Source: Planctomycetota bacterium
GTDB taxonomy: Bacteria > Planctomycetota > J058
Length of the DNA: 64,000 bases
Direction of reading: 5' to 3'
Assembly (NCBI GenBank): GCA_003695705.1
Contig: RFHU01000012.1
Span: forward strand, 24,083-88,082
Below the pieces are notes generated by a model that did not search any database, had not been told where the DNA came from, and worked only from the letters and a program-made list of their open reading frames with translations. A program made the position numbers and the translations under genes. This document shows positions 1-64,000 of this stretch, in pieces. Numbering within the stretch: the stretch's first letter is position 1; every line of letters begins with the position of its first letter.

Positions 1-1
1 C

Positions 2-1519
2 ACGCCCCACTACATCTCCCCCGAACAAGTCGACGCGCAGGAAGTCGATGCCCGAACCGACATCTACTCGCTGGGCGCGACCTTCTACCACCTGCTCACG
101 GGCGCACCGCCCTTTCGAGGGGCTTCCACCATCGACCTGCTGATGAAGCACGTCAGCGAGCCCCTCGTGCCTCCGCACGAGCGCGAGGCAGAGGTGCCCG
201 CGGCCCTCTCGCAGGTGGTGTGCCGCATGATGGCCAAGGCGCCGGCCGAGCGCTACCCGAACCTAGACGCCCTCATCGCGGACCTCGAGGCCCCCTCGCG
301 CGAGCCCCCCGCGCCACCGCCCGCTTCGGCGAGCGTCCACCACCAGCCCACCCAGCTCCTCACGGGCACCCTCGAGCCCCTGCAGACCCTCTCGCGGCCT
401 CTCAAGCCCCGGCGGTCGCCCCTCCTGCAGGTGGGATTCCTCCTCTTGCTGACCGCCCTTGGCGGACTGGCGAGCACCTACCGGACCCAACTCGAGCGGG
501 TGATCTCCGACCTCGGCCTGCTCCGCTCCGCCAGAGGCCAGGAACGCGCAGACGACCTGGCCGTCTTCGAAGAAACCCTGCGCGACCTACCCCCGGCGGA
601 GGCGCGCGCCCGCTACGAAGCCCTGGCGGACGCGCGGCCGGATCTGCGCGAGGCCATCGCCGCGCGCCTCGCCGCCCTTGGACAGCGCGCCATGAGCGCG
701 CGGGAGCGCGCCCTCGCCGCCCGCCTCGCCGAGGCCAAGGGTCTGCGCGCCCAGCGGGCCCTCGGGCCAGCCCTCGACCTCCTGAACGAGACCTTGGCCG
801 CGGTCGAGGACGAACTCGCGGGCGATCCTCCCGCGCAAGGGCTCCTCGCCAAGCTGCGTGCGCTGCGCAGCAAAATCCGCGACGAGCTGAGCAAGCTGGG
901 ACTGGCCTGGGTTCCGCGCCAGGCGCACGCCGTCCTCGGAGAGGGAGAACGCTCCCGCACGCTCGAAGACGTGGGGGGGTTCTACATCGGCCTGCGCGAG
1001 GTGACCTGCGCCGAATACGCCGCCTTCCTCGCCCGCAACGACGAGGCTCCGACTCCCCTCGGTTGGTCCGCACGCTCGCCCGCGACCGACGAGGAAGAAC
1101 TGCCCGTGGGCGGCGTTTCCGCAGCCGAGGCCCTCGCCTACGCCCGTTCCCTCGGCTTCCGCCTCCCCACGCCCGACGAGTGGGAACTCGCCGCGCGGGG
1201 AAGGGAGGGGCAGACCTGGCCTTGGGGCAACGAACCGCGAGAGGACGCCTGCAACTGGAGCCGAGGACGCCGGGGTACCCCCAAACCGCCGGGCAGCTTC
1301 CCGCAAGACCGAAGCCCCTTCGGCTGCCTGGACATGGCCGGCAACCTCTCCGAGCTCGTGGCGAACGAGGACGGCGTCCAGGTTCGCGGCGGGAGCTACG
1401 CAACCCCTAGGCTCGACAACGCCCGCCCCGCCTTCTTCGTCCCCGTGCCGAAGACCCTCCGGCACCCCGCGGTCGGCTTCCGACTGGCCACGACCAAGAT
1501 CCCCGCGAGGCCTCGGTGA
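2..1519 (+). CDS. Ser/Thr protein kinase C-terminal part, TM segment, FGE-sulfatase/SUMF1-like domain (5' truncated by window edge)
   Basis: Frame open from nt 2: TPHYISPEQVDAQEVDARTDIYSLGATFYHLLTGAPPF (kinase subdomains VIII-IX), TM segment, then RLPTPDEWELAARG..WPWGNE..DMAGNLSELV..VRGGSY..VGFR. Confidence 0.9.
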   Translation, partial: TPHYISPEQVDAQEVDARTDIYSLGATFYHLLTGAPPFRGASTIDLLMKHVSEPLVPPHEREAEVPAALSQVVCRMMAKAPAERYPNLDALIADLEAPSREPPAPPPASASVHHQPTQLLTGTLEPLQTLSRPLKPRRSPLLQVGFLLLLTALGGLASTYRTQLERVISDLGLLRSARGQERADDLAVFEETLRDLPPAEARARYEALADARPDLREAIAARLAALGQRAMSARERALAARLAEAKGLRAQRALGPALDLLNETLAAVEDELAGDPPAQGLLAKLRALRSKIRDELSKLGLAWVPRQAHAVLGEGERSRTLEDVGGFYIGLREVTCAEYAAFLARNDEAPTPLGWSARSPATDEEELPVGGVSAAEALAYARSLGFRLPTPDEWELAARGREGQTWPWGNEPREDACNWSRGRRGTPKPPGSFPQDRSPFGCLDMAGNLSELVANEDGVQVRGGSYATPRLDNARPAFFVPVPKTLRHPAVGFRLATTKIPARPR

Positions 1520-4500
1520 GCGGCGAACGCACGAGTCGACGGACCGGACGCCCGGCGCAGTCCTCCTCCGCACGAGGCAGCACCAGCGGCGACGGCCGGG
1601 TCGTCGCTGGCCCGCCCGAGTTGTCGGGAGCCTGGACGCCGGACGCCTGCCTCGAGGTCCTGCGGCGCGTCCTCGAGCGCCGCGCCGTCTGCTACCTGTT
1701 GGTCACCGACGGGAAGAGCGAGAAGTGCCTCTACTTCCCCTTCGGGGGTCTGCGCCTCACCTCCCTCGGCGCGCGGCGCGGAGTTCCGCTGCGCTGGCTG
1801 ATGAGCAAACACCCGTCCTGCACGCCCGAGCTCGCCCGCCAGCTCGAGAAGGTGACCGTGGGTTCGGGAGAGCGCGCGAGCCTCGAAGACTCCCTCAGCG
1901 GACCCCTGCGGGAGATTGCGCAGGTCTGCTCCAAGCGCATCGTCCGCGACGAGCTGCTGGACCTCGTGGTCTGGGACGGCGCCGAGTACGAATTCCACGC
2001 CAGCAACCCACCTCCGGTCATTTTCGAGCCCGAGTACGAGGCGGTGAAGCTCTCCCTCGGAGTGAAGGATCTGCTCAGCGAGGTTCGCCAGGCGGTCCCG
2101 CGGTGGAAGAAGCTCCGCCGCGCCTTGGGGTCGCCCTCGCGGACGCGGGTCACCCTCCGCTCCGGATCCCCCTCCGGACATCTCGAGCGCGCGCTGCTCG
2201 GCAGCCTGCGCGAAGCGGGCGGCGAGGGGAGGACCCTCGATGAGCTCGTGCTGCGCGGACGGCGGGCGGGCGCCACGGCCCTGGAGGTGTGCGAGCGGGT
2301 GGCCGAACTCTCCGAGCGGGGAACGCTTCGCGTCGAGCCGAACGCCAAGCCCCGTCCGCGGTCCAAGGAACTCCTGCGCCGCGAGGCGGACGAGCTCGAG
2401 GCGGCCATCGAGCTCATGATCAACAAGCTCGCCGCGCACCGCCGCATCGCCAACCTCTTCCGTCAGGCCGGCGACACGGCGCGCGCGAGCGAGCACCTGC
2501 AGCAAGTGGGCCTCGAACTCGAACGCCGCGACGACGCGGAAGGCGCCATCGAGGTCTACCGAGAGATCGTGGCCATGAACCCGCAGGCCTTCGCCGCGCG
2601 GGAGCACATCGCCCTCATGCTGGAGCGCCTTGGGCGAACCGCCGACGCCGTGCGCGAATGGTTCGCCCTCGCCCGGCAGTTCGCCTCCTTCGGCTTGTTC
2701 AACCGCGCCAAGGACCGCCTCCGGAAGGCGATCCGCCTCGACCGCAGGAACCCCGACCTGCGGCGCTTCCTCATCGACGCGCTCCAGGCCCTCGGCCAGC
2801 GACGGGAGGCCGCCCAGGAATACCGCCGCCTGGCCGAGCTCTACACCGCCGAGGGACGCGAGGACGAGGCCCTGACCTGCCTGCAGCAGGTCGCCGAGCT
2901 CGACAGCGCGGACGTCGAGGCGCGCGAGGCCTTGCGCCGCGCGGCGAGCGCGCGGGGCGCAGGGAGCAAGGCGAAGGCGCTCCTCGCCCTCGCCGTGTCC
3001 GCGCTGGTCCTGGCCGGCGGAGCGTTCTGGATCCACGGCCACTACCGCATGCTCCAGGCCCTCGCGCGCGCTCGCGAGGAGGCCCTGCAGGCCGCCCAGC
3101 AGGAGCGCTTCGCCGAGGCCCGACGTGCCCTCGACGACTTCCAGGCCCGGTTCGGAGTCTCCGACGACCGCCTCGCCGGAACCCGCGACGGCATCCGGGC
3201 CCTCGAGAACCTCGCCGCGCGCAAGCGCTTCGCCCGAGCCCAGGCCCTGGAAGAAAAGCGGGAGGTACGGGCGGCGATGGATGCCTACCGCGCGGTCCGT
3301 CGCCAAGCGCCCGACTCCAAGTGGGCCCGCCGGGCGGAAGAGCGACTCGCGGCCATCGAGAAGCTCGCGCGCAAGGCCGAACGCGCCGCCCAAGCCGTGG
3401 CCGCGCTCATCGAGGTTGGCGGGCGCGAGCAGGAAGCGGCCAAGCAGGGCTTCGAGCTCATGCGCACCTACTCTTGGACCGCCGCGGCGCGGGCCACGAC
3501 GGTGCCCCTCCTCGTGGAGACCGAACCGCCCGGCGCGAGTGTGGAGGTCGAAGGGGAGCCGCAGCGCGGGGTCACGCCCTGCTTCGCCTGGCTCCCCGGG
3601 CCCGACCCGCTGCGCATCACGTGCCGCCGCGACGGCTACGAACCCACCTCCGCGGTGGTCGACCCCGCGGGCATCGTGCCCCCCCGCTGGCCCTTGCGCC
3701 TCCAACTGCAACGCAAGCTCCGCTGGCGCCAGACCACGGAGGGGCCGCTCGTCCAAGCACCCGGTGTGGCGGACGACGGGAGCATCGTGCTCGCCGGCAG
3801 CGACTACCGCCTCTACGGCCTCGACCCCACCGGAGCGCTTCGCTGGAGCCGGCTGTTGGGCCTGTTCGTCGAAACCACCGGACCCCCGGTGCTCGCCGGA
3901 CGGACCGCCGTCGTCGTACTGGACGGCCGAGAAGTGGTCGCCTTCGACGTCGACACGGGTCGCCGCCGCTGGCGGAACCGCCGCGAAGGACCCGAACTGC
4001 ACGCCGTCGGAGCGCTCTCGACTTCCCTGCTCCTCGTTGCCGCTCGCGCGCGTGTGGACGCCTTCGACCCGGTGCGGGGTCGCCTGCGCTGGAGCCGCCG
4101 CCTTCCCGGAAGCCTGGCCGGGCCCTTGACCGTCGATCCGCCGCGGCGGCGCGCCGTGGGCGCAACGACGGGGGGGTTGTTGGTCATCGTCGACGAAGCG
4201 GGCAAGGTCTACGGCCTCAAGGTCCCGGGCCGGCCGGTGGGCCGGGCCGTGCCCGGCCCCACCGGCTGCCTCGTGGCCACCGACGACGGCAAGCTCCACT
4301 TGGTGTGGCGCACGGTCCGCTGGTCCCGGGTCCTCGGCGAAGCGCCCGGCGCGACGCCACTCTGGGCTGGAGATCGGATCTACGTGCCCGTGGAGGACAC
4401 CCTGCTCTGCCTCTCCGCGGCCGACGGCGAACCCATCTGGTCGCGGCGCTTTTCGGCCAAACTCTCGACGCCGGCCTTCCGCGAGGGAAGGCTCTACGTG

Positions 4501-4668
4501 AGCACCCGCGACGGCCGCGTCCACGCCCTGGTCGCCGCGACGGGCAAGACCCGCTGGATCCACCGCGCCGGCGGCGCGGTCTACGCGCCGCCGGTCCCCG
4601 TCGACGGGGCGGTGCTCGTCGCGTCGACGGACCGGAGCCTCAGCACCATCGTCGACGAACTCCGCTGA
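1516..4668 (+). CDS. DUF4388-like / TPR / TM / PEGA / PQQ beta-propeller-like protein
   Basis: 1050 aa; DUF4388-like N-terminus, TPR block, TM helix, PEGA-like LVETEPPGASVEVEGEPQRGVTPC, PQQ-type repeats (LYGLDPTGALRWSR.., YVSTRDGRVHALVAATGKTRWIH). GTG start overlaps upstream TGA (GTGA). Confidence 0.85.
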   Translation: MSGERTSRRTGRPAQSSSARGSTSGDGRVVAGPPELSGAWTPDACLEVLRRVLERRAVCYLLVTDGKSEKCLYFPFGGLRLTSLGARRGVPLRWLMSKHPSCTPELARQLEKVTVGSGERASLEDSLSGPLREIAQVCSKRIVRDELLDLVVWDGAEYEFHASNPPPVIFEPEYEAVKLSLGVKDLLSEVRQAVPRWKKLRRALGSPSRTRVTLRSGSPSGHLERALLGSLREAGGEGRTLDELVLRGRRAGATALEVCERVAELSERGTLRVEPNAKPRPRSKELLRREADELEAAIELMINKLAAHRRIANLFRQAGDTARASEHLQQVGLELERRDDAEGAIEVYREIVAMNPQAFAAREHIALMLERLGRTADAVREWFALARQFASFGLFNRAKDRLRKAIRLDRRNPDLRRFLIDALQALGQRREAAQEYRRLAELYTAEGREDEALTCLQQVAELDSADVEAREALRRAASARGAGSKAKALLALAVSALVLAGGAFWIHGHYRMLQALARAREEALQAAQQERFAEARRALDDFQARFGVSDDRLAGTRDGIRALENLAARKRFARAQALEEKREVRAAMDAYRAVRRQAPDSKWARRAEERLAAIEKLARKAERAAQAVAALIEVGGREQEAAKQGFELMRTYSWTAAARATTVPLLVETEPPGASVEVEGEPQRGVTPCFAWLPGPDPLRITCRRDGYEPTSAVVDPAGIVPPRWPLRLQLQRKLRWRQTTEGPLVQAPGVADDGSIVLAGSDYRLYGLDPTGALRWSRLLGLFVETTGPPVLAGRTAVVVLDGREVVAFDVDTGRRRWRNRREGPELHAVGALSTSLLLVAARARVDAFDPVRGRLRWSRRLPGSLAGPLTVDPPRRRAVGATTGGLLVIVDEAGKVYGLKVPGRPVGRAVPGPTGCLVATDDGKLHLVWRTVRWSRVLGEAPGATPLWAGDRIYVPVEDTLLCLSAADGEPIWSRRFSAKLSTPAFREGRLYVSTRDGRVHALVAATGKTRWIHRAGGAVYAPPVPVDGAVLVASTDRSLSTIVDELR

Positions 4669-4851
4669 TCGGGTAGCGCGAACGCCCTCCAAGGGGCCTC
4701 GGCGCGGAGACCATCGCCTCGGCCGAACGAGCGGCGATCGCGCCCGAAGGACTCGGGAACCAAGGCGCGAAGGCGGCGTGTATCCTTCCCCGGGCAGTCC
4801 AATGCTGCCGGGCCGAGACAGCCGCGTTCGTATGCTGGAAGGAGTTTTTTC

Positions 4852-6189
4852 GTGCGCCTCGATCGAGTTTCTCGCAGCCTCCTACTCGCCATCGCCGTCC
4901 TCGCGGCGGCGTCCCCCCTCCCCGCAGCGGAGGCGGACCTCTCCGCGAGCATTCAGGGCTTCGGGTTCGACCTCCACCGCCGCCTCGCCAGCGAGCGGAA
5001 GAGCGTCGTGTTCTCTCCCTACTCGCTCTGGCTGGCCTTCGTCACGGTTCGCGCGGGCGCGCGCGGGGAGACGGCCAAGGAGCTGGACGCTGCCTTGCAC
5101 CTCCCCGCAGGAGGTCTCGTCGACGCCCATCGCGCCCTGTCGGAGTCCCTGCGCGCGTCGATGGAGAAGGGCGTGCGGGCCTACGAGCGCGAGCGGCGCC
5201 GGTTCCAAGACGAGGAAGAAGATCGCTTCGTGGAGCGAGACCAGCCCCTCTTGCCTCCGGTCTACCAGGTCCTCAACCGCCTCTTCGTCCAGACTGGCCT
5301 CCCGCTGCAGGAGCGCTTCCTACGTCGCCTCACGGTCCACTACGACACCCCCGTGCTCCGCCTCGACTTCTCCGACCCGAGCTCGGCCAGCGCGCGGATC
5401 AACGCCTGGTTGGAGCGGGAGACGCGCGGCCAGCTTCGCGGGGCGGTTTCGCCGAGTTCCTTCGCCGCGGAGACCCGCCTCGCCTTGATCACGGCCGTCA
5501 CCTTTCGGGGGAGCTGGCACACGCTGTTCGACGAGGACGTTCGCGAGCTCCCCTTCCACGGGGTCGACGGAGAGACCTACGAGGTCCCCACGATGATGCT
5601 CGAGGAGGAGCTCCCCTACGCCGAAGATGCGCGGTTGCAGGTCCTCGAACTTCCCTACAAGGGGAAGGAGTTCAGCATGCTGCTGCTCCTCCCCCGGCGC
5701 TGGGACGGCCTGCCGGAGCTCGAGCGGCGTCTCTCCCCGGAACTTCTCTCGAGCTACGTCTCGCGGCTCCAGCGCCGCCAGGTCGTGGTGCGCATGCCCG
5801 AGTTCCAGGTGCGGAACGACCTCGATGCCCGCCGCGCTTTGCAGTCCCTTGGCGTTCGGCGCCTCTTCGTGCGCGGGAAGGCGCAGCTGGGAGACCTTTC
5901 CCCCGTGCCGGAGTTGTGCGTGAACGGGGTGGCCCACTCCGCGAGGATCGCCGTGGACCGGCGGGGGACCGTGGCCGAGGCGGTCACCGCCGTGGGGCTC
6001 GAGTTCGGCGTCGAGCCCCCGCCTCCGGTCTACTTCATCGCCGACCACCCCTTCGTGTTCGTCCTCCGGCACCCAAAGACGGGCTGCGTCCTCTTCCTGG
6101 GGCGCTTCGGGGCTCCCGAGCGAGCTCCCGTGGGGCGCAGGGCGACGCCCGCGGCGAAGAGCGACGACGCTGGCGGCGAGGGCGAGTAG
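4852..6189 (+). CDS. Secreted serpin-family protein
   Basis: Signal peptide; serpin motifs VFSPYSLWLAFVTVRAGARGETAKEL, LALITAVTFRGSW, ADHPFVFVLRHPKTGCVLFLGRF; hinge RGTVAEAVTAV. RBS GGAAGGAG. Confidence 0.93.
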   Translation: MRLDRVSRSLLLAIAVLAAASPLPAAEADLSASIQGFGFDLHRRLASERKSVVFSPYSLWLAFVTVRAGARGETAKELDAALHLPAGGLVDAHRALSESLRASMEKGVRAYERERRRFQDEEEDRFVERDQPLLPPVYQVLNRLFVQTGLPLQERFLRRLTVHYDTPVLRLDFSDPSSASARINAWLERETRGQLRGAVSPSSFAAETRLALITAVTFRGSWHTLFDEDVRELPFHGVDGETYEVPTMMLEEELPYAEDARLQVLELPYKGKEFSMLLLLPRRWDGLPELERRLSPELLSSYVSRLQRRQVVVRMPEFQVRNDLDARRALQSLGVRRLFVRGKAQLGDLSPVPELCVNGVAHSARIAVDRRGTVAEAVTAVGLEFGVEPPPPVYFIADHPFVFVLRHPKTGCVLFLGRFGAPERAPVGRRATPAAKSDDAGGEGE

Positions 6190-6277
6190 TTCCGCGCGGG
6201 GGGGCTCGCGCCCTCTTTCAGCACTCCGCGCGCCGAGGTCTCCAAGACGGTTCCCTGGATGGGGGTCCAGCCGTCGC

Positions 6278-6991
6278 TCAGGCCCCAAGACGGGTCCGAC
6301 CCTCCCGCGCCTCTTCGGATCCAGAGGGGTTTTGCGTCGCGCCAGAGCCGGAGTCGGCCCGGCGGCAGGGGGCGCGGCGAAAGGCGACGAAGTAGGCCAG
6401 GGTCCCGAGGGCGAAGCCGGCGGGAACATCCACGATGTAGTGCTGCTTGACCAACACCGTGGAGGCCATGATGGCGCAGGCCTCGATCCAAGCCAGCCAA
6501 GCCCAGCGGGGAGCGTAGCGGGCGACGATCCAGGCCACGAGCACGGCGTTGGCCGTGTGGAGGCTGGGGAAGATGTTGTAGCCCGGGTCCACGCGGTAGA
6601 GCCATTCGAGGGCGGCCATCGTGAGGCCCTCGCCTCCGAGTTCGGGCCGCAGCATGCGGGTGGGAACCGCGTAGAAGAAGACGATGCTCGGTGCGTAGGT
6701 GAGGGCGTAGGCGCTGGCGATCCTTCGGAAGCGCCCCAACTCCCCGCAGAAGAAGAGAGGCACGAAGCAGAGGGGGAAGTAGGAGAGATACGGCCAGACC
6801 CACACGGGCCAGAAGGGAATCCGCCGGTCGACGGCCGGGATCTCCGTGATCCAGGGGGTCGCGCCCCGCTCGACGAGGTGCGCGTTGTGGAAGTCGACCG
6901 CGTAGAAGCCCACCCCGAGGACGACGGCGAGGACGAGACCTACCCCCACCTTCTCCAGCCATTCGAGCGCCGGGGACCGTGTCGCGACCAT
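6278..6991 (-). CDS. PAP2 / inositolphosphotransferase Aur1/Ipt1-like membrane phosphatase
   Basis: Multi-TM protein with PSLHTA and KQHYIVDVPAG motifs; internal ATG (MVATRSPALEW) preferred over the longer listed ORF. Confidence 0.8.
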   Translation of the reverse strand: MVATRSPALEWLEKVGVGLVLAVVLGVGFYAVDFHNAHLVERGATPWITEIPAVDRRIPFWPVWVWPYLSYFPLCFVPLFFCGELGRFRRIASAYALTYAPSIVFFYAVPTRMLRPELGGEGLTMAALEWLYRVDPGYNIFPSLHTANAVLVAWIVARYAPRWAWLAWIEACAIMASTVLVKQHYIVDVPAGFALGTLAYFVAFRRAPCRRADSGSGATQNPSGSEEAREGRTRLGA

Positions 6992-7175
6992 CGTGGACTG
7001 CACGGGGAGGAATCCTACCCGCTCCGACCGCCTCGGGGCACTGCCGCGCGACGGCAAGGACGTCCGGACGGCTCGGTCCCACCGTCCGGGGCGCACGAGC
7101 CGGGGGGCGCGGCATCGCGGGCGGCCTCCACGGCGACGCGAGCGGGTCGGGCTGCCGTCGGCCGGCGGTCCTGAG

Positions 7176-7181
7176 TAGGAT
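7176..7181 (+). promoter_or_regulatory. TAGGAT -10-like box, 24 nt before GTG 7206
   Basis: Member of recurrent TAGGMT motif set. Confidence 0.5.
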
Positions 7182-7205
7182 GTCCTGCAGGGAGGCCCGG
7201 GAGCC

Positions 7206-8588
7206 GTGACCCCAGAGGATCGCTTTCGGCTGCTCGCGGGGGTGGCCCTGGTCGACGGGCGCTTCGAGCCCGCCGAGGAGCGACTCCTCCTCCGCTGCGC
7301 CCGCTGGCTCGGGGTCGCGCCCGGCCGAGCGGGCGCCCTGCTCGAGGAACTCGCTCGCGCCGGAGGGGTCCGGGGACTCTCCCTACCCCCCGACGCCGAG
7401 GAGCGTCGCCGCCTCTTCCGAGGCGTCGTGTGGGTCGTGGCGGCCGACGGCCGCGTCACCGTTCCCGAACAGAGCCTGCTGCTGCGCCTCGCCCCCCACT
7501 TCGGCGTGGATGCCCCCGAGGTAGGGAAGTTGCTCTCCGAGGCCCTTTGCGCGGTCTCCCGCGCGGACGAACTCCCCGCGGGCTGGCGTCGGCCGACGGG
7601 CCTTCGCTCCCCTCCGCCCCGACCCCGGCGGACGACCCGGCGCCTGCTCGGCCCGGGGACGGTCCTCGCCGGGCGCTTCCGCGTCGAGGAGGTCATCGGT
7701 CGAGGCGGCTTCGGCACGGTTTACCGAGCGCGGCACCTCGACCTGGGAGAGGACGTCGCCCTCAAGATCCTCTCTCGCAGGGTCGCCAGCGACGACGCGG
7801 CGCGGGAGCGCTTCCTCGCCGAGGTCAAAGCGTGCCGCTCCTTCGCCCACCGCTACGCCGTCGCGGTGCGGGAATTCGGTCGGGACCGCGCGCACGAACT
7901 CCTCTACTTCAGCATGGACCTCGTGCGCGGACGGACCCTGGGCGACCTGCTCGCCGCGGACGGCCCGCAGCCGGCCGAGCGACTCGTCCCCCTCTTCGCG
8001 CAGGCCCTCGAAGCCCTTGCCGAGGCCCACCGCGTCGGCATCGTCCACAGCGACCTCAAGGCCGACAACTTGATGCTGACCCGAGGGCCGGAGGGCGACG
8101 AGGAGATCCGGGTACTCGACTTCGGCATCGCCCGGGCCGTCGAGCGCGCCGGCAGCACCTCGTCCGGGGAGTTGACCGCGGGAGGAGAGGTCGTGGGCAC
8201 CCTGGCGACCATGAGCCCCGAGCAGGCGCAGGGACTGCCCCTCGACGGGCGCAGCGACATCTACTCGTTGGCCGTGGTCCTCTGCCGCGCACTGACGGGA
8301 CGCCTCCCTTACGGCCGGCACCTCGAGGCCTCGGACACCAAGATCGCCGTGCTCTACCACATCATCAACGCGCCGCCGCGCACCCTGGACGAGGCGGACG
8401 GCCTTCCGCCGGCCCTGCGGCAGGTCCTCCGCCGCTGCCTCGCCAAGTCGCCCGCGGAGCGCTACCCCAGCGCCGACGCCGCCCGCGCCGCACTCCTCGA
8501 GGCGATGCGCTCCCCGGAGCCCGAACCGCTCCGGGCGCCCATCAGTCGCTGGTTCCGTCGCTGGGTGGACCCCGGAAGGTCGCCGTGA
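7206..8588 (+). CDS. TerB-like domain fused to Ser/Thr protein kinase
   Basis: N-terminal tandem helical region (FRLLAGVALVDGRFEPAEERLLLRCA.., VVAADGRVTVPEQSLLLRLA) then GRGGFGTVYRA..VALK..HSDLKADN..DFGIA..MSPEQ; GTG start. Confidence 0.88.
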   Translation: MTPEDRFRLLAGVALVDGRFEPAEERLLLRCARWLGVAPGRAGALLEELARAGGVRGLSLPPDAEERRRLFRGVVWVVAADGRVTVPEQSLLLRLAPHFGVDAPEVGKLLSEALCAVSRADELPAGWRRPTGLRSPPPRPRRTTRRLLGPGTVLAGRFRVEEVIGRGGFGTVYRARHLDLGEDVALKILSRRVASDDAARERFLAEVKACRSFAHRYAVAVREFGRDRAHELLYFSMDLVRGRTLGDLLAADGPQPAERLVPLFAQALEALAEAHRVGIVHSDLKADNLMLTRGPEGDEEIRVLDFGIARAVERAGSTSSGELTAGGEVVGTLATMSPEQAQGLPLDGRSDIYSLAVVLCRALTGRLPYGRHLEASDTKIAVLYHIINAPPRTLDEADGLPPALRQVLRRCLAKSPAERYPSADAARAALLEAMRSPEPEPLRAPISRWFRRWVDPGRSP

Positions 8589-9097
8589 AGCCACCGAATC
8601 GGCGCAGAGCGCCGGCCGCACACCGGATCGTGGTGGCGGAGCTGCTGGTGGGGTTCGCCCCCCTCGGCTGCACGCACAACCATCTCTCGGTGGCCTTGCG
8701 GGCCGACACCGAGGCTCCGCCCCCGGCGTCCTCCGACCATCTGCGGGTCGACTTCGACGAGCTCGCCCCCTGCGACCTACGGGTGCATCGCGGACCGGGC
8801 GTCGCGGAGGTCGTGTTGCGCCCGCACTCCGGACACACCTGGAGGCTCGAGTGGCAGGGAACCGCCCGCTACTTCTTGCTCGTCGCCTGCGAGGAAGACC
8901 TGCGCCTCCTCGGCGGAAAAGGACGGGCCGCGAGCCTCCCCGCAAGCGCGGCCGTCGGTCTCCTGCTCGGACTCGACGGCCGTGTGGCGAAGCTTGGAGA
9001 GGGAGACGGCTCGGAGCCTCCTCGCTGGGAACCCTTCCTGGTCGGCCGACCCGTGAACCGATCCCGCGAGGGACATCGCCATCCCCACCACCACTGA
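8585..9097 (+). CDS. Hypothetical protein translationally coupled to TerB-kinase
   Basis: GTG start overlaps kinase TGA (GTGA, 8585-8588); 170-aa reading frame; no family recognised. Confidence 0.6.
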   Translation: MKPPNRRRAPAAHRIVVAELLVGFAPLGCTHNHLSVALRADTEAPPPASSDHLRVDFDELAPCDLRVHRGPGVAEVVLRPHSGHTWRLEWQGTARYFLLVACEEDLRLLGGKGRAASLPASAAVGLLLGLDGRVAKLGEGDGSEPPRWEPFLVGRPVNRSREGHRHPHHH

Positions 9098-9258
9098 ACC
9101 CCGCAGACTCCACCCACCCGCCCAACGGAAAAGGGGCCTGCCGACCTCGGCGCCGACCGGACGCCGCGGTCGGCTCGCCTCTTCCTCCGCAGGACGCGCT
9201 CGGCGAACGGGCCGGCCGTCCCGCACGGCCGCCCTCGCGCGGCGGGGCTGGGCCCGCG

Positions 9259-9264
9259 TAGGAT
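9259..9264 (+). promoter_or_regulatory. TAGGAT -10-like box, 7 nt before GTG 9272
   Basis: Member of recurrent TAGGMT motif set. Confidence 0.5.
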
Positions 9265-9271
9265 CGAGGCC

Positions 9272-10570
9272 GTGAGCGCCCCCTTGGCCCTGGTCCTGGA
9301 CTACCGGCGCACGGGCAAGTACGCCTTTCACACCCTCGTCGGCTCCCTGGAAACGGACCCGGAGACGCGCGAGGTCCCCGTGGACTTCGTCCCGCGCGCA
9401 GACGACCTTGCCGAGGCGGTCGCCGCGCGGTTGCGCCGCGCGGAACGGGTTCTGGTGTGCTGGTCCTTCTACTCGGCCGACTTCCTCGCGATCGCCGCGC
9501 GGCTGGCGAGCCTGCGCGAGCGGGTGCAGGACCCCCGCGTGCTGCACCTCGCCGGTGGCGTGCACGCCAGCGCCGAACCTCGGGCCTGCCTCGAGACCGG
9601 CTTCGACCTCGTCGCCGTCGGCGAGGGGGAGGAGACGATCCGCTCCGTCGTGCGCGCCTTGCTCGCCGGGGAAGACCCGCGGGGTCTGCGCGGCGTCGCC
9701 TCCTTGGAGGAGGGGGAACTCCGCCTCGCAGGGCGAGCCCGGCCCGTGGACCTCGACGCCTTCCCGCCCTTCGCCCCCGCCCACGACCGGCTCGGCCCCA
9801 TCGAGATCACGCGCGGTTGCATCTACGCCTGCCGCTTCTGCCAGACCCCGTACATGAATCGGGCCCGCTTCCGCCATCGGTCGCCCGAGAACGTCTTCCG
9901 CTGGGTCGAGCACCTCGTCGGGCGAGGCTTCCGCGACTTCCGCTTCATCTCGCCTACCTCCCTCTCCTACGGCGCGCAGGGCCCCGAGCCTTGTCTGGAA
10001 CGCCTGGAGGCCCTCTTGGCCGGTGTGCGCGAGCGCATTGGCCCCGCGCGGCGCTTGTTCTACGGGACCTTCCCCTCCGAGCTCCGCCCCGAACACGTGA
10101 CCCCCGAGGCCTTGGCCCTCCTGCGCCGCTACGTGGACAACCGCGACATCATCCTCGGCGCGCAGTCCGGCTCCGAGGCGGTCCTGGAGCGGAGCAAGCG
10201 CGGCCACGGCGTCGACGTCATCGAGCGCGCCGTCGCCGTGTCGCTCCAGGCGGGCTTCACCCCGCACGTGGACTTCATCTTCGGCCTGCCCGGCGAAGGT
10301 CCGGCCGAGGCCGCCGCCTCCCTCGAGCTGGCGCGTTCGCTCGCGGAACGCGGAGCGCGCGTGCACGGCCACACCTTCCTCCCGCTGCCCGGAACCCCCT
10401 TTCGGGACGAGGCGCCGGGCCGGCTCTCGGCCGAAACGCGCGCTGCCCTCGAACGCCTCGCATCGCGCGGGCGCCTCTACGGGCAGTGGAAGCGGCAGGA
10501 GAGCATCGCGACGGACTTGGCCGCGCTGCGCCGGCCAGGTCCGCGACGCCTGCCGAGCACGGACTCCTGA
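9272..10570 (+). CDS. B12-binding domain/radical SAM protein (MJ_1487-like family)
   Basis: Cobalamin-type N-domain (LAGGVHASAEP.., LVAVGEGEETI) and radical SAM CxxxCxxC motif RGCIYACRFCQTP; HVDFIFGLPGE. Confidence 0.88.
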   Translation: MSAPLALVLDYRRTGKYAFHTLVGSLETDPETREVPVDFVPRADDLAEAVAARLRRAERVLVCWSFYSADFLAIAARLASLRERVQDPRVLHLAGGVHASAEPRACLETGFDLVAVGEGEETIRSVVRALLAGEDPRGLRGVASLEEGELRLAGRARPVDLDAFPPFAPAHDRLGPIEITRGCIYACRFCQTPYMNRARFRHRSPENVFRWVEHLVGRGFRDFRFISPTSLSYGAQGPEPCLERLEALLAGVRERIGPARRLFYGTFPSELRPEHVTPEALALLRRYVDNRDIILGAQSGSEAVLERSKRGHGVDVIERAVAVSLQAGFTPHVDFIFGLPGEGPAEAAASLELARSLAERGARVHGHTFLPLPGTPFRDEAPGRLSAETRAALERLASRGRLYGQWKRQESIATDLAALRRPGPRRLPSTDS

Positions 10571-10598
10571 GGGTCTGCGCGGTGGGTTGGAGAACGCC

Positions 10599-10970
10599 CT
10601 ACTCGGCGCCCTCGCGGAAGACCACGAGGACGGCGGATTGGGGAACGACGAGGTAGGTCTCGCCCTCGTAGCGCACCTCGACCGCGGCCTTCTTGAAGAA
10701 GAGCGCGAAGTCGCCGACCTCGACCTGCATGGGCAGGTAGCGCCCATCGCGACGCGGCTCCTTCCAGGGCTCGTCCTCGTCCGGGGCCTGGCTGGGAATG
10801 GGAACGCCCGGACCGCGAGCGACCACCAACCCGGAGCGGACCCCGTCGCTCTCGTGAACGCCCACGGGGAGGAAGAGCCCCGAGTGCGTGCGCCGGTCTT
10901 CGCTCGGCTTCACCAGGACGCGGTCGCCGATGACGACGATCTTCTTGCCGATGCCGCGGGGTTCGTTCAC
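10599..10970 (-). CDS. GroES/Cpn10-family co-chaperonin, divergent
   Basis: IGDRVLVKPSEDRRTHSGLFLP..GLVVARGPG..VEVGDFALFFKKAAVEVRYEGETYLVVPQSAVLVVF with an inserted segment in the middle. Confidence 0.82.
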   Translation of the reverse strand: MNEPRGIGKKIVVIGDRVLVKPSEDRRTHSGLFLPVGVHESDGVRSGLVVARGPGVPIPSQAPDEDEPWKEPRRDGRYLPMQVEVGDFALFFKKAAVEVRYEGETYLVVPQSAVLVVFREGAE

Positions 10971-10978
10971 CGAGGCGC

Positions 10979-10984
10979 AGCCTA
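10979..10984 (-). promoter_or_regulatory. TAGGCT -10-like box before groES-like gene
   Basis: 8 nt upstream of GTG (10970). Confidence 0.5.
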
Positions 10985-11105
10985 CTGCCTGCGAAGCGCC
11001 CTCGCCAGGATCCGAGACAAGAAGCTCGCCGCGCAGTCGGCGCCACCGGCCTTCGGGAGGCGCCGGTCGCGACCCGGACGCCGGTCGGAGGCCGGCCGCC
11101 CCCTC

Positions 11106-13079
11106 TCAGCGGGACCCCGCGGCCTCGCCCCCGGCCGGCGGCGTCGGCCCCTCGGCCTCCAGGGCGCGGACGGCGGCAGGGTCGGGGCCGACGCTCCCCC
11201 AGCCCTCGCGGTAGATGGCCATCAGCTCTTGCCGCGCGGCCTCCCGGTCCTGCACAAAGCGCGTTGGCTTCAGCGCCAGGCGCAGCCAGCCGACGACCTC
11301 CGGAGCGCGCTCGTGCTCTCCCCGCGCACGCACGAGTCGGGCGAGGGCGAGGGCGAGGGGAGCGCGGCGCCCGGGTTCGCACGAACGCAGGCGGCGTACG
11401 CCGAGGCGCAGCGCCCCTTCGGGATCGACCCGCGCGGGGTCCTCGCGCGCGATGCGCAGCAGACGAACCGTTGCGCGCATCGCGGAGCCGACGTCGTCAT
11501 CCTTTCCCCCCTCTCCGCGCGCGGCACGCCAGTACCATTCCACCGCCTTCCGCGAGGCGTCCGGCTCCTGCCAGGTGCCCATCTCGAGATGATCGCCCAG
11601 GCGCAAGGCCGCGGCCGCAAGGCCGGCCCCGGCGGCGCGCTCGTAGCAAGCCCGCGCCGCCTGGGCGTCGCGCTCGACCCCGGCCCCTGCCAGGAAGGCG
11701 TCGCCGAGTTCCACCCAGCAGCGCGGGTCGCCGTCGCCGCGCGCTCCGGAGGCGAACCATTGTACGGCCAGGTCGGGACGACCGAGGGCGAGGAGGCTCT
11801 GCCCGTAGATGCCCGCCGTGATGGATTTCTCGTAGTTGTCGTGCCAACCCTGCTGGAACGCCGCATCGAGGTCGGCGGGAGGGACCTCGCTGGGGGCTGG
11901 GATGCGCTCTAGGAGCGCGTCGAGTCGCTCCGCGCGCTCCGCAGGGTCGGAGGCAAGCGCGCGCGCATCGGCCGCGTTGGACAGTGCCGGGTCGCGCTCG
12001 CCGCCTCCGCTCGGTGGCCGGTCGGGCAGCGGCCGGCCGGGGGCTGGCCGTCCGAGCTCCTCGGCGCTCCGCTCCCTGGGGGCGGCGTCGCTCGGCTGCG
12101 GGGAGCCCCGCAACGACGCGGGCCTCCCCGCGGCGCTTCGCTTCGTCCAGGCCAAGAACCCGAGGCCCGCGAGGGCACAAGCCCCCGCGAGGAGGAGCCC
12201 GACGGCCACGCGGCGGGCCCGGGGTCTCGCCGCCCCCTTCCGGGCAAGCCAGTCTTCGAGTGCGTCGGCGAGCGCGTCCGCGGTGGCGTAGCGGGCCGCG
12301 GGGTCCTTCTCCAGGCAGCGGAGGATGATCCGCTCCAGCCCCGCGTCCAGGGGCGCAAGCTTCCCGGGAGGAAGCGGGGGCTCGCGGAGGACGCGATCGA
12401 GCACGGAGAGCACCCCGCCGCCGACGAAAGGCAGACGCCCGGTGGCGCAGGCGTAGAGCACGGCCCCAAGTCCGTAGACATCGCTGCGCTCGTCCGCCGC
12501 CGCTGCGGACCGTACCTGCTCGGGAGGCATCGCCGCCGGGGTCCCGAGCAGCGTGCCGGTGGCGGTCAGGGCGTCCTCTCCGCGCAGCTTGCTGAGGCCG
12601 AAGTCCGAGAGGCGAGGTCGGCCTTGCTCGTCGAAGAGCACGTTCTCGGGCTTCAGGTCGCGGTGGAGCACGCCCCGGCGGTGCATGTGCGCGAGGCCGC
12701 GGGCCAGCGCGGCGCCGATCCGCGCGGTGTCGTCGGCAGGCAAGGGACCGCCGACCAGGCGCTGGGCCAGGGATCCTCCCGCCGCGTAGTCCAAGACGAG
12801 GTAGGGGCGCCCCGCCGATACCCCCGCCGAGCGAACCCGCAGGACCGCCGGATGCGCATCGGCGCGCGCCTGCGCCTCGCCCTCGCGGCGGAACCGGGCG
12901 ACGAGTTCGAGCTCGTCCAGGCAGAGCAAGGACTTGATCGCCACCTCGGCCCCGGTCGCCGTGTGCCGCGCCCGGAAGACCTCGCCCATCCCGCCTCGGC
13001 CGAGGCGTTCGAGAAGCCGGTAGCCGTCGACGGCCGCGCCGGGCGCCCAACCGGACCCTGCCTTGCCCTCGCTCCGCAC
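11106..13079 (-). CDS. Ser/Thr protein kinase with C-terminal Sel1-like repeats
   Basis: GRGGMGEVFRA..HRDLKPEN..DFGLSK..MPPEQ; TM; Sel1-like VELGDAFLAGAGVERDAQAARACYERAAGAG. Likely GTG start at 13079, inside the longer listed ORF. Confidence 0.87.
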   Translation of the reverse strand: MRSEGKAGSGWAPGAAVDGYRLLERLGRGGMGEVFRARHTATGAEVAIKSLLCLDELELVARFRREGEAQARADAHPAVLRVRSAGVSAGRPYLVLDYAAGGSLAQRLVGGPLPADDTARIGAALARGLAHMHRRGVLHRDLKPENVLFDEQGRPRLSDFGLSKLRGEDALTATGTLLGTPAAMPPEQVRSAAAADERSDVYGLGAVLYACATGRLPFVGGGVLSVLDRVLREPPLPPGKLAPLDAGLERIILRCLEKDPAARYATADALADALEDWLARKGAARPRARRVAVGLLLAGACALAGLGFLAWTKRSAAGRPASLRGSPQPSDAAPRERSAEELGRPAPGRPLPDRPPSGGGERDPALSNAADARALASDPAERAERLDALLERIPAPSEVPPADLDAAFQQGWHDNYEKSITAGIYGQSLLALGRPDLAVQWFASGARGDGDPRCWVELGDAFLAGAGVERDAQAARACYERAAGAGLAAAALRLGDHLEMGTWQEPDASRKAVEWYWRAARGEGGKDDDVGSAMRATVRLLRIAREDPARVDPEGALRLGVRRLRSCEPGRRAPLALALARLVRARGEHERAPEVVGWLRLALKPTRFVQDREAARQELMAIYREGWGSVGPDPAAVRALEAEGPTPPAGGEAAGSR

Positions 13080-13282
13080 GGAACCAGGGTACTCCGCCCA
13101 CGCGGGGCGCGCTCGCCCCTCCCCGTTCCGGAGCAGCCGAGCGTGCTTCCTCGGCCCTGCGGCCGAACGCCTCCGTGCGCCGCGCGGGCCTCCGCCCCGG
13201 ACGAGGGGAAGGTGCACTTCGCAGCCTTTCGGGAGGCCTCGGCAAGGACCTCTTCGGCGCAGCGAGGCGAGCGGCGCGCGGC

Positions 13283-14131
13283 TCAGAAGAGGAGCAAGCC
13301 GAGCTTGCGCCGGTACTCGGTGACGAGGGGGTCGCCGTGCCCGAGCGCCGCGAAGATGGCGACCATGCCCTCCCGCACGGGTCCGCGGGCGATCTCGCGG
13401 TCCGCGCTCCCCGCCGCGTAGAGCTCCTCGAGGGCCTCTGCGTAGCGCCCCTCGCCGGCGAGGCGCAGGCCGAGGGCGACGCGGCGCTCGGGGCCTTCGC
13501 CGGCGGCGAGGGCCGCGCGCAGCTCCTCTTCGGGCGGCTGCTCCCGCCCTCGCTCGACGAGGGTCATCCGCGCCCGCAGGGCCTCGGCGGCCTCGGCCTG
13601 CTCGCTCCCGCCGGGCACACGCCCGAGGAGCTCGCGGGCCTCCTCGAAGTCGCCGCGCTCGACGAGGAGCCGGGCCAGCCCGAGCAGCGCCTCGGCGTGC
13701 TCGGGCTCTTCGGCCAGGATCGCGCGGAAGCCGGCCTCGGCCTCCGCAGGGCTCTTCGCTTCCAGCGCCTCGGCGCGGCGGTCCGCCGGCGCGGGGGCGA
13801 GATCGTCGAGGAAGCGGCGCAGCTCGGGCTCGGGCAAGGCCCCTTGGAAGGAACGCACCGGCTGGGCGTCGCGGAAGGCGACCACCGTCGGAACGCTCGT
13901 GATGCCGAACACAGCCGCCAGGTCGTTCGCGCGGTCCACGTCGACCTTGGCGAGGACCACCGCGCCCTCCCGCTCGTTTACCAGTCGCTCGAGCAGGGGC
14001 CCGAGCATCCGGCACGGCCCGCACCACGTTGCCCAGAAGTCCACGATGACGGGGACTTGCAGGGACCGCTCGACCACCTCCCGCTCGAAATTGCGCGCGT
14101 CGACGTCGACGATCCAGCCTTGTTCGGACAT
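13283..14131 (-). CDS. Thioredoxin-TPR protein, CnoX/YbbN-like
   Basis: VIVDFWATWCGPCRMLGPLLERL..VDVDRANDLAAVFGITSVPTVVAFRDAQPV followed by TPR-like helices. Confidence 0.9.
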   Translation of the reverse strand: MSEQGWIVDVDARNFEREVVERSLQVPVIVDFWATWCGPCRMLGPLLERLVNEREGAVVLAKVDVDRANDLAAVFGITSVPTVVAFRDAQPVRSFQGALPEPELRRFLDDLAPAPADRRAEALEAKSPAEAEAGFRAILAEEPEHAEALLGLARLLVERGDFEEARELLGRVPGGSEQAEAAEALRARMTLVERGREQPPEEELRAALAAGEGPERRVALGLRLAGEGRYAEALEELYAAGSADREIARGPVREGMVAIFAALGHGDPLVTEYRRKLGLLLF

Positions 14132-14310
14132 GCTGACCTCCGCCCGCGCACTCTACCCTCCTGCCGAAGGCAAGGCCGCCCCCGGCGAGACGGCGCCGCG
14201 CAGGCCCCCCTCGCCCTTCGTTGCCCAGAGCGGGCGACCGGCCGCCGTCGGACGCCGCCCGAAGGCGGCCGCCATCCCTGCGCTTCGTCGGGAGGTCCCG
14301 AGACGCCTGC

Positions 14311-14316
14311 TAGGCT
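14311..14316 (+). promoter_or_regulatory. TAGGCT -10-like box, 6 nt before GTG 14323
   Basis: Member of recurrent TAGGMT motif set. Confidence 0.5.
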
Positions 14317-14322
14317 GAGGGC

Positions 14323-17130
14323 GTGACGCCCGAGCGCCCGCGCCCTCCGCTCTTCCGCGCCGCCGGTCCTGAGGTCGGCTCCGTGGTCCTGGGCTGCCGC
14401 GTGGAAGCCGAACTCGGGCGGGGCGCCATGGGCGTCGTGCTCCGTGCCCGCGCTCCGAACGGCCAGCCCGTCGCCTTGAAGGTCGTCCTCGATGCGGACG
14501 CCCAGCCCAAACGCCGAGAGCGCTTCGTGCGCGAGGCACGCGCGCTGGCCGGCCTCGACCATCCCCACATCGTCCGGCTCCTCCGGGCAGACCTCGTCGG
14601 GCCCGCGCCCTGCATCGTCATGGAGCTGGTCGAGGGCGCCGACCTCGAGGCGGTCCTCGCCGCGGAGGACCGCTCGCGCGACGAGCTCCTGGGGCTCTTG
14701 GAGCAAGCCGCCCGCGCCGTGCACCACGCCCACGAGCGGGGCATCGTGCACCGCGACCTCAAGCCTTCGAACATCCTGGTGACCCCCGCCGGGGAGGCCA
14801 AGGTCGGCGACTTCGGGCTCGTGCGCGACCTGGACCGGCGCACGCGGCTCACCCGCACCGGCGCAATGCTCGGCACGCCGAGCTACATGTCCCCCGAACA
14901 AGTGCGCGGCGACCGCGATGTCGGTCCGCCCAGCGACGTCTTCTCCCTGGGCGTCGTCCTCTACGAAGTCCTCACCGGCCGGCGCCCCTTCACGGGAGAG
15001 TCGGCCCTGTCCCTGATCTCGAGCATCGTCCACGACCGCCCCACCCCACCGTCCTCGCTGCGGCGAGACCTCGGCCCGCGCCACGACGCCCTGTGCGCCC
15101 GAGCCCTTGCCAAGCGTCCTGCCGAGCGCCCCTCCGCGCTGGAACTGGCCGAGGGCATCGCGCGACTGCGCCGCGACGGCGGCGGGCGGCGCTGGGCTCG
15201 GCCCCTCCGCCCCGTGCTCGCGGTCGCAGGCCTGGCGGCCGTGGCCTGCGCGCTCGGGCTCGTCGCGCTGCGCTGGCCACGCACCCTCCCCAGCGCGGAG
15301 GTGCGCCGGCGCGCGCAGCGACTCGCCGAGCGCGCCGACGCGCTCCTCCGCAGCGAGGCCTCTCTCGCCGGCGCGCTCCGCGAAGCCGAAGCCCTGGCCG
15401 CGGAGGTCGAGCGCTTGCGCGCCGCCGCGGCGCCCGAAGATCGTCGCTTGCTCGTGGGCGCCAGCGAGCGCGTCCGCACGCTGACCGGCTTGGCGACCTT
15501 GAGCGCCGGCCGGCGAGCGCAGGCCCAGACCGCTGCCGAAGCGCTCGCGACCGCCGGCGCGCGCGGCGGCGAGGTCCTCGCCGCCGCCATCGCCGTCACG
15601 GCGAGCCCCGTCGAGCCCGCCGCCGCCACGGCGGGCGCGCGGACCCTGGGACGCGCGATCGCGGGCGGCTGGCGTGCCTGCGAACTGCGGGCCTGGCGCG
15701 CCCGCGCTCTCGGGGAGGCTGGACTGCGCGCCCGCCACGACGCGCGCCTGGCCCTCGCCGACCTCGAAGCCGTCGCGCGCCGGCGCCCGCTGCGCCCCGG
15801 CGAGCAGCGCCTGCGCGTGCGGGCCCTTCTCGCGCTCGGGCAGCAGGCAGCGGCCGAGGAGGCCTTGGCCGCCCTCCCCGACCCGCCGCTCGAACTGCGC
15901 TGGGCCGTGGCCCTTCGCTTCGCGGGCGCGGCGCACGCCGAGCATCCGCGCGAAGCCCTGGAGCGCCTGCGCGCCCTGCCTCCTCAGGTCGACCCCGCCC
16001 CCGAACGCGCCAAGCTGGCGCGGGCGGTCTACGCCCTGGCGCGTTCCCGCGCGGCCTCCCTCGAACGACAGGCCGAGCCGAACCCGGAGGCCTGCTTCGA
16101 CCTCGTGGACCGCTGCCGCCTGGCCCGCCTCCTCAGCCCCGCCGAACCACCGCCGCCGGACCTGATCCAGACCCTCCTCCGCGCGGCCCTGGGCAACTTC
16201 GAGCGCGGCGGGCCCGGGCGCGTGGGAGACCCCAAGCTCGGCCACGCGCTCTCGGAGCTCGTCCCCGACGATCACGCCGTGCAGCGACGCCTGGCGGGCA
16301 TGGTCGAGTTCGTTACGGATCACGAGGGGCGGCGGGCCCTCCTCGTCCCCGTGCGGCGTGCCATCGCGCTCGCGGCGGACCCCACCGAGCGCGTCGAACT
16401 GCAGACCGTGCTCTGCGTAACCCTGGCGGCCCTCAACGACCGCTTCGAGTGGGCGTACGACCCCGCGGAGTGCCGCGAACTCGTCGCCGTGGCCAGCGAA
16501 CTTCTGAGCACCCTGGCGCCGGGACCGAAGCAGGGCATCGCCTACGGCGCCCGCGCCGTCGGCCTGCGCCGCTTGGGCCGGCTCGAGGAGGCGTGGAAGG
16601 ACCTCGGGCGCGCCGTGGAGGCCTTGCCCACTCTGCCGCAGCTCCGCTACACGCGCATGCAGGTGGCCCGGGCCTTGGGCAAGACCGAGGAAGCCATCCT
16701 CGACGCCGCCTACCATCTGGACCGCCTGGCCGAAGCATCCCAGCGAACCAACCAGTGCGTCGTCTTTCTCTGGGAGCAGGTGGGACGGGAACGACCGGCC
16801 TTCGTGCGCCCCCGCCTGGAAGCCTTCCTCCGCAGCCGCCCCGAATACGCCGGCTGGTGGGTCCGCGCCGCCCTCCTCCAGCTCCTGGGCGGCGACGCCG
16901 CCGCGGCCGGGCGCAGCCTCGCGCACGCCGTGCACTGGCTGGAAGAGCCGGCCTCGCAGGCCTACGCGCGCCTGCGGCCAACCCACCTGGCCGCCTTCCG
17001 CGCCGCGCGGGACGCCGTCGCCGCACGCGGCGTCGCCGCGCTCGAGGAAGTGGCCCGGCTCGTGGAGGACCTCGAGGACCTGCGACGCCGGTCCGAAGCG
17101 AAACCTGGCACCCTGCCGCACCTTCCCTGA
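14323..17130 (+). CDS. Ser/Thr protein kinase with TM and helical/TPR C-terminal region
   Basis: GRGAMGVVLRA..VALK..HRDLKPSN..DFGLV..MSPEQV; 935 aa; GTG start. Confidence 0.9.
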   Translation: MTPERPRPPLFRAAGPEVGSVVLGCRVEAELGRGAMGVVLRARAPNGQPVALKVVLDADAQPKRRERFVREARALAGLDHPHIVRLLRADLVGPAPCIVMELVEGADLEAVLAAEDRSRDELLGLLEQAARAVHHAHERGIVHRDLKPSNILVTPAGEAKVGDFGLVRDLDRRTRLTRTGAMLGTPSYMSPEQVRGDRDVGPPSDVFSLGVVLYEVLTGRRPFTGESALSLISSIVHDRPTPPSSLRRDLGPRHDALCARALAKRPAERPSALELAEGIARLRRDGGGRRWARPLRPVLAVAGLAAVACALGLVALRWPRTLPSAEVRRRAQRLAERADALLRSEASLAGALREAEALAAEVERLRAAAAPEDRRLLVGASERVRTLTGLATLSAGRRAQAQTAAEALATAGARGGEVLAAAIAVTASPVEPAAATAGARTLGRAIAGGWRACELRAWRARALGEAGLRARHDARLALADLEAVARRRPLRPGEQRLRVRALLALGQQAAAEEALAALPDPPLELRWAVALRFAGAAHAEHPREALERLRALPPQVDPAPERAKLARAVYALARSRAASLERQAEPNPEACFDLVDRCRLARLLSPAEPPPPDLIQTLLRAALGNFERGGPGRVGDPKLGHALSELVPDDHAVQRRLAGMVEFVTDHEGRRALLVPVRRAIALAADPTERVELQTVLCVTLAALNDRFEWAYDPAECRELVAVASELLSTLAPGPKQGIAYGARAVGLRRLGRLEEAWKDLGRAVEALPTLPQLRYTRMQVARALGKTEEAILDAAYHLDRLAEASQRTNQCVVFLWEQVGRERPAFVRPRLEAFLRSRPEYAGWWVRAALLQLLGGDAAAAGRSLAHAVHWLEEPASQAYARLRPTHLAAFRAARDAVAARGVAALEEVARLVEDLEDLRRRSEAKPGTLPHLP

Positions 17131-17259
17131 CCGCAACTGCCGGCCTCCGCCGAGACCCGGCACCGACGACCGCCAACGAGAAGCCTCGGCACGCTTCCGC
17201 GGCCCGCGTTGTACCGCTCGACCCGGGCGGAGCGACGGGCAGGCGTAGAGGAGGAAGAC

Positions 17260-17301
17260 GCGCCTTCGGAGGCGCTCGACGTCGAGCGCCTCCGAGGGCG
17301 C
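17260..17301. terminator. Loop-less palindrome between convergent genes, candidate bidirectional terminator
   Basis: Perfect 28-bp palindrome cggaggcgctcgacgtcgagcgcctccg (17267-17294), extending to a 42-nt inverted repeat with one G/T mismatch; lies between stops at 17130(+) and 17347(-). Confidence 0.6.
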
Positions 17302-17346
17302 TGAGCCAGCGCACCGCCTCCCGCCGGAAGCGCGCTCCGGGGTTCC

Positions 17347-17997
17347 CTAGAACTCGCCCCCGCGGACGTAGGGGTGGCTCCAGAGCGTGACCTGGAGCAG
17401 CACCGACTTGAGCCAGGCCTGCTGCATGCGCTCGATCTCTTCCGGAGGAGCCCCCGTCCGGCCCAGGAAGGGCTTGAGGGTCGCGGTGATCGGGTAGGTC
17501 AGCAAGATCAGGTCGCGCAGCGGGATGAGCGGGCTGGCCTCGACTCCGTCGGTGGTGTTCTTCCCGCTGGAGTGGTGGCGCCTTCCGATCTCGAATTGGT
17601 AGTCCAGCCAGGCCTGGTCGTAGTTCGCCGCTGCGGTGTCACGAATCCACTGGCCGAACCGGCGCCGTACCGCGTTCAGATACCCCTCGAGGGGAGCTCC
17701 GGTGGTCGGGTCGCAGAAGTGGCGAACCAGGTGGGGCTGGCTGCCCACGAAGCCGTACCAGACGTCGAGGATCTCCTCGATGTGCGGCTCGAGGATCGGC
17801 GCGGAGGCGCGCAGCGCCTCCGCATCGTCTTCCCCGAAGGTGACGGACTTCTTCATCGTCTCGAAGTCGTCGAGGGAAATGGGAGCGCGCGCCAAGTCGG
17901 CGGCGCCGTACGTGTATCCAGGGATCGCGGTTTGGTTCGTCACGGATCTCTCCTTCTCGAGGGTGGCGGCTCGCTTGTAATATCGAGTCGCTACCAA
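17347..17997 (-). CDS. Protoglobin-family haem protein
   Basis: PGYTYGAADLARAPIS..FEEDDAEAL-type start, EEILDVWYGFVGSQPHL, YLNAVRRRFGQWI, WLDYQFEIGRRHHSSGKNTTDG, PFLGR.., LWSHPYV; N-terminus may begin internally (MTNQTAIPGYTYG). Confidence 0.88.
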   Translation of the reverse strand: MVATRYYKRAATLEKERSVTNQTAIPGYTYGAADLARAPISLDDFETMKKSVTFGEDDAEALRASAPILEPHIEEILDVWYGFVGSQPHLVRHFCDPTTGAPLEGYLNAVRRRFGQWIRDTAAANYDQAWLDYQFEIGRRHHSSGKNTTDGVEASPLIPLRDLILLTYPITATLKPFLGRTGAPPEEIERMQQAWLKSVLLQVTLWSHPYVRGGEF

Positions 17998-18023
17998 TAG
18001 AGCAACCCAGGGGAGCCTGGTCC

Positions 18024-18037
18024 AGTCGATTTCGACT
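18024..18037. promoter_or_regulatory. Candidate MarR operator palindrome
   Basis: AGTCGA-TT-TCGACT inverted repeat just upstream of the MarR GTG start, in the 55-bp divergent gap. Confidence 0.4.
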
Positions 18038-18052
18038 CGCTATCGTAAGTAC

Positions 18053-18613
18053 GTGCAAGAACTGACCCCGAGCGAGCTGCTGGAGCGTTTGGCGACCCTG
18101 AGCCGCGCCGAGCGGCGTGCCGCGGGAGCCGAGCTCGGGCTGAACGCCGCTCAACTCGACGCCCTCTCCTACCTAGAGCGCTGCAACAAGTACAGCGACA
18201 CGCCCGCCGCGCTGGCCGACTTCTTGTGCTCGTCCCGGGGAACCGTCTCGCAGACGCTCCTCGCCCTCGAGAGAAAGGGCTTCCTCACCAAGACTCCCGA
18301 CACAGCCGACCGCCGGTCCGTGCATTGCGCCCTGACTTCCAAGGGCAGGGCTGCGCTGGCCATCGCGGCCGCCCGCGACCCGGTGGCCCGTGGCTTGGAG
18401 CAACTCGAGAAGGCGGAGCAGGCCCGGCTCGCGAGTCTGCTCCTGCCCGTCCTCCGCTCGGCGCAAGAGGCCCACGGGAGGCTTACCTTTGGAGTTTGCC
18501 GGACCTGCGCCCATTTCCGCCGACGCGGTCGGCGCTACCGCTGTGGCCTCACGGGCGAACCCCTGACCGCCGCGGACAGCGAGCGAATCTGCCGCGAGCA
18601 CGAACCCTGTTGA
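18053..18613 (+). CDS. MarR-family regulator with Cys-rich C-terminal tail
   Basis: Winged-helix PAALADFLCSSRGTVSQTLLALERKGFLTKTPDTADRRSVHCALTSKG; tail CRTCAHFRRRGRRYRCGLTGEPLTAADSERICREHEPC. Confidence 0.87.
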   Translation: MQELTPSELLERLATLSRAERRAAGAELGLNAAQLDALSYLERCNKYSDTPAALADFLCSSRGTVSQTLLALERKGFLTKTPDTADRRSVHCALTSKGRAALAIAAARDPVARGLEQLEKAEQARLASLLLPVLRSAQEAHGRLTFGVCRTCAHFRRRGRRYRCGLTGEPLTAADSERICREHEPC

Positions 18614-18655
18614 GGTCGAAGGCGCTCGACACGGACGCGTGGATCGAGCGAAGCG

Positions 18656-21600
18656 TCACTCGGGCGGTGCGCTCGCGGCCTCCTGCGCGCGCCGACGCCA
18701 TGCGTCCGCGGACTTCGGGTCCGCGGCGACGCCTTCGCCCCGCCGGTAGCAGCGCTGCAGCAAGCGCATGGCCCCAACATGGCCCGCACGGGCTGCGCGG
18801 AGGAGGTGCTGCACGGCCCGCTTCGGATCGCGCCTCCCGTTCCTCCCCTCGAGCGCCCACAGCCCGAGGACGTAGTCCGCCAGGCCGACCCCACGCTCCG
18901 CCGCGTATTCGAGCCAGCGCCGCGCCGCGGCCGGGTCGCGGGCAACGCCGTCGCCGCGCTCGCAGAGCCGGGCGAGGTGCACCGCCGCGCTCGTGGCCCC
19001 AGCGGAGATGGCGCGCCGGTACCAGGCTGCGGCCTGCGCCGGGTCGCGGGCAAGGCCCCGACCCTCCTCGCAGCGCCTCCCCAGGGCGGCCATCGCCTTG
19101 GCGTGCCCGCTCTCGGCTGCGCGACGCAGCAGGCGCAAGGCCTCGTCGGGATCGGAGGGGACTCCGTCTCCGTTCGCGAGGAGGATCGAGAGCTGGTACA
19201 TGCCCTCCGGCGAACCTTGGTCCGCGGCGCGGCGGTAGAGCTTCGCAGCTCGGACGGGATCGCGCGATACGCCCAGCCCGTGGCGATGGAGATGCGCCAG
19301 CCGGAGCAGCGCCCTCCTGCTGCTCCGCTTCGCGGCGCGCAGGTACCAGCGCGCCGCTTCCGCCGGGTCGACGGGAACCCCTTGGCCGGTCTCGTAGAAC
19401 TGCCCCATCCGATAGGCCGCGATCGGAAGGTCCGCCTGGGCGGCCAACCGGCACCAGCGCAGTGCTTCGCGCTGGTTCGCAGGAAAACCGCTCTCGCCCC
19501 CGTAGAGGCGCGCCAGGTCGTAGGCAGCTTCCGGGAGTCCCGCCTCCGCGGCCTCGCGAAAGCACCGCTCCGCGGCCTTCAGGTCCCCAGGAACGCCGAG
19601 GCCCTTCTCGTACAGGCGCCCGAGCCGGGCCAGCCCCTTGGGGTTCCCGCCGTCGGCGGCGCGACGGTAGAGGTCGGCGGCGGTCCAGGGTTCCTTCGGA
19701 ACCCCGCGGCCCTGCTCGTAGAGGCGACCGAGCGCGGCCATGCCTTCCGTGGAGCCAAGCTCGACCGCTCGGCGCAGCCAACGCACGGTCTGGGCGTCGT
19801 CCCGCGGAAGGCGGTTCCCTCGCTGATGCTCCGCCGCAAGGAAGAGGACGCGCTCGGGGGAAGCGGCGGCCGCCGCGCGCGCGAACCACCGCTCCGCCTC
19901 CGCCTCGTTGCGCACCACCCCCTCCCCGCGCGCGTAGGCCCAGGCGAGGTAGGCGGAGGCCAGGACTTCCCCTCCCTCGGCGGCGCGTCGCCACCAAGGC
20001 AAGGCCGCCTCGGGGTCCGCCGGGACGCCGTCGCCCTTCATGTAGCGCAGGGCGAGGAGCAAGGACGCCTCCGACTCGCCCCCCGTCGCGGCTCGGCGCA
20101 AGAGCCGCAGGCCCTCCCCAAGGCCCACCGCCGCCTGTTCGTCGTCGCCGGCGAGGCGCCCGAGGTAGAGCGCCGCTTTGGGCTCCCCCTCCGCAGCGGC
20201 CCGCCGCAAGAGACGCAACCCTGCCTCGGGATCGCGATCTCCGGCGAGGCCCTCCCAGAGGATCCGACCGAGGCGAAAGCTCCGTTTGCGAGAAGAGAGT
20301 CCCTCTCCCCGACGGAACCCCTCGGCGGCGCGCTCGTACCAGCGCCGGGCCGCGTCCGCGTCCCGCTCGACGCCCGTACCCGCCGCGCTGCGCACCGCCA
20401 GAACGTAGGCCGCATCGGGCTGGCCGGCTTCGGCAGCCCGGCGGTACCAGGCAAGGGCCTCCTCGTCGCCGCCTCCCCGGCGCTCTTCGAGGATCGCCGC
20501 CAGGCGCACGGCGGCCGCCGCGTGACCGGCCTCCGCGGCTCGACAAAACCAAGCCTCGGCAACGCGCGGGTCCCGCGCCACGACGTCGCCTCCTTGGTAG
20601 CGAAGTCCGAGGGCGTAGGCGGCGGGCGCGTCGCCCGCGTCGGCGGCCACCCGAAGCAACTCCAAACCCCGGGCGGTCTCGCCTGCCGCGAGCGCTCCCT
20701 GGGCCTCTTCGCGGACGGCCGCGGGCGAACGGGGAAGTGGGGAACGCGGATGGGAGGCGACGCGAAGGGCTCGGACCAGTCCAAGCGTCGCCGCAAAGGC
20801 CGCCGCGCCGACGACGACCCGACGCCACCGCACGGCGCGACCGGGCGCGCTCGGACCCGCCTCGGCCAGGGCTCGCGCCAGGGCGGCCATGTCGGGGTAA
20901 CGCGCCGCGGGCTCCTTCTCGAGGCAGCGGAGGACCACGGCCTCGAGGGCCGCGGGCACCTTCGGCGCGAGGCGCGAGGGTGGGACGGGTTGCTGGCGCT
21001 GGGTCGCGAGCAGCACCTCCAGAACCGTGGCTCCGCCCACCGGGGGCCGCCCCGTCAGGGCAGCGTAGAGGGTGGCGCCCAGACCGTAGACGTCGCTGGT
21101 GGGCCGGTGCTGGGCGGGCGACCCCGAGACTTGCTCTGGGCTCAAGAACGCGGGCGTACCGACGAGGCAACCGGTCTGGGTCAAACGCTCGGCAGCGCCG
21201 GGGCCAAGGTCCTTCGCCAGGCCGAAGTCCAAGACCACGGGCGAACCGTCGCTGCGAAGGAAGACGTTGGCGGGCTTGAGGTCCCGATGCACCACCCCGA
21301 CCGCGTGGGCGGCGGAGAGGGCCTCGGCGATCGAGCGGCCCAACGCCCGCACGGCCTCGGGGGACAGGGGACCGGACCGAGCGAGGCGGTCCTCCAGGGT
21401 CTCGCCGACGAGGCGCTCCATGGCAATCCAGGGCACGCCCCGCTCCACCCCAGCGGAGAGAATCCGAACGACGCCCGGATGCCGGAGTCGGGCGAGGACC
21501 TCCGCCTCGCGCTCGAAGCGGGCCTGTTGGGCTGGCGTCGCCTCGCCTCCGGCGAGCAGGACCTTGACGGCGACCTCGCCCCGCTCGGGATGCCGCGCGG

Positions 21601-21679
21601 CGTAGACCTGTCCCATGCCGCCACGGCCGAGGACCTCGGTGACTTCGTAGGGACCGATGCGATGCGGAGTCGCTGCCAC
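18656..21679 (-). CDS. Ser/Thr protein kinase with about 18 Sel1 repeats
   Basis: GRGGMGQVYAA..HRDLKPAN..DFGLAK..LSPEQ; TM; long array of 36-aa units such as STEGMAALGRLYEQGRGVPKEPWTAADLYRRAADGG. Confidence 0.93.
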   Translation of the reverse strand: MAATPHRIGPYEVTEVLGRGGMGQVYAARHPERGEVAVKVLLAGGEATPAQQARFEREAEVLARLRHPGVVRILSAGVERGVPWIAMERLVGETLEDRLARSGPLSPEAVRALGRSIAEALSAAHAVGVVHRDLKPANVFLRSDGSPVVLDFGLAKDLGPGAAERLTQTGCLVGTPAFLSPEQVSGSPAQHRPTSDVYGLGATLYAALTGRPPVGGATVLEVLLATQRQQPVPPSRLAPKVPAALEAVVLRCLEKEPAARYPDMAALARALAEAGPSAPGRAVRWRRVVVGAAAFAATLGLVRALRVASHPRSPLPRSPAAVREEAQGALAAGETARGLELLRVAADAGDAPAAYALGLRYQGGDVVARDPRVAEAWFCRAAEAGHAAAAVRLAAILEERRGGGDEEALAWYRRAAEAGQPDAAYVLAVRSAAGTGVERDADAARRWYERAAEGFRRGEGLSSRKRSFRLGRILWEGLAGDRDPEAGLRLLRRAAAEGEPKAALYLGRLAGDDEQAAVGLGEGLRLLRRAATGGESEASLLLALRYMKGDGVPADPEAALPWWRRAAEGGEVLASAYLAWAYARGEGVVRNEAEAERWFARAAAAASPERVLFLAAEHQRGNRLPRDDAQTVRWLRRAVELGSTEGMAALGRLYEQGRGVPKEPWTAADLYRRAADGGNPKGLARLGRLYEKGLGVPGDLKAAERCFREAAEAGLPEAAYDLARLYGGESGFPANQREALRWCRLAAQADLPIAAYRMGQFYETGQGVPVDPAEAARWYLRAAKRSSRRALLRLAHLHRHGLGVSRDPVRAAKLYRRAADQGSPEGMYQLSILLANGDGVPSDPDEALRLLRRAAESGHAKAMAALGRRCEEGRGLARDPAQAAAWYRRAISAGATSAAVHLARLCERGDGVARDPAAARRWLEYAAERGVGLADYVLGLWALEGRNGRRDPKRAVQHLLRAARAGHVGAMRLLQRCYRRGEGVAADPKSADAWRRRAQEAASAPPE

Positions 21680-21691
21680 GACGACCTCTCC

Positions 21692-21697
21692 AGCCTA
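21692..21697 (-). promoter_or_regulatory. TAGGCT -10-like box before Sel1-kinase gene
   Basis: 12 nt upstream of GTG (21679). Confidence 0.5.
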
Positions 21698-21829
21698 CCA
21701 CCGAGGCCGGCCGGGGTCGCGGCGCGCTGCTCGCGGAGACGCCGCCCGCGGCGATCGTCTCCGCGCGCCCGCGGGGACCGAGCCCGACCTTCGCCCCGTC
21801 GCCCCGTCGCCCCGGTATGTTCGGTGCTC

Positions 21830-23398
21830 GTGAACTCCGAGCCGCCCGAGCCGTCCGAGCCCCACCGCCCCCGCGTCCGCAAGACGCGCTGCTGCGGCTG
21901 CTTGCTGCTCTTTGCCCTCGTCGCAGCGGCCCTCTGGGTCCTGTGGGCGCTGCGCGACCGCAGCCCCGGCTACCGCGTGCAGCTCGACCTCGGAGGCCCT
22001 GCGGCGCCGGGGGAGGTCCGTGGGCTGCGCGTGGGCTTCGCCCGCGAGGCCATCACCCCCGAGGTCCCTGGCCCCGGCGGACGCCCCGTGTGGCTGGCCG
22101 GCTTCCGCGTGGGCCGAGCCGCCACCGCGGTGCACGACGACCTGTGGGCGGTCGCCTGCGTCATCGATGACGGTCGCGCCCGCGTGGGCATCGTCGCCCT
22201 CGACGCCATCGGCTTCTTCCACGACGACGTCGTCGCCGTGCGCCGCCGCGTGGCCCCGGAACTCCGGCTCGACTACGTGGTCGTGGCCTCCACCCACAAC
22301 CACTCCACCCCCGACCTCCTCGGGCTGTGGGGGGCCTTCCCCGGGCGCAGCGGCGTCGACCCCGCCTACCGGGAGCGGGTCATAGGCACCTGCGTCGAGG
22401 TACTCGCGCGCGCCACGACCGCGCTCGAGCCCGCCGAGTTGAGCCTGCGCCGCATTCCCCTCAGCCCCGCAGGGCTCGTCGAGGACACCCGCGCACCCGA
22501 AGTCTTCGACGCCGACGTGCGCATGCTCCACTTCACCCGCCCCGGCAGCGACGAGACCGTGGGCAGCATCGTGACCTGGGGCGACCATCCCGAGACCGCG
22601 TGGTCGCGAAACACCGAGATCACCGCCGACTTCCCCGGCTACCTGCGCGACGCCCTCGAGCACGGCCTCCCGCCGCGCGAACCTGGGCTCGGCGGCACCC
22701 ACCTGTTCGTGAACGGCGCCGTGGGCGGACTCATGACCACCTCGCCGCGCGTCGCGGTGCGCGATCCCCTTGGCGGCGGAGTGCTGCAGGAACCGTCCCA
22801 CGAAAAGGCGCGCGCCCTGGGCTTCTCCCTGGCCCGCGCGGTGCTCGCCCACGTCCACGGGCCCTGGACGGTTCCGCGCGACGACCGCCCCGCCCTCTCG
22901 ATCCGAGCCCGCACCGTCGCGCTGCGCGTGGACAACTGGCGCTTCCTGCTCGCGCCCGCCCTAGGGACCATCGACCGCGGGCACGTCCGCTGGCGGCACC
23001 TGCGCAGCGAGGTCGCGTTGCTCCGCCTGGGGGAAGCGAGCATCCTCTGCGTGCCGGGGGAGGTCTACCCCGAGATCGTCAACGGAGGCGTCGAGCGGGC
23101 CCCTGGCGCAGACTTCGCTCTGGACCCCGTGGAGATCCCCCCGTGGCGCGATGCCATGCCCGGCAAACTGAAGCTGGTCTTCGGACTCGCCAACGACGAG
23201 GTTGGCTACATCATTCCCAAGAGCGAGTGGGACGCAGAGCCTCCCTTCCTCTACGGCGCCTCGACCTCTCCCTACGGCGAGGTGAACTCCCTCGGCCCGG
23301 ACACGGCGCCCACGCTGCATCGGGCCGTATTGGACCTGCTCGGGCGAAGGCCCCCCGCCGGCGCCGAAGGGGTTTCGCCGCGCCCAAACGGGCACTAG
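21830..23398 (+). CDS. Membrane-anchored neutral/alkaline ceramidase N-domain-like protein
   Basis: LRVGFAREAITPEV..WLAGFRVGRAATAVHDDLWAVA..VVVASTHNHSTPD..THLFVNGAVGGLMT; one TM near the N-terminus; GTG 21830 (or 21824). Confidence 0.8.
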   Translation: MNSEPPEPSEPHRPRVRKTRCCGCLLLFALVAAALWVLWALRDRSPGYRVQLDLGGPAAPGEVRGLRVGFAREAITPEVPGPGGRPVWLAGFRVGRAATAVHDDLWAVACVIDDGRARVGIVALDAIGFFHDDVVAVRRRVAPELRLDYVVVASTHNHSTPDLLGLWGAFPGRSGVDPAYRERVIGTCVEVLARATTALEPAELSLRRIPLSPAGLVEDTRAPEVFDADVRMLHFTRPGSDETVGSIVTWGDHPETAWSRNTEITADFPGYLRDALEHGLPPREPGLGGTHLFVNGAVGGLMTTSPRVAVRDPLGGGVLQEPSHEKARALGFSLARAVLAHVHGPWTVPRDDRPALSIRARTVALRVDNWRFLLAPALGTIDRGHVRWRHLRSEVALLRLGEASILCVPGEVYPEIVNGGVERAPGADFALDPVEIPPWRDAMPGKLKLVFGLANDEVGYIIPKSEWDAEPPFLYGASTSPYGEVNSLGPDTAPTLHRAVLDLLGRRPPAGAEGVSPRPNGH

Positions 23399-23422
23399 GC
23401 TGGAGGCTCCTCAGGAGACGGC

Positions 23423-24562
23423 ATGGCCTGGTTGCAATTCCTCAGCGGAGAGCGAGCCGACGACTTCGTCGAGCTCAACCCCACGGCCACCCTCATCATC
23501 GGGAGCGCCCCCGACGCGCACATCCAGCTCCGCGACCCCGAGATCGCCCCGCAGCACTGCCAGGTGTATCCCGCCCAGGGCGCCTACTGGCTGCGGGACC
23601 TAGGCCAGGGAATGACGGTCCACGGCCTGCACCGCTTGGTCCAAGAAACCGAGGGCCTACGCGACCACGACGTGTTCATCCTCGGGCGGACCTTCGTGCG
23701 CTTCTGCGCGCAGCCTCCGCGCGGCGCGAGCGGGGGAAGCGGCGCGGGAGCCGATCCTGCCGCCCTCGAAGCCGCGCAGCGCGAGCTGGCGGCACTGCGA
23801 GCCGAGGTGGATCGCCTGCGCGCCTGGGGAAGCAAGGGCGAGGAGCTGACCGAGTCGCTGAGCGAGAAACTCCGCGAGGCGAAGGAACGCCTGGAGAAGG
23901 CGCGCCGCCAACTCAACGAGCGCGACGAAGAAATCGAGCGGCTGCGCGCCGAGCGCGGCGCCGCAGACAAAGAGAGCGCGCGCCTCGAAGAACGCCTGTC
24001 CGAAGCGGTGGGCGAACTTCGGGAGCTGCGAGGGAAGAGCGCGGAGCTCGAGGCGGCCCTCGAAGAAAAGGAGCGCGCGCTCGAGGCCAGCCGCAAGGAG
24101 CGGGAGACCGCACGGGTCGACGCGAAGCGCCTGGCCGTGGAGCTCGACTTGCTGGAGCGGCGCTCCGCGGAGGCCGTGGAGGAAACGCGCGTCGGGGCGG
24201 AGGAGCGGCTGGCCGAAGAACGGCGCCGGGCCGAACTCCTGGCCGAGCGGTTGGCCGCCGCCGAGGAGGCCCTGACGCGCTTGGGGGTCGCGCCGACCGC
24301 CCCGGTCGCCTCGACGCCCCTTGCGTCCAAAGGGTGGCGGGCGCTCTTGGAGGAGTTCCCCCTCGACCCTCCCCTGCGCGCGGCGCTCGAAGAGGCGATC
24401 TCGGCGGCGGTCGAAGCGGAAGCGCTCCGGCGGTACGCCGGACCGGACCTGCGCTGGGACGACCCGGCAAGCGCCGAGCAAGTGCAGCGCGCGCGGGCGC
24501 TCCGCCAACGCGGCGAGCGCGTCGCCCTGGCGCTGGCCCTCGAGCAGGAGCCGGACGCATGA
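23423..24562 (+). CDS. FHA-domain protein with long coiled coil
   Basis: TLIIGSAPDAHIQLRDPEIAPQHCQVYPAQGAYWLRDLGQGMTVHG (FHA) then Glu/Arg/Ala-rich heptads. Confidence 0.85.
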   Translation: MAWLQFLSGERADDFVELNPTATLIIGSAPDAHIQLRDPEIAPQHCQVYPAQGAYWLRDLGQGMTVHGLHRLVQETEGLRDHDVFILGRTFVRFCAQPPRGASGGSGAGADPAALEAAQRELAALRAEVDRLRAWGSKGEELTESLSEKLREAKERLEKARRQLNERDEEIERLRAERGAADKESARLEERLSEAVGELRELRGKSAELEAALEEKERALEASRKERETARVDAKRLAVELDLLERRSAEAVEETRVGAEERLAEERRRAELLAERLAAAEEALTRLGVAPTAPVASTPLASKGWRALLEEFPLDPPLRAALEEAISAAVEAEALRRYAGPDLRWDDPASAEQVQRARALRQRGERVALALALEQEPDA

Positions 24563-24752
24563 GGTGCGGCGCCGCGTCGGTCCCGGGGAAGGGCGCCGAG
24601 GACTTGCGGAACGACGCTGGGCGCTGGGCCGAGGGAATCTCCTTGCGTCCCCGCACGGGCTCCGACGCGACCGCGGGGGAAAGCGCCCCACGCCACGGCG
24701 AGACTTCTCGGACGGACTGCTATGGTGGCGCCGCACTCCGTGGAGGCTGGGG

Positions 24753-26420
24753 ATGGGCCTGAAGAAGCAACCAACCGGCGAACCGTCGCGCGCGGGCGAC
24801 GAAGACACCGCCAGCGACCGCTCGGCTCAGGACGCCGGCGCCGAGGCTCCTTCGCCGAGCGCCGACAACGAAGGTCCGGACGGTGGCAGCAGCCCGCGCG
24901 CGGTGGACGCCCTCCCGGTTGCCGTCGCGGCGACCGCGCAGGACGGCGCAGACGACCCCGCACGGGACGACGCAGGCGACCCCGCACGGGACGGCGCAGG
25001 CGACCCCGTGGCCGCGGCCGCGGCGAAGGCCGAATCCGCCGCCGCGCGCTGGCGAGAGCGCAGCGAGGAGACGGTCGCACGGATCCGGGCGGCGCAGGAA
25101 GCCAAGCGCGCGGAGGACGAGGCCTCCCGGCGCGGCGACGAGGCCTTCCGGGCGGCGCTCGATGCGGCCCGGCGAACGCTCGCGCAGGCGCTGCAGGAGG
25201 AGAACGCGGCGCGGCTCCGCTTGGCCTTGGCGCGAAACGCCGCCGTCGCCGCGCGGGCACGCGCCGAGCAGGCGCGGGTCGACGCTCGCGAGGCCGAGCA
25301 AGCGGCCGAACAGCTGCGGCAGGTGGCCGAAAAGGCCCGGGCCCGCGCCGACGCGAAGGCGGGCGACGAGGGCAACGCCACCACGAGCGTCAAGGACGCG
25401 GAACTGCGCGTGGAGGAGCTCACGGGCGCCCTCGCCGACGCGGAGGCCAACGTGCGCGCCGCCGAGGAGGCCGAGAAGGCGGCCCTCGAGGCGGCGCGCG
25501 CAGCCTCCCAGGACGCTGCGCAGCGTTCCAAGGCGCTCAGCGAAGCCCGCGCGCGCGTCTCCCAGAACGCGTCCGCCTTGCAGGCGGCCGAGGAAGAGGT
25601 CTTTGCCGCCGAGCAGGAGGTCGCCCGTTGCGAGCAAGCGGTGGCGGCGGCCGAGGCCGAGCTCGAGTCGAAGGCCCAGGCGACCCGGGAGGCCTCCGCG
25701 GCCGCCGAGGCAGCCAGCGAAGAAGCCCTGGAGCGTTCCCAGGCCGTCTCGCGCGCCAAGACCCTCGAGGAGCGCAAGGCGGCCGCGGAGCTGGCCGCGA
25801 AGAGTTCGGCCGCGGTGTTCGAGAAGGCCCAGGCGGAACAGGCTGCGCGCGAGGAGGAGGAGCGGGCCAAGGACGCGCTGGAGCGCGCGCGCGAGGCCAT
25901 GGCCGGTCCCCAGCGGCAACTCGTCCTGGCCAAGGAGAAGCGGACCGCGGTCCTCAAGGAGAAGGGGGAGGCGGAGAAGCGTGCCTCCGACCTCGAGGCC
26001 GAGCGAGAGGCGCTCCTCGGCGAGGCCGAGGCCAAGAACGCCGAGGCGGCGGAAGCGACCGAGCGCCGGCACCGGGCCGAGGTCGAGGCAGGGGATCTGC
26101 GCCGTTCGCTGGCGGAAGCCCGGAGCGCGCTCAACGCCGCCCGCGAGCGAGAGGCGTCGGGCCAGGCGGCGGCGAGCGACGCCGCCGAAGCCGCGCGCGC
26201 GGCCGAACGCGACGCGGAGCGGGCGGCCGAGATGGCAAAGGTCGCGGGCGAGGTCGCCGACGCGGCGGAGGCCGCGGCGGACGAGGCAGAGGCCGCGCTG
26301 CAAGAAGCCGAGGAAGAGGCGGAACGCTGCGCAGAGGAGACCCGAACCCGCGAGGCGCTCTGCCAAGAGCGCCTCGACGCGGAGGCCCGCTGGCGCCTGC
26401 GGCCTCGACCCACCCCCTGA
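24753..26420 (+). CDS. Long Ala/Glu-rich coiled-coil protein
   Basis: ATG 24753 (MGLKKQPTGEPSRAG..); low-complexity N-terminus then more than 400 aa of coiled coil. Confidence 0.75.
   Translation: MGLKKQPTGEPSRAGDEDTASDRSAQDAGAEAPSPSADNEGPDGGSSPRAVDALPVAVAATAQDGADDPARDDAGDPARDGAGDPVAAAAAKAESAAARWRERSEETVARIRAAQEAKRAEDEASRRGDEAFRAALDAARRTLAQALQEENAARLRLALARNAAVAARARAEQARVDAREAEQAAEQLRQVAEKARARADAKAGDEGNATTSVKDAELRVEELTGALADAEANVRAAEEAEKAALEAARAASQDAAQRSKALSEARARVSQNASALQAAEEEVFAAEQEVARCEQAVAAAEAELESKAQATREASAAAEAASEEALERSQAVSRAKTLEERKAAAELAAKSSAAVFEKAQAEQAAREEEERAKDALERAREAMAGPQRQLVLAKEKRTAVLKEKGEAEKRASDLEAEREALLGEAEAKNAEAAEATERRHRAEVEAGDLRRSLAEARSALNAAREREASGQAAASDAAEAARAAERDAERAAEMAKVAGEVADAAEAAADEAEAALQEAEEEAERCAEETRTREALCQERLDAEARWRLRPRPTP
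24942..25013 (+). repeat. 24-nt tandem repeat, three copies (in frame)
   Basis: gacggcgcagacgaccccgcacgg / gacgacgcaggcgaccccgcacgg / gacggcgcaggcgaccccgtgg.. encoding DGADDPAR-DDAGDPAR-DGAGDPVA. Confidence 0.85.
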
Positions 26421-26850
26421 AGGAAGCGGAGCCACGCTGCTCCTCGCTTCGGGAGCCCTCGCGCGCCGTCGAGCCGAACTCCCCACCGTTGGCTCGGAGG
26501 CTCCGTAGGGTCGGCGAGGAGTGGGCGAACGAAGCAGCTTGGGGAGCCCTCCGGGAAGCGCCGGGCGCGCGGACGGTCCACCGTACGTGGCCGCGCGCGG
26601 GCCGAGGCGACCCCCGATCACCGCTGCCGCAGGGCTCTCGTGCTCGGGGACCGTGCCCGGTATCGGCGGCGCGGAGGGAGCCCGCGAGGCCGGGATGGAA
26701 CGCCCGCTCGCGCCCCGCCGGACGAACGTGGAGAGGTCCCGGCGGTGGGCTGAGGCGCGGCGCGGGAGGTCCAGAGGCCTTCGGGTTGGGAGCGACGACG
26801 GGCGCCGTCAGGAATCCCTTCGGCGGGCTGCTGCCTTCCGGTGGACGCGG

Positions 26851-26964
26851 TCAGTCGCCCTGGCCGTGGGCTTCGTACCAGTCGTCGGCGAAGCGCGCGG
26901 CAATCTCGCTGGGGGTGGGCTCGGGGCGATCGAGGCGGCGAATGCTGTGAGCGGAGTCTTGCAT
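26851..26964 (-). CDS. Candidate 37-aa microprotein
   Basis: ATG..TGA: MQDSAHSIRRLDRPEPTPSEIAARFADDWYEAHGQGD; upstream GGAAGGAGAAGGTCC-ATG gives a strong SD. Not in the supplied ORF track. Confidence 0.6.
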   Translation of the reverse strand: MQDSAHSIRRLDRPEPTPSEIAARFADDWYEAHGQGD

Positions 26965-27247
26965 GGACCTTCTCCTTCCGACGAGCGCGCGTCTAGCAAG
27001 CGTCTTGCCGTGCGAAAGGGACCTCTAATTCCCGAAGGCGCAGGGACCTTGGAAAGCGTCAACCAACGCTGAGATGGTGAATTTTCGTCTCGGGACAAAG
27101 AGTTGGAGGACGGCGAGCCCAAGGCCGCGAGGGGAGGAACCGGCACGCGCCTCCTCGGGGCTCGCTGCGCGGCCCATGGAGTCCTGCGGTGGGCAGCGCC
27201 GGTCGGCGTCGCGCGAGGCGGAGCCTCGCCGCCTCCGCCGCCCGCGG

Positions 27248-27460
27248 TCAGGCGAAGAAGCCGCCCTTCTTGCGCCCCTGCTTGAGCGGAGGCCTCCACG
27301 CGTGCTCGGGGTCGGGCAAGAAGCAGGAGCTCACTTGCTCGTCGAGTTGGAGCACGACCAGCCAGCCGCCCGGGACCCGCTGCCGGTACTGCCGGATGGA
27401 CGCGCCCGAGCCGTCGACGAGTTCCCACTCCGCGGTCTGGGCCGGCGTGTCGTCGCTCAC
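27248..27460 (-). CDS. Small hypothetical protein coupled to pseudokinase-FHA gene
   Basis: 70 aa, GTG start overlapping upstream TGA (GTGA 27460-27457): SDDTPAQTAEWELVDGSGASIRQYRQRVPGGWLVVLQLDEQVSSCFLPDP.. Confidence 0.65.
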   Translation of the reverse strand: MSDDTPAQTAEWELVDGSGASIRQYRQRVPGGWLVVLQLDEQVSSCFLPDPEHAWRPPLKQGRKKGGFFA

Positions 27461-29160
27461 GAGGCCTCCTCGAGTTCGAAGACGATCCCCACGCCGGCCA
27501 CCTCGAGGCGCTGGCCGGCGCGCAGCGGCGAGCGGTCGGGAACCGGAACGCCGTCGACCGCCAGGGTGCCCTCGCTGGGGGTCAGGTTCACCGCCCAGTG
27601 GCCTCCGGCGGAGCGCACCACGAGCGCCGCGCGACCCGGCGCATCCCGCGGGAGGCGAAGCTCGCACGACGCAGCGCTGCCGAGGGAGACCAGACTCGTC
27701 ACGCGGACGGAGGCCCCCTCGGCCAGACGGAGCCGTCCCGGAGGCGGCAGCGCAAGCTCGGCCTCGAGGGGCGCTTCGAGAAGCGCGGAAGCGACGCCGC
27801 GCGAACCGCTCGGCCGCCGAGCGCGCGAGGTCGCCTCCGTGGCGACGTCCTCCGCGCCGGCGGAACCCGTCGGACTCCGGGGCTCCGCGGCGCAAGGGCT
27901 CGCTCCGGTCGTGCGCCGTACGCAGACCGTGTCCTCGCCCACCTTCTCGGTCTCTGTTTCGGGAATGAGGTCCAGCGGGTCCACCACCTCCAGGGTGAGC
28001 CGAAAGCGTTCGGCGACGAGGAGTTCGTCCCCCGGGCGGACGTAGGAGGAGTTGCGCAGAAGTCGACCGTTGAGAAGGGTCGGGTTGCTCGCGGAGAGCG
28101 GGGTGACCTCCAGGCGATCGCCGCGGCGGCGGAATTCGAGTTGCCGGCGGGAGACCCGCGGATCGTCGATGCGCACCGCCACGCCCGGGGCACGCCCCAC
28201 CACGAATCGCTCCTGTTCCACCACCACGTCGCACAGGACCCGGTCGCCCGAGGAGGCGCGCACGCGAAGGGGTTCGCGGGCAAAGCGGCCCGTCTCCAAC
28301 AAGTAGGCGCTCGCGAGATCTTCGTCCTCCTCGCCGTCGCTCTGCGGGGCAATGGCGCGCAGGGCGTCGCGAGCCTCGGCCACCGTGGAGTAGCGCGCCC
28401 CAGGGAACCACGCGGCCAGGCGGGAAAGGACGTCGCGCACCGCCTCGGGCAGGTCGGCCGGGAGGGGGAGGCCGCGGTCGCGCAGCGCCTCGAGCCGGTC
28501 CGGCAGCGGCTGTGCTTCGTAGGGAAGCCGACCTTCGAGCGCGCGGTAGAGGGTCATGCCGAGCCCGTAGAGGTCGGCGCGACCATCGACCGGCACGTCG
28601 TCGTTCGCGGACAGTTCGGGGGCGGCGTAGAGGGGGCTGCCGATGCTGGCGGTTCCCGCCGGGCTCGCGCCGTCGGGATCGAGGACGCTCGAGAGGCCGA
28701 GCCCCGCGAGCTTGGCGCGACCGCTGCCCGCCACCAGAATGCGCTCGGGGCGCACGTCGCGATGCACCACACGCTGCTCCTCGGCGCAGGCGAGGGCCTC
28801 GGCAACGTCCGCGGCCACCGCAAGGGCCCGCGGAAGGGGCAAGCGTCCGTCGCCGTCGGAGAGGAGCGCGGAGAGCTTGCGCGCACCCGGGAGCCACTCG
28901 AAGGCCAGGTAGCGCTCCCCGGTGTCGGGGCAGGTTCCCAGGGTGTGCAAGGTCAGGACGTTGGGATGGCGCAGACGCGCGGCGACCTTGGCCTCGCGCA
29001 GGAAGCGCTCGCGGGCCTTGGGATCGGCGTTCGGGTCGAGGACCTTGAGCAGCACGTCGCGCTGGAGGCTGAGCTGACGCGCCTTGTAGAGCCGACCGCC
29101 TTCCTCGCGTCCGAGGCGTTCCAGGATCGCGTAGCCGTTGATGCGTGGATCGATCGACAC
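27457..29160 (-). CDS. Protein kinase-like (predicted pseudokinase) with two FHA-like domains
   Basis: Kinase fold ERLGREEGGRLYKA..DVLLKVLD..HRDVRPERILV..AKLAGLGLS..APELS; FHA1 FVVGRAPGVAVRIDDPRVSRRQLEF; second weak FHA at the C-terminus. Confidence 0.85.
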   Translation of the reverse strand: MSIDPRINGYAILERLGREEGGRLYKARQLSLQRDVLLKVLDPNADPKARERFLREAKVAARLRHPNVLTLHTLGTCPDTGERYLAFEWLPGARKLSALLSDGDGRLPLPRALAVAADVAEALACAEEQRVVHRDVRPERILVAGSGRAKLAGLGLSSVLDPDGASPAGTASIGSPLYAAPELSANDDVPVDGRADLYGLGMTLYRALEGRLPYEAQPLPDRLEALRDRGLPLPADLPEAVRDVLSRLAAWFPGARYSTVAEARDALRAIAPQSDGEEDEDLASAYLLETGRFAREPLRVRASSGDRVLCDVVVEQERFVVGRAPGVAVRIDDPRVSRRQLEFRRRGDRLEVTPLSASNPTLLNGRLLRNSSYVRPGDELLVAERFRLTLEVVDPLDLIPETETEKVGEDTVCVRRTTGASPCAAEPRSPTGSAGAEDVATEATSRARRPSGSRGVASALLEAPLEAELALPPPGRLRLAEGASVRVTSLVSLGSAASCELRLPRDAPGRAALVVRSAGGHWAVNLTPSEGTLAVDGVPVPDRSPLRAGQRLEVAGVGIVFELEEAS

Positions 29161-29186
29161 GAACGCGAGGGCCCCTCTCGAGGAGC

Positions 29187-30332
29187 CTAGCGCAGCGGGG
29201 CGGGCCGCACCACGGTCCCATCGAGCAAACGCGCGCGAGCCCCACCTCGCCCCCGCTCCGTCCCACGCGGGAGAAGGAGTCGGCGAAGGCAGCAGGAGCG
29301 GGCACGGCGCCCGGAACGCCAGCGCTCGGCGCAGTCTCGGGCGACCCCGAGGGCAGGGCGCGGAGCGCCGTCCGCGTAGTACGCGAACCGCCGCCCGCGA
29401 GGCTGGCGATCTTCGAGGCGCCAGGCGAAGGCCGCGGCGAGGCCGAGGCGCTCGGCGGACTGCAAGAAGCCCTCCGTGGCACGCGCCTGCAGCGGAGCGT
29501 CCTCGCGGGAGCTGGCCTGGCCGAACTCGCCTAGGACCAGGGGGAGACCGCGCGCGCGCGTCCGCAGCGCGAGAAGGACTCCCCAGGGAAGGCGTCCGCG
29601 GTCGTCGTAAGCGTGCACGTCGTGGAAGTCGAGGCCGAGGCGATCGAAGCGCCCCCAAAGGAGGTCCCGAACCGCGGTGCGGTGGCCGCTGCTCGCGGTG
29701 ACCTTGAGCCAGGGAGCCCGCGCGTGCACGAAGGCCGCCGTGCGCTGCAGCCAGCGGCGCGCTCCGCACCAACCCCGCGGCCAGACGCCGGCGCGTAGCG
29801 CGCCCTGGACCTCGTTCAGAAGGTCGAGTCCGTAGCAGGCATCAGGTTCGCGCGCAAGGACGTCGAGGATCGGCCCGATGACCTCTTGACGGAAGGCCTC
29901 GGCGCAGGGGTTCCCTTCGCAGAGGAGGCCCCGCCAGCGCTCGAAGGCGAGGCCGTCGCGCCCCCAGTGAGCCGGCCAGTTGCCGCTGAGCAGGGTCCAG
30001 TAGACGCGCAGGCCGTGGGAGCGAGCCCTCGCGGCCACCCGTCCGACGCGCTCGAGGAAGCCGGAATCGACCCCTACGGGGCGCGCGCCCTCCCAGCGGA
30101 CGCCCTCTCGGGCGCGGCCTTCGCAGAGCCACACCCGCACCGCCTCGCCCCCTCCGGACCGCGCGCGTGCGAACACCCGCTCCCAATCGCGTGGGTCGTA
30201 GGCCGCGCTCAGGTCGCGACCGTACTTCCCTTCGATCCAGGCGATGTTGTAGCCCAGCGTCGGCGGAGCCCCGACCGCGGAGGCGGCGGGGACGAACAGG
30301 AGCGCCGCCGCGAACCAAGCGCGTGGAAACAC
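29187..30332 (-). CDS. Secreted GH5-like (clan GH-A) glycoside hydrolase
   Basis: Signal peptide; YGLDLLNEVQG (acid/base) and LVLGEFGQ (nucleophile) motifs; VYWTLLSGNW. Confidence 0.75.
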   Translation of the reverse strand: MFPRAWFAAALLFVPAASAVGAPPTLGYNIAWIEGKYGRDLSAAYDPRDWERVFARARSGGGEAVRVWLCEGRAREGVRWEGARPVGVDSGFLERVGRVAARARSHGLRVYWTLLSGNWPAHWGRDGLAFERWRGLLCEGNPCAEAFRQEVIGPILDVLAREPDACYGLDLLNEVQGALRAGVWPRGWCGARRWLQRTAAFVHARAPWLKVTASSGHRTAVRDLLWGRFDRLGLDFHDVHAYDDRGRLPWGVLLALRTRARGLPLVLGEFGQASSREDAPLQARATEGFLQSAERLGLAAAFAWRLEDRQPRGRRFAYYADGAPRPALGVARDCAERWRSGRRARSCCLRRLLLPRGTERGRGGARARLLDGTVVRPAPLR

Positions 30333-30350
30333 CGGAGCACCTCCGCGAGC

Positions 30351-30356
30351 AGCCTA
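30351..30356 (-). promoter_or_regulatory. TAGGCT -10-like box before GH5-like gene
   Basis: 18 nt upstream of GTG (30332). Confidence 0.5.
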
Positions 30357-30466
30357 CCCGACCGAGCGACCGGAGCGGAGCGCGTTCGCCGCCTCGACGC
30401 GCCCCCGCGGGACCGGCGCGGCGCCAGGAGGCAGCGGGCTGGCGCCCTCGCCAGGGGGAACGCGCC

Positions 30467-30697
30467 TCAGCCCTTGGGGAGCAAGCGGACGACGGGCCAG
30501 CCGACCCAGACTTGCAAGGAGCCGTCCTCCGGAGCGCGCCGCGTGCGCGCCACGCCGGCGGCCGCGCGGCGCTCCCACGTGCGCCGCAGGGGACCCTCGA
30601 GTTCGCACAGCCGCCGCCAGGCCACACCGACCTCCTCCCACCTCTTCGGCACGGGAGCGCGCACGCCTTGAACCGACGCCGGGGTAAGGTAGTGCAT
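30467..30697 (-). CDS. Hypothetical protein
   Basis: 76-aa frame MHYLTPASVQGVRAPVPKRWEEVGVAWRRLCELEG..; no clear SD. Confidence 0.35.
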   Translation of the reverse strand: MHYLTPASVQGVRAPVPKRWEEVGVAWRRLCELEGPLRRTWERRAAAGVARTRRAPEDGSLQVWVGWPVVRLLPKG

Positions 30698-30710
30698 GGG
30701 AGGTCGCGCC

Positions 30711-31598
30711 ATGGGGCTGGGCAAGTGGTTCAACCGCTACATTCTCGAAGTGCAGCGGGAGGAGGGCGAACCTCCTGCGGACCCCGAGCGCAGCCCGGAA
30801 GAAGCCGCGCGGACCGCGCCCCTCGTGCCGACCCGGCCCGCCCGCGAGGTCATCGAGGACCTCCCGCAGCCGACCTTCACCGACCTCGAGGCGGAACTCG
30901 AGGCGCGCAGGGCAGCGCGCGGGGAGAAGGACCGCCCGTCGGCGGCGTCGGCGGCGCCGGCGGACGACGCGAGCGTGGCCAACGAGACGCCCACGGCGGA
31001 CGACGGGTGCGTCGCGGCGGAAACGCCGACGCCGCCGGCGCCGGCGCGCGACCCGCTCGACGACGGAGGGCCCCCGCCGGTGACGGTCGAGCAGGTCTAC
31101 GCGGCCGCCAAGCTGAAGAAGCCCTTGCACGGCTTCACCCTGGAGAAGGTCGCCGCGATGCTCTCGGACCCGCGGCTGGAGTCCCTCGACGAGCGGTCCC
31201 GCGCCAACGCCGTGGCGGTGATGCTCGACGCAGCCGGGGTGAAGGTGACCGAGATCCTCCGCCAAGCCGCCGAGCGCGACGGCGCCCTCGACCGCTTCGA
31301 AGGCTTCCTCACCGACAAGCTGATCTCCCTCGAGGTCGCCCTCGAGAAGGAGAACTCCGAACTCGAGGCGGAGATCGAACGGCTCATCGCGCGCAAGCGC
31401 GAACAGTTGGAGAAGAACCGCCAGCGGCTGCTGGAGAAGGAGCGCGAACTGGCGCGCTTCCGACGCGTCAAGCGGGCCGAGGAGGAGCGTCTGTTCGAGG
31501 TCGTCCGCCACTTCACGACCGACAACCCCGTCAGCATCACCGCCCTCGGAGAGGGCCCGCACTCGCCAGAGGACGACGAGGAGCCCCCCGCCGCCTGA
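30711..31598 (+). CDS. Hypothetical coiled-coil protein
   Basis: ATG with GGGAGG SD; 295 aa; C-terminal coiled coil KENSELEAEIERLIARKREQLEKNRQRLLEKERELARF. Confidence 0.75.
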   Translation: MGLGKWFNRYILEVQREEGEPPADPERSPEEAARTAPLVPTRPAREVIEDLPQPTFTDLEAELEARRAARGEKDRPSAASAAPADDASVANETPTADDGCVAAETPTPPAPARDPLDDGGPPPVTVEQVYAAAKLKKPLHGFTLEKVAAMLSDPRLESLDERSRANAVAVMLDAAGVKVTEILRQAAERDGALDRFEGFLTDKLISLEVALEKENSELEAEIERLIARKREQLEKNRQRLLEKERELARFRRVKRAEEERLFEVVRHFTTDNPVSITALGEGPHSPEDDEEPPAA

Positions 31599-31853
31599 AC
31601 TCGGTCGCCGGAGAGGGTCGACGGCGTCCAGACCGGCCGCTCGCCCGGTCGCAAGGCGAGCAGCGAAGGCCTGCGGCCTCCTTGCGGGCGCGGGGGAGCC
31701 GCATCCGCCCTGCTGCTCGGCCCCGGAGAGGACGCGGTGGGTCGCGGGTCGCTGCCCGCGTCGGGAAAGCCGCGTCGCCCCTGCGGTCCGGGGAGGCGCC
31801 GGACGGTCGTCGCGGGCGGATGGGCTTCCCCCGCGCTGCGTAGGCCCCGCTCC

Positions 31854-32585
31854 TCAGGCCTTGCGTGGGTTCGGCCCCTGCCTCGCCCAGCGACGACGCT
31901 TGGCGCGACCGAGTCGGAGGACCTCCCTCCAGAGGGTGCCCGGGGAGAGCCCGCGCAGCCGACTGTATTCCTCGAGGGCGCGCCAGCGCGCCCCCGCGCC
32001 GAGGGGTCGGGGGCCGGCCTGCGCGTAGGCGTCCAGGCTCGCCAGATTGCGCAGGACCAGGTCGCGGGGTACGCGGCGCCGGCGGCGTACGTCGTCGAGG
32101 TCGACGGGGACGAGGGCGCCTCCCTCCCCTTCGGCCACGACCAAGTTCGGTGGCTTCACGTCGCGCAAGCAGAACCCCGCCTCGTGGAGGCGGGCGAGAA
32201 GGGAAGCCGTCGCTCGCGCCAGCCGACGGGCCGTGTCCGCGTCGGCCCGCGCCAGTGCCTCGGCCAAGGTCGGCCCGGGAACGTGGCGGGCGACGTACAC
32301 CGAGCGCCCGCGCTCCTCGACGACCCCCAAGGGCTCGGGTACACGAAAGCCCGCCGCGCGCAGTGCACGGGCCCCGGCCAGCGAGCGCGCGGCGCGGCTC
32401 CCGCGCAGGGCGACGCCCAGGCGCGTGCGCCAGCGCAACGTAACGCGCTCCTTGCACACCGCGTCGCTCGCCTCGTCGAAGGGGACGCGCGTCACGCGCC
32501 GGTCGGCGGCGGCACGAAGCACGGCCGCGCCTTGCGCGCGGTCGTGGGCCGCCAGGAGCTCGCGCAGGCGCTCGCGCGGGATCAC
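31854..32585 (-). CDS. Kdo/WaaP-type lipopolysaccharide kinase family protein
   Basis: YVARHVPGPTLAEAL..LLARLHEAGFCLRDVKPPNLVV..LVPVDLDDVRRRRRVPRDLVLRNLASL; GTG start overlaps upstream TGA. Confidence 0.85.
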   Translation of the reverse strand: MIPRERLRELLAAHDRAQGAAVLRAAADRRVTRVPFDEASDAVCKERVTLRWRTRLGVALRGSRAARSLAGARALRAAGFRVPEPLGVVEERGRSVYVARHVPGPTLAEALARADADTARRLARATASLLARLHEAGFCLRDVKPPNLVVAEGEGGALVPVDLDDVRRRRRVPRDLVLRNLASLDAYAQAGPRPLGAGARWRALEEYSRLRGLSPGTLWREVLRLGRAKRRRWARQGPNPRKA

Positions 32586-33463
32586 CCCGAGCGGGTCCTC
32601 TGCGCCGGGTCTTCCCGCTCGGCGCTGGCCTCCGCGTCGGTCGCGTGGGTCGCGGCCGGGTCTTCGCCCCGCCGCCCGTAGCGCACGCGCTCCCCACGGC
32701 CGCGCGAGCGCCCTTCTACGTGCAGGAACACCCACAACTTTGCGTAGCGCAAGAACACGTAGACCGCGCCCAGGACCGCGACGATGAACCCGCGCCAGCC
32801 ATCGAGGAAGCCCGCCTTGAGGACGAACATCTTGAAGAACTTGAAGGGCGGGTTGAGGAGGAGCTGGAGGGTCACCGCGCGCTGGCCGCGGGCCAGCTTC
32901 TCTTCGGCCGCGATGGTCGAGAAGTAATCGATGGTCTTGAGGTGGTCGGAGATGCTCCGGTAGGTGTAGTGCTCGAGGTCCGCGTCCAGGCGCCCCACAC
33001 GGCTCCCGGGATCGAGGTAGACGTGGTCGTGCGGATTCACCCCGCCCCAGCGCCCCCGCGCGCGGCGAAAGAGGCGCAGCTTGCGATCGGGGTACCAGCC
33101 GCCGTGACGGATCCAGCGTCCTAGGTAGATGTTGCGTCGGTTGAGCTCGTAGCCGTCGCGGTCGGGCGCAGCCAACGCGCGCTCGATTCGCTCCCGCAGC
33201 GCGGGGGTAACCCGCTCGTCGGCGTCGATGCACAGGACCCACTCGCCGGTGGCCTGGTCGATGGCGAAGTTCTTCTGCTCGATGTGCCCTGGCCAGTCGC
33301 GCTCGATGACCCGAGCGCCGAGGGAGGCAGCGATGGCTCGGGTGCGGTCCGTGGAGTGGGAATCCACCACCACGACTTCGTCGCAGAAGGAGACGCTCTC
33401 GATGCAGGCGCCAATGTTCGCCTCTTCGTTGAAGGCGATGATGCAGGCGGTCAAGGTTGGCAC
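32582..33463 (-). CDS. Glycosyltransferase family 2 (LPS core WaaE/KdtX-like)
   Basis: LTACIIAFNEEANIGACIESVSFCDEVVVVDSHSTDRT..GEWVLCIDADERVTP..NIYLGRWIRHGGWYPDRKLRLFRR. Confidence 0.92.
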   Translation of the reverse strand: MPTLTACIIAFNEEANIGACIESVSFCDEVVVVDSHSTDRTRAIAASLGARVIERDWPGHIEQKNFAIDQATGEWVLCIDADERVTPALRERIERALAAPDRDGYELNRRNIYLGRWIRHGGWYPDRKLRLFRRARGRWGGVNPHDHVYLDPGSRVGRLDADLEHYTYRSISDHLKTIDYFSTIAAEEKLARGQRAVTLQLLLNPPFKFFKMFVLKAGFLDGWRGFIVAVLGAVYVFLRYAKLWVFLHVEGRSRGRGERVRYGRRGEDPAATHATDAEASAEREDPAQRTRSG

Positions 33464-34587
33464 GCGGCCTCCGAGCAGGTCGCGGGCGCAGGGCGGCCCT
33501 CGGCCGCCGCGCGGTAGACCTCGCTCAGGCGGGCGGCGGTGCGCTCCCAGGTGAAGGCACGCGCCCGCTCGCGACCGCGGGCCACGCGCTCGGCGCGCGC
33601 GCCGGGATCGACGGCCTCCCGCAGGGCGGCACCCAGGCCGACGGCGTCCTCCGCGTCGGCGTGCAGGGCGGCCCCGGCGGACACCTCGAGGAGGGCCGGC
33701 GCGCGCGAGGCCACCACGGGGACCTCGGCCCGGAAGGCTTCGAGCAAGGGCATACCGAACCCCTCGTAGCGCGACGGGAAGAGAAGGGCGTCTGCGCCGC
33801 GCAGGAGCGAAGCTACCGCAGCGCTCGGGAGGTAGGAAGGCCGCACGACCCGGCCGACGAGGCCGAGTCGGCCCACGGCGGCCTCGACGGCTTCCGCGCC
33901 GTAGCCTTCGGGCCCGCAGAGCACCAGGCGATGGCGCACGAGCCCCGCGGCGGCGAAGGCCTCGAGCGCCCCGACGGTGTTCTTGCGGCGCGAAAGCTCG
34001 CCCAGGCAAAGCACGTAGGGACCCTCGCCCACCCAGGCCGCCACGCGAGCGCGCGCGACGGCGGGGAGCTCGTGGGAAACGTCCGCTGCCGCGGCGAGCG
34101 GGACCACGGCAACCCGCTCGCCCGGGATGCCGAGGACCCGCTCGAGCTCCTCGCGCACGGCCTGGGTGTAGGTGACCACCAGACGCGCGCGCTCCCGCAC
34201 CCTGCGCCAGTGGGCCTCGCGGGTGCGACGAAAGCGGGCGGTGGAATAGCCGTGTTGGGCGGACAGGTCGTGGATCGTGGCAACCAGGGCCGGGCCGCGG
34301 AGCGAGGGCAGCCGGGCGTCCGGACCGTGGAACACGTCGAGCCGTCGGGCGAGGCCCGGAGTCCAGGAGTCGGCGAAGAACCGGCTCCGACCGGGAAGGA
34401 AGTGCCGCCGGCGACGCAGGCGCGAAAGGCGGTAGAGCACCTCGACGAAGATGTCGGAGCGATCGCGGAGGGCGGCGCACTGGCGGGCGATGGCAAGCCC
34501 GACGCCGGTGGGCCGCGGGACCGCCGCTGCCGAAGCGTCGATGCCCACGCGCAGGGGGCGATCGGGCGGCGGAGGAATCGGGGTCAC
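33451..34587 (-). CDS. Glycosyltransferase family 1 (GT4-like)
   Basis: LRVGIDASAAAVPRPTGVGLAI..YVLCLGELSRRKN..LLFPSRYEGFGMPLLEAFRAEVPVVAS. Confidence 0.9.
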   Translation of the reverse strand: MTPIPPPPDRPLRVGIDASAAAVPRPTGVGLAIARQCAALRDRSDIFVEVLYRLSRLRRRRHFLPGRSRFFADSWTPGLARRLDVFHGPDARLPSLRGPALVATIHDLSAQHGYSTARFRRTREAHWRRVRERARLVVTYTQAVREELERVLGIPGERVAVVPLAAAADVSHELPAVARARVAAWVGEGPYVLCLGELSRRKNTVGALEAFAAAGLVRHRLVLCGPEGYGAEAVEAAVGRLGLVGRVVRPSYLPSAAVASLLRGADALLFPSRYEGFGMPLLEAFRAEVPVVASRAPALLEVSAGAALHADAEDAVGLGAALREAVDPGARAERVARGRERARAFTWERTAARLSEVYRAAAEGRPAPATCSEAACQP

Positions 34588-35153
34588 GGGCCTTCCTCGC
34601 GCGGTGGGAGGGCGGACACCAGGGCGGAGACGACCTCCTCCACGGCGACCGCGCAGGGGTCCTTGTCGACGGGCCATTCCGCCGCCAGCGAAACGCGGTG
34701 GGGCGCGAACCCGCGGTCCGCGTCGGCGCCAAGGTGCACGGCCACGCGCAGGAGGTTGCCCGCGTCGTCGGTGGTCAAGGCCACCGCGCACACGAAGGCG
34801 TCTTCGCCACGCGCTTCGCCGGGGCGCGCGGGGCGGTAGCCGAGTTCGACGAGCGCCGCGCGGGCGGCTCGGGCGGCGCGGCCGAGCAGGCCCGGGGCCT
34901 CGGCGAGGGGGCGAACGGCGTCGCGACCGGCCGCGCGCGCCGTCCCCGGGCGGTAGGCGTCCCTCAGCGCCTGCGCCCAGTCCACCGGCTCGGCGTAGGC
35001 CCAGGCGCCGCGCTCGTCGAGAAGGGGGCAGATGAGGGCAAAGCGGGCTCGCCCTTCGACGGCGAGCCGCTCGTCCCAGTCTTGGACGTAGGCCCGCGGC
35101 CCGGCGCAGCAGCCGACGAGGAGCACGGAGATCGCGAGGGCAGCGGCTTTCAC
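34584..35153 (-). CDS. Lipoprotein of unknown function
   Basis: GTG start; lipobox-like LAISVLLVGCCAG; coupled (GTGA) to the downstream GT1 gene. Confidence 0.7.
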   Translation of the reverse strand: MKAAALAISVLLVGCCAGPRAYVQDWDERLAVEGRARFALICPLLDERGAWAYAEPVDWAQALRDAYRPGTARAAGRDAVRPLAEAPGLLGRAARAARAALVELGYRPARPGEARGEDAFVCAVALTTDDAGNLLRVAVHLGADADRGFAPHRVSLAAEWPVDKDPCAVAVEEVVSALVSALPPREEGP

Positions 35154-36235
35154 GCGGCGCTCCCCAGGGCGCAGAGGATGCCGTCGCCGCGCTGCAGGAA
35201 GACTCGCCCGCCGGCGAGGAGGACCTGGCCGGTCCCCTCGGCCGCGAGGTCTTCCTCCCAAGGAGCGCGCAGGGCCCACAGCCCAGCGAGGGCCTCCGCG
35301 GGTCCTGAGTCGGTGCTCGGAGGCGGGGGACTTCCGCCCAGCCCCAGCCCGGGGGGCGCGCGACGGACCCAGAGGGGCCCCGCGGTGGTCGCGAGCGCGA
35401 AGGCCTCCGCCCTTTGAGCGGCAGAGGCGCCGGCGGGCGGCGGCGCAGGAGGAAAGGGGTCCTCCCGCCCCGGGGACCACCGCGCGGGCCCCAGCCAGGG
35501 CGGAACTCCTTGGTCGCCTCCTACCCAGTAGACCGCCCAGTCCTGGGCCTCGTCGCGCCAGCGAAGGGCGAGCTGCGGGGCGAGGAGGTCGAGGGAGAGG
35601 CTCAGGAGGTCGTCCTCCCAAGCCTCCAGGCACAGCTCGCCTCCGGCCAGGGCTTCGCCGGTCTCGGCGCGCTCCACGGCAACGCGCGGAGGGCGGGGAT
35701 CCGCCCAACTCGCGCCGCCGGGAAGGGCGACCTGGACGGCGAGCGCCACGGTCGTGGGGCCGCGACCGACCACGTCTGGTTCGGTGGTTCGACCCCGCCC
35801 CGGGTGGTAGCGACCAACGCGGCGCCGTTCGAGCGGCGCCGCGTAGTGGGCCACCGCCTCGACGGCGCCCCAGGGGGCGACCGCCCAGGGGAGGGCAAGG
35901 GCACGCTCCTCCGCTCCTCGGCTCCCCCGTTCTTCGCGCAGGCTGGGAACGCGCCAGCGCAGGCTCCCCGAGCGTGCGTCGCGCGCCTCGAGGCAGCCTC
36001 CGGGAGCCTCGAGGAGCACGGTCCCCGCGGCGATCCACAGGGCCCGGCCTTCGCAACGCCAGAGGAGCTCGAGCCGAGGGGGGAGCAGCAAGGCCGCTCC
36101 GTCGAGCTCGCGTCCGCCCGAGCGCTCCCACCGCTCGAGTCCGGGGGCTGGGCGCGGGAGTTCGACTGCTTCCGCGCGCGGCCGACACCAGGCGCCCTCG
36201 AGGGCGCACACCTCGGACGCGAGCTCTGCGCGCAC
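35150..36235 (-). CDS. Hypothetical protein (beta-rich, PQQ-like?)
   Basis: 361-aa frame; LLEAPGGCLEARDARSGSLRW resembles an outer-membrane/PQQ repeat; 5' end uncertain (see finding). Confidence 0.55.
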   Translation of the reverse strand: MRAELASEVCALEGAWCRPRAEAVELPRPAPGLERWERSGGRELDGAALLLPPRLELLWRCEGRALWIAAGTVLLEAPGGCLEARDARSGSLRWRVPSLREERGSRGAEERALALPWAVAPWGAVEAVAHYAAPLERRRVGRYHPGRGRTTEPDVVGRGPTTVALAVQVALPGGASWADPRPPRVAVERAETGEALAGGELCLEAWEDDLLSLSLDLLAPQLALRWRDEAQDWAVYWVGGDQGVPPWLGPARWSPGREDPFPPAPPPAGASAAQRAEAFALATTAGPLWVRRAPPGLGLGGSPPPPSTDSGPAEALAGLWALRAPWEEDLAAEGTGQVLLAGGRVFLQRGDGILCALGSAA

Positions 36236-36536
36236 GCCGGTCGTCGCTGCGCGCCGCAGGGCGGTTCGGTAGGCCTCGGCAAGGCGGCGATCCTCGGGCG
36301 CGGCGTGCAGCGCCCGGGCGAGGGTCCGCAGGCGATGGTCGATGACGCACCTCCGCGCGGCATCCTACCGCCCTGCCCCGGCCCCCGAGGGGTGACGGCG
36401 AGAGGGACCGCGCAGGGCGAGCGGGATTCGCTGGCGGGCTCCTTGGCGAACGGAAGACACGCCAAGGGCTTCGTGGCCGGCGGTCGTCCGCGGCGCGCGC
36501 GCGTCCGCAACGGAGGACACCGCGACCGCGGGTCCC

Positions 36537-37280
36537 CTACAAACCCTGCCGGAGGCTGACGACGGCTGCGCCTTCGGCCGCGAGGGCCAGGAGGCAGCAA
36601 GCCAAGGAGAGGGGCTTCCAGGCGGGGTGGGGAGCGCGCCCCGGCAACGGCTGGACGAGGGCGCCGGCGAGGGCGCCGGCCACGGCGCCGGCGACGTGGC
36701 TGGCGACGTCGATGCGGGGGACCAGGGCGGTGACCGCGACGCCCACCAGGATCCACGTTTGGAGGGTGCGCGCCAGGCTGCCCAGGCGGTCGGCGTGCTC
36801 CCGCGCGTAAACGAAGCCGAGCAAGAGGAGGCCGGAGACGGCCCCCGAGGCGCCTGCGGAGACGCCGACGTGGCCAAAGGGCACCACGCCGCGCGCCACC
36901 AAGGCGCTCCAGCTCGCCGAGCCGAGGCTGCTCGCCAAAGCGAAGGCGACGTAGAGGACCCACAGGCGATGGTGGCCGTAGTGCACCTCGAGCAAGCGAC
37001 CGAGGAAGAAGAGAGCGAGCGAATTCCCCAGCACGTGCAGAAGGTCGTAGTGGAGGAAGGCGCAGGTGAAGAGACGCCACGGCTCGTGGAGGACGAGGGG
37101 GTAGACGTTGCCGCCCAGGCGGGCGATGAGGCCCGCGTCGACGTGGGGGCCGCCCGCCTTGAGCACGACGAAGGCGAAGAGGAGCACGTTGGCGAGGAGC
37201 ACCCCGTAGGTGAAGGGGTAACGCTCGAGCTGTTCGAGGGGGCCGCCTCGGCCGAGGTCGGGGCGCAAGGAACCGCGCAT
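36537..37280 (-). CDS. Rhomboid-family intramembrane serine protease
   Basis: Multi-TM; WRLFTCAFLHYDLLHVLGNSLALFFLG, catalytic GASGAVSG, SHVAGAVAGALAG. Confidence 0.93.
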   Translation of the reverse strand: MRGSLRPDLGRGGPLEQLERYPFTYGVLLANVLLFAFVVLKAGGPHVDAGLIARLGGNVYPLVLHEPWRLFTCAFLHYDLLHVLGNSLALFFLGRLLEVHYGHHRLWVLYVAFALASSLGSASWSALVARGVVPFGHVGVSAGASGAVSGLLLLGFVYAREHADRLGSLARTLQTWILVGVAVTALVPRIDVASHVAGAVAGALAGALVQPLPGRAPHPAWKPLSLACCLLALAAEGAAVVSLRQGL

Positions 37281-39386
37281 TCAGTCTCCGTCCTCTCGGG
37301 GCGGACCGAAGGCGATGCGCGGGCGAGGCGAGGAGGACGAGGGACGCGAGGCGGACTCCGCGCGGGGAAGGCCCAAGTCGATGAGCGGTCGGGCCGACGC
37401 GGTCGGCCCGGGGTCCGAGGGGGCGGGCGCCGGGTTCCGGCCTCGGTCGGGAGCGGCCACGCCCGCGGCGGCTGGGGAGCGAGGGTCCGCCGCGACGCCC
37501 GCCAACGGGTCCGCGGCGACTTCGGAGGAGGGCTCGGCGTTCGCGGCCGCGGGGCCGGCGGAGCGCAGGGCAAGGACCAGGCGGAGCGCGCCTTCGGCGG
37601 CGGCCTCGCCGCTGCCCGGAGCGAGGACGAGCAAAGGGCCCGGGCCGGAAGGGAAGAGGGGACCCACGAGCTCTCCCCCTCCGGCCGCGGCGACGCCACA
37701 AGCGAAGGCCCTGGCCGCATGGCGACCGGGGAGGACGAGGACGCACGGCAGCCCCCTGGCTTCCTCGGCCGCCTTCGCACCTTCGCTGCTTGCGCGGGGA
37801 GCCTCCGCGGTCCCCGGGGACTCGCTGCGGGGGGAGGAGGCCCGGTCCCCTCTCCGGGGACGGTCCGGCGGGGCGAGGGCCTCCGCGGCGCCCACCGGCC
37901 CATGCACGGGCTCCTCCGGTGCCGAGGCGCGCACGAGGTCCCGCGCGCGGGCGAGGCGTTCGAGGAGACGATCTCCGGGGACGGGCCCCGACGCGTGGGC
38001 GACGAAGTACACCGCGTCGGCTCCGCCGAAGCATTGGCGGGCCACTTCCCGAGCCTGGCGTGCGGCCTCGGCGAGGTCTTCGGCGGTGGGGTCCCGGGCG
38101 ACGGCCGTGTCCGCAACGACGAAGGCGCGCTGCGCGGTCGCCAAGAAGTGCACGCCCACCTGGCGACGGATCCGGCCGAGGGGAACGGCGCGCCTCGCGG
38201 CCTCGAGGAGGGCGTCCTCCTCGGCAGCGGAACAAACGACAGCGGCCGCGTCGGCGGCCCCGCACGCGAGGGCGCGCCAGGCAAAAGCGAAGGGATCGCG
38301 GCGCAGGGCTGCGCAGACGCCGGGGTCGAGGAACTCGTCGTCGACGGCTTCGGCGAGCCAGGCCAGGGCCGCGTCGCTCCCGGCGGCGGCCCAGCGCACC
38401 GCCCCCTCGGCGCCGCGCGGACCCGCGGCGGAGACGGCCGAGGCGGAGCGGTCGCTCGGAAAGGGATCCACCGCGAGCAAGTCGACGCGCGCGCGTCCGT
38501 CCCGCGCCAGAGCACGCGCGGCCGAGCGGACTCCGGCGTCCGCTTCGCAGACGACCAGGAGTCGCGGCGGCGGGCACTCCGCGTCCAGGCTCGCCGCCCG
38601 CGCCGCTCCCGTCGCGGCGGCCAGGGGCGAGGCGACGCAAGCGTAGGCCTCGGTCAGGCGGCGCGGGTCTCGACCGTCGAGGGCGCATGCCGCCGCGAGG
38701 AGCGCCGCGTCGGTCTCGAGGCCGTGCCCGCGCTCCGCGAGGACTCGTGCCGCCCGCACCAGGGCGGGGAGTCCAGGAGCGGCGCCTCGATCGGCGGCGG
38801 CTCGGGCGAGGGAGGCCGCGAGGGGGTGGATCCCACGGACGCGAGGAAGGAGCGGTGTGCCGCGGGTTCGGGCACGCTCGGCGCTTGCGGCGTCTCCGGG
38901 TGCGCAGAGCAGGTCCAGGTCCTCCGGAAGCTCGTCGTCGCCCGGCTCCAGGCAGAGGAGGCGTTCGGGGCTCGCCCCCAGCGCTTCCAGCAGGGCGAGA
39001 AGGATCGCCTCCGCCCCGCCCTCGCAAGCGATGCGCAAAGCAGGAAACTCGCGCCCCGCGGCCTCCGCCCAGGCCCACGCGCCCACGGCGGTTGCCAGGT
39101 CGGCCGCGGCCGACGCAGCGACCAGGGGAGGATCTCCCTCCTGCTCCTGGGGGGTTCGGAGCGGGGCCTGGCCCGTGTCCGCCGGGAACGCGCTCAGGAG
39201 GGCGTCGCAAGCACCACCGAGGAGCAGGCGCGCCGCGTCGTGCACTGCGGCTCCGCTCGCCGCCACGGGGACGTCGAGAAGGTGGAGGCCCAAGGCCGAC
39301 CCGGCCGAAGCAGGGAGGGGCGCAACTCCGACCGGGCGCAGGACCGCAACGGTGCGGGGGCCGAGGTCGATGCGTTCGGCGTCCAT
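37281..39386 (-). CDS. Phosphate acetyl/butyryltransferase-like protein, divergent
   Basis: Region GRIRRQVGVHFLATAQRAFVVADTAVARDPTAEDLAEAARQAREVARQCFG resembles Pta/Ptb; ATG start at 39386. Confidence 0.5.
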   Translation of the reverse strand: MDAERIDLGPRTVAVLRPVGVAPLPASAGSALGLHLLDVPVAASGAAVHDAARLLLGGACDALLSAFPADTGQAPLRTPQEQEGDPPLVAASAAADLATAVGAWAWAEAAGREFPALRIACEGGAEAILLALLEALGASPERLLCLEPGDDELPEDLDLLCAPGDAASAERARTRGTPLLPRVRGIHPLAASLARAAADRGAAPGLPALVRAARVLAERGHGLETDAALLAAACALDGRDPRRLTEAYACVASPLAAATGAARAASLDAECPPPRLLVVCEADAGVRSAARALARDGRARVDLLAVDPFPSDRSASAVSAAGPRGAEGAVRWAAAGSDAALAWLAEAVDDEFLDPGVCAALRRDPFAFAWRALACGAADAAAVVCSAAEEDALLEAARRAVPLGRIRRQVGVHFLATAQRAFVVADTAVARDPTAEDLAEAARQAREVARQCFGGADAVYFVAHASGPVPGDRLLERLARARDLVRASAPEEPVHGPVGAAEALAPPDRPRRGDRASSPRSESPGTAEAPRASSEGAKAAEEARGLPCVLVLPGRHAARAFACGVAAAGGGELVGPLFPSGPGPLLVLAPGSGEAAAEGALRLVLALRSAGPAAANAEPSSEVAADPLAGVAADPRSPAAAGVAAPDRGRNPAPAPSDPGPTASARPLIDLGLPRAESASRPSSSSPRPRIAFGPPREDGD

Positions 39387-39671
39387 GCGGCCTCCCGGGC
39401 CACCCGCAAGGGGGGCGGCGCCCCGGTTCTCCCACGACGCCGCCGCCGCGTCAACCGGAGTCCCTCTCCGCTCCCCGACCGGTCGCGGCGTGAGCGGCTG
39501 CGGGCGGCGCAACCGGAGAACACCTCTCGCTCGAGCCCCGGGCGCAGCCGCGCTCCCGGGGAGGAAGTCCCCTGGTTTGCTTCCGCGCCCTGGGTACGTC
39601 GCGGAGAACGCGCGGGGAAGGGGCCCCGGTCCGTCGGCCGCGAGCGCTCGGGAGCCCGCCCTCGGACGGTG

Positions 39672-40229
39672 TCAGTAGGGAATTTCGGGCGCCGCGAAGG
39701 TGACGTCCTTGATCTTGGCGCGCACCACCTCGTTGAGCGCCGAGATGACGTACTTCGTCGGCACCTGCTTGCGCGCGTCGATGATGACGGGCAGTCCCTT
39801 CTCCGAGGTGCCCGAGTAGCCGTCTCGGAACGCCACCAACTTCTCGTAGAGTTTGCGCCACACGGGGTGCTTCTCGGGCAGGTAGCGCCCGCGGTAGGTG
39901 AAGTCCTCGAGTTCGCCGGCCGAATTGAAGACCTCGTCGCCGATCTTGAGGACCACGCAGCCGCCCTCGCGGGGGGTCTTTACGTTGGTGGGCCGCCCGC
40001 TGCGGTCGTACCAGAGGAGCTTGATGCGGACTTCGTTCAGGTCGATCTGAGGAGTCCCCGATCCCTGCCCGCGGTTCTTCGGCAGGAAGGCCTCGATCAT
40101 GCCCTCCTGGCTGCGAAACTTCGTCGCGCACATGAAGAAGATCAGCAGGTTGAACACGATGTCGATCATCGGGGTCATGTCCAGTTCCAGCTCTTCGGAG
40201 CCGAACCGACTGCCCTTCTTCTTGGCCAT
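39672..40229 (-). CDS. exbD: ExbD/TolR-family protein
   Basis: LELDMTPMIDIVFNLLIFFMC signature. Confidence 0.92.
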   Translation of the reverse strand: MAKKKGSRFGSEELELDMTPMIDIVFNLLIFFMCATKFRSQEGMIEAFLPKNRGQGSGTPQIDLNEVRIKLLWYDRSGRPTNVKTPREGGCVVLKIGDEVFNSAGELEDFTYRGRYLPEKHPVWRKLYEKLVAFRDGYSGTSEKGLPVIIDARKQVPTKYVISALNEVVRAKIKDVTFAAPEIPY

Positions 40230-40231
40230 GG

Positions 40232-40741
40232 CTAGGGCCCTCCCGGATCGTCCTTCGACGCGGCGAGGGACGTCTTGTAGATCCCGTTGCGCATGCAGGC
40301 GTCGAAGACCTCCTGCACGCGCTGGAAGGCGCCGTCCTTGTCGGCGCGAATGTTCACGCGCATCTTCGACGGGCCGGGTCCGGGGGAACCTGGAATGGGC
40401 TCCTCGCGCTCGTAGCCGGTGGCCTCGATGCCGAGGAACTTCGCCAGCGAGTCGTACTTGCCCGCGGCGATGAGCTTGGCGTCGGTGGTGAAGGCGTGGC
40501 CACGGACCTTGATGAGCCCGTCCTGCTCCATGACGTTGATCTGGAGGATCTTCTCGGCTCCGGCCGTCTTCGGCGGCTTGGCCGCCTGGTCGGCGTAGGC
40601 GAGCTGAAGATCCTCGACCGTCAAGTTCGAGAGTTCCGAAACGATCATGAAGAAGATGATCAGGTTGAACACGATGTCGATCATCGGGGTGAGCTCGGGC
40701 TTCGGCTCGGGATCTTGTTCGACCCGACTCTTCTTCGCCAT
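40232..40741 (-). CDS. exbD: ExbD/TolR-family protein
   Basis: PELTPMIDIVFNLIIFFMIV signature; second tandem paralogue. Confidence 0.92.
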   Translation of the reverse strand: MAKKSRVEQDPEPKPELTPMIDIVFNLIIFFMIVSELSNLTVEDLQLAYADQAAKPPKTAGAEKILQINVMEQDGLIKVRGHAFTTDAKLIAAGKYDSLAKFLGIEATGYEREEPIPGSPGPGPSKMRVNIRADKDGAFQRVQEVFDACMRNGIYKTSLAASKDDPGGP

Positions 40742-40768
40742 GGCGTCGCTCCGCTCCTTCTTACCCGC

Positions 40769-41491
40769 TTACTCCTTGAAGCGTTCCATGAGCTCCTCGG
40801 CGATGGCGCTCACTTCGAGGATCATGCGCTGGACCTTGTTCCGGTAATAGAAGTAGACCGGCGCGAACATGATCGAGACGAAGATCCCCATGCAGGTGGT
40901 CACCAGCGCCTGCTGGATGCCGCCGGCCAATTCGGCGGGGGTCGGCGGCGTCTTGCTGGTGGCGATGGTATTGAACGCGCCGATCATGCCCCACACCGTA
41001 CCCAGCAGACCCAACATTGGGGAGACGTTGACGATGAAATTGATGTAGGAGATCGACTGCTGCAGCTTGGTCGCTTCGAAGTCGCCGACTTCCTGCATGG
41101 CGTCGGAAATGTACTCGTAGCTGGTGCCGATCTTGGGCAGCCCGGCCGCCACGACGTTGGTGAGGAAGCAAGGGTGCATCTCGCACACCGTCATGGCCTC
41201 CTCGAAGTCCTCCTCGTCGAAGAGCTGTTCGAGCTGGCCGAGGACGTCGGGCGGGACGATGTTGTCGCGCTTGAGGTTGATGGCGCGCTCGATGGACATG
41301 CCCATGCCGATGATCGAAGCCACGATGATGAGGCCGCCGATGGCGCCGCCGTACTTGATGAACTGGAAAGCGGTCATCGTGGGCGGCGGCTCGTTGCCTC
41401 CTCCGTCCTGGGCGAGGGCGGGCACGGCCCACAGGCCGACCAGGAGCACGGCGAGGCAAGCGATGGACAGGTACCGTCCGGCGTTCTTCAC
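40769..41491 (-). CDS. exbB: MotA/TolQ/ExbB proton-channel family protein
   Basis: Signal peptide; VSPMLGLLGTVWGMIGAFNTIA..ELAGGIQQALVTTCMGIFVSIMFAPVYFYYRNKV. Confidence 0.95.
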   Translation of the reverse strand: MKNAGRYLSIACLAVLLVGLWAVPALAQDGGGNEPPPTMTAFQFIKYGGAIGGLIIVASIIGMGMSIERAINLKRDNIVPPDVLGQLEQLFDEEDFEEAMTVCEMHPCFLTNVVAAGLPKIGTSYEYISDAMQEVGDFEATKLQQSISYINFIVNVSPMLGLLGTVWGMIGAFNTIATSKTPPTPAELAGGIQQALVTTCMGIFVSIMFAPVYFYYRNKVQRMILEVSAIAEELMERFKE

Positions 41492-41584
41492 GGGGCGTCG
41501 ACTCCTTCCCCGGCCTCGCCGGGGCGGTACTTGATACCTGGGCGTGGCTTAGGCCAGGTCATCCGGGTGTATTTCCTCGACCGC

Positions 41585-42700
41585 TCACTTGAGCTTGGCC
41601 GCCCAGGAGGTGCTTGGGCAGCGCGTCTTGAGCTCGCGCCGCTGGGCCTCGGCGAGCTTGGCCAGCCCGAGGCGCTCGTAGATGCGGCCCGCCTGGTAGA
41701 GGGCCTTGGGGTAGGCCTCGGGAACGCCAGCGTAGCGAACCGAGCAGGTCTGGTAGGCGATGAGCGCCTGCTTGAGCAGCGCGGGATCGCCGCGCTTCGC
41801 CTCGGCCTTGGCGTAGAGGCAATCGCCCTTGCCCACCCAGGCGTGGGCCGCCACCTCGGGATCGCTGCCCGAGGAGTTGATGATCCCTTCGAAGTATTCG
41901 ATGGCCCGGTCGTAGGCCTTGCTGAGCACGTAGCTCTTCCCGATGCCCACTTGGGCGGCCTGGCGGATTTCGGGGTAGCGCGAGGCGCGGCCCTCTGCCT
42001 TCTGGTAATGGCCCCGGGCCTTGGTCGCGTTCTTTGCTGCCAGCGCAGCATCGCCCGCGCCCAGCGCCGCGCGGGCGCGCCAGTAGTCTCCGTAGCCCTC
42101 GTCCAGCTTCGCGAAGGTCGCCTCGGCTTGGCTGGCCTTCCCCTGGGCACTCTGCGCTTGCCCAAGGCCGTAGAGGGCCGCCGGCGCGAGGAAGTGCTCC
42201 GCGTGCTTGGAGAGCAGCGCCTGGAACTCCTTCGCGGCGCCCGCCGCGTCGCCGGCCATGAGCTTGCTCTGCCCCAGCCAGTAGGTGGAGAACGGCCACA
42301 CCCAGCTCTTCTCTGGGGCCGTGGAGCGAGCGAGGGCAAAGGCCTCGGCGGCCTTCTCGAACTGGCCCGCCCGGTACTTGCTGAGCCCCGAAGAGTAGTG
42401 GCCGGGCGCACGGAGGAAGCGGATCTCGCGCACCCGTTCGGCCTTGATCTCCTGGGTGCTGCGGCCCCGCTCCTTGTACTTGACCACGTCGTGGCCAGCC
42501 TCGCGCACGCTCACCTTGCGCAGGGGCCGACCCTGCCGCAAGTAGATCGTCGCGAGGCTGCTGACGCGCGGCCCCTTGTCCTTCTGCCTTTGGCCGGACT
42601 TGCCGCGTCCACGGCGTCGGCGGCCCTGGGCCTGGGCCGGACCGGGGAGGACGAGGCAGAGGAGGAGAGCGGAGACGCTCAGGACGCGAAGGGCGCGCAT
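41585..42700 (-). CDS. Secreted TPR protein
   Basis: Signal peptide MRALRVLSVSALLLCLVLPGPAQAQ; multiple TPR units; overlaps upstream TAA (TAATG). Confidence 0.85.
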   Translation of the reverse strand: MRALRVLSVSALLLCLVLPGPAQAQGRRRRGRGKSGQRQKDKGPRVSSLATIYLRQGRPLRKVSVREAGHDVVKYKERGRSTQEIKAERVREIRFLRAPGHYSSGLSKYRAGQFEKAAEAFALARSTAPEKSWVWPFSTYWLGQSKLMAGDAAGAAKEFQALLSKHAEHFLAPAALYGLGQAQSAQGKASQAEATFAKLDEGYGDYWRARAALGAGDAALAAKNATKARGHYQKAEGRASRYPEIRQAAQVGIGKSYVLSKAYDRAIEYFEGIINSSGSDPEVAAHAWVGKGDCLYAKAEAKRGDPALLKQALIAYQTCSVRYAGVPEAYPKALYQAGRIYERLGLAKLAEAQRRELKTRCPSTSWAAKLK

Positions 42701-45700
42701 TACTTTCCTCCCTTTCGCTCGGCTTCCTCGAGCATGCGTTCGAGCTCTTCCCGCACATCCGGCGGGGCCTTGTCGAGTCGCCCGCGGAGCTTGAGGAGGC
42801 GCAGGTCGGAGGCGACCCCGCGCCAGTTCTCCCGCGCCATCTTCACCTTGAGGAACATCGTCTCCGCCTCCCACAGACGCCGATCGAAGTCGACGGGTTC
42901 GATCTGCGAGCGCGCCGCGATGCGCGGGTAGCTGCCCTCCATGCCGCGGAGGACGTAGACGAGTTCGTTGGCGGCGGAGGTGACCTCGTTGGCGAGGAAG
43001 TTCTTGTCGTGCTTCTCCTCCCACAGGCCCCAGGCAGCGCGAGCGCGACCGTCGACCACGAAGTAGTGCCCTCGGTAGGGCAACTCGATGGTGCGCATGT
43101 CCGTGTTGATGTCGAAGCTCTTGCTCGGGTCCTTGCCTTCGATCCCGAAGAACTGTTCCTGGCCGCGCGGAGGCCGTGCGTCGAAGAACTTCGTCTCCTT
43201 GCCCCCGAGATCGAGCAGGGTGAACCAGACCTTCTCCTGGTAGGTACGCCCGGCGCGCTTGAAGCGGAAGGGTCCCTCGAGCCGTCGCTCACGGAAGCGT
43301 CCCCAGCCGACGGCCGTGCGGCGGTCGCCGCGGCCCCGGTAGACGTAGGCCGTATTGCGGGCGTCCTGAAGGCGGGCGAAGCCGTCCTCGAGCTCCCCGA
43401 GCATCACCAGGGCGTAGCCGAGGTTCAGCTCGGCCTCGTCGAAGGATTCGCTGCGCGCGAGCTGCTTGCGCTCCTTGAGCTCGGAGGCCTTCGGGCGCTG
43501 GAAGGTCTTCAAGGCGACCTCGTAGGCCTTGCGGGCCGCACGGTAGTCGCCTCCCTGAAAGAGGGTGTCCGCGACCCAGAACACCACCGGCTCGCGCTGC
43601 TTGGCCAGGTCGATGCTGTCCGCCCAGGCCCGCACGTACTTGGCCGCCTTGCGGCGCAGGGTGCGGGATCCGTCGACATCGGCCTTCTTGTTGAACAGCT
43701 TGCCTGCTTGCGAACGGAGCTTGGAGGCCATGGTGTAGGCGAACTGCCCGAAGGCCGGGTCGCTCGTCTTGTCCTTGACCTTGCGGAAGGCGGCCTCGGC
43801 GGCGGCCACGTCGCCCTTCTTGAAATACGCCAGGGCCTGCTGGTAACGGGCGCGGACGATGTACTTGGTCGTGCTTGCCAGAGCGCGATCGAAGGGGGCC
43901 AGGGCCTTGAGGGCCTCGTCGGGGTCGCCGAGGTTGTTCTCGAGTTGGCCGAGGTAGTAGCAAGCCAGGGCCTCGGACTCGCGGTCCCCCGAGCTCCGAG
44001 CAGCCTCGGTCGCCTTGCGCAGCGCCTTGCGTGCGCGCTCGAGGTGATCCTTGTTCTTCGACTCCTTGTAGGCCTGGAAGTAACAGTAGCCGGCGTTGGC
44101 AATGGAGTTGGCGTAGAAGCTGACGCGGAGTTTCTTGCCGTCCTTGTTCGTGTACTCGGGCTTGATCCGCTCGTATTCGGCGGCGGCGTTGGCCCAGCGC
44201 TGCTTGATCTGCAGATCCTTGGCGTTCTTGAGGATGAGCTTCTGCTCGTAGAGTTCGCCCGCGGCGCTCCCCGCGCCCTGCTCGATGCGCCGGGCGAACT
44301 GGACCAGCACGCCGCTCTCGTCGGTGGGGTCCTCCTTGAACTGTTCGATGGCCTTCTTGCTGGCGGCGACCGCGTAGCGCACCGCCTCCTCGGCGCTCTC
44401 GTGGTCGGGGAACTCACGCACCACGGTCTCGTAGGCGAGGGCCGCTTCGAGGTAGCGCTCTTGCTGGAAGAGCATGTTGCCGATCTCGCGCACGGCCTTG
44501 GGAACCCACTCGCGCCGCTCCTCGGGATCGCGCGCGGCGGTGAGCACGCCCTTGTAGCCGGCGACCGCCAGGTCGGGCTCGCCGCGGAGGAAATAGCCCA
44601 CGCCCACGTAGTACTGGATCTCGGGGGAGTAGATCTCGCCGCCGGTCAGGTCGGAGAGTTCGGAGAGGGCGCGGCAAGCGCCTGCGCCAATGCGGCTCAT
44701 CCCGAGGGCAGGGATCTTTTCGGACTCGGGGGCCTCGCGGGCCTTCCGAATGATGCGGAACAGCTCGGCGGCACCGCGCGCACCGCGCCCCGAGCCGGCA
44801 AGGGCCTTGGCCCGCTCGAAGGTGAGGAGGATCCCGACCGGATGGTCTTGCCAGCCCTTGACCTTCGGGTTCTCGTCGATGGCCTGAGAAACCTTGTAGG
44901 CTTCGGGCGCGCGACCCGCGAGGAGGAGGGCGCGGACCCAACCGTAGTAGGCGCGGATGATGACGTCCTTGACCATCTCCCACACCGCCTTCTGCCCTGC
45001 GGGGTCGCGGGGAAGGAAGAGCGGTTCGGCGAGGCTGAGTTCTTCGTACTGCATGACCGCGTCGTCGAACTTGCCGAGTTCGGTCAGCATCTCCCCACGG
45101 CCGAGGTAGCTGTAGAAGAGCAGCTTCTGAAAGTTGCCGCGCTCGTCGATGTACTGCTCGTAGAGCTTGAGGGCTTCTTCGAAGTTCTTCTTGCGACCGG
45201 GGTCGTCCTTCCCGAAGGTGCGCGCGTAGCTCGCGTAGGCCTCGGCGAGGAGGAACTCGCTTAGGTCGCGCTGGAACTCCTTTTCGTTCTTCTTCTTCTC
45301 CTCCTCGGGGGTCAGGTCGCGCCGCTCCCCTTCTTCGAGGAGGGCGTCGACCTCCTTGGTCATGGCGGCAATGGTCTTCTTGAAGGGCTCGAGCACCTTC
45401 TGGAAGGTCTCGCGCCCCTCTTCGAGGAGGGCCTTCTTCTTGGCGGGGTCCCCTTCTTCGTTGGCTTGGGCGATGAGCGCGAGGGCGCGGTCCTTGGCGG
45501 CCATGAAGGCGTCCACGCTCGCCAGGGCCGCCCGGCTGTGGTTGGGGTACTTCTTGCGCAAGCGCTTGAGGAGTTGCTCGTACTCGGCGAGCAAGTCGGG
45601 GTCGTTGGTGGCGCGCGCGACGACCTTCATGGCGTCGGCGCCGAGAAAGGCGAGTTCGGCCTGCTCGCCCTTCGAGGAGGCCTTCTTCTCCAGCTCGGGG

Positions 45701-46734
45701 GCGAACTTCTGCACGGCCGCGGCCGAAACGAGCTGAAGCGTGCGACGCATGAGCTCGGCGTCGGGGGTCTTCCCTGCGTAGTCGGTGTGGCGGACGGCTC
45801 CGCGCATGCCGCGGAAGCGCTGCGCGCCGCCGAGGCGCAGGCTCTCGAGCAGCTTGGCGCCGGCCTCGGCGGCGTTCGCGCGCTCGGGATTGCTCGGGTA
45901 GAGGAGGACCGAGCGCAGGTAGGCGAGGAGGGCCGGCTCCTCCTTCCCCGCCTTGGCGAGGCAGTCTCCGAGGCCTTTGTAGGCGTAGCCCCGCGCGGCC
46001 GCGCCGGCGGCGCGCCCCGCCAGCTCGCGGAAGGCGCGTTGCGCAGAGTCCGTCTTTCCGGAAAGCAGGTCGCAGTGCGCGAGGCCGCAGGCGGCGAGGT
46101 CGCGGAGCTGCTTGTCCCGCGCGCTTCGCAGGCTCGAAAAGACCTTGCGTGCGCCCGCCGCATCGCCTTGGGCCAAGAGGTGGCGCGCCCGGCCGTAGGA
46201 GCCCACCTCCTTCCAGCGCTGACCGAACTTGCCCGAGGCGAGGCGCTCGTAGCGGCTCAGGGCCTGGTCCGGTGGCAGGAGGCGGGCGGCGCGCTGCAAG
46301 GCGATGGGCGCGTAGAAATGGCCCGGATGCGCCTTCGCCACCTCGTCGTAGGCCGCAACGGCGGCAGAGGTCTTGCCGCTTTGCTCGTAGAGCTCGGCGA
46401 GGAAGAAGCGCGCGCACGGCTTGGCGAAGTCCTCCCCGCGCGCGATGGCTCGCTCGAGGATCGGCCCGAGCTTGTCGAGGTTCTTCTCCCCCTTCTTCAA
46501 CAGGCGGATGGCCCGGTCGAGGTTGCGATCGCCGAAGGGGAGGATGCGCTCCACCTCTTCGGCGAGCCGCGTCGTGGTGGAGCCGCCGAGCTTGAAGGTG
46601 ACCTTCTCGGGGGTGGCTTCCTTGATGCCCGGCGACTGCAGCACCTCGCCGCTGGTGAGCACGATCTCGTCGGCGAAGGCAGGGGCGCCGAGGGGGAGGA
46701 GCAGCAGAAACCAAGGAACCGTCGCTCGTCTCAT
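42700..46734 (-). CDS. Very large secreted TPR protein (1344 aa)
   Basis: Signal peptide; DEIVLTSGEVLQSPGIKEATPEKVTFKLGG N-domain; many TPR units. Confidence 0.88.
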   Translation of the reverse strand: MRRATVPWFLLLLPLGAPAFADEIVLTSGEVLQSPGIKEATPEKVTFKLGGSTTTRLAEEVERILPFGDRNLDRAIRLLKKGEKNLDKLGPILERAIARGEDFAKPCARFFLAELYEQSGKTSAAVAAYDEVAKAHPGHFYAPIALQRAARLLPPDQALSRYERLASGKFGQRWKEVGSYGRARHLLAQGDAAGARKVFSSLRSARDKQLRDLAACGLAHCDLLSGKTDSAQRAFRELAGRAAGAAARGYAYKGLGDCLAKAGKEEPALLAYLRSVLLYPSNPERANAAEAGAKLLESLRLGGAQRFRGMRGAVRHTDYAGKTPDAELMRRTLQLVSAAAVQKFAPELEKKASSKGEQAELAFLGADAMKVVARATNDPDLLAEYEQLLKRLRKKYPNHSRAALASVDAFMAAKDRALALIAQANEEGDPAKKKALLEEGRETFQKVLEPFKKTIAAMTKEVDALLEEGERRDLTPEEEKKKNEKEFQRDLSEFLLAEAYASYARTFGKDDPGRKKNFEEALKLYEQYIDERGNFQKLLFYSYLGRGEMLTELGKFDDAVMQYEELSLAEPLFLPRDPAGQKAVWEMVKDVIIRAYYGWVRALLLAGRAPEAYKVSQAIDENPKVKGWQDHPVGILLTFERAKALAGSGRGARGAAELFRIIRKAREAPESEKIPALGMSRIGAGACRALSELSDLTGGEIYSPEIQYYVGVGYFLRGEPDLAVAGYKGVLTAARDPEERREWVPKAVREIGNMLFQQERYLEAALAYETVVREFPDHESAEEAVRYAVAASKKAIEQFKEDPTDESGVLVQFARRIEQGAGSAAGELYEQKLILKNAKDLQIKQRWANAAAEYERIKPEYTNKDGKKLRVSFYANSIANAGYCYFQAYKESKNKDHLERARKALRKATEAARSSGDRESEALACYYLGQLENNLGDPDEALKALAPFDRALASTTKYIVRARYQQALAYFKKGDVAAAEAAFRKVKDKTSDPAFGQFAYTMASKLRSQAGKLFNKKADVDGSRTLRRKAAKYVRAWADSIDLAKQREPVVFWVADTLFQGGDYRAARKAYEVALKTFQRPKASELKERKQLARSESFDEAELNLGYALVMLGELEDGFARLQDARNTAYVYRGRGDRRTAVGWGRFRERRLEGPFRFKRAGRTYQEKVWFTLLDLGGKETKFFDARPPRGQEQFFGIEGKDPSKSFDINTDMRTIELPYRGHYFVVDGRARAAWGLWEEKHDKNFLANEVTSAANELVYVLRGMEGSYPRIAARSQIEPVDFDRRLWEAETMFLKVKMARENWRGVASDLRLLKLRGRLDKAPPDVREELERMLEEAERKGGK

Positions 46735-46910
46735 ACCCGGGAATACCCCCTTGTTCGCTCAGGAGTTCCAGCGAGGCGCGCCGTGGGGCGGTGGGAGCGC
46801 CGCCGGGCGGACGCGCGCTCCACCGCGCGGTCGTCGTTCGCGGGAGCCGAGGTTACATCAGCGCTTACGGGCTGACCACCGACCCCGGTCGGCCCCCCCG
46901 GCACTCCGAT

Positions 46911-46944
46911 GCGAGGCGCCCGACAAAGCGAGGCGCCCGGCAAA
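46911..46944. repeat. 17-nt tandem duplication
   Basis: gcgaggcgcccgacaaa / gcgaggcgcccggcaaa, 16/17 identical, immediately adjacent. Confidence 0.8.
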
Positions 46945-46981
46945 GGCGAACCCACCGGACGCCGCCACGGCGCTGGCTCGC

Positions 46982-49681
46982 TCAGTGGCGGCCGAAGGTG
47001 CGCTGCTCTTCTTCGCGGATGATGGTGATGTCCGCCTTGAGAAGGACCACCAAACTCGCGCGCAGCTTCTGGAAGTGCTGCCGGCGGAAGAAGTTGTTGA
47101 TGATCGGCAGCTTCATGAAGAAGGGAACGCCGCTTTCTCCCTCGAACTCGTCGTAGTTCTTGAGCCCGCCGAGGAGGACGGTTCCCCCGTCGGGGACGGT
47201 GACCACCGAGCGGAGCTTCTGGATGGTGATGACGGGGAGCTCGATGGGGATGGTCGTGAAGCCGCCGGCGAGGGTCACGGGCGCCGGGATCCGCGCGGGG
47301 AGCTCGGTGGCCAAGGTCGGCTTGACCTCGAGGCTCACGTAGCGGCGGTCGTGGCTCACGGTCGGTCGGACCTCGAGGATCGCGCCGGTGTTGAGGATGC
47401 CGATGACCGGGTTGAGGACGGGGATGACGCCGGTCTGGTTGACTTCGACGTCTTGGATGTAAGCCCGCTGGCGAATGTTGAGGATGTGGGAGCGCTGGCC
47501 GTTGAACACCGTCAGCCGGGGAGCGTTCACCAGCCGCGCCTTCTGCGTCTTGCGCACCGCCTCCAAGATCGCCTGGAGCTGGAAGTCGTCGAGGAAGTTG
47601 TACTGGAGCGCGATGCCGCCGTTGGGCGCGATGTTGAAGGGGAGTCCGGCCGGCGCCACCGAGGAGAGGGCGTTGACGATGGCCGTGCGGGCGTTCATCT
47701 GCCCCTGTGCGTCGGTGTAGTTGTAGCCCACCTGGACGTTCTGGGGGCCGCCGCCCGTTCCGCGCGGCAGGTTGATCTGGCCGAAGGTGTCCACCGGCGC
47801 CTGGGGCGGCGTGCCGGGTTGGTTGACGATGTCGACGCCGATCTGCTCGAGGAAGTTGTCCTGCACCTGAATGAAGCGGGCCTCGACCGTAACCATGATC
47901 CCGACGGTGCGGCGAAGCGCCTCGAGGAGCTTGACGATCTTGCGGTGGGCCGCCGCGGACTTGCGCACGATGAGCATCCCGCCAGAGAACTCCACCGAGC
48001 CTTCTTCGTCCTCCTCGCCGAGCTTGTTCTCGATGAGTTCGATGAGCTTGTCGGCATCCACGCCGGTGCCCGTCTCTTCGTCGCCCTCGTCGTCGAAGCT
48101 GAGGACGCCGCCCGCGGCCCCCGCGCCGCCGCCACCTCCGCCCGCGGCCAGGTTCAGGCCCAGCTCCGGGGCCGGGTAGTCGGGCGGGGTGCTGACGATC
48201 TCGTTGACGTCGTAGAAGTCGAGAATGAGTTCCTCGACCGAGTCCTCCTCGGTCCCGATCTTGATCACACCGTCTTGGATCCGGTAGGAGAGCGACTCGT
48301 TGGAGCTCAGGATCAGGTTGAGGGCGTTCTTGAGGGTGACGTTGCTGACCCGAACGTTGACGGTGACCTCCTCGTTCTCGATCAGGTCGCGCGCCTCCGA
48401 AGAGATCACGTAGTTCAGCCCCGTGATGTCCCGCAAGAAGTCGATGGCTTCGTCGAAGGGCGTCTCGGCGAAGTTGAGGGAGATCTCCTGCGACTCGAGC
48501 TTGCGGTTGATCTCGAGGGTGTCCTCGGACTGCTCCTGGCGGGCCAGCAACTCGCTGATGGGCAGCCGGCGGTTGGAGATCTCCATCCACTCCTCGCGGC
48601 TGGGGAAGCGGAAGATCTGCTGGTAGGGGATGGTCGACTCCTCGACCCACTCGATCTGACGACGCCAGGCCTCGACGCGGTCGCGGTAGTCGCGGACCCG
48701 CTGGGCGCGCAGCTCCTCGTTCTCCGCCCGCTCGGCCAGCTCGGCTGCCTCCACGTGGCCCGGCTGCTGGCGGAGAACGTCCTTGGCCAGTCGGCGGGCC
48801 TTGGCGAACTTGCCCACGCGGAAGGCCTCGCGGGCGTCCTGCAGGAGCGACTTGATGGTCGCTTCGCGGAAGCGGCGAATGTTCGCCTTCTCGTGCTCGG
48901 CCGCCTGGCGGGCAGCCTCCTGCAGCATCTGCAAGCGACGGCGCTCCTGCTCCTCGGCGAGGCGCTTGGCCGCGGCGATGCGCGCCTGCGCCTTGGCCAT
49001 CATCCCCTCGCGGTCGATGTCGTAGGGGAACCAGCGGATGGCCTCGAGGACGCGCTGGAAGCGCTCTTGCGCGGCGTCGTAGCGCTGGCGCTCCATGAGC
49101 ACCTCGCCCTCGGTGAAGATCCGCTCCATTTCGTAGCGCGCTTGGTTGATGCGGGCCAGGCGGCGCTCGGTCATCGCGCGTACGCTGTCGCGGTACTCGG
49201 CCTTGCGATCGCCGAGGATCCAGAGCACGCGGTCGCGCAGCTCGACCGCCTCGACGTTGTCGGGGTCGAGGGCGGCGGCCCGCTGCAGGTTCGCCGCAGC
49301 CTCGCGGTAGCGCAGCTCTTGGAACAGGTTCTTGCCCGTCCGGTAGTAATTCTCGGCGAGCGCCTTGCGCTCCTGCTCTTCCAGGGAGCGCTCCCGCGCG
49401 TAGTCGCCGAGGGGACCCTCGAGCCGCCCCGGACCGCCCGCGCCGCCAGGGCCGTCGTCGGGCGGTCCCAGGGGCCGCTCGGCCGCAGGCGTCTTCGGCT
49501 CTTGCGGGGCGCCGGAGCCATCCGGCCCCTGGACGACCTCGCCCGCAGCGCCGTCGGCGGCCGGCTTCCGCGCGGCCTCGGGCGGGGGCCCAGCTTCGCC
49601 GCGATGGTCGGGGGCGGCGCACGCGGCGAGGACGCCGGCACCAAGGAGAGCGGTGGCACGGAGGAGAAGGGGCAGACGCAT
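46982..49681 (-). CDS. pilQ: PilQ/GspD-family secretin with N-terminal TPR-like region
   Basis: Lipobox LAACAAP; N-domain LNFAETPFDEAIDFLRDITGLNYVI; secretin core VPDGGTVLLGGLKNYDEFEGESGVPFFMKLPIINNFFRR. Confidence 0.93.
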   Translation of the reverse strand: MRLPLLLRATALLGAGVLAACAAPDHRGEAGPPPEAARKPAADGAAGEVVQGPDGSGAPQEPKTPAAERPLGPPDDGPGGAGGPGRLEGPLGDYARERSLEEQERKALAENYYRTGKNLFQELRYREAAANLQRAAALDPDNVEAVELRDRVLWILGDRKAEYRDSVRAMTERRLARINQARYEMERIFTEGEVLMERQRYDAAQERFQRVLEAIRWFPYDIDREGMMAKAQARIAAAKRLAEEQERRRLQMLQEAARQAAEHEKANIRRFREATIKSLLQDAREAFRVGKFAKARRLAKDVLRQQPGHVEAAELAERAENEELRAQRVRDYRDRVEAWRRQIEWVEESTIPYQQIFRFPSREEWMEISNRRLPISELLARQEQSEDTLEINRKLESQEISLNFAETPFDEAIDFLRDITGLNYVISSEARDLIENEEVTVNVRVSNVTLKNALNLILSSNESLSYRIQDGVIKIGTEEDSVEELILDFYDVNEIVSTPPDYPAPELGLNLAAGGGGGGAGAAGGVLSFDDEGDEETGTGVDADKLIELIENKLGEEDEEGSVEFSGGMLIVRKSAAAHRKIVKLLEALRRTVGIMVTVEARFIQVQDNFLEQIGVDIVNQPGTPPQAPVDTFGQINLPRGTGGGPQNVQVGYNYTDAQGQMNARTAIVNALSSVAPAGLPFNIAPNGGIALQYNFLDDFQLQAILEAVRKTQKARLVNAPRLTVFNGQRSHILNIRQRAYIQDVEVNQTGVIPVLNPVIGILNTGAILEVRPTVSHDRRYVSLEVKPTLATELPARIPAPVTLAGGFTTIPIELPVITIQKLRSVVTVPDGGTVLLGGLKNYDEFEGESGVPFFMKLPIINNFFRRQHFQKLRASLVVLLKADITIIREEEQRTFGRH

Positions 49682-50118
49682 GGTTCGAGCTCTTCCGAGA
49701 AACCGTTTGGCCCAGCGGGCTTGCGCCCGACGATCCTGTGTTCGGCCGCGGGGCCGGGCCGGTCAACGCGCGGGCGGGCATGCTAGCACGTTGTCCCTTG
49801 AGCACCAAGCGGTTATGGACAACGCGCCGCGCGCCCCGGTGACCTGGCGATGACCGGGCGGTGACCGCGCAAGCCTTTCCAACGCAAGAGCTTCCGGCAA
49901 GGGCGCCGCCGCACGGCCGCGCGGTGCCCCTGGGGAGCCTCCCGTGCGGCCGCGCAGCGCTCCTCGCCGTCGCCCGGCGTCGGTCCTCCTCGGCGTCCGC
50001 GAAAGGGCGGGCGGGAAACGACCCGCTCCGGGGGGCTTCCCTGGCCGCAGCGCAAGACCGCAGGAGGACGGCGCGCCTCGACCGGCGACGCCTCCCCCGC
50101 CGCAGCGCGCCCTCGGCT

Positions 50119-51150
50119 CTACCTTCCCTTCAGTTCCTCGGGAATGTCCTTGTCGGTGGATTCCTCGACGCTGCCGTCGGGCCACTGGAACTGGATCCAC
50201 TGCACCGGCTCGTTGTGGCCGAGCTTGTGCCTCCGCTGGCGAATCTCGACGTCCTTGAGGACGGCGCCGGTGTTGAAGTCCAGCTCGCGGCGACGCTTCT
50301 TGATCTTCTTGCCGATGCGCTGCCCGACCTTCACGTTGAAGGCGTGGGAAAGGAACTTGCCCTCCTCGGAGTCCCACTTGTAGACGCGCACGTAGGCGCT
50401 CTCGGGCCCCTTGGCGCCGCGGATCCGATCCTCGTCGGTGATCTGCTGCACGGTGATGGGAACGATGTAGACGTCGCGCTGGGTCTCGACGGGGCCGACC
50501 ACTCGGCTGACCTTGCGCTCGTCTTCTTCGGGGAGCTCGAGCCCTTCGGCGTCCACCACGGCGTTGTCCCGCTCGATCTCGGCGACGGACACGACGCGGT
50601 AGTAATACTTCTTGCGGCTCTGAACGGTCGTGTCTTCGTAGCTCTCCTCGAGGCCATCGACGCTGCCCACGACCTCCCACTCGCCGTCCTCGCCCTCGCG
50701 GCGCTCGATCTCGTACTTGACGATCATGACGTAGGCGTTGTCCACCGAGGGCTTCCAGCTAAGGACGATCTTGCCCCGCTCTTCGCTGTCGAAGCTGAGC
50801 TCTTCGGGCGCCTTGTGTACGGGGGTGTGCTTGGGGCCGCTGTCGGCGACGCTGTAGATCAGCTGCGGGCGGCGGTGCATCGCCCAGTCGGGGAAACGGG
50901 CCACCGAAGGGACTTCGGCGGGGTCGAGCTGCCGGCGCAGCCGCGGAAGGAGGTCGGGGAGCTCGACCTCGGGCGGGCGGGCCGAGTTCATGTAGCTGTT
51001 GATCTGGCGCATCTGCCGGGTGAGCTGGTCGTTCTTCTGCAACTCGGCCGGCTTCATTACGAAGCCCGCGCCCACCACGGCCAGCCAGCCGACGAAGATG
51101 GCCAGGATCCCCTTCTCGAAGTGCGCGAGCGCGAGTTGCTTCGGGTCCAC
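50119..51150 (-). CDS. PilP/GspC-position inner-membrane protein with FnIII-like domain
   Basis: One N-terminal TM; KIVLSWKPSVDNAYVMIVKYEIERREGEDGEWEVVGSVDGLEESYEDTTVQSRKKYYYRVVSV (FnIII-like). Confidence 0.7.
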   Translation of the reverse strand: MDPKQLALAHFEKGILAIFVGWLAVVGAGFVMKPAELQKNDQLTRQMRQINSYMNSARPPEVELPDLLPRLRRQLDPAEVPSVARFPDWAMHRRPQLIYSVADSGPKHTPVHKAPEELSFDSEERGKIVLSWKPSVDNAYVMIVKYEIERREGEDGEWEVVGSVDGLEESYEDTTVQSRKKYYYRVVSVAEIERDNAVVDAEGLELPEEDERKVSRVVGPVETQRDVYIVPITVQQITDEDRIRGAKGPESAYVRVYKWDSEEGKFLSHAFNVKVGQRIGKKIKKRRRELDFNTGAVLKDVEIRQRRHKLGHNEPVQWIQFQWPDGSVEESTDKDIPEELKGR

Positions 51151-51163
51151 GAGCGGCCTCCCT

Positions 51164-52231
51164 TCACTCCCCCTCCGAGGAAGATTCTTCCTCGGCGGGC
51201 TTCTCGGCGGGCTTCTTGACGTTGAAGTCGAGGGCTTCGACCTCGATGGTCACGCTGATGGGGGGCTCGGGGAGGTACTCGTCGAGGTGGTCCTCGCCCT
51301 TGAAATCGTCGTGGGTCTGGAACTCGGCGGTGTAGTAGGCCTCGCCAAAGGTCGCATCGCGCCCGTCGACGCGCAGGTTGATGTCGCTCTTCTCGATCAG
51401 GAAGGGAGCCTTGGCCACCTTCAGCGAAAGGACCCGCATCGCCACCGGCTGGGCCAAGAGGCGCTCCACCACCTTGGGGACGTCGCGGAAGAGGCAGGTG
51501 AAGGAAAGGCTCGCGCCGATGGGCTCGACCAGGGGCTTCTTCTCCTTCCCCCCGGCGGCGGGGATGCCCACCGGCAGTTCCGAGAAGCGGACCGGCTCTT
51601 GGATCTTCGCGCCTTCTCGGCCGGCCTTCTTGCTCTCCGCGGTGGCCTCGCGCAGCGCCTGCAAGAGGAACTTCTGCACCCAGAAGCGCTTCTGGAAGAG
51701 GCGCACCTGCCGCTTGTCGGGCACCTGCCGGTAGACGCGGGGCGCGACGTTCTCCTCGGGCACGACGATGTCGCGGTACTCGCGGACCAGATCGTTGATC
51801 CGGTCGTTGTAGTCGGTGACGTAGTCGCTGTGCTTGGGAAGCTTCTCCCACTCGAGCCCGCGGGTCGACGAAGCGTCGGGGAACCAGCGGTCGAGCTGGG
51901 CGTCGCGCTCGGCGATGAACTCCCGCATGGCGCGAAGCTGCTCGGCGTACTTTTCGTGCAGCTCCTTGAACTTCTGGATGTGCGCCTGGGTGAAGGGCCG
52001 ATCCTTCTCCTCGGGCGCCTTGATCTTGCCCAGGAGGGTCTTGATCTGCCGTTCGCTGCGGCGCAGGAGGGCGGCCTTGGACTTGAAGCTATTGGCGCCG
52101 CGCCCGGTGGCGCCCTTGACTCCTCCGCCGACCAAGACGAACCACAGGACCACGGGGACCAGGGCCAGCACGTAGAGCAGAATGAGCGGGACGTTGCGCC
52201 GCGCGAGTTCCTTGGGATCGACGTCGGCCAT
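51164..52231 (-). CDS. PilO-position single-TM protein
   Basis: One N-terminal TM, coiled segment and C-terminal alpha/beta domain; TGATG overlap with the upstream pilM gene. Confidence 0.65.
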   Translation of the reverse strand: MADVDPKELARRNVPLILLYVLALVPVVLWFVLVGGGVKGATGRGANSFKSKAALLRRSERQIKTLLGKIKAPEEKDRPFTQAHIQKFKELHEKYAEQLRAMREFIAERDAQLDRWFPDASSTRGLEWEKLPKHSDYVTDYNDRINDLVREYRDIVVPEENVAPRVYRQVPDKRQVRLFQKRFWVQKFLLQALREATAESKKAGREGAKIQEPVRFSELPVGIPAAGGKEKKPLVEPIGASLSFTCLFRDVPKVVERLLAQPVAMRVLSLKVAKAPFLIEKSDINLRVDGRDATFGEAYYTAEFQTHDDFKGEDHLDEYLPEPPISVTIEVEALDFNVKKPAEKPAEEESSSEGE

Positions 52232-54075
52232 CACTCGCCTCCCTCTTCGCCCTCGGCGGGCGGCTTCGGCGCCTCGGGCGGCGGGAAGCCGATCTCGAAG
52301 GACACCGTGACGAACACGCACTCCAAGGCGCCGGTGTCGCGGTCTTCCCGGTTCGCAGGGTTGAGGCCGTAGGCGATCTGCGGAGTGCTGACGGTCATGT
52401 CGCCGTACTCGCTCGCGCTGGGCCCCGTGCGCACGTAGAAGGGAGCGTCCGTCAGCCGGGAGCGGAGGCCGGCCACGAAGCTGGCCTTGATCTCTTCGCG
52501 CACCGCGCTCGGCTCCACGTTGCCGCGGTCGTAGGACTTGGCCACGGTGAGGACCACCTTGTAGCCACGGCGCTCGTCCATGCTGACCGTACCCACGTCC
52601 AGATCGAGGAGCCACAGGCGGCGGTCGTTCTTCTTGCGGCGCGCCTCCTGCTCGAGCAAGTAGTCGATCTGCTTGTTGACCGGCCCGCGGCGGAGGTCCG
52701 CAGGCAACGGCGTCAACGCACCGTTCTCCTTGGGGAGTTCCTGCCCGAGCGCGTCCAGGAAGTCGAGCATCAACAGGCGCCCCTCGCCCAGAGCCGCCAG
52801 CTCTCGGGCAGCCTTCTCTTCCTTGGCGAAGTCCTTCAGCCCCTCGGCCTCGGCCTGGATGGCCTGGTAGGCGTTGAGCTTCTTGATGGACTTCAGGGTC
52901 CGGCCCAGCGCGTCGCGGTTGCTCGTCCAGTAGGAATAGCTGAGTCCGAGGGCGAGCCAGGAGCACACGACCGTGGCGAGGGCGAGAGGGAGCTTGGCCT
53001 TGAGCTGCGCCTGCAACTGCAGCGTCTGCGGGGCGAGGTTGACGGCGCAGCGGGCCTCGCCCGCCCCCTGGACCGCGAGGCCAAGCGGAACGGCCAGACC
53101 GAGGAGGTGCTTCTTGAGCACGTCGAGGTCGACGTCGGGATCGATGATGAAGCTCTCCTCTTCGAGGCGCTGCACGCGGGTGACCGGGTAGCCCAGCTCT
53201 TCCTTGAAGAACTTGGTGAGGTTCTTCAACTTCGCTCCGTCTCCGAGGAGGATCATTCGCTTGACGTCGAGGTCCTCCGCCTGGCTCTTGAAGAAGCCCA
53301 CCGAGCGGTGGATCTCGCCGAGCAAGTCCTTGAGGACCGGCTTCATGGCGCTGAAGATCTTGCGCGCTTGCGGGCTCTTGGAGGAGGACCGCTTGAGCTT
53401 CTCCGCTTCGGCGAAGGGGATCTTGAAGCGCTCGGCGAGCGCCTTGGTGATGTCGTTGCCCGCAATGCGCAGGTTGCGGATCCAGAATCGCTCGCCGTCG
53501 ACGATGACCAAGTCCGTGTGCTCGGCCCCGATGTCGAGGATGACCGTGGCCTCGTCGAACTCCCCGCCGTTGTGGCGGACGAAGTTGTAGATGGCCAAGG
53601 GAACGATGGTCACGATGTCGGGTTGGAGCCCGTGCTCCTGCATGTCCGCGAGGAAGCCGTCGATCAGCTCGCTGCGGGTGGCGAAGATGCCCACCTCCAC
53701 CTCGCCGCCGGGCTCCTCCTGCGGCAACTGAACGAAGTCCCAGTTGACTTCCGAGATGGGGAAGGGAATCTGCTGCTGCGCCTCCATGCGGACCATCACC
53801 GCGAGCTTGCTCCTGTCCACCGGAGGAAGCTGAATGAAACGGCTCAGGGCGTGCTGCCCGGGAATTCCGACGACGACGGTGTCGGACCCGATGCGGTGCT
53901 TGCTCAGGAAGGAGCGCAGGGCGTCGTTGACGTGCTCTTGGCGCTCGTCCTCGTCGTCCTCGATGGGGTAAGGGATGTGCTCGATGGCCTGGATCTCGAG
54001 CCCTTCGCGGGTCCGGCGCAGCTTGACCGCCTTGAGCGCGGCCTTGCCGATGTCGATGCCCCAGACCGAAGCCAT
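52231..54075 (-). CDS. pilM: PilM-like ATPase fused to PilN-like TM/C-terminal region
   Basis: GIDIGKAALKAVKL, VVVGIPGQHALSRFIQLPP, VILDIGAEHTDLVIVDG, IRNLRIAGNDITKAL; then TM LPLALATVVCSWLALGLSYSY and a periplasmic domain. Confidence 0.9.
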   Translation of the reverse strand: MASVWGIDIGKAALKAVKLRRTREGLEIQAIEHIPYPIEDDEDERQEHVNDALRSFLSKHRIGSDTVVVGIPGQHALSRFIQLPPVDRSKLAVMVRMEAQQQIPFPISEVNWDFVQLPQEEPGGEVEVGIFATRSELIDGFLADMQEHGLQPDIVTIVPLAIYNFVRHNGGEFDEATVILDIGAEHTDLVIVDGERFWIRNLRIAGNDITKALAERFKIPFAEAEKLKRSSSKSPQARKIFSAMKPVLKDLLGEIHRSVGFFKSQAEDLDVKRMILLGDGAKLKNLTKFFKEELGYPVTRVQRLEEESFIIDPDVDLDVLKKHLLGLAVPLGLAVQGAGEARCAVNLAPQTLQLQAQLKAKLPLALATVVCSWLALGLSYSYWTSNRDALGRTLKSIKKLNAYQAIQAEAEGLKDFAKEEKAARELAALGEGRLLMLDFLDALGQELPKENGALTPLPADLRRGPVNKQIDYLLEQEARRKKNDRRLWLLDLDVGTVSMDERRGYKVVLTVAKSYDRGNVEPSAVREEIKASFVAGLRSRLTDAPFYVRTGPSASEYGDMTVSTPQIAYGLNPANREDRDTGALECVFVTVSFEIGFPPPEAPKPPAEGEEGGE

Positions 54076-54125
54076 AAGAACCCCCTAGCGACCGTGCGCC
54101 CCACCGGCGCGCGTCTCCCTCAACC

Positions 54126-54140
54126 CCTTGCGGTGCAAGG
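54126..54140 (-). promoter_or_regulatory. Leader hairpin upstream of pilM
   Basis: CCTTGC-ACC-GCAAGG, 6-bp perfect stem in the predicted 5' UTR. Confidence 0.45.
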
Positions 54141-54159
54141 AGGTATGAGGCGAGCGCGG

Positions 54160-54188
54160 ATCATAGGAGGTGCCCTGGGCGCTGTCAA
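54160..54188 (-). promoter_or_regulatory. Sigma70-type promoter of the pil operon
   Basis: Minus strand: TTGACA - 17 nt - TATGAT (-35 54183-54188, -10 54160-54165). Confidence 0.75.
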
Positions 54189-54371
54189 GCAGAGCAGGGA
54201 CGCGCCGAGGCGCCGCCGTGAGGGTCCACGCGGTGGAGGAGATCACGTCCTTCGAACGACCTTTCGAGGGGCCTCCCCCTCACGCGGGCCAGGCAAGTCC
54301 CTCCGTGATGCCCTGCGGAGGTCACCGCAGCGTCACCGCGGGCGCGCGCGCCGGGCGCGCCCGGGAGCCGC

Positions 54372-55211
54372 TCAGGCTCGGGCGGACCCTGCCTCGCGAC
54401 CCGGGCGCCCGCCGATGTAGGGGAACAGCTGCTGCAGGTCGTGCCAGGCCTTCCGTTTCTCGCTCGGCGAGCGAAGCAGGTAGGCCGGGTGGTAGGTGAC
54501 CAGGGCAGGGGTACCGTGCCAGTCGTGCAGTCCTCGGTTTCGCCCCAGGCTCTGGTCGGGCGTGATGAGCCCGAGGCCGACGGCCGCCGTCTTGCCCAGA
54601 GCACAGATCACGCGCGGTTGCACGATGTCGAGCTGCTCGCGCAGGTACGGCAGGCAGGTCCCCATCTCGTCGGGCTGCGGGTTGCGGTTGCCCGGCGGAC
54701 GGCACTTGACCACGTTGCAGATGAACACCTCGTCGCGGCTCAGGCCGAGGGCCGCGATCATCTTCGTGAGCAGCTCCCCGGCGCGGCCCACGAAGGCCAG
54801 CCCCTGCTGGTCCTCGTGGTAGCCAGGCCCCTCGCCCACGAAGACCAGGTCGGCGTCGGCGGCGCCCTGGCCGAACACCAGGCGGGTGCGCCCTTCGTGA
54901 AGGCGACAGCGCGTGCAGCCGGCCATGCGGTCGGCGAGGGTGTGGAGGCGCGCTTCGCGCTCCGCGAGCGAAAGGCCCCGCGCGGGCCGAGGCTCCTTCG
55001 GCAGCGCCTTCGGACTTGCTGGCGTGGCGTCCCGCGCTCGGTTCGCCGGCGCCGCGACCGAAGGGGAACGGGGCGGAGCGAAGGCCGCGCGCAACGGCGG
55101 AAGCGGTGGCACCGGCGTGTCGCGAACGCCGAGGAGCCGGTCGAGGTCCGCCAGACCCTGCGCCTGGCGGGCGAGCGCGGCGAGTTCCGCGCGCAGCTCG
55201 TCGGGGTTCAT
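54372..55211 (-). CDS. Uracil-DNA glycosylase, family 4-like
   Basis: CTRCRLHEGRTRLVFGQGAADADLVFVGEGPGYHEDQQGLAFVGRAGELLTKMIAALGL..VVKCRPPGNRNPQPDE..VTYHPAYLLR. Confidence 0.95.
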   Translation of the reverse strand: MNPDELRAELAALARQAQGLADLDRLLGVRDTPVPPLPPLRAAFAPPRSPSVAAPANRARDATPASPKALPKEPRPARGLSLAEREARLHTLADRMAGCTRCRLHEGRTRLVFGQGAADADLVFVGEGPGYHEDQQGLAFVGRAGELLTKMIAALGLSRDEVFICNVVKCRPPGNRNPQPDEMGTCLPYLREQLDIVQPRVICALGKTAAVGLGLITPDQSLGRNRGLHDWHGTPALVTYHPAYLLRSPSEKRKAWHDLQQLFPYIGGRPGREAGSARA

Positions 55212-55354
55212 CGCCGCCCCCGGCAGGGCGCAGCCCCGTGCGCCCCCCGGCGCACCCGCGACGCGCGGCGAAGGGACATCGAGTGCGGGGCGGGCCCGGC
55301 GCAACGTCTGCAGCCTCTCCTCGCGCCTCGAGCGAAGGTCGCCACCGGGCCCCG

Positions 55355-55924
55355 CTACGCCTCGGGGTCCTCTTCGGAGTCGTCGAGGGAGAAGTTCTCG
55401 AACTGGTCCTGCAATCCGGAGAGGTCGAGCTCCTTGAGGCCAAAGGGCCCCGAAGGCTTCTTGGGCGACGGAGTCGGCCCTTGGATCGCCTGCGAGACGT
55501 CCGGGACCGCGTCGAGGACTTGCTGGGTCGCGTAGACGTCGACCCCGGACTTGAGGGCGAGCACCAAGCAGTCGCTCGGACGGGCGTCGATGTGGACTTC
55601 GTTGCGCTTCCCGTTCCACTCCCCGTCTTCGCCGACGCACTGCTGCTCGAGCACCAGCACCGCGCAGAAGGTGTCGTTCACGATGCGCGAGATCACGATG
55701 CGCTTGATGCGGATGTCGAAGCCCAAGAGCACGTTCGCCAGCAAGTCGTGGGTCATCGGCCGTGGCGGCGGCTCGTCGTTGAGCTCGCGCAAGATGGCAG
55801 CCCCTTCGTAGGGGCCGATGGTCATGACGAAGGTCTTCTCGTCGTTGCCGAGCAGCAGGGCCGTGCCCGCCTGGATGGGGCCCAGGACCTTCTTGATGCG
55901 GATCTTCTGCAGCTCTTCAGGCAT
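55355..55924 (-). CDS. Bifunctional nuclease family (DUF151) protein
   Basis: IGPYEGAAI..RPMTHDLLANVL..IVNDTFCAVL..IDARPSDCLVLALKSGVDVY. Confidence 0.9.
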   Translation of the reverse strand: MPEELQKIRIKKVLGPIQAGTALLLGNDEKTFVMTIGPYEGAAILRELNDEPPPRPMTHDLLANVLLGFDIRIKRIVISRIVNDTFCAVLVLEQQCVGEDGEWNGKRNEVHIDARPSDCLVLALKSGVDVYATQQVLDAVPDVSQAIQGPTPSPKKPSGPFGLKELDLSGLQDQFENFSLDDSEEDPEA

Positions 55925-55969
55925 GTGGGCCCATGGTGACGGCGCGCCTGGGACCTGTCAACAAGCCGA

Positions 55970-56350
55970 TCACATGGCCTCCGCGACGGCGATGGCGTCG
56001 ATCTCCACGCGAACGTTCTTGGGAAGTCGCGAGACTTCCACCGTGGCCCGCGCGGGACGGTGATCGCCGAAGGCTTCGGCGTAGACGGCGTTCATGGCCG
56101 GGAACTCATCCATGGAGGCCAGGTAGACGGTGGTCTTCACCACCCGGTCGAGGTCCGCGCCCGCAGCCCGCAAGACCGCCTGCAGGTTGGCCAGGACTTG
56201 CCGCGTCTGCGCCTCCACCCCTGCGGGGATGTCGCCGCCGCCGGGCGAAAGCGCGATCTGCCCCGAGCAGTAGATCATGCCGCCTGCGCGGACGGCCTGC
56301 GCGTAGGGTCCGATGGCCGCCGGCGCGGCGTCGGTCGCAATGGTCTCCAC
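55970..56350 (-). CDS. ridA: RidA family reactive intermediate deaminase
   Basis: AAIGPYAQAVRAGGMIYCSGQIAL..VLRAAGADLDRVVKTTVYL..RATVEVSRLPKNVRVEIDAIA; GTG start. Confidence 0.95.
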   Translation of the reverse strand: METIATDAAPAAIGPYAQAVRAGGMIYCSGQIALSPGGGDIPAGVEAQTRQVLANLQAVLRAAGADLDRVVKTTVYLASMDEFPAMNAVYAEAFGDHRPARATVEVSRLPKNVRVEIDAIAVAEAM

Positions 56351-56429
56351 GGGTCCTCCTCCGCAAACGAGCGGAGGATTCTGGCACCTCGGGCGACCGT
56401 CCGCGACCCCGACCGCGGCGCGAAGGTCC

Positions 56430-58883
56430 TCAGGAACCCGAGAGCCCCAAGGGGTCGTCGCTCGGCGCGAGCAAGGGGACGAAGTTGAGCGAGACGCTCG
56501 TGTCGTCCTGGTCGGGATCGTGTTGCACGTCACACACCAAGGCGAAACGGTGGAAGGTTCGCACCACGCGAACCGCGTGGCGGAGGAAATCGCCGCGCTC
56601 GAGGTCCACTTGCTGGGACACTGCGACGCCCCAGGAAGGGTTCAGACGCCAGGCCACGTCCCAGGCAAGCGTCCTGCGTGCGCTGAGGGCGCCGAGTTGA
56701 AGGAAGGACGCGGAGGCGCGCAGCCAAGCGACCGGGCGCAGGGACACCCGCACGTTGGCTTCGAGCGGCTTCCCGCCGTGGGTGGGTTGGTCCCAGCGCG
56801 CCCGCAGAGCGACCCAGGGAGAAAGGTCGAGCCGCAGGTCCAGGGCGACCGAACTCCACGTCCCCGCCACCGCGCGGCCGCGATCGCTGAGGAAGTGGCG
56901 GACTTCGGCCGCCAGATCGATGAGCTTGCGCGGGCGACGGTCCACGTAGGTCGAAAGGCGCGTGCGCACCCGCAGGAGCAGGTGATCGGTCTCGCGCAGG
57001 CCCTCCACCTCCTCGTCGAAGAAGAGCAGCTCGTGCGGTTCGCGGTTCATGGCGAAGCGGTGCCGGGTCCCGACCTCGAAGAGCACGTCGTGGCGGAGCA
57101 TGCCCCAGGAGCCGTCCAGCGCCGACCAGAGGGGCAGACCCAGGGTCCAACCGGCCTCCGCGGCGTGGCGCTCGATGTCGCGCGGCGAGCCGGAGCGCGC
57201 ATCCCAAAAGGTCTCGCGACCGCCGGCCCAGGCTCGGAGCAGGAAGGGACCGAGGGCGTTCTTGTAGGTGAGGCGAGCGCGGCCGTCGGCGCGAGCGGCG
57301 CGGTAGGAGCGCGCTCCGCCGCGGGGCGGGCTGCGGCGCAAGGCTCCCGCCCGCAGGGCGGCGTCGAACCCGAGGGCGCCGAGCCAGGAGTGAGCGGCGA
57401 GGGGCGTCTCGATCCAATCGAGGCGCGCCTCGGGAAAGCGCTCCACTTGGTCCTGGAAGTCGTTGACCTTCGCCCGCCCGAGGACGCGCAGTGCGAGGTC
57501 GTCCCAGCTCGCGCGCAGATGCGCGTAGGTCTCCTGCTCCTTCTCCGTCTTGGAAACGCTGCGGTGGTATTCGAGCAGGTAGCCCGGATCCGAGAAGCGG
57601 GACAGCTCGGCGTCCAGGACCACGCGGAGCGGCCTCTCCGCCTCCACGCCCCCCGCAGGCGCAAGGCGCTCGCGAAGCAGCCCGCGGAGCCAGAAGCGAT
57701 CCCGGTCGGGGAAAGGGGTCCCCACGCGGTCCTCGTCGGCGCGGTCGCGCAGCCCGTCGAAGCGGAGGAAGCCCTGGCCGCGGTCGTCGCCGGCGGCGTC
57801 CCGGCGCCGCCACTCGACGCCGCCGCTGCCGCCGACTCCGCGTCGCTCGTAGGCATCGACCGTCGCTCGCGCCGCGAGGTCCACCCCCCCCAGACTTCCC
57901 AGGTCGAGTCGGCCTAGGTCGAAGCGCGCGCCGAGGCGGCCGAAGACACCGAACTTGTTCGAGCTGCCCGCCTCGACGATGGGGCGCGGCCAGTCGGTTC
58001 CCCAGGCGACCAGCGGGCTGAGGGGTATCCGAGCGCCGAGGACGAACAGGGCGGCGCCCTCCACCCGGACCAGGCGAGGCGTCTCCCCCATGCGCGCCAG
58101 GGCGTCGGAGCCGGGCGCCGGCGTGCGCACCCGACCTCGGCGAGGGAGCAAGCCGGAGAACAGGGGGGGCGGCCGGCTCGCGAGCGCCGCGGCGGCGCCA
58201 CCGACGCCGCCGAGGGCCGCGGCAACGGGCGGCGGAGGCGGAGGCGGCGCTGCGGTGGAGCGAACGGTGACGCGCCGACCGCCCACGGCGACGTGCGGCC
58301 GACCGTGGTCGCAAGGGCTCAGGCTCGCCTCGCGGGCCTCGAGGTCGTCGGCGCCACGGGCGAGGAGCGACGTGGCGCGCAGGACGAGCGAGGTGCCCAG
58401 CCCGCCGCGACCGGCCAAGGTGCGCGGCAAGCGCAGTTCGACGTCCCGCAGGCGCGCGCGCTCGCCCACGAAGTCGAGGCCGACTTCCGCGGCCTCGAGC
58501 ACCAGGGGCGGCTCGTCTCCCTCGGCGAGTTCGAGGCGCACGAAACCGCGCGCGTAGAGCGCCCGCACGGGGAGCCGCTCCGGAGCGGGCTCGATGCCCG
58601 CGAGCGCCTCCGGCCGCTCGAAGAAGAGCACGACCGCCTCCGCCCGGAGGTCGAGCCGCTGCGTGCGCTCCCGGCCCGGCCCCTGCAGGCGGCGGGTGCC
58701 GTGCACGTGCACGTCGCTGCGCCCGTCGCCCTGGTAGACCACGACCAAGGCCTCGCCGCGCAGCGACGCGTCCACGCGACCGGCCTCGACCTCCACGCGC
58801 AGGCGCTCGTCCTGGCCGCGTGCGAGCGCGCCCGCTAGGATCGCCAGCGCCGCGATGCTCCCCCTGCGGGTCCTTCCGGCCAC
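56430..58883 (-). CDS. LptD/OstA-like outer-membrane protein
   Basis: SP; OstA-like N-part, barrel-like C-part with DPGYLLEYHRSVSKTEKEQETYAHLR. Confidence 0.78.
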   Translation of the reverse strand: MAGRTRRGSIAALAILAGALARGQDERLRVEVEAGRVDASLRGEALVVVYQGDGRSDVHVHGTRRLQGPGRERTQRLDLRAEAVVLFFERPEALAGIEPAPERLPVRALYARGFVRLELAEGDEPPLVLEAAEVGLDFVGERARLRDVELRLPRTLAGRGGLGTSLVLRATSLLARGADDLEAREASLSPCDHGRPHVAVGGRRVTVRSTAAPPPPPPPVAAALGGVGGAAAALASRPPPLFSGLLPRRGRVRTPAPGSDALARMGETPRLVRVEGAALFVLGARIPLSPLVAWGTDWPRPIVEAGSSNKFGVFGRLGARFDLGRLDLGSLGGVDLAARATVDAYERRGVGGSGGVEWRRRDAAGDDRGQGFLRFDGLRDRADEDRVGTPFPDRDRFWLRGLLRERLAPAGGVEAERPLRVVLDAELSRFSDPGYLLEYHRSVSKTEKEQETYAHLRASWDDLALRVLGRAKVNDFQDQVERFPEARLDWIETPLAAHSWLGALGFDAALRAGALRRSPPRGGARSYRAARADGRARLTYKNALGPFLLRAWAGGRETFWDARSGSPRDIERHAAEAGWTLGLPLWSALDGSWGMLRHDVLFEVGTRHRFAMNREPHELLFFDEEVEGLRETDHLLLRVRTRLSTYVDRRPRKLIDLAAEVRHFLSDRGRAVAGTWSSVALDLRLDLSPWVALRARWDQPTHGGKPLEANVRVSLRPVAWLRASASFLQLGALSARRTLAWDVAWRLNPSWGVAVSQQVDLERGDFLRHAVRVVRTFHRFALVCDVQHDPDQDDTSVSLNFVPLLAPSDDPLGLSGS

Positions 58884-58889
58884 CCCGCC

Positions 58890-58895
58890 AGCCTA
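58890..58895 (-). promoter_or_regulatory. TAGGCT -10-like box before lptD-like gene
   Basis: 6 nt upstream of GTG (58883). Confidence 0.5.
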
Positions 58896-58911
58896 GCGCG
58901 CGCCACCCCCT

Positions 58912-58956
58912 CCGCTCGTCAGCGAGCGGTTCGAACCTGTCAAGGACTGTCAAGGT
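58912..58956. promoter_or_regulatory. Hairpin, palindrome and tandem repeat upstream of tatD
   Basis: ccgctcg-tcag-cgagcgg, then ggttcgaacc palindrome, then ctgtcaagga/ctgtcaaggt tandem running into the GTG start. Confidence 0.45.
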
Positions 58957-59734
58957 GCTCGTCGACAGCCACGCCCACGTCTCCGGAGACCGCTTCGCAG
59001 CCGACCGCGCCGAGGTCCTCGCGCGCGCGCGTGCCGCCGGCTTGGTGGGCATCGTGGACGTAGGCTGCGACGTCCCCTCCAGCGAGGCCGCCGCGGCGCT
59101 CGCGGAGGCCGACGACCTGGTCTGGGCTGCGGTGGGTCTGCATCCGCACGAGGCGCGCCGCTGGACCCCCGAGACGGGGGAGCGGCTGGCCGAGCTGACC
59201 CGGCGCCCGCGCGTGGTGGCCGTGGGGGAGTGCGGCCTCGACTTCTACTACGACCATTCTCCGCGCGAGGTGCAGCGGGAGGTGTTCGCGGCCCAACTGC
59301 GCCTAGGGATCGAGCTGGACATGCCCGTGGTCCTGCACATCCGCGACGCCTACGAGGAGGCCTTCGGCATCCTCGACGCGCACCGCGACCCGCGGCTGCG
59401 CGGCGTCGCGCACTGCTTCACGGGCGACGCCCACGCCGCCGAGGGCTTCGTGCGGCGGGGCTTCTGCGTCTCCTTCACGGGGGTGGTGACCTTCAAGAAC
59501 GCCGCGCAAGTGCGCGAGGCCGCGCGCGCCGTCCCCCGCGAACTCCTCCTCTGCGAGACGGACTGCCCCTACATGGCCCCCGTCCCGCTGCGGGGGAAGC
59601 GCTGCGAGCCGGCCTACGTCGTCCACACCGCGCGCGCCCTCGCCGAAGCGCGCGGCGAGGACCCCGCGGCGCTCGGCGCGCAGATGGCGCGGAACGCCGC
59701 GCAGGTCTTCGGCCTCGACCTCTCCTCGGCCTGA
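58955..59734 (+). CDS. tatD: TatD family hydrolase
   Basis: VDSHAHVSGDRF..AAVGLHPHEA..VAVGECGLDFYYDHSPREVQREVF..HCFTGDA..LLCETDCPYMAPVPLRGKRCEP. Confidence 0.95.
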   Translation: MLVDSHAHVSGDRFAADRAEVLARARAAGLVGIVDVGCDVPSSEAAAALAEADDLVWAAVGLHPHEARRWTPETGERLAELTRRPRVVAVGECGLDFYYDHSPREVQREVFAAQLRLGIELDMPVVLHIRDAYEEAFGILDAHRDPRLRGVAHCFTGDAHAAEGFVRRGFCVSFTGVVTFKNAAQVREAARAVPRELLLCETDCPYMAPVPLRGKRCEPAYVVHTARALAEARGEDPAALGAQMARNAAQVFGLDLSSA

Positions 59735-59823
59735 GGGAGGCCGCCCACGCCTCGGTGCGGGTCCGCGGCCCGCAACGGCCCTTCGGCCCGGCGCGGGCGG
59801 AGCGCCCGTCCGGCCGTCCTCTC

Positions 59824-60510
59824 TCAGAAGGCGAGGAATCGCTCCCGATAGGCCTCGAGGTCGCTGGAGGCGGCGCCGGCCGCGCGAAGGCGTTCGTAGG
59901 TGCCGGTGGGGTCGCGCTCGATGGCCTCGGCCAGCGCGGTCGCCGAGCGGACCAGGGCCGCGAGCTTGGCGGCGAGCACGCGCTCGAGGAGGCGCTCGAA
60001 GGGGCGCGTGACCAGGTGCAAGAGGCCGCTCTCCACGCGAAAGGCCACCTCGGCGCGGGCACGCAAGCGGCGAGGATCGTCGGGGAGGGCAGCGTAGCGG
60101 ACGGTGATGACGCCCGCGCCGCGGATGGTGGGCAGGGCGCGCACGTCCAGGGTCCCGCGGGCCACGACCACGAGGAGGCCGCGCTCGTCGAGGGCACGCC
60201 GGCAGCGGGCGCGTGCCCCGGCCCGGTCGTCGACGCGGAATCCGCCCGCGGGGAGGTCCTCGATGGCGTAGTCGCCGAGGTCCAACGCCCGCAGCCAGCG
60301 GGCGGCGAGGGGGAGTTCGGCGAGGAGGCGGCGGTAGGTCGCCGGCCGACAGCGCACGCGCTGCGCGGGAACACGCGCGCGCACGGTGGGGTCCGAGGCG
60401 ATCCGGACGACCTCGGCCCGATCGCCCGCTGCGAGGCGGTCGAGGGGGAGGTCCTGCGCCGGGGCGGCGGAGGCGACGCAGAGGAGTCCGAGGGCGATGG
60501 CGGAGCGCAC
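59824..60510 (-). CDS. Secreted hypothetical protein
   Basis: GTG start, signal peptide MRSAIALGLLCVASAAPAQ; 228 aa. Confidence 0.7.
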   Translation of the reverse strand: MRSAIALGLLCVASAAPAQDLPLDRLAAGDRAEVVRIASDPTVRARVPAQRVRCRPATYRRLLAELPLAARWLRALDLGDYAIEDLPAGGFRVDDRAGARARCRRALDERGLLVVVARGTLDVRALPTIRGAGVITVRYAALPDDPRRLRARAEVAFRVESGLLHLVTRPFERLLERVLAAKLAALVRSATALAEAIERDPTGTYERLRAAGAASSDLEAYRERFLAF

Positions 60511-60516
60511 CCCGCC

Positions 60517-60522
60517 AGCCTA
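60517..60522 (-). promoter_or_regulatory. TAGGCT -10-like box before secreted hypothetical gene
   Basis: 6 nt upstream of GTG (60510). Confidence 0.5.
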
Positions 60523-61015
60523 CTCCGATGTCGGCGTGCGTTGGCCGCGCGCTCCGCGCGAGGCGGCCCCCCCGGCCCCCGCCGGCGCCGCTCCCACACC
60601 GCGGACTACGCGCTGGCGCTGCGCGCGGACGGGGTGCGAACCACCGCCGCCGCAGGGCGACCGACGACGGCGGACGTGGGAGGGGGCCTCGGCGGCAGGT
60701 GGCCCGTGCGCGCCGGGCGTTCGGATCGAGGACGCGCTTCGGCGAGGGGGCGGAGTGCCCGGGCCAAAGGAAGACGGGCGCCCGGGGCCCAAGGCTCCGG
60801 ACGCCCGGTGGGTACGGAAGGACGGCTCGGTTGCCGTGTCGGGGCCAACCGCGACCCCGAAGACCCACGGCCGCGCGCATGTGGTTCGCCGGGCCGTCCT
60901 TCGCTCGTCTACACGCGCGTCGAGGCGCCCTGGTTCCGCGCGGCGGGGAAGCCGGGCGACCCGGCCTCGTTCGGCGCTCTGCGGTCCCGGTCCGCGACGG
61001 CGCGCGGCGACCGCG

Positions 61016-61603
61016 TCAGTCCTCGAACTCGACCCCGTGCTTGCCCAGCCCGATCTTCGGGGCCTTGAAGTTGGGAGGGCGACGGGTGATGTCGCTGACG
61101 TCGTAGATCTCGAGGACGAGCTTGCGCTGCGCCTTCCACTCGTCGGCGGTGCCGATCCACAAGACGCCGTGTTTGAAGCCGTAGCGCAGGTCGGGGCTGA
61201 CCTGGTCGAGGACGAGGTTCAGGCAGGAGCGCAGGCGGACCTTCTTCAGCCGCAGGTTCACTTCGGCGTCTGCGAAGGCTTTGCGGGCTCGCGGCGAGAC
61301 GACGATGTTCACGCCGCTCACGTCGCGCACGAAGTCCACGGCCTCGAGGAAGGTGGTCCCGCGGAAGTTCACGCTCACCACCCGCGTGTCGAGGGCTCGC
61401 CGCAGGGCGCGCAAGGCTCCCCGCGCGCGCGCCCGGCCACGCGGCGGCGCTTCCTTGCGGCGGGCGCCGCGGCGCGGCCCCTCGGTGGCCCGCTCGATGA
61501 TCTCCTTGAGCTTCTCGCCATCGACGCCCTGGGCCTGCGCCCGCGGCGGCGCGGCGAGGAAACCCAGCGCGAGGACGAAGGTGGGGACGACGTGTCGCTT
61601 CAT
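61016..61603 (-). CDS. Orphan secretin N-domain-like secreted protein
   Basis: Signal peptide; VNFRGTTFLEAVDFVRDVSGVNIVVSPRARK..LVLEIYDVSDITRRPPNFKAPKIGL matches the N-domain of the 46982-49681 secretin in layout. Confidence 0.8.
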   Translation of the reverse strand: MKRHVVPTFVLALGFLAAPPRAQAQGVDGEKLKEIIERATEGPRRGARRKEAPPRGRARARGALRALRRALDTRVVSVNFRGTTFLEAVDFVRDVSGVNIVVSPRARKAFADAEVNLRLKKVRLRSCLNLVLDQVSPDLRYGFKHGVLWIGTADEWKAQRKLVLEIYDVSDITRRPPNFKAPKIGLGKHGVEFED

Positions 61604-61779
61604 GGAAGGCTCCTGGGGCCAGATCGCCGACGGCGCCGCGACGGGCTGCGGGCCATCGTAGCGGACACGCGCGCGACCGGCGCACGGTTCCGTCGCCGAC
61701 CGGGGAAGGGGAAGAGGCGCGAGGGGATCAGACTTTACACACCTTTGGGCCTCCTCAGTCGGTGGCCTCGGCTTCGGGG

Positions 61780-61785
61780 TATGCT
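61780..61785 (+). promoter_or_regulatory. TATGCT -10-like box, 6 nt before GTG 61792
   Basis: Member of recurrent TAKGNT motif set. Confidence 0.45.
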
Positions 61786-61791
61786 GGGCGC

Positions 61792-62469
61792 GTGGGTACG
61801 AGTGCATCCGGCCGCCGGCGCGTCCGCCGCGCGGCTCCTTTCGTTGCCTGCGGTGCCCTGACCGCAGGCGCTCTGGTCTCCTGCGGCGGAGTGGCGGTCG
61901 TCGACCGCGCCCGCGACGGGACCCCGATCCTGCTCCGCAGCTCCCAACCCGACGCCGAAGACCTCGTCGCCTGGCACCGGCAATACGGCGTGCGCACGGT
62001 GGTGAACCTGCGCGGACCGAACGAGAAGAAAGACTGGTTCGCCGAAGAGCGCGAGGGAGTCCGAAGCATCGGCGCTCGCTGGATCCAACTCCGCGTCAGC
62101 GGCAGCAAAGCGCCCGGCCCGGAAGTGATCGAGGCCTTCTTCGAGATCGTCGAGGACCCCGCGAACTGGCCGGTGCTCATCCACTGCCACGGAGGGATCC
62201 ACCGCACCGGCCTCATGGCCGCCCTCTACCGCATCCAGTACATGGGTTGGGACGCCGAACGCGCGGTGGCCGAACTCGAGAGCTACGGCTTCGACTGGAC
62301 CACCCGCGATCGCTCGGCCCTCAAGCGCTTCCTCCGCTCCTACGTGCCCGACCCCTCGCGGACCATCGACCGCGCCGCCCGCGGGGTCGGCGAGGCTCCG
62401 TGCCCGCCCGCTCCCCCCCCGGCGGCAAGCCTCGGCGCCGTGCTGGCGCCGCGCGTCGGCGACCGCTGA
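61792..62469 (+). CDS. Secreted/lipoprotein tyrosine (dual-specificity) phosphatase-like protein
   Basis: Lipobox-like ALVSCGG; CX5R P-loop HCHGGIHRTG; LLRSSQPDAEDLVAWHRQYGVRTVVNLRG. Confidence 0.85.
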   Translation: MGTSASGRRRVRRAAPFVACGALTAGALVSCGGVAVVDRARDGTPILLRSSQPDAEDLVAWHRQYGVRTVVNLRGPNEKKDWFAEEREGVRSIGARWIQLRVSGSKAPGPEVIEAFFEIVEDPANWPVLIHCHGGIHRTGLMAALYRIQYMGWDAERAVAELESYGFDWTTRDRSALKRFLRSYVPDPSRTIDRAARGVGEAPCPPAPPPAASLGAVLAPRVGDR

Positions 62470-62650
62470 CCGCGCGGGGCCCGCGCGGCCCGAGCGGCCC
62501 GCCCTCCCCGCAAACCGCGGGCGGCGTGGGGCTAAGCCGGTGGCGCCCCACCGTTTGGAGGGCCTGCGCCCCGCCGCGAAGGCCGGGACGTTCCCGTGAC
62601 CAACACCGCCCGCGCTCTTGGCGTAAAACGTGGCGTCGGAAGGTAGGCCC

Positions 62651-64000
62651 ATGCTCCGTTCGCGCCCGTTCCCGGTCCTCCTCGCCTCGCTCGTCGCCGC
62701 CGCCCTGGCGTGCCCCGCCGCATCGGCCCGCGGCGACGACGCCCTCGCCGCGCTCGCGCGACGCGTCGGCCGAGCGGTGGTCGCCCTCGACCGCAAGCCC
62801 CGGGGCGCCTTCCGCAGCGGAACCCTCATGGACGGCCAGGCCCCCGCCAGCGGCTTCCTCGTCGCGGACGGCCACGTGGTCACCCTGGCGGCGCTGGCGC
62901 GTGGCCGCCGAACCCTGGGCCTCCGCCTGGCGGGCGGCGTGCGGGCGAGCGCCCGGGTGGTGGGCCTCGACCCACTGGCCAACATCGCCCTCTTGCGCCT
63001 CGAGGAGCCCGACCAGGTCGCCGCGCGCATGGGCGGCGAACTGCCCGCCTTGCCCTTCGCCCCCGCAGGCGCGCTGCGCGTCGGGCAGAACGTGTTCAGC
63101 GTGGGCAACGCCTTCGACAGCTTGCGCCTCGACGGGCAGCCGGCGTTCTCCCAGGGGGTCGTGACCACCGTCGCCCGCGCACGGCAAGGCGTCTACCGGG
63201 GGCCGGTCATCGAAACCGACGCCGCCGTCAACCCCGGCGCCTTCGGAGGGCCGCTCGTGGACGGCCGGGGGCGCGTGGTGGGCGTGCTCGTCCCCAGCTT
63301 CTCTCCCCGCCGCTGGCTGGGTGAGGCCATTCCCGCCGGCGTCGTCTCCGCCGCCGTGAACGCCCTGAAGGCGGGCGAACCTCCGGCCCACGGCCGCCTG
63401 GGTGTGCGCTTGCGCAGCAGCGGCGGCGAGGCCCAGCCAGACGGAGTCGAGGTCGCCGAAGTCGCCGCCGACGGCCCGGCCGCGCGGGCGGGACTCCGGG
63501 CCGGCGCCCGGATCGTCGCCATCGACGGAGCCCGGGTCTACGACACCGCCGACGTGGCGCGCGAACTCGCTCCGCTGCCGCCGGGGGCGCCGGTGCGGCT
63601 CGACCTCGGGGGGCGTCGGGTGGTCTGTGTGCTCGACCGGGGGCGCCCGGTGGACCTCGCGAGCGCCTTCCGGCCGCGGCCCGAGGAGGGCACGGGCGAC
63701 GCGGCGCCGTCCCCGCGCAAGCCCCCTCGGCTCGGTCTGCGCCTGCGGGAGCGGCCGGAGCGCCGCTTCGGCCTCGAGGTGGTCGAGGTCGACCCCCAGG
63801 GCCTCGGCGCGCGCCTGGGAATTCGCACGGGCGACGTGTTGATGCTCGCGCAGCGCACCCGCCTGCGCACCCTCGACGACCTGCGCTCGGCCCTCGGGAA
63901 CCTCGCCGGGGCCAACACCCTCACCTTGGTCCTCCTTCGCGAGCGACGGCTGCACACCTTGCGGCTGCCCCTCGACCGCCCCCTCGCCGAAGGCCCCCGC
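62651..64000 (+). CDS. HtrA-like pseudoprotease with two PDZ domains (3' truncated by window edge)
   Basis: SP; SGFLVADGHVVTLAALARG..DPLANIALLRLE..NPGAFGGPLVDGRGRVVGVLVPS; two PDZ-like segments (LGVRLRSSGGE..AGLRAGARIVAIDG; LGLRLRERPERRFG..LGIRTGDVLMLA). Confidence 0.85.
   Translation, partial: MLRSRPFPVLLASLVAAALACPAASARGDDALAALARRVGRAVVALDRKPRGAFRSGTLMDGQAPASGFLVADGHVVTLAALARGRRTLGLRLAGGVRASARVVGLDPLANIALLRLEEPDQVAARMGGELPALPFAPAGALRVGQNVFSVGNAFDSLRLDGQPAFSQGVVTTVARARQGVYRGPVIETDAAVNPGAFGGPLVDGRGRVVGVLVPSFSPRRWLGEAIPAGVVSAAVNALKAGEPPAHGRLGVRLRSSGGEAQPDGVEVAEVAADGPAARAGLRAGARIVAIDGARVYDTADVARELAPLPPGAPVRLDLGGRRVVCVLDRGRPVDLASAFRPRPEEGTGDAAPSPRKPPRLGLRLRERPERRFGLEVVEVDPQGLGARLGIRTGDVLMLAQRTRLRTLDDLRSALGNLAGANTLTLVLLRERRLHTLRLPLDRPLAEGPR

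Follow-up and report, generated by a model that had tools for sequence, protein, structure and literature searches.

A MarR-family regulator with a conserved four-cysteine tail, divergently paired with a protoglobin gene in a planctomycete and related regulatory loci

Introduction

OhrR, MgrA and Escherichia coli MarR are thiol-switch regulators whose cysteines lie inside the MarR domain itself. A different design is described for ArnR of corynebacteria, in which a winged helix-turn-helix is followed by a C-terminal cysteine domain; the cysteines ligate a [4Fe-4S] cluster, NO abolishes DNA binding, and the regulator represses the hmp flavohaemoglobin gene (PMC12343034). For protoglobins, one report gives nitrite-reductase and peroxynitrite-isomerase activity of the Methanosarcina acetivorans protein in vitro (PMC4020757), and another describes the biological role of these proteins as still unknown (PMC3680402).

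Here, we analysed a protoglobin gene and a divergent marR gene in a 64,000-nucleotide stretch of a Planctomycetota genome (contig RFHU01000012.1; “the window”). The window regulator resembles ArnR in joining a winged helix to C-terminal cysteines and, by prediction, in having a globin-type gene among its targets. It differs from ArnR, which has three conserved cysteines, in carrying four, in a short tail behind a true MarR fold; its predicted target is a protoglobin, and a cluster in it is putative. With MarR, SlyA and MepR (PF01047, PF12802), it shares the fold, the divergent arrangement and a palindromic, predicted operator at its own promoter, but it has an additional C-terminal Cys4 module that the matched solved MarR structures do not cover. 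A MarR fold with redox-active cysteines, as in OhrR, MgrA and E. coli MarR, is proposed here too, with the difference that the cysteines lie in a CX2C-C-C tail. Literature searches returned nothing on this MarR-protoglobin system, which is a weak absence as most subscription journals lay outside their coverage.

Results

Layout of the locus

The features of the locus, in window coordinates, are as follows.

17347-17943, minus strand: protoglobin gene, single domain, about 198 amino acids, GTG start at 17943, assigned by PF11563 and homology to 2veb
17944-18052: divergent promoter region, about 109 bp, delimited from the sequence and the starts set by homology
17980-17994: predicted operator 1, ATATCGAGTCGCTAC, two mismatches to GTATCGANTCGATAC, protoglobin-proximal
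18029-18043: predicted operator 2, ATTTCGACTCGCTAT, core TCGANTCG intact, just ahead of the marR start codon
18053-18613, plus strand: MarR-family regulator gene, 186 amino acids, GTG start; belongs to clade A of the Cys4-tail MarRs
18488-18610, plus strand: C-terminal Cys4 module of the MarR protein, invariant Cys 149, 152, 164 and 180

Two Ser/Thr-kinase genes (14323-17130, plus strand; 18656-21679, minus strand) flank the pair, which stands between them as a divergent unit by itself. A near-perfect 42-bp inverted repeat (gcgccttcggaggcgctcgacgtcgagcgcctccgagggcgc, 17260-17301) lies where the kinase and protoglobin genes converge and is possibly their shared terminator. Also near the pair, the minus strand encodes a thioredoxin-TPR fusion protein that is CnoX/YbbN-like by domain order (13283-14131).

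An earlier, sequence-only reading of this DNA had given the divergent promoter a length of 55 bp, which arises if the first TTG of the longest protoglobin reading frame (17997) is taken as the start. The GTG at 17943 is probably the better start and the gap about 109 bp, because a Shine-Dalgarno sequence (AAGGAGAG) lies just upstream of this codon and the homology to the M. acetivorans protoglobin (MaPgb) begins right after it. The longer frame adds 18 residues that are partly translated operator (“VATRYYK”, which resembles “VSTRYYK” upstream of an Acidobacteria marR gene).

The protoglobin

Judged by its sequence, the minus-strand gene encodes a protoglobin, as had been proposed, and one of the Methanosarcina type. 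It matches PF11563 (E 3.7e-31), has the M. acetivorans protoglobin 2veb as a full-length homologue (phmmer, E 7.5e-70) and, in the alignment to 2veb, conserves the haem-site residues W60, Y61 and proximal H120 (MaPgb numbering), so that both the family profile and the haem site place it among the protoglobins. It is a putative binder of haem and of O2, CO or NO. Unlike 2veb, the window protein is bacterial, and it has a putative regulator of its own beside it. N-termini that resemble signal peptides or those of lipoproteins (e.g. MLRQNLAVSLLAAGTAAACAT, MRSIPHSLIPLLAAACVACVS) are present on the protoglobins L003:4238-4954, L004:5207-5872, L030:7351-8058 and L031:6877-7575, each paired with a clade-A MarR, which suggests exported protoglobins; the window protein has no such N-terminus.

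The regulator and its Cys4 tail

The divergent gene encodes a MarR protein with the Cys-rich tail that the first reading had quoted (MarR_2, E 2.2e-10; MarR, E 1.6e-9), scoring above the family cut-offs (PF12802, 40.9 bits against 27; PF01047, 38 bits against 24.6). None of the NCBIfam MarR equivalogs (BilQ, FabT, MprA, MarR) reaches its cut-off, the best scoring 32.9 bits against 125. An AlphaFold model of the whole protein, made from 14 sequences, reaches a mean pLDDT of 92.6 with tail blocks at 83-93, and the Foldseek matches listed for it are all MarR-family structures (MepR, MarR, SlyA).

Across 27 homologues from distant bacteria, C149, C152, C164 and C180 are invariant and are the only absolutely conserved residues of the tail, forming the pattern CX2C-Xn-C-X14-16-C down to about 27% identity. 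Four conserved cysteines lie within the three or four expected of an Fe-S gas sensor of the ArnR/NsrR kind. The tail had originally been characterized by “five Cys plus His”; the four cysteines stand, and the fifth (C186) and the His after CxxC, which vary among the 27 homologues, are ruled out as conserved ligands. The invariant cysteines likewise support a metal or redox site in the tail, as had been suggested, and no confident match of the tail to Pfam or to a solved structure accompanies them. Pfam has no match for the window's tail, and a PDB profile search restricted to the tail found no solved relative (best E 0.12, MoaE-like chains, not meaningful). Since the tail-only AlphaFold model is poor (pLDDT 68.5) and its Foldseek matches are at E 0.9 or worse, we claim no fold for the tail. 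No second convincing copy of the tail was found elsewhere in the window genome, and no relatives were found on viral contigs. In our judgement, the tail is likely to act as a metal or redox sensor, and Fe-S specifically as its centre comes close to an even chance but stays below it.

The four cysteines could instead form a structural zinc knuckle that serves dimer stability or the orientation of the winged helix, with a classical ligand in the MarR pocket, where small aromatic ligands are often bound, and with the protoglobin merely as target. The spacer between the second and third cysteine varies from 11 to about 20 residues among the homologues, as it does in zinc ribbons, and a few tails weakly resemble the zinc-ribbon families DZR_2 and Trm112p; these matches are, however, not significant across the 27 members (best DZR_2, E 0.0095), and redox genes (thioredoxin, HTHP, glutaredoxin, protoglobin) recur as partners, a pattern that better fits a redox-sensing site. 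We consider a purely structural zinc site unlikely, though it deserves serious weight.

Two loci depart from the common form: the MarR gene at L056:3272-3856 is apparently altered or frame-disrupted, with an altered tail, and at L005:5962-6228 only the C-terminal part of the MarR protein is in frame, beside a redoxin-like ORF.

Recurrence of the pair in other genomes

Protoglobin is present in six, a Cys-tail MarR in 11 and both in five of 294 genomes from the window's phylum; in all five, which span four families, the two genes are adjacent. Over the 294 genomes, with phylogeny ignored, co-occurrence has a Fisher p of 1.5e-7 (3.4e-6 without the window genome). The sole protoglobin genome of the phylum without a Cys-tail MarR contributes a partial match on a 7-kb contig. 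Further divergent pairs come from two MAGs, one of Acidobacteria (L003) and another (L004), which the MarR query had retrieved and which are therefore not independent evidence of pairing, and from an Agarilytica plasmid (L018) that the protoglobin query retrieved. The sequence-only reading had named a lack of co-occurrence elsewhere as one result that would speak against it; the pair recurs in unrelated genomes.

Both families are found apart in many genomes, as would be expected of chance neighbours without any regulatory relation, and protoglobins without such a MarR nearby include L017, L020, L033, L034 and L035. Given the Fisher value, the adjacency in every genome of the phylum that has both genes and the conservation of the operator, chance neighbourhood is nevertheless highly improbable. 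Some protoglobins without a Cys-tail MarR lie next to a different divergent HTH regulator (L035:7227-7616 in a bacterium, HxlR-like by eye; L021:2565-2891 in a haloarchaeon).

A conserved palindrome in the divergent promoter

The Cys-tail MarRs split into clade A (the window type) and clade B with 100/99 support. Of 30 clade-A marR genes, 22 have a conserved 15-bp palindrome, GTATCGANTCGATAC, upstream of them with at most two mismatches; L008, L053, L057-L060, L062 and L063 lack it. The palindrome is common to protoglobin and thioredoxin loci. The upstream regions contain 29 sites in 4.65 kb and the remaining 300 kb of the same loci none, a contrast that indicates specificity but is not an independent test, because these regions are also the source of the motif and some of the loci are closely related. 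We regard the palindrome as a putative dimer operator at marR's own promoter.

Operator 1 is the only window match to GTATCGANTCGATAC with up to three mismatches (one found, 0.68 expected), and the strength of this predicted site lies in its position and conservation, not in its frequency. The relaxed pattern TWTCGANTCGMTAY with up to one mismatch has three matches at two places in the window (17980-17994 and 18029-18043), compared with a chance mean of 0.05; three matches were reached in none of 100 shuffles. Operator 2 departs from the consensus outside its core. It overlaps the inferred marR -10, whose register of 12 nt from the operator start is that of the homologues, where the second site overlaps a TTGTCA-17-TACTAT marR promoter, in most of them at constant register. 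The window promoter keeps the register with weak hexamers (8.5, equal to the shuffle mean), and a promoter scan of the window region found no sigma-70 consensus promoter. Throughout the 6.6-Mb window genome (88% complete), just one further exact match to TWTCGANTCGMTAY was found; it sits inside a coding frame, and no other intergenic one was found.

Good support for the two-gene circuit that had been proposed comes from the repeated adjacency of the genes, from the operator that they share in their divergent promoter and from the lack of any other intergenic operator copy found in the genome. The same combination of regulator and DNA target is seen again in distant bacteria, which makes the pair look like a genuine regulatory unit that responds to redox state or to a gas, and we judge that the protoglobin is very probably controlled by the adjacent MarR.

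Other partner genes

Clade-A regulators without a protoglobin face a CPVC thioredoxin/glutaredoxin gene, often accompanied by DUF2024 and the Rho-binding antiterminator Rof, in Pseudomonas, Enterobacter, Lelliottia and two genomes from the family or order to which the window belongs. The Pseudomonas aeruginosa MarR WP_003086060 (L006), which we take to be the PA0942-type MarR, is 43% identical to the window protein and has the same tail and operator, but is divergent to thioredoxin-DUF2024-Rof and not to a protoglobin. In Rhodobacterales, clade-A marR genes lie beside MOSC-domain genes and in Leisingera also beside ABC-transporter genes. As CPVC thioredoxin/glutaredoxin, DUF2024 and the HTHP haem protein give the neighbours of Cys-tail MarRs a common redox theme, we prefer a redox or gas signal over a drug-type ligand.

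This range of partners, with the same regulator and operator adjoining thioredoxin-DUF2024-Rof, ABC-transporter or MOSC genes elsewhere, would also suit a MarR that governs a wider oxidative-thiol regulon in which the protoglobin is one target among many. In the window genome, however, intergenic exact operator matches lie only between these two genes, and we regard such a regulon as improbable.

The more divergent Cys-tail MarRs L062 and L063 (Polaromonas and Octadecabacter plasmids) are near an aconitase gene, a possible Fe-S or NO-stress link; the Octadecabacter gene also precedes genes for a P-loop NTPase and DUF6522.

A second clade with its own predicted operator

Clade B marR genes lie upstream of protoglobin and point the same way as it in L028 and L029; the Hymenobacter marR ends a co-directional gene run with HTHP, protoglobin and DUF2024. 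Their palindrome differs, with TTAGGANTCCTAA at the marR start in L028, L029, L079 and L080 (ATAGGAGTCCTAT in L080) and a two-mismatch copy preceding the Hymenobacter run. Positions of TTAGGANTCCTAA are L079:3559 and 4275, L029:7168, L028:9143 and L080:241; the second copy in L079 is ahead of a secreted-protein/DUF1330 gene pair, and DUF1330 also adjoins protoglobin in Acaryochloris (L020). Mapped onto the tree, the protoglobin label needs seven changes, at least four of them forced by well-supported branches, so the association has been gained or lost repeatedly. As a separate clade with an operator of its own heads marR-protoglobin pairs, the link arose more than once.

Discussion

Both proteins, the four invariant cysteines, the recurrent adjacency and the conserved operator with its position on the homologues' marR promoter can be read from the sequences; from them we infer repression, autoregulation, metal occupancy and a sensing step. 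The best explanation, which we hold to be somewhat more probable than its alternatives taken together, is a divergent autoregulated repressor-target unit whose Cys4 site would sense metal, redox or NO-type stress and release protoglobin transcription. A MarR dimer would bind the two TATCGA-N-TCGATA-type palindromes between the genes, cover its own promoter and that of the protoglobin and repress both; predicted binding to 17944-18052 would require TATCGAGTCGCTAC or TTTCGACTCGCTAT. The Cys4 module would hold a metal or Fe-S centre or form a redox-switchable Zn/thiol site, and by analogy with ArnR it is most likely the sensor of the autorepressor. Damage to or modification of this site by NO, O2-derived oxidants or other reactive species would weaken DNA binding, and the derepressed protoglobin would then bind the reactive gas or oxidant or detoxify it.

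A broader proposal, which we advance tentatively and think somewhat doubtful, is that a widespread, undescribed group of MarR repressors senses NO or oxidants through a C-terminal Cys4 [4Fe-4S] (or equivalent) module, and that two long-separated branches, with GTATCGANTCGATAC and TTAGGANTCCTAA operators, were each recruited to protoglobins. If this were true, bacterial protoglobin would serve as an inducible defence dedicated to reactive nitrogen or oxygen species. Pseudomonas and Enterobacter plasmid records show the same regulator and operator beside a thioredoxin operon, so that a single set of experiments would account for a regulator group that is widely distributed and apparently unnamed. 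With a dedicated putative repressor whose Cys4 site is conserved and whose operator is predicted, the inducing signal, and hence the role of the protoglobin, becomes directly testable, and the pair could show what bacterial protoglobins are for.
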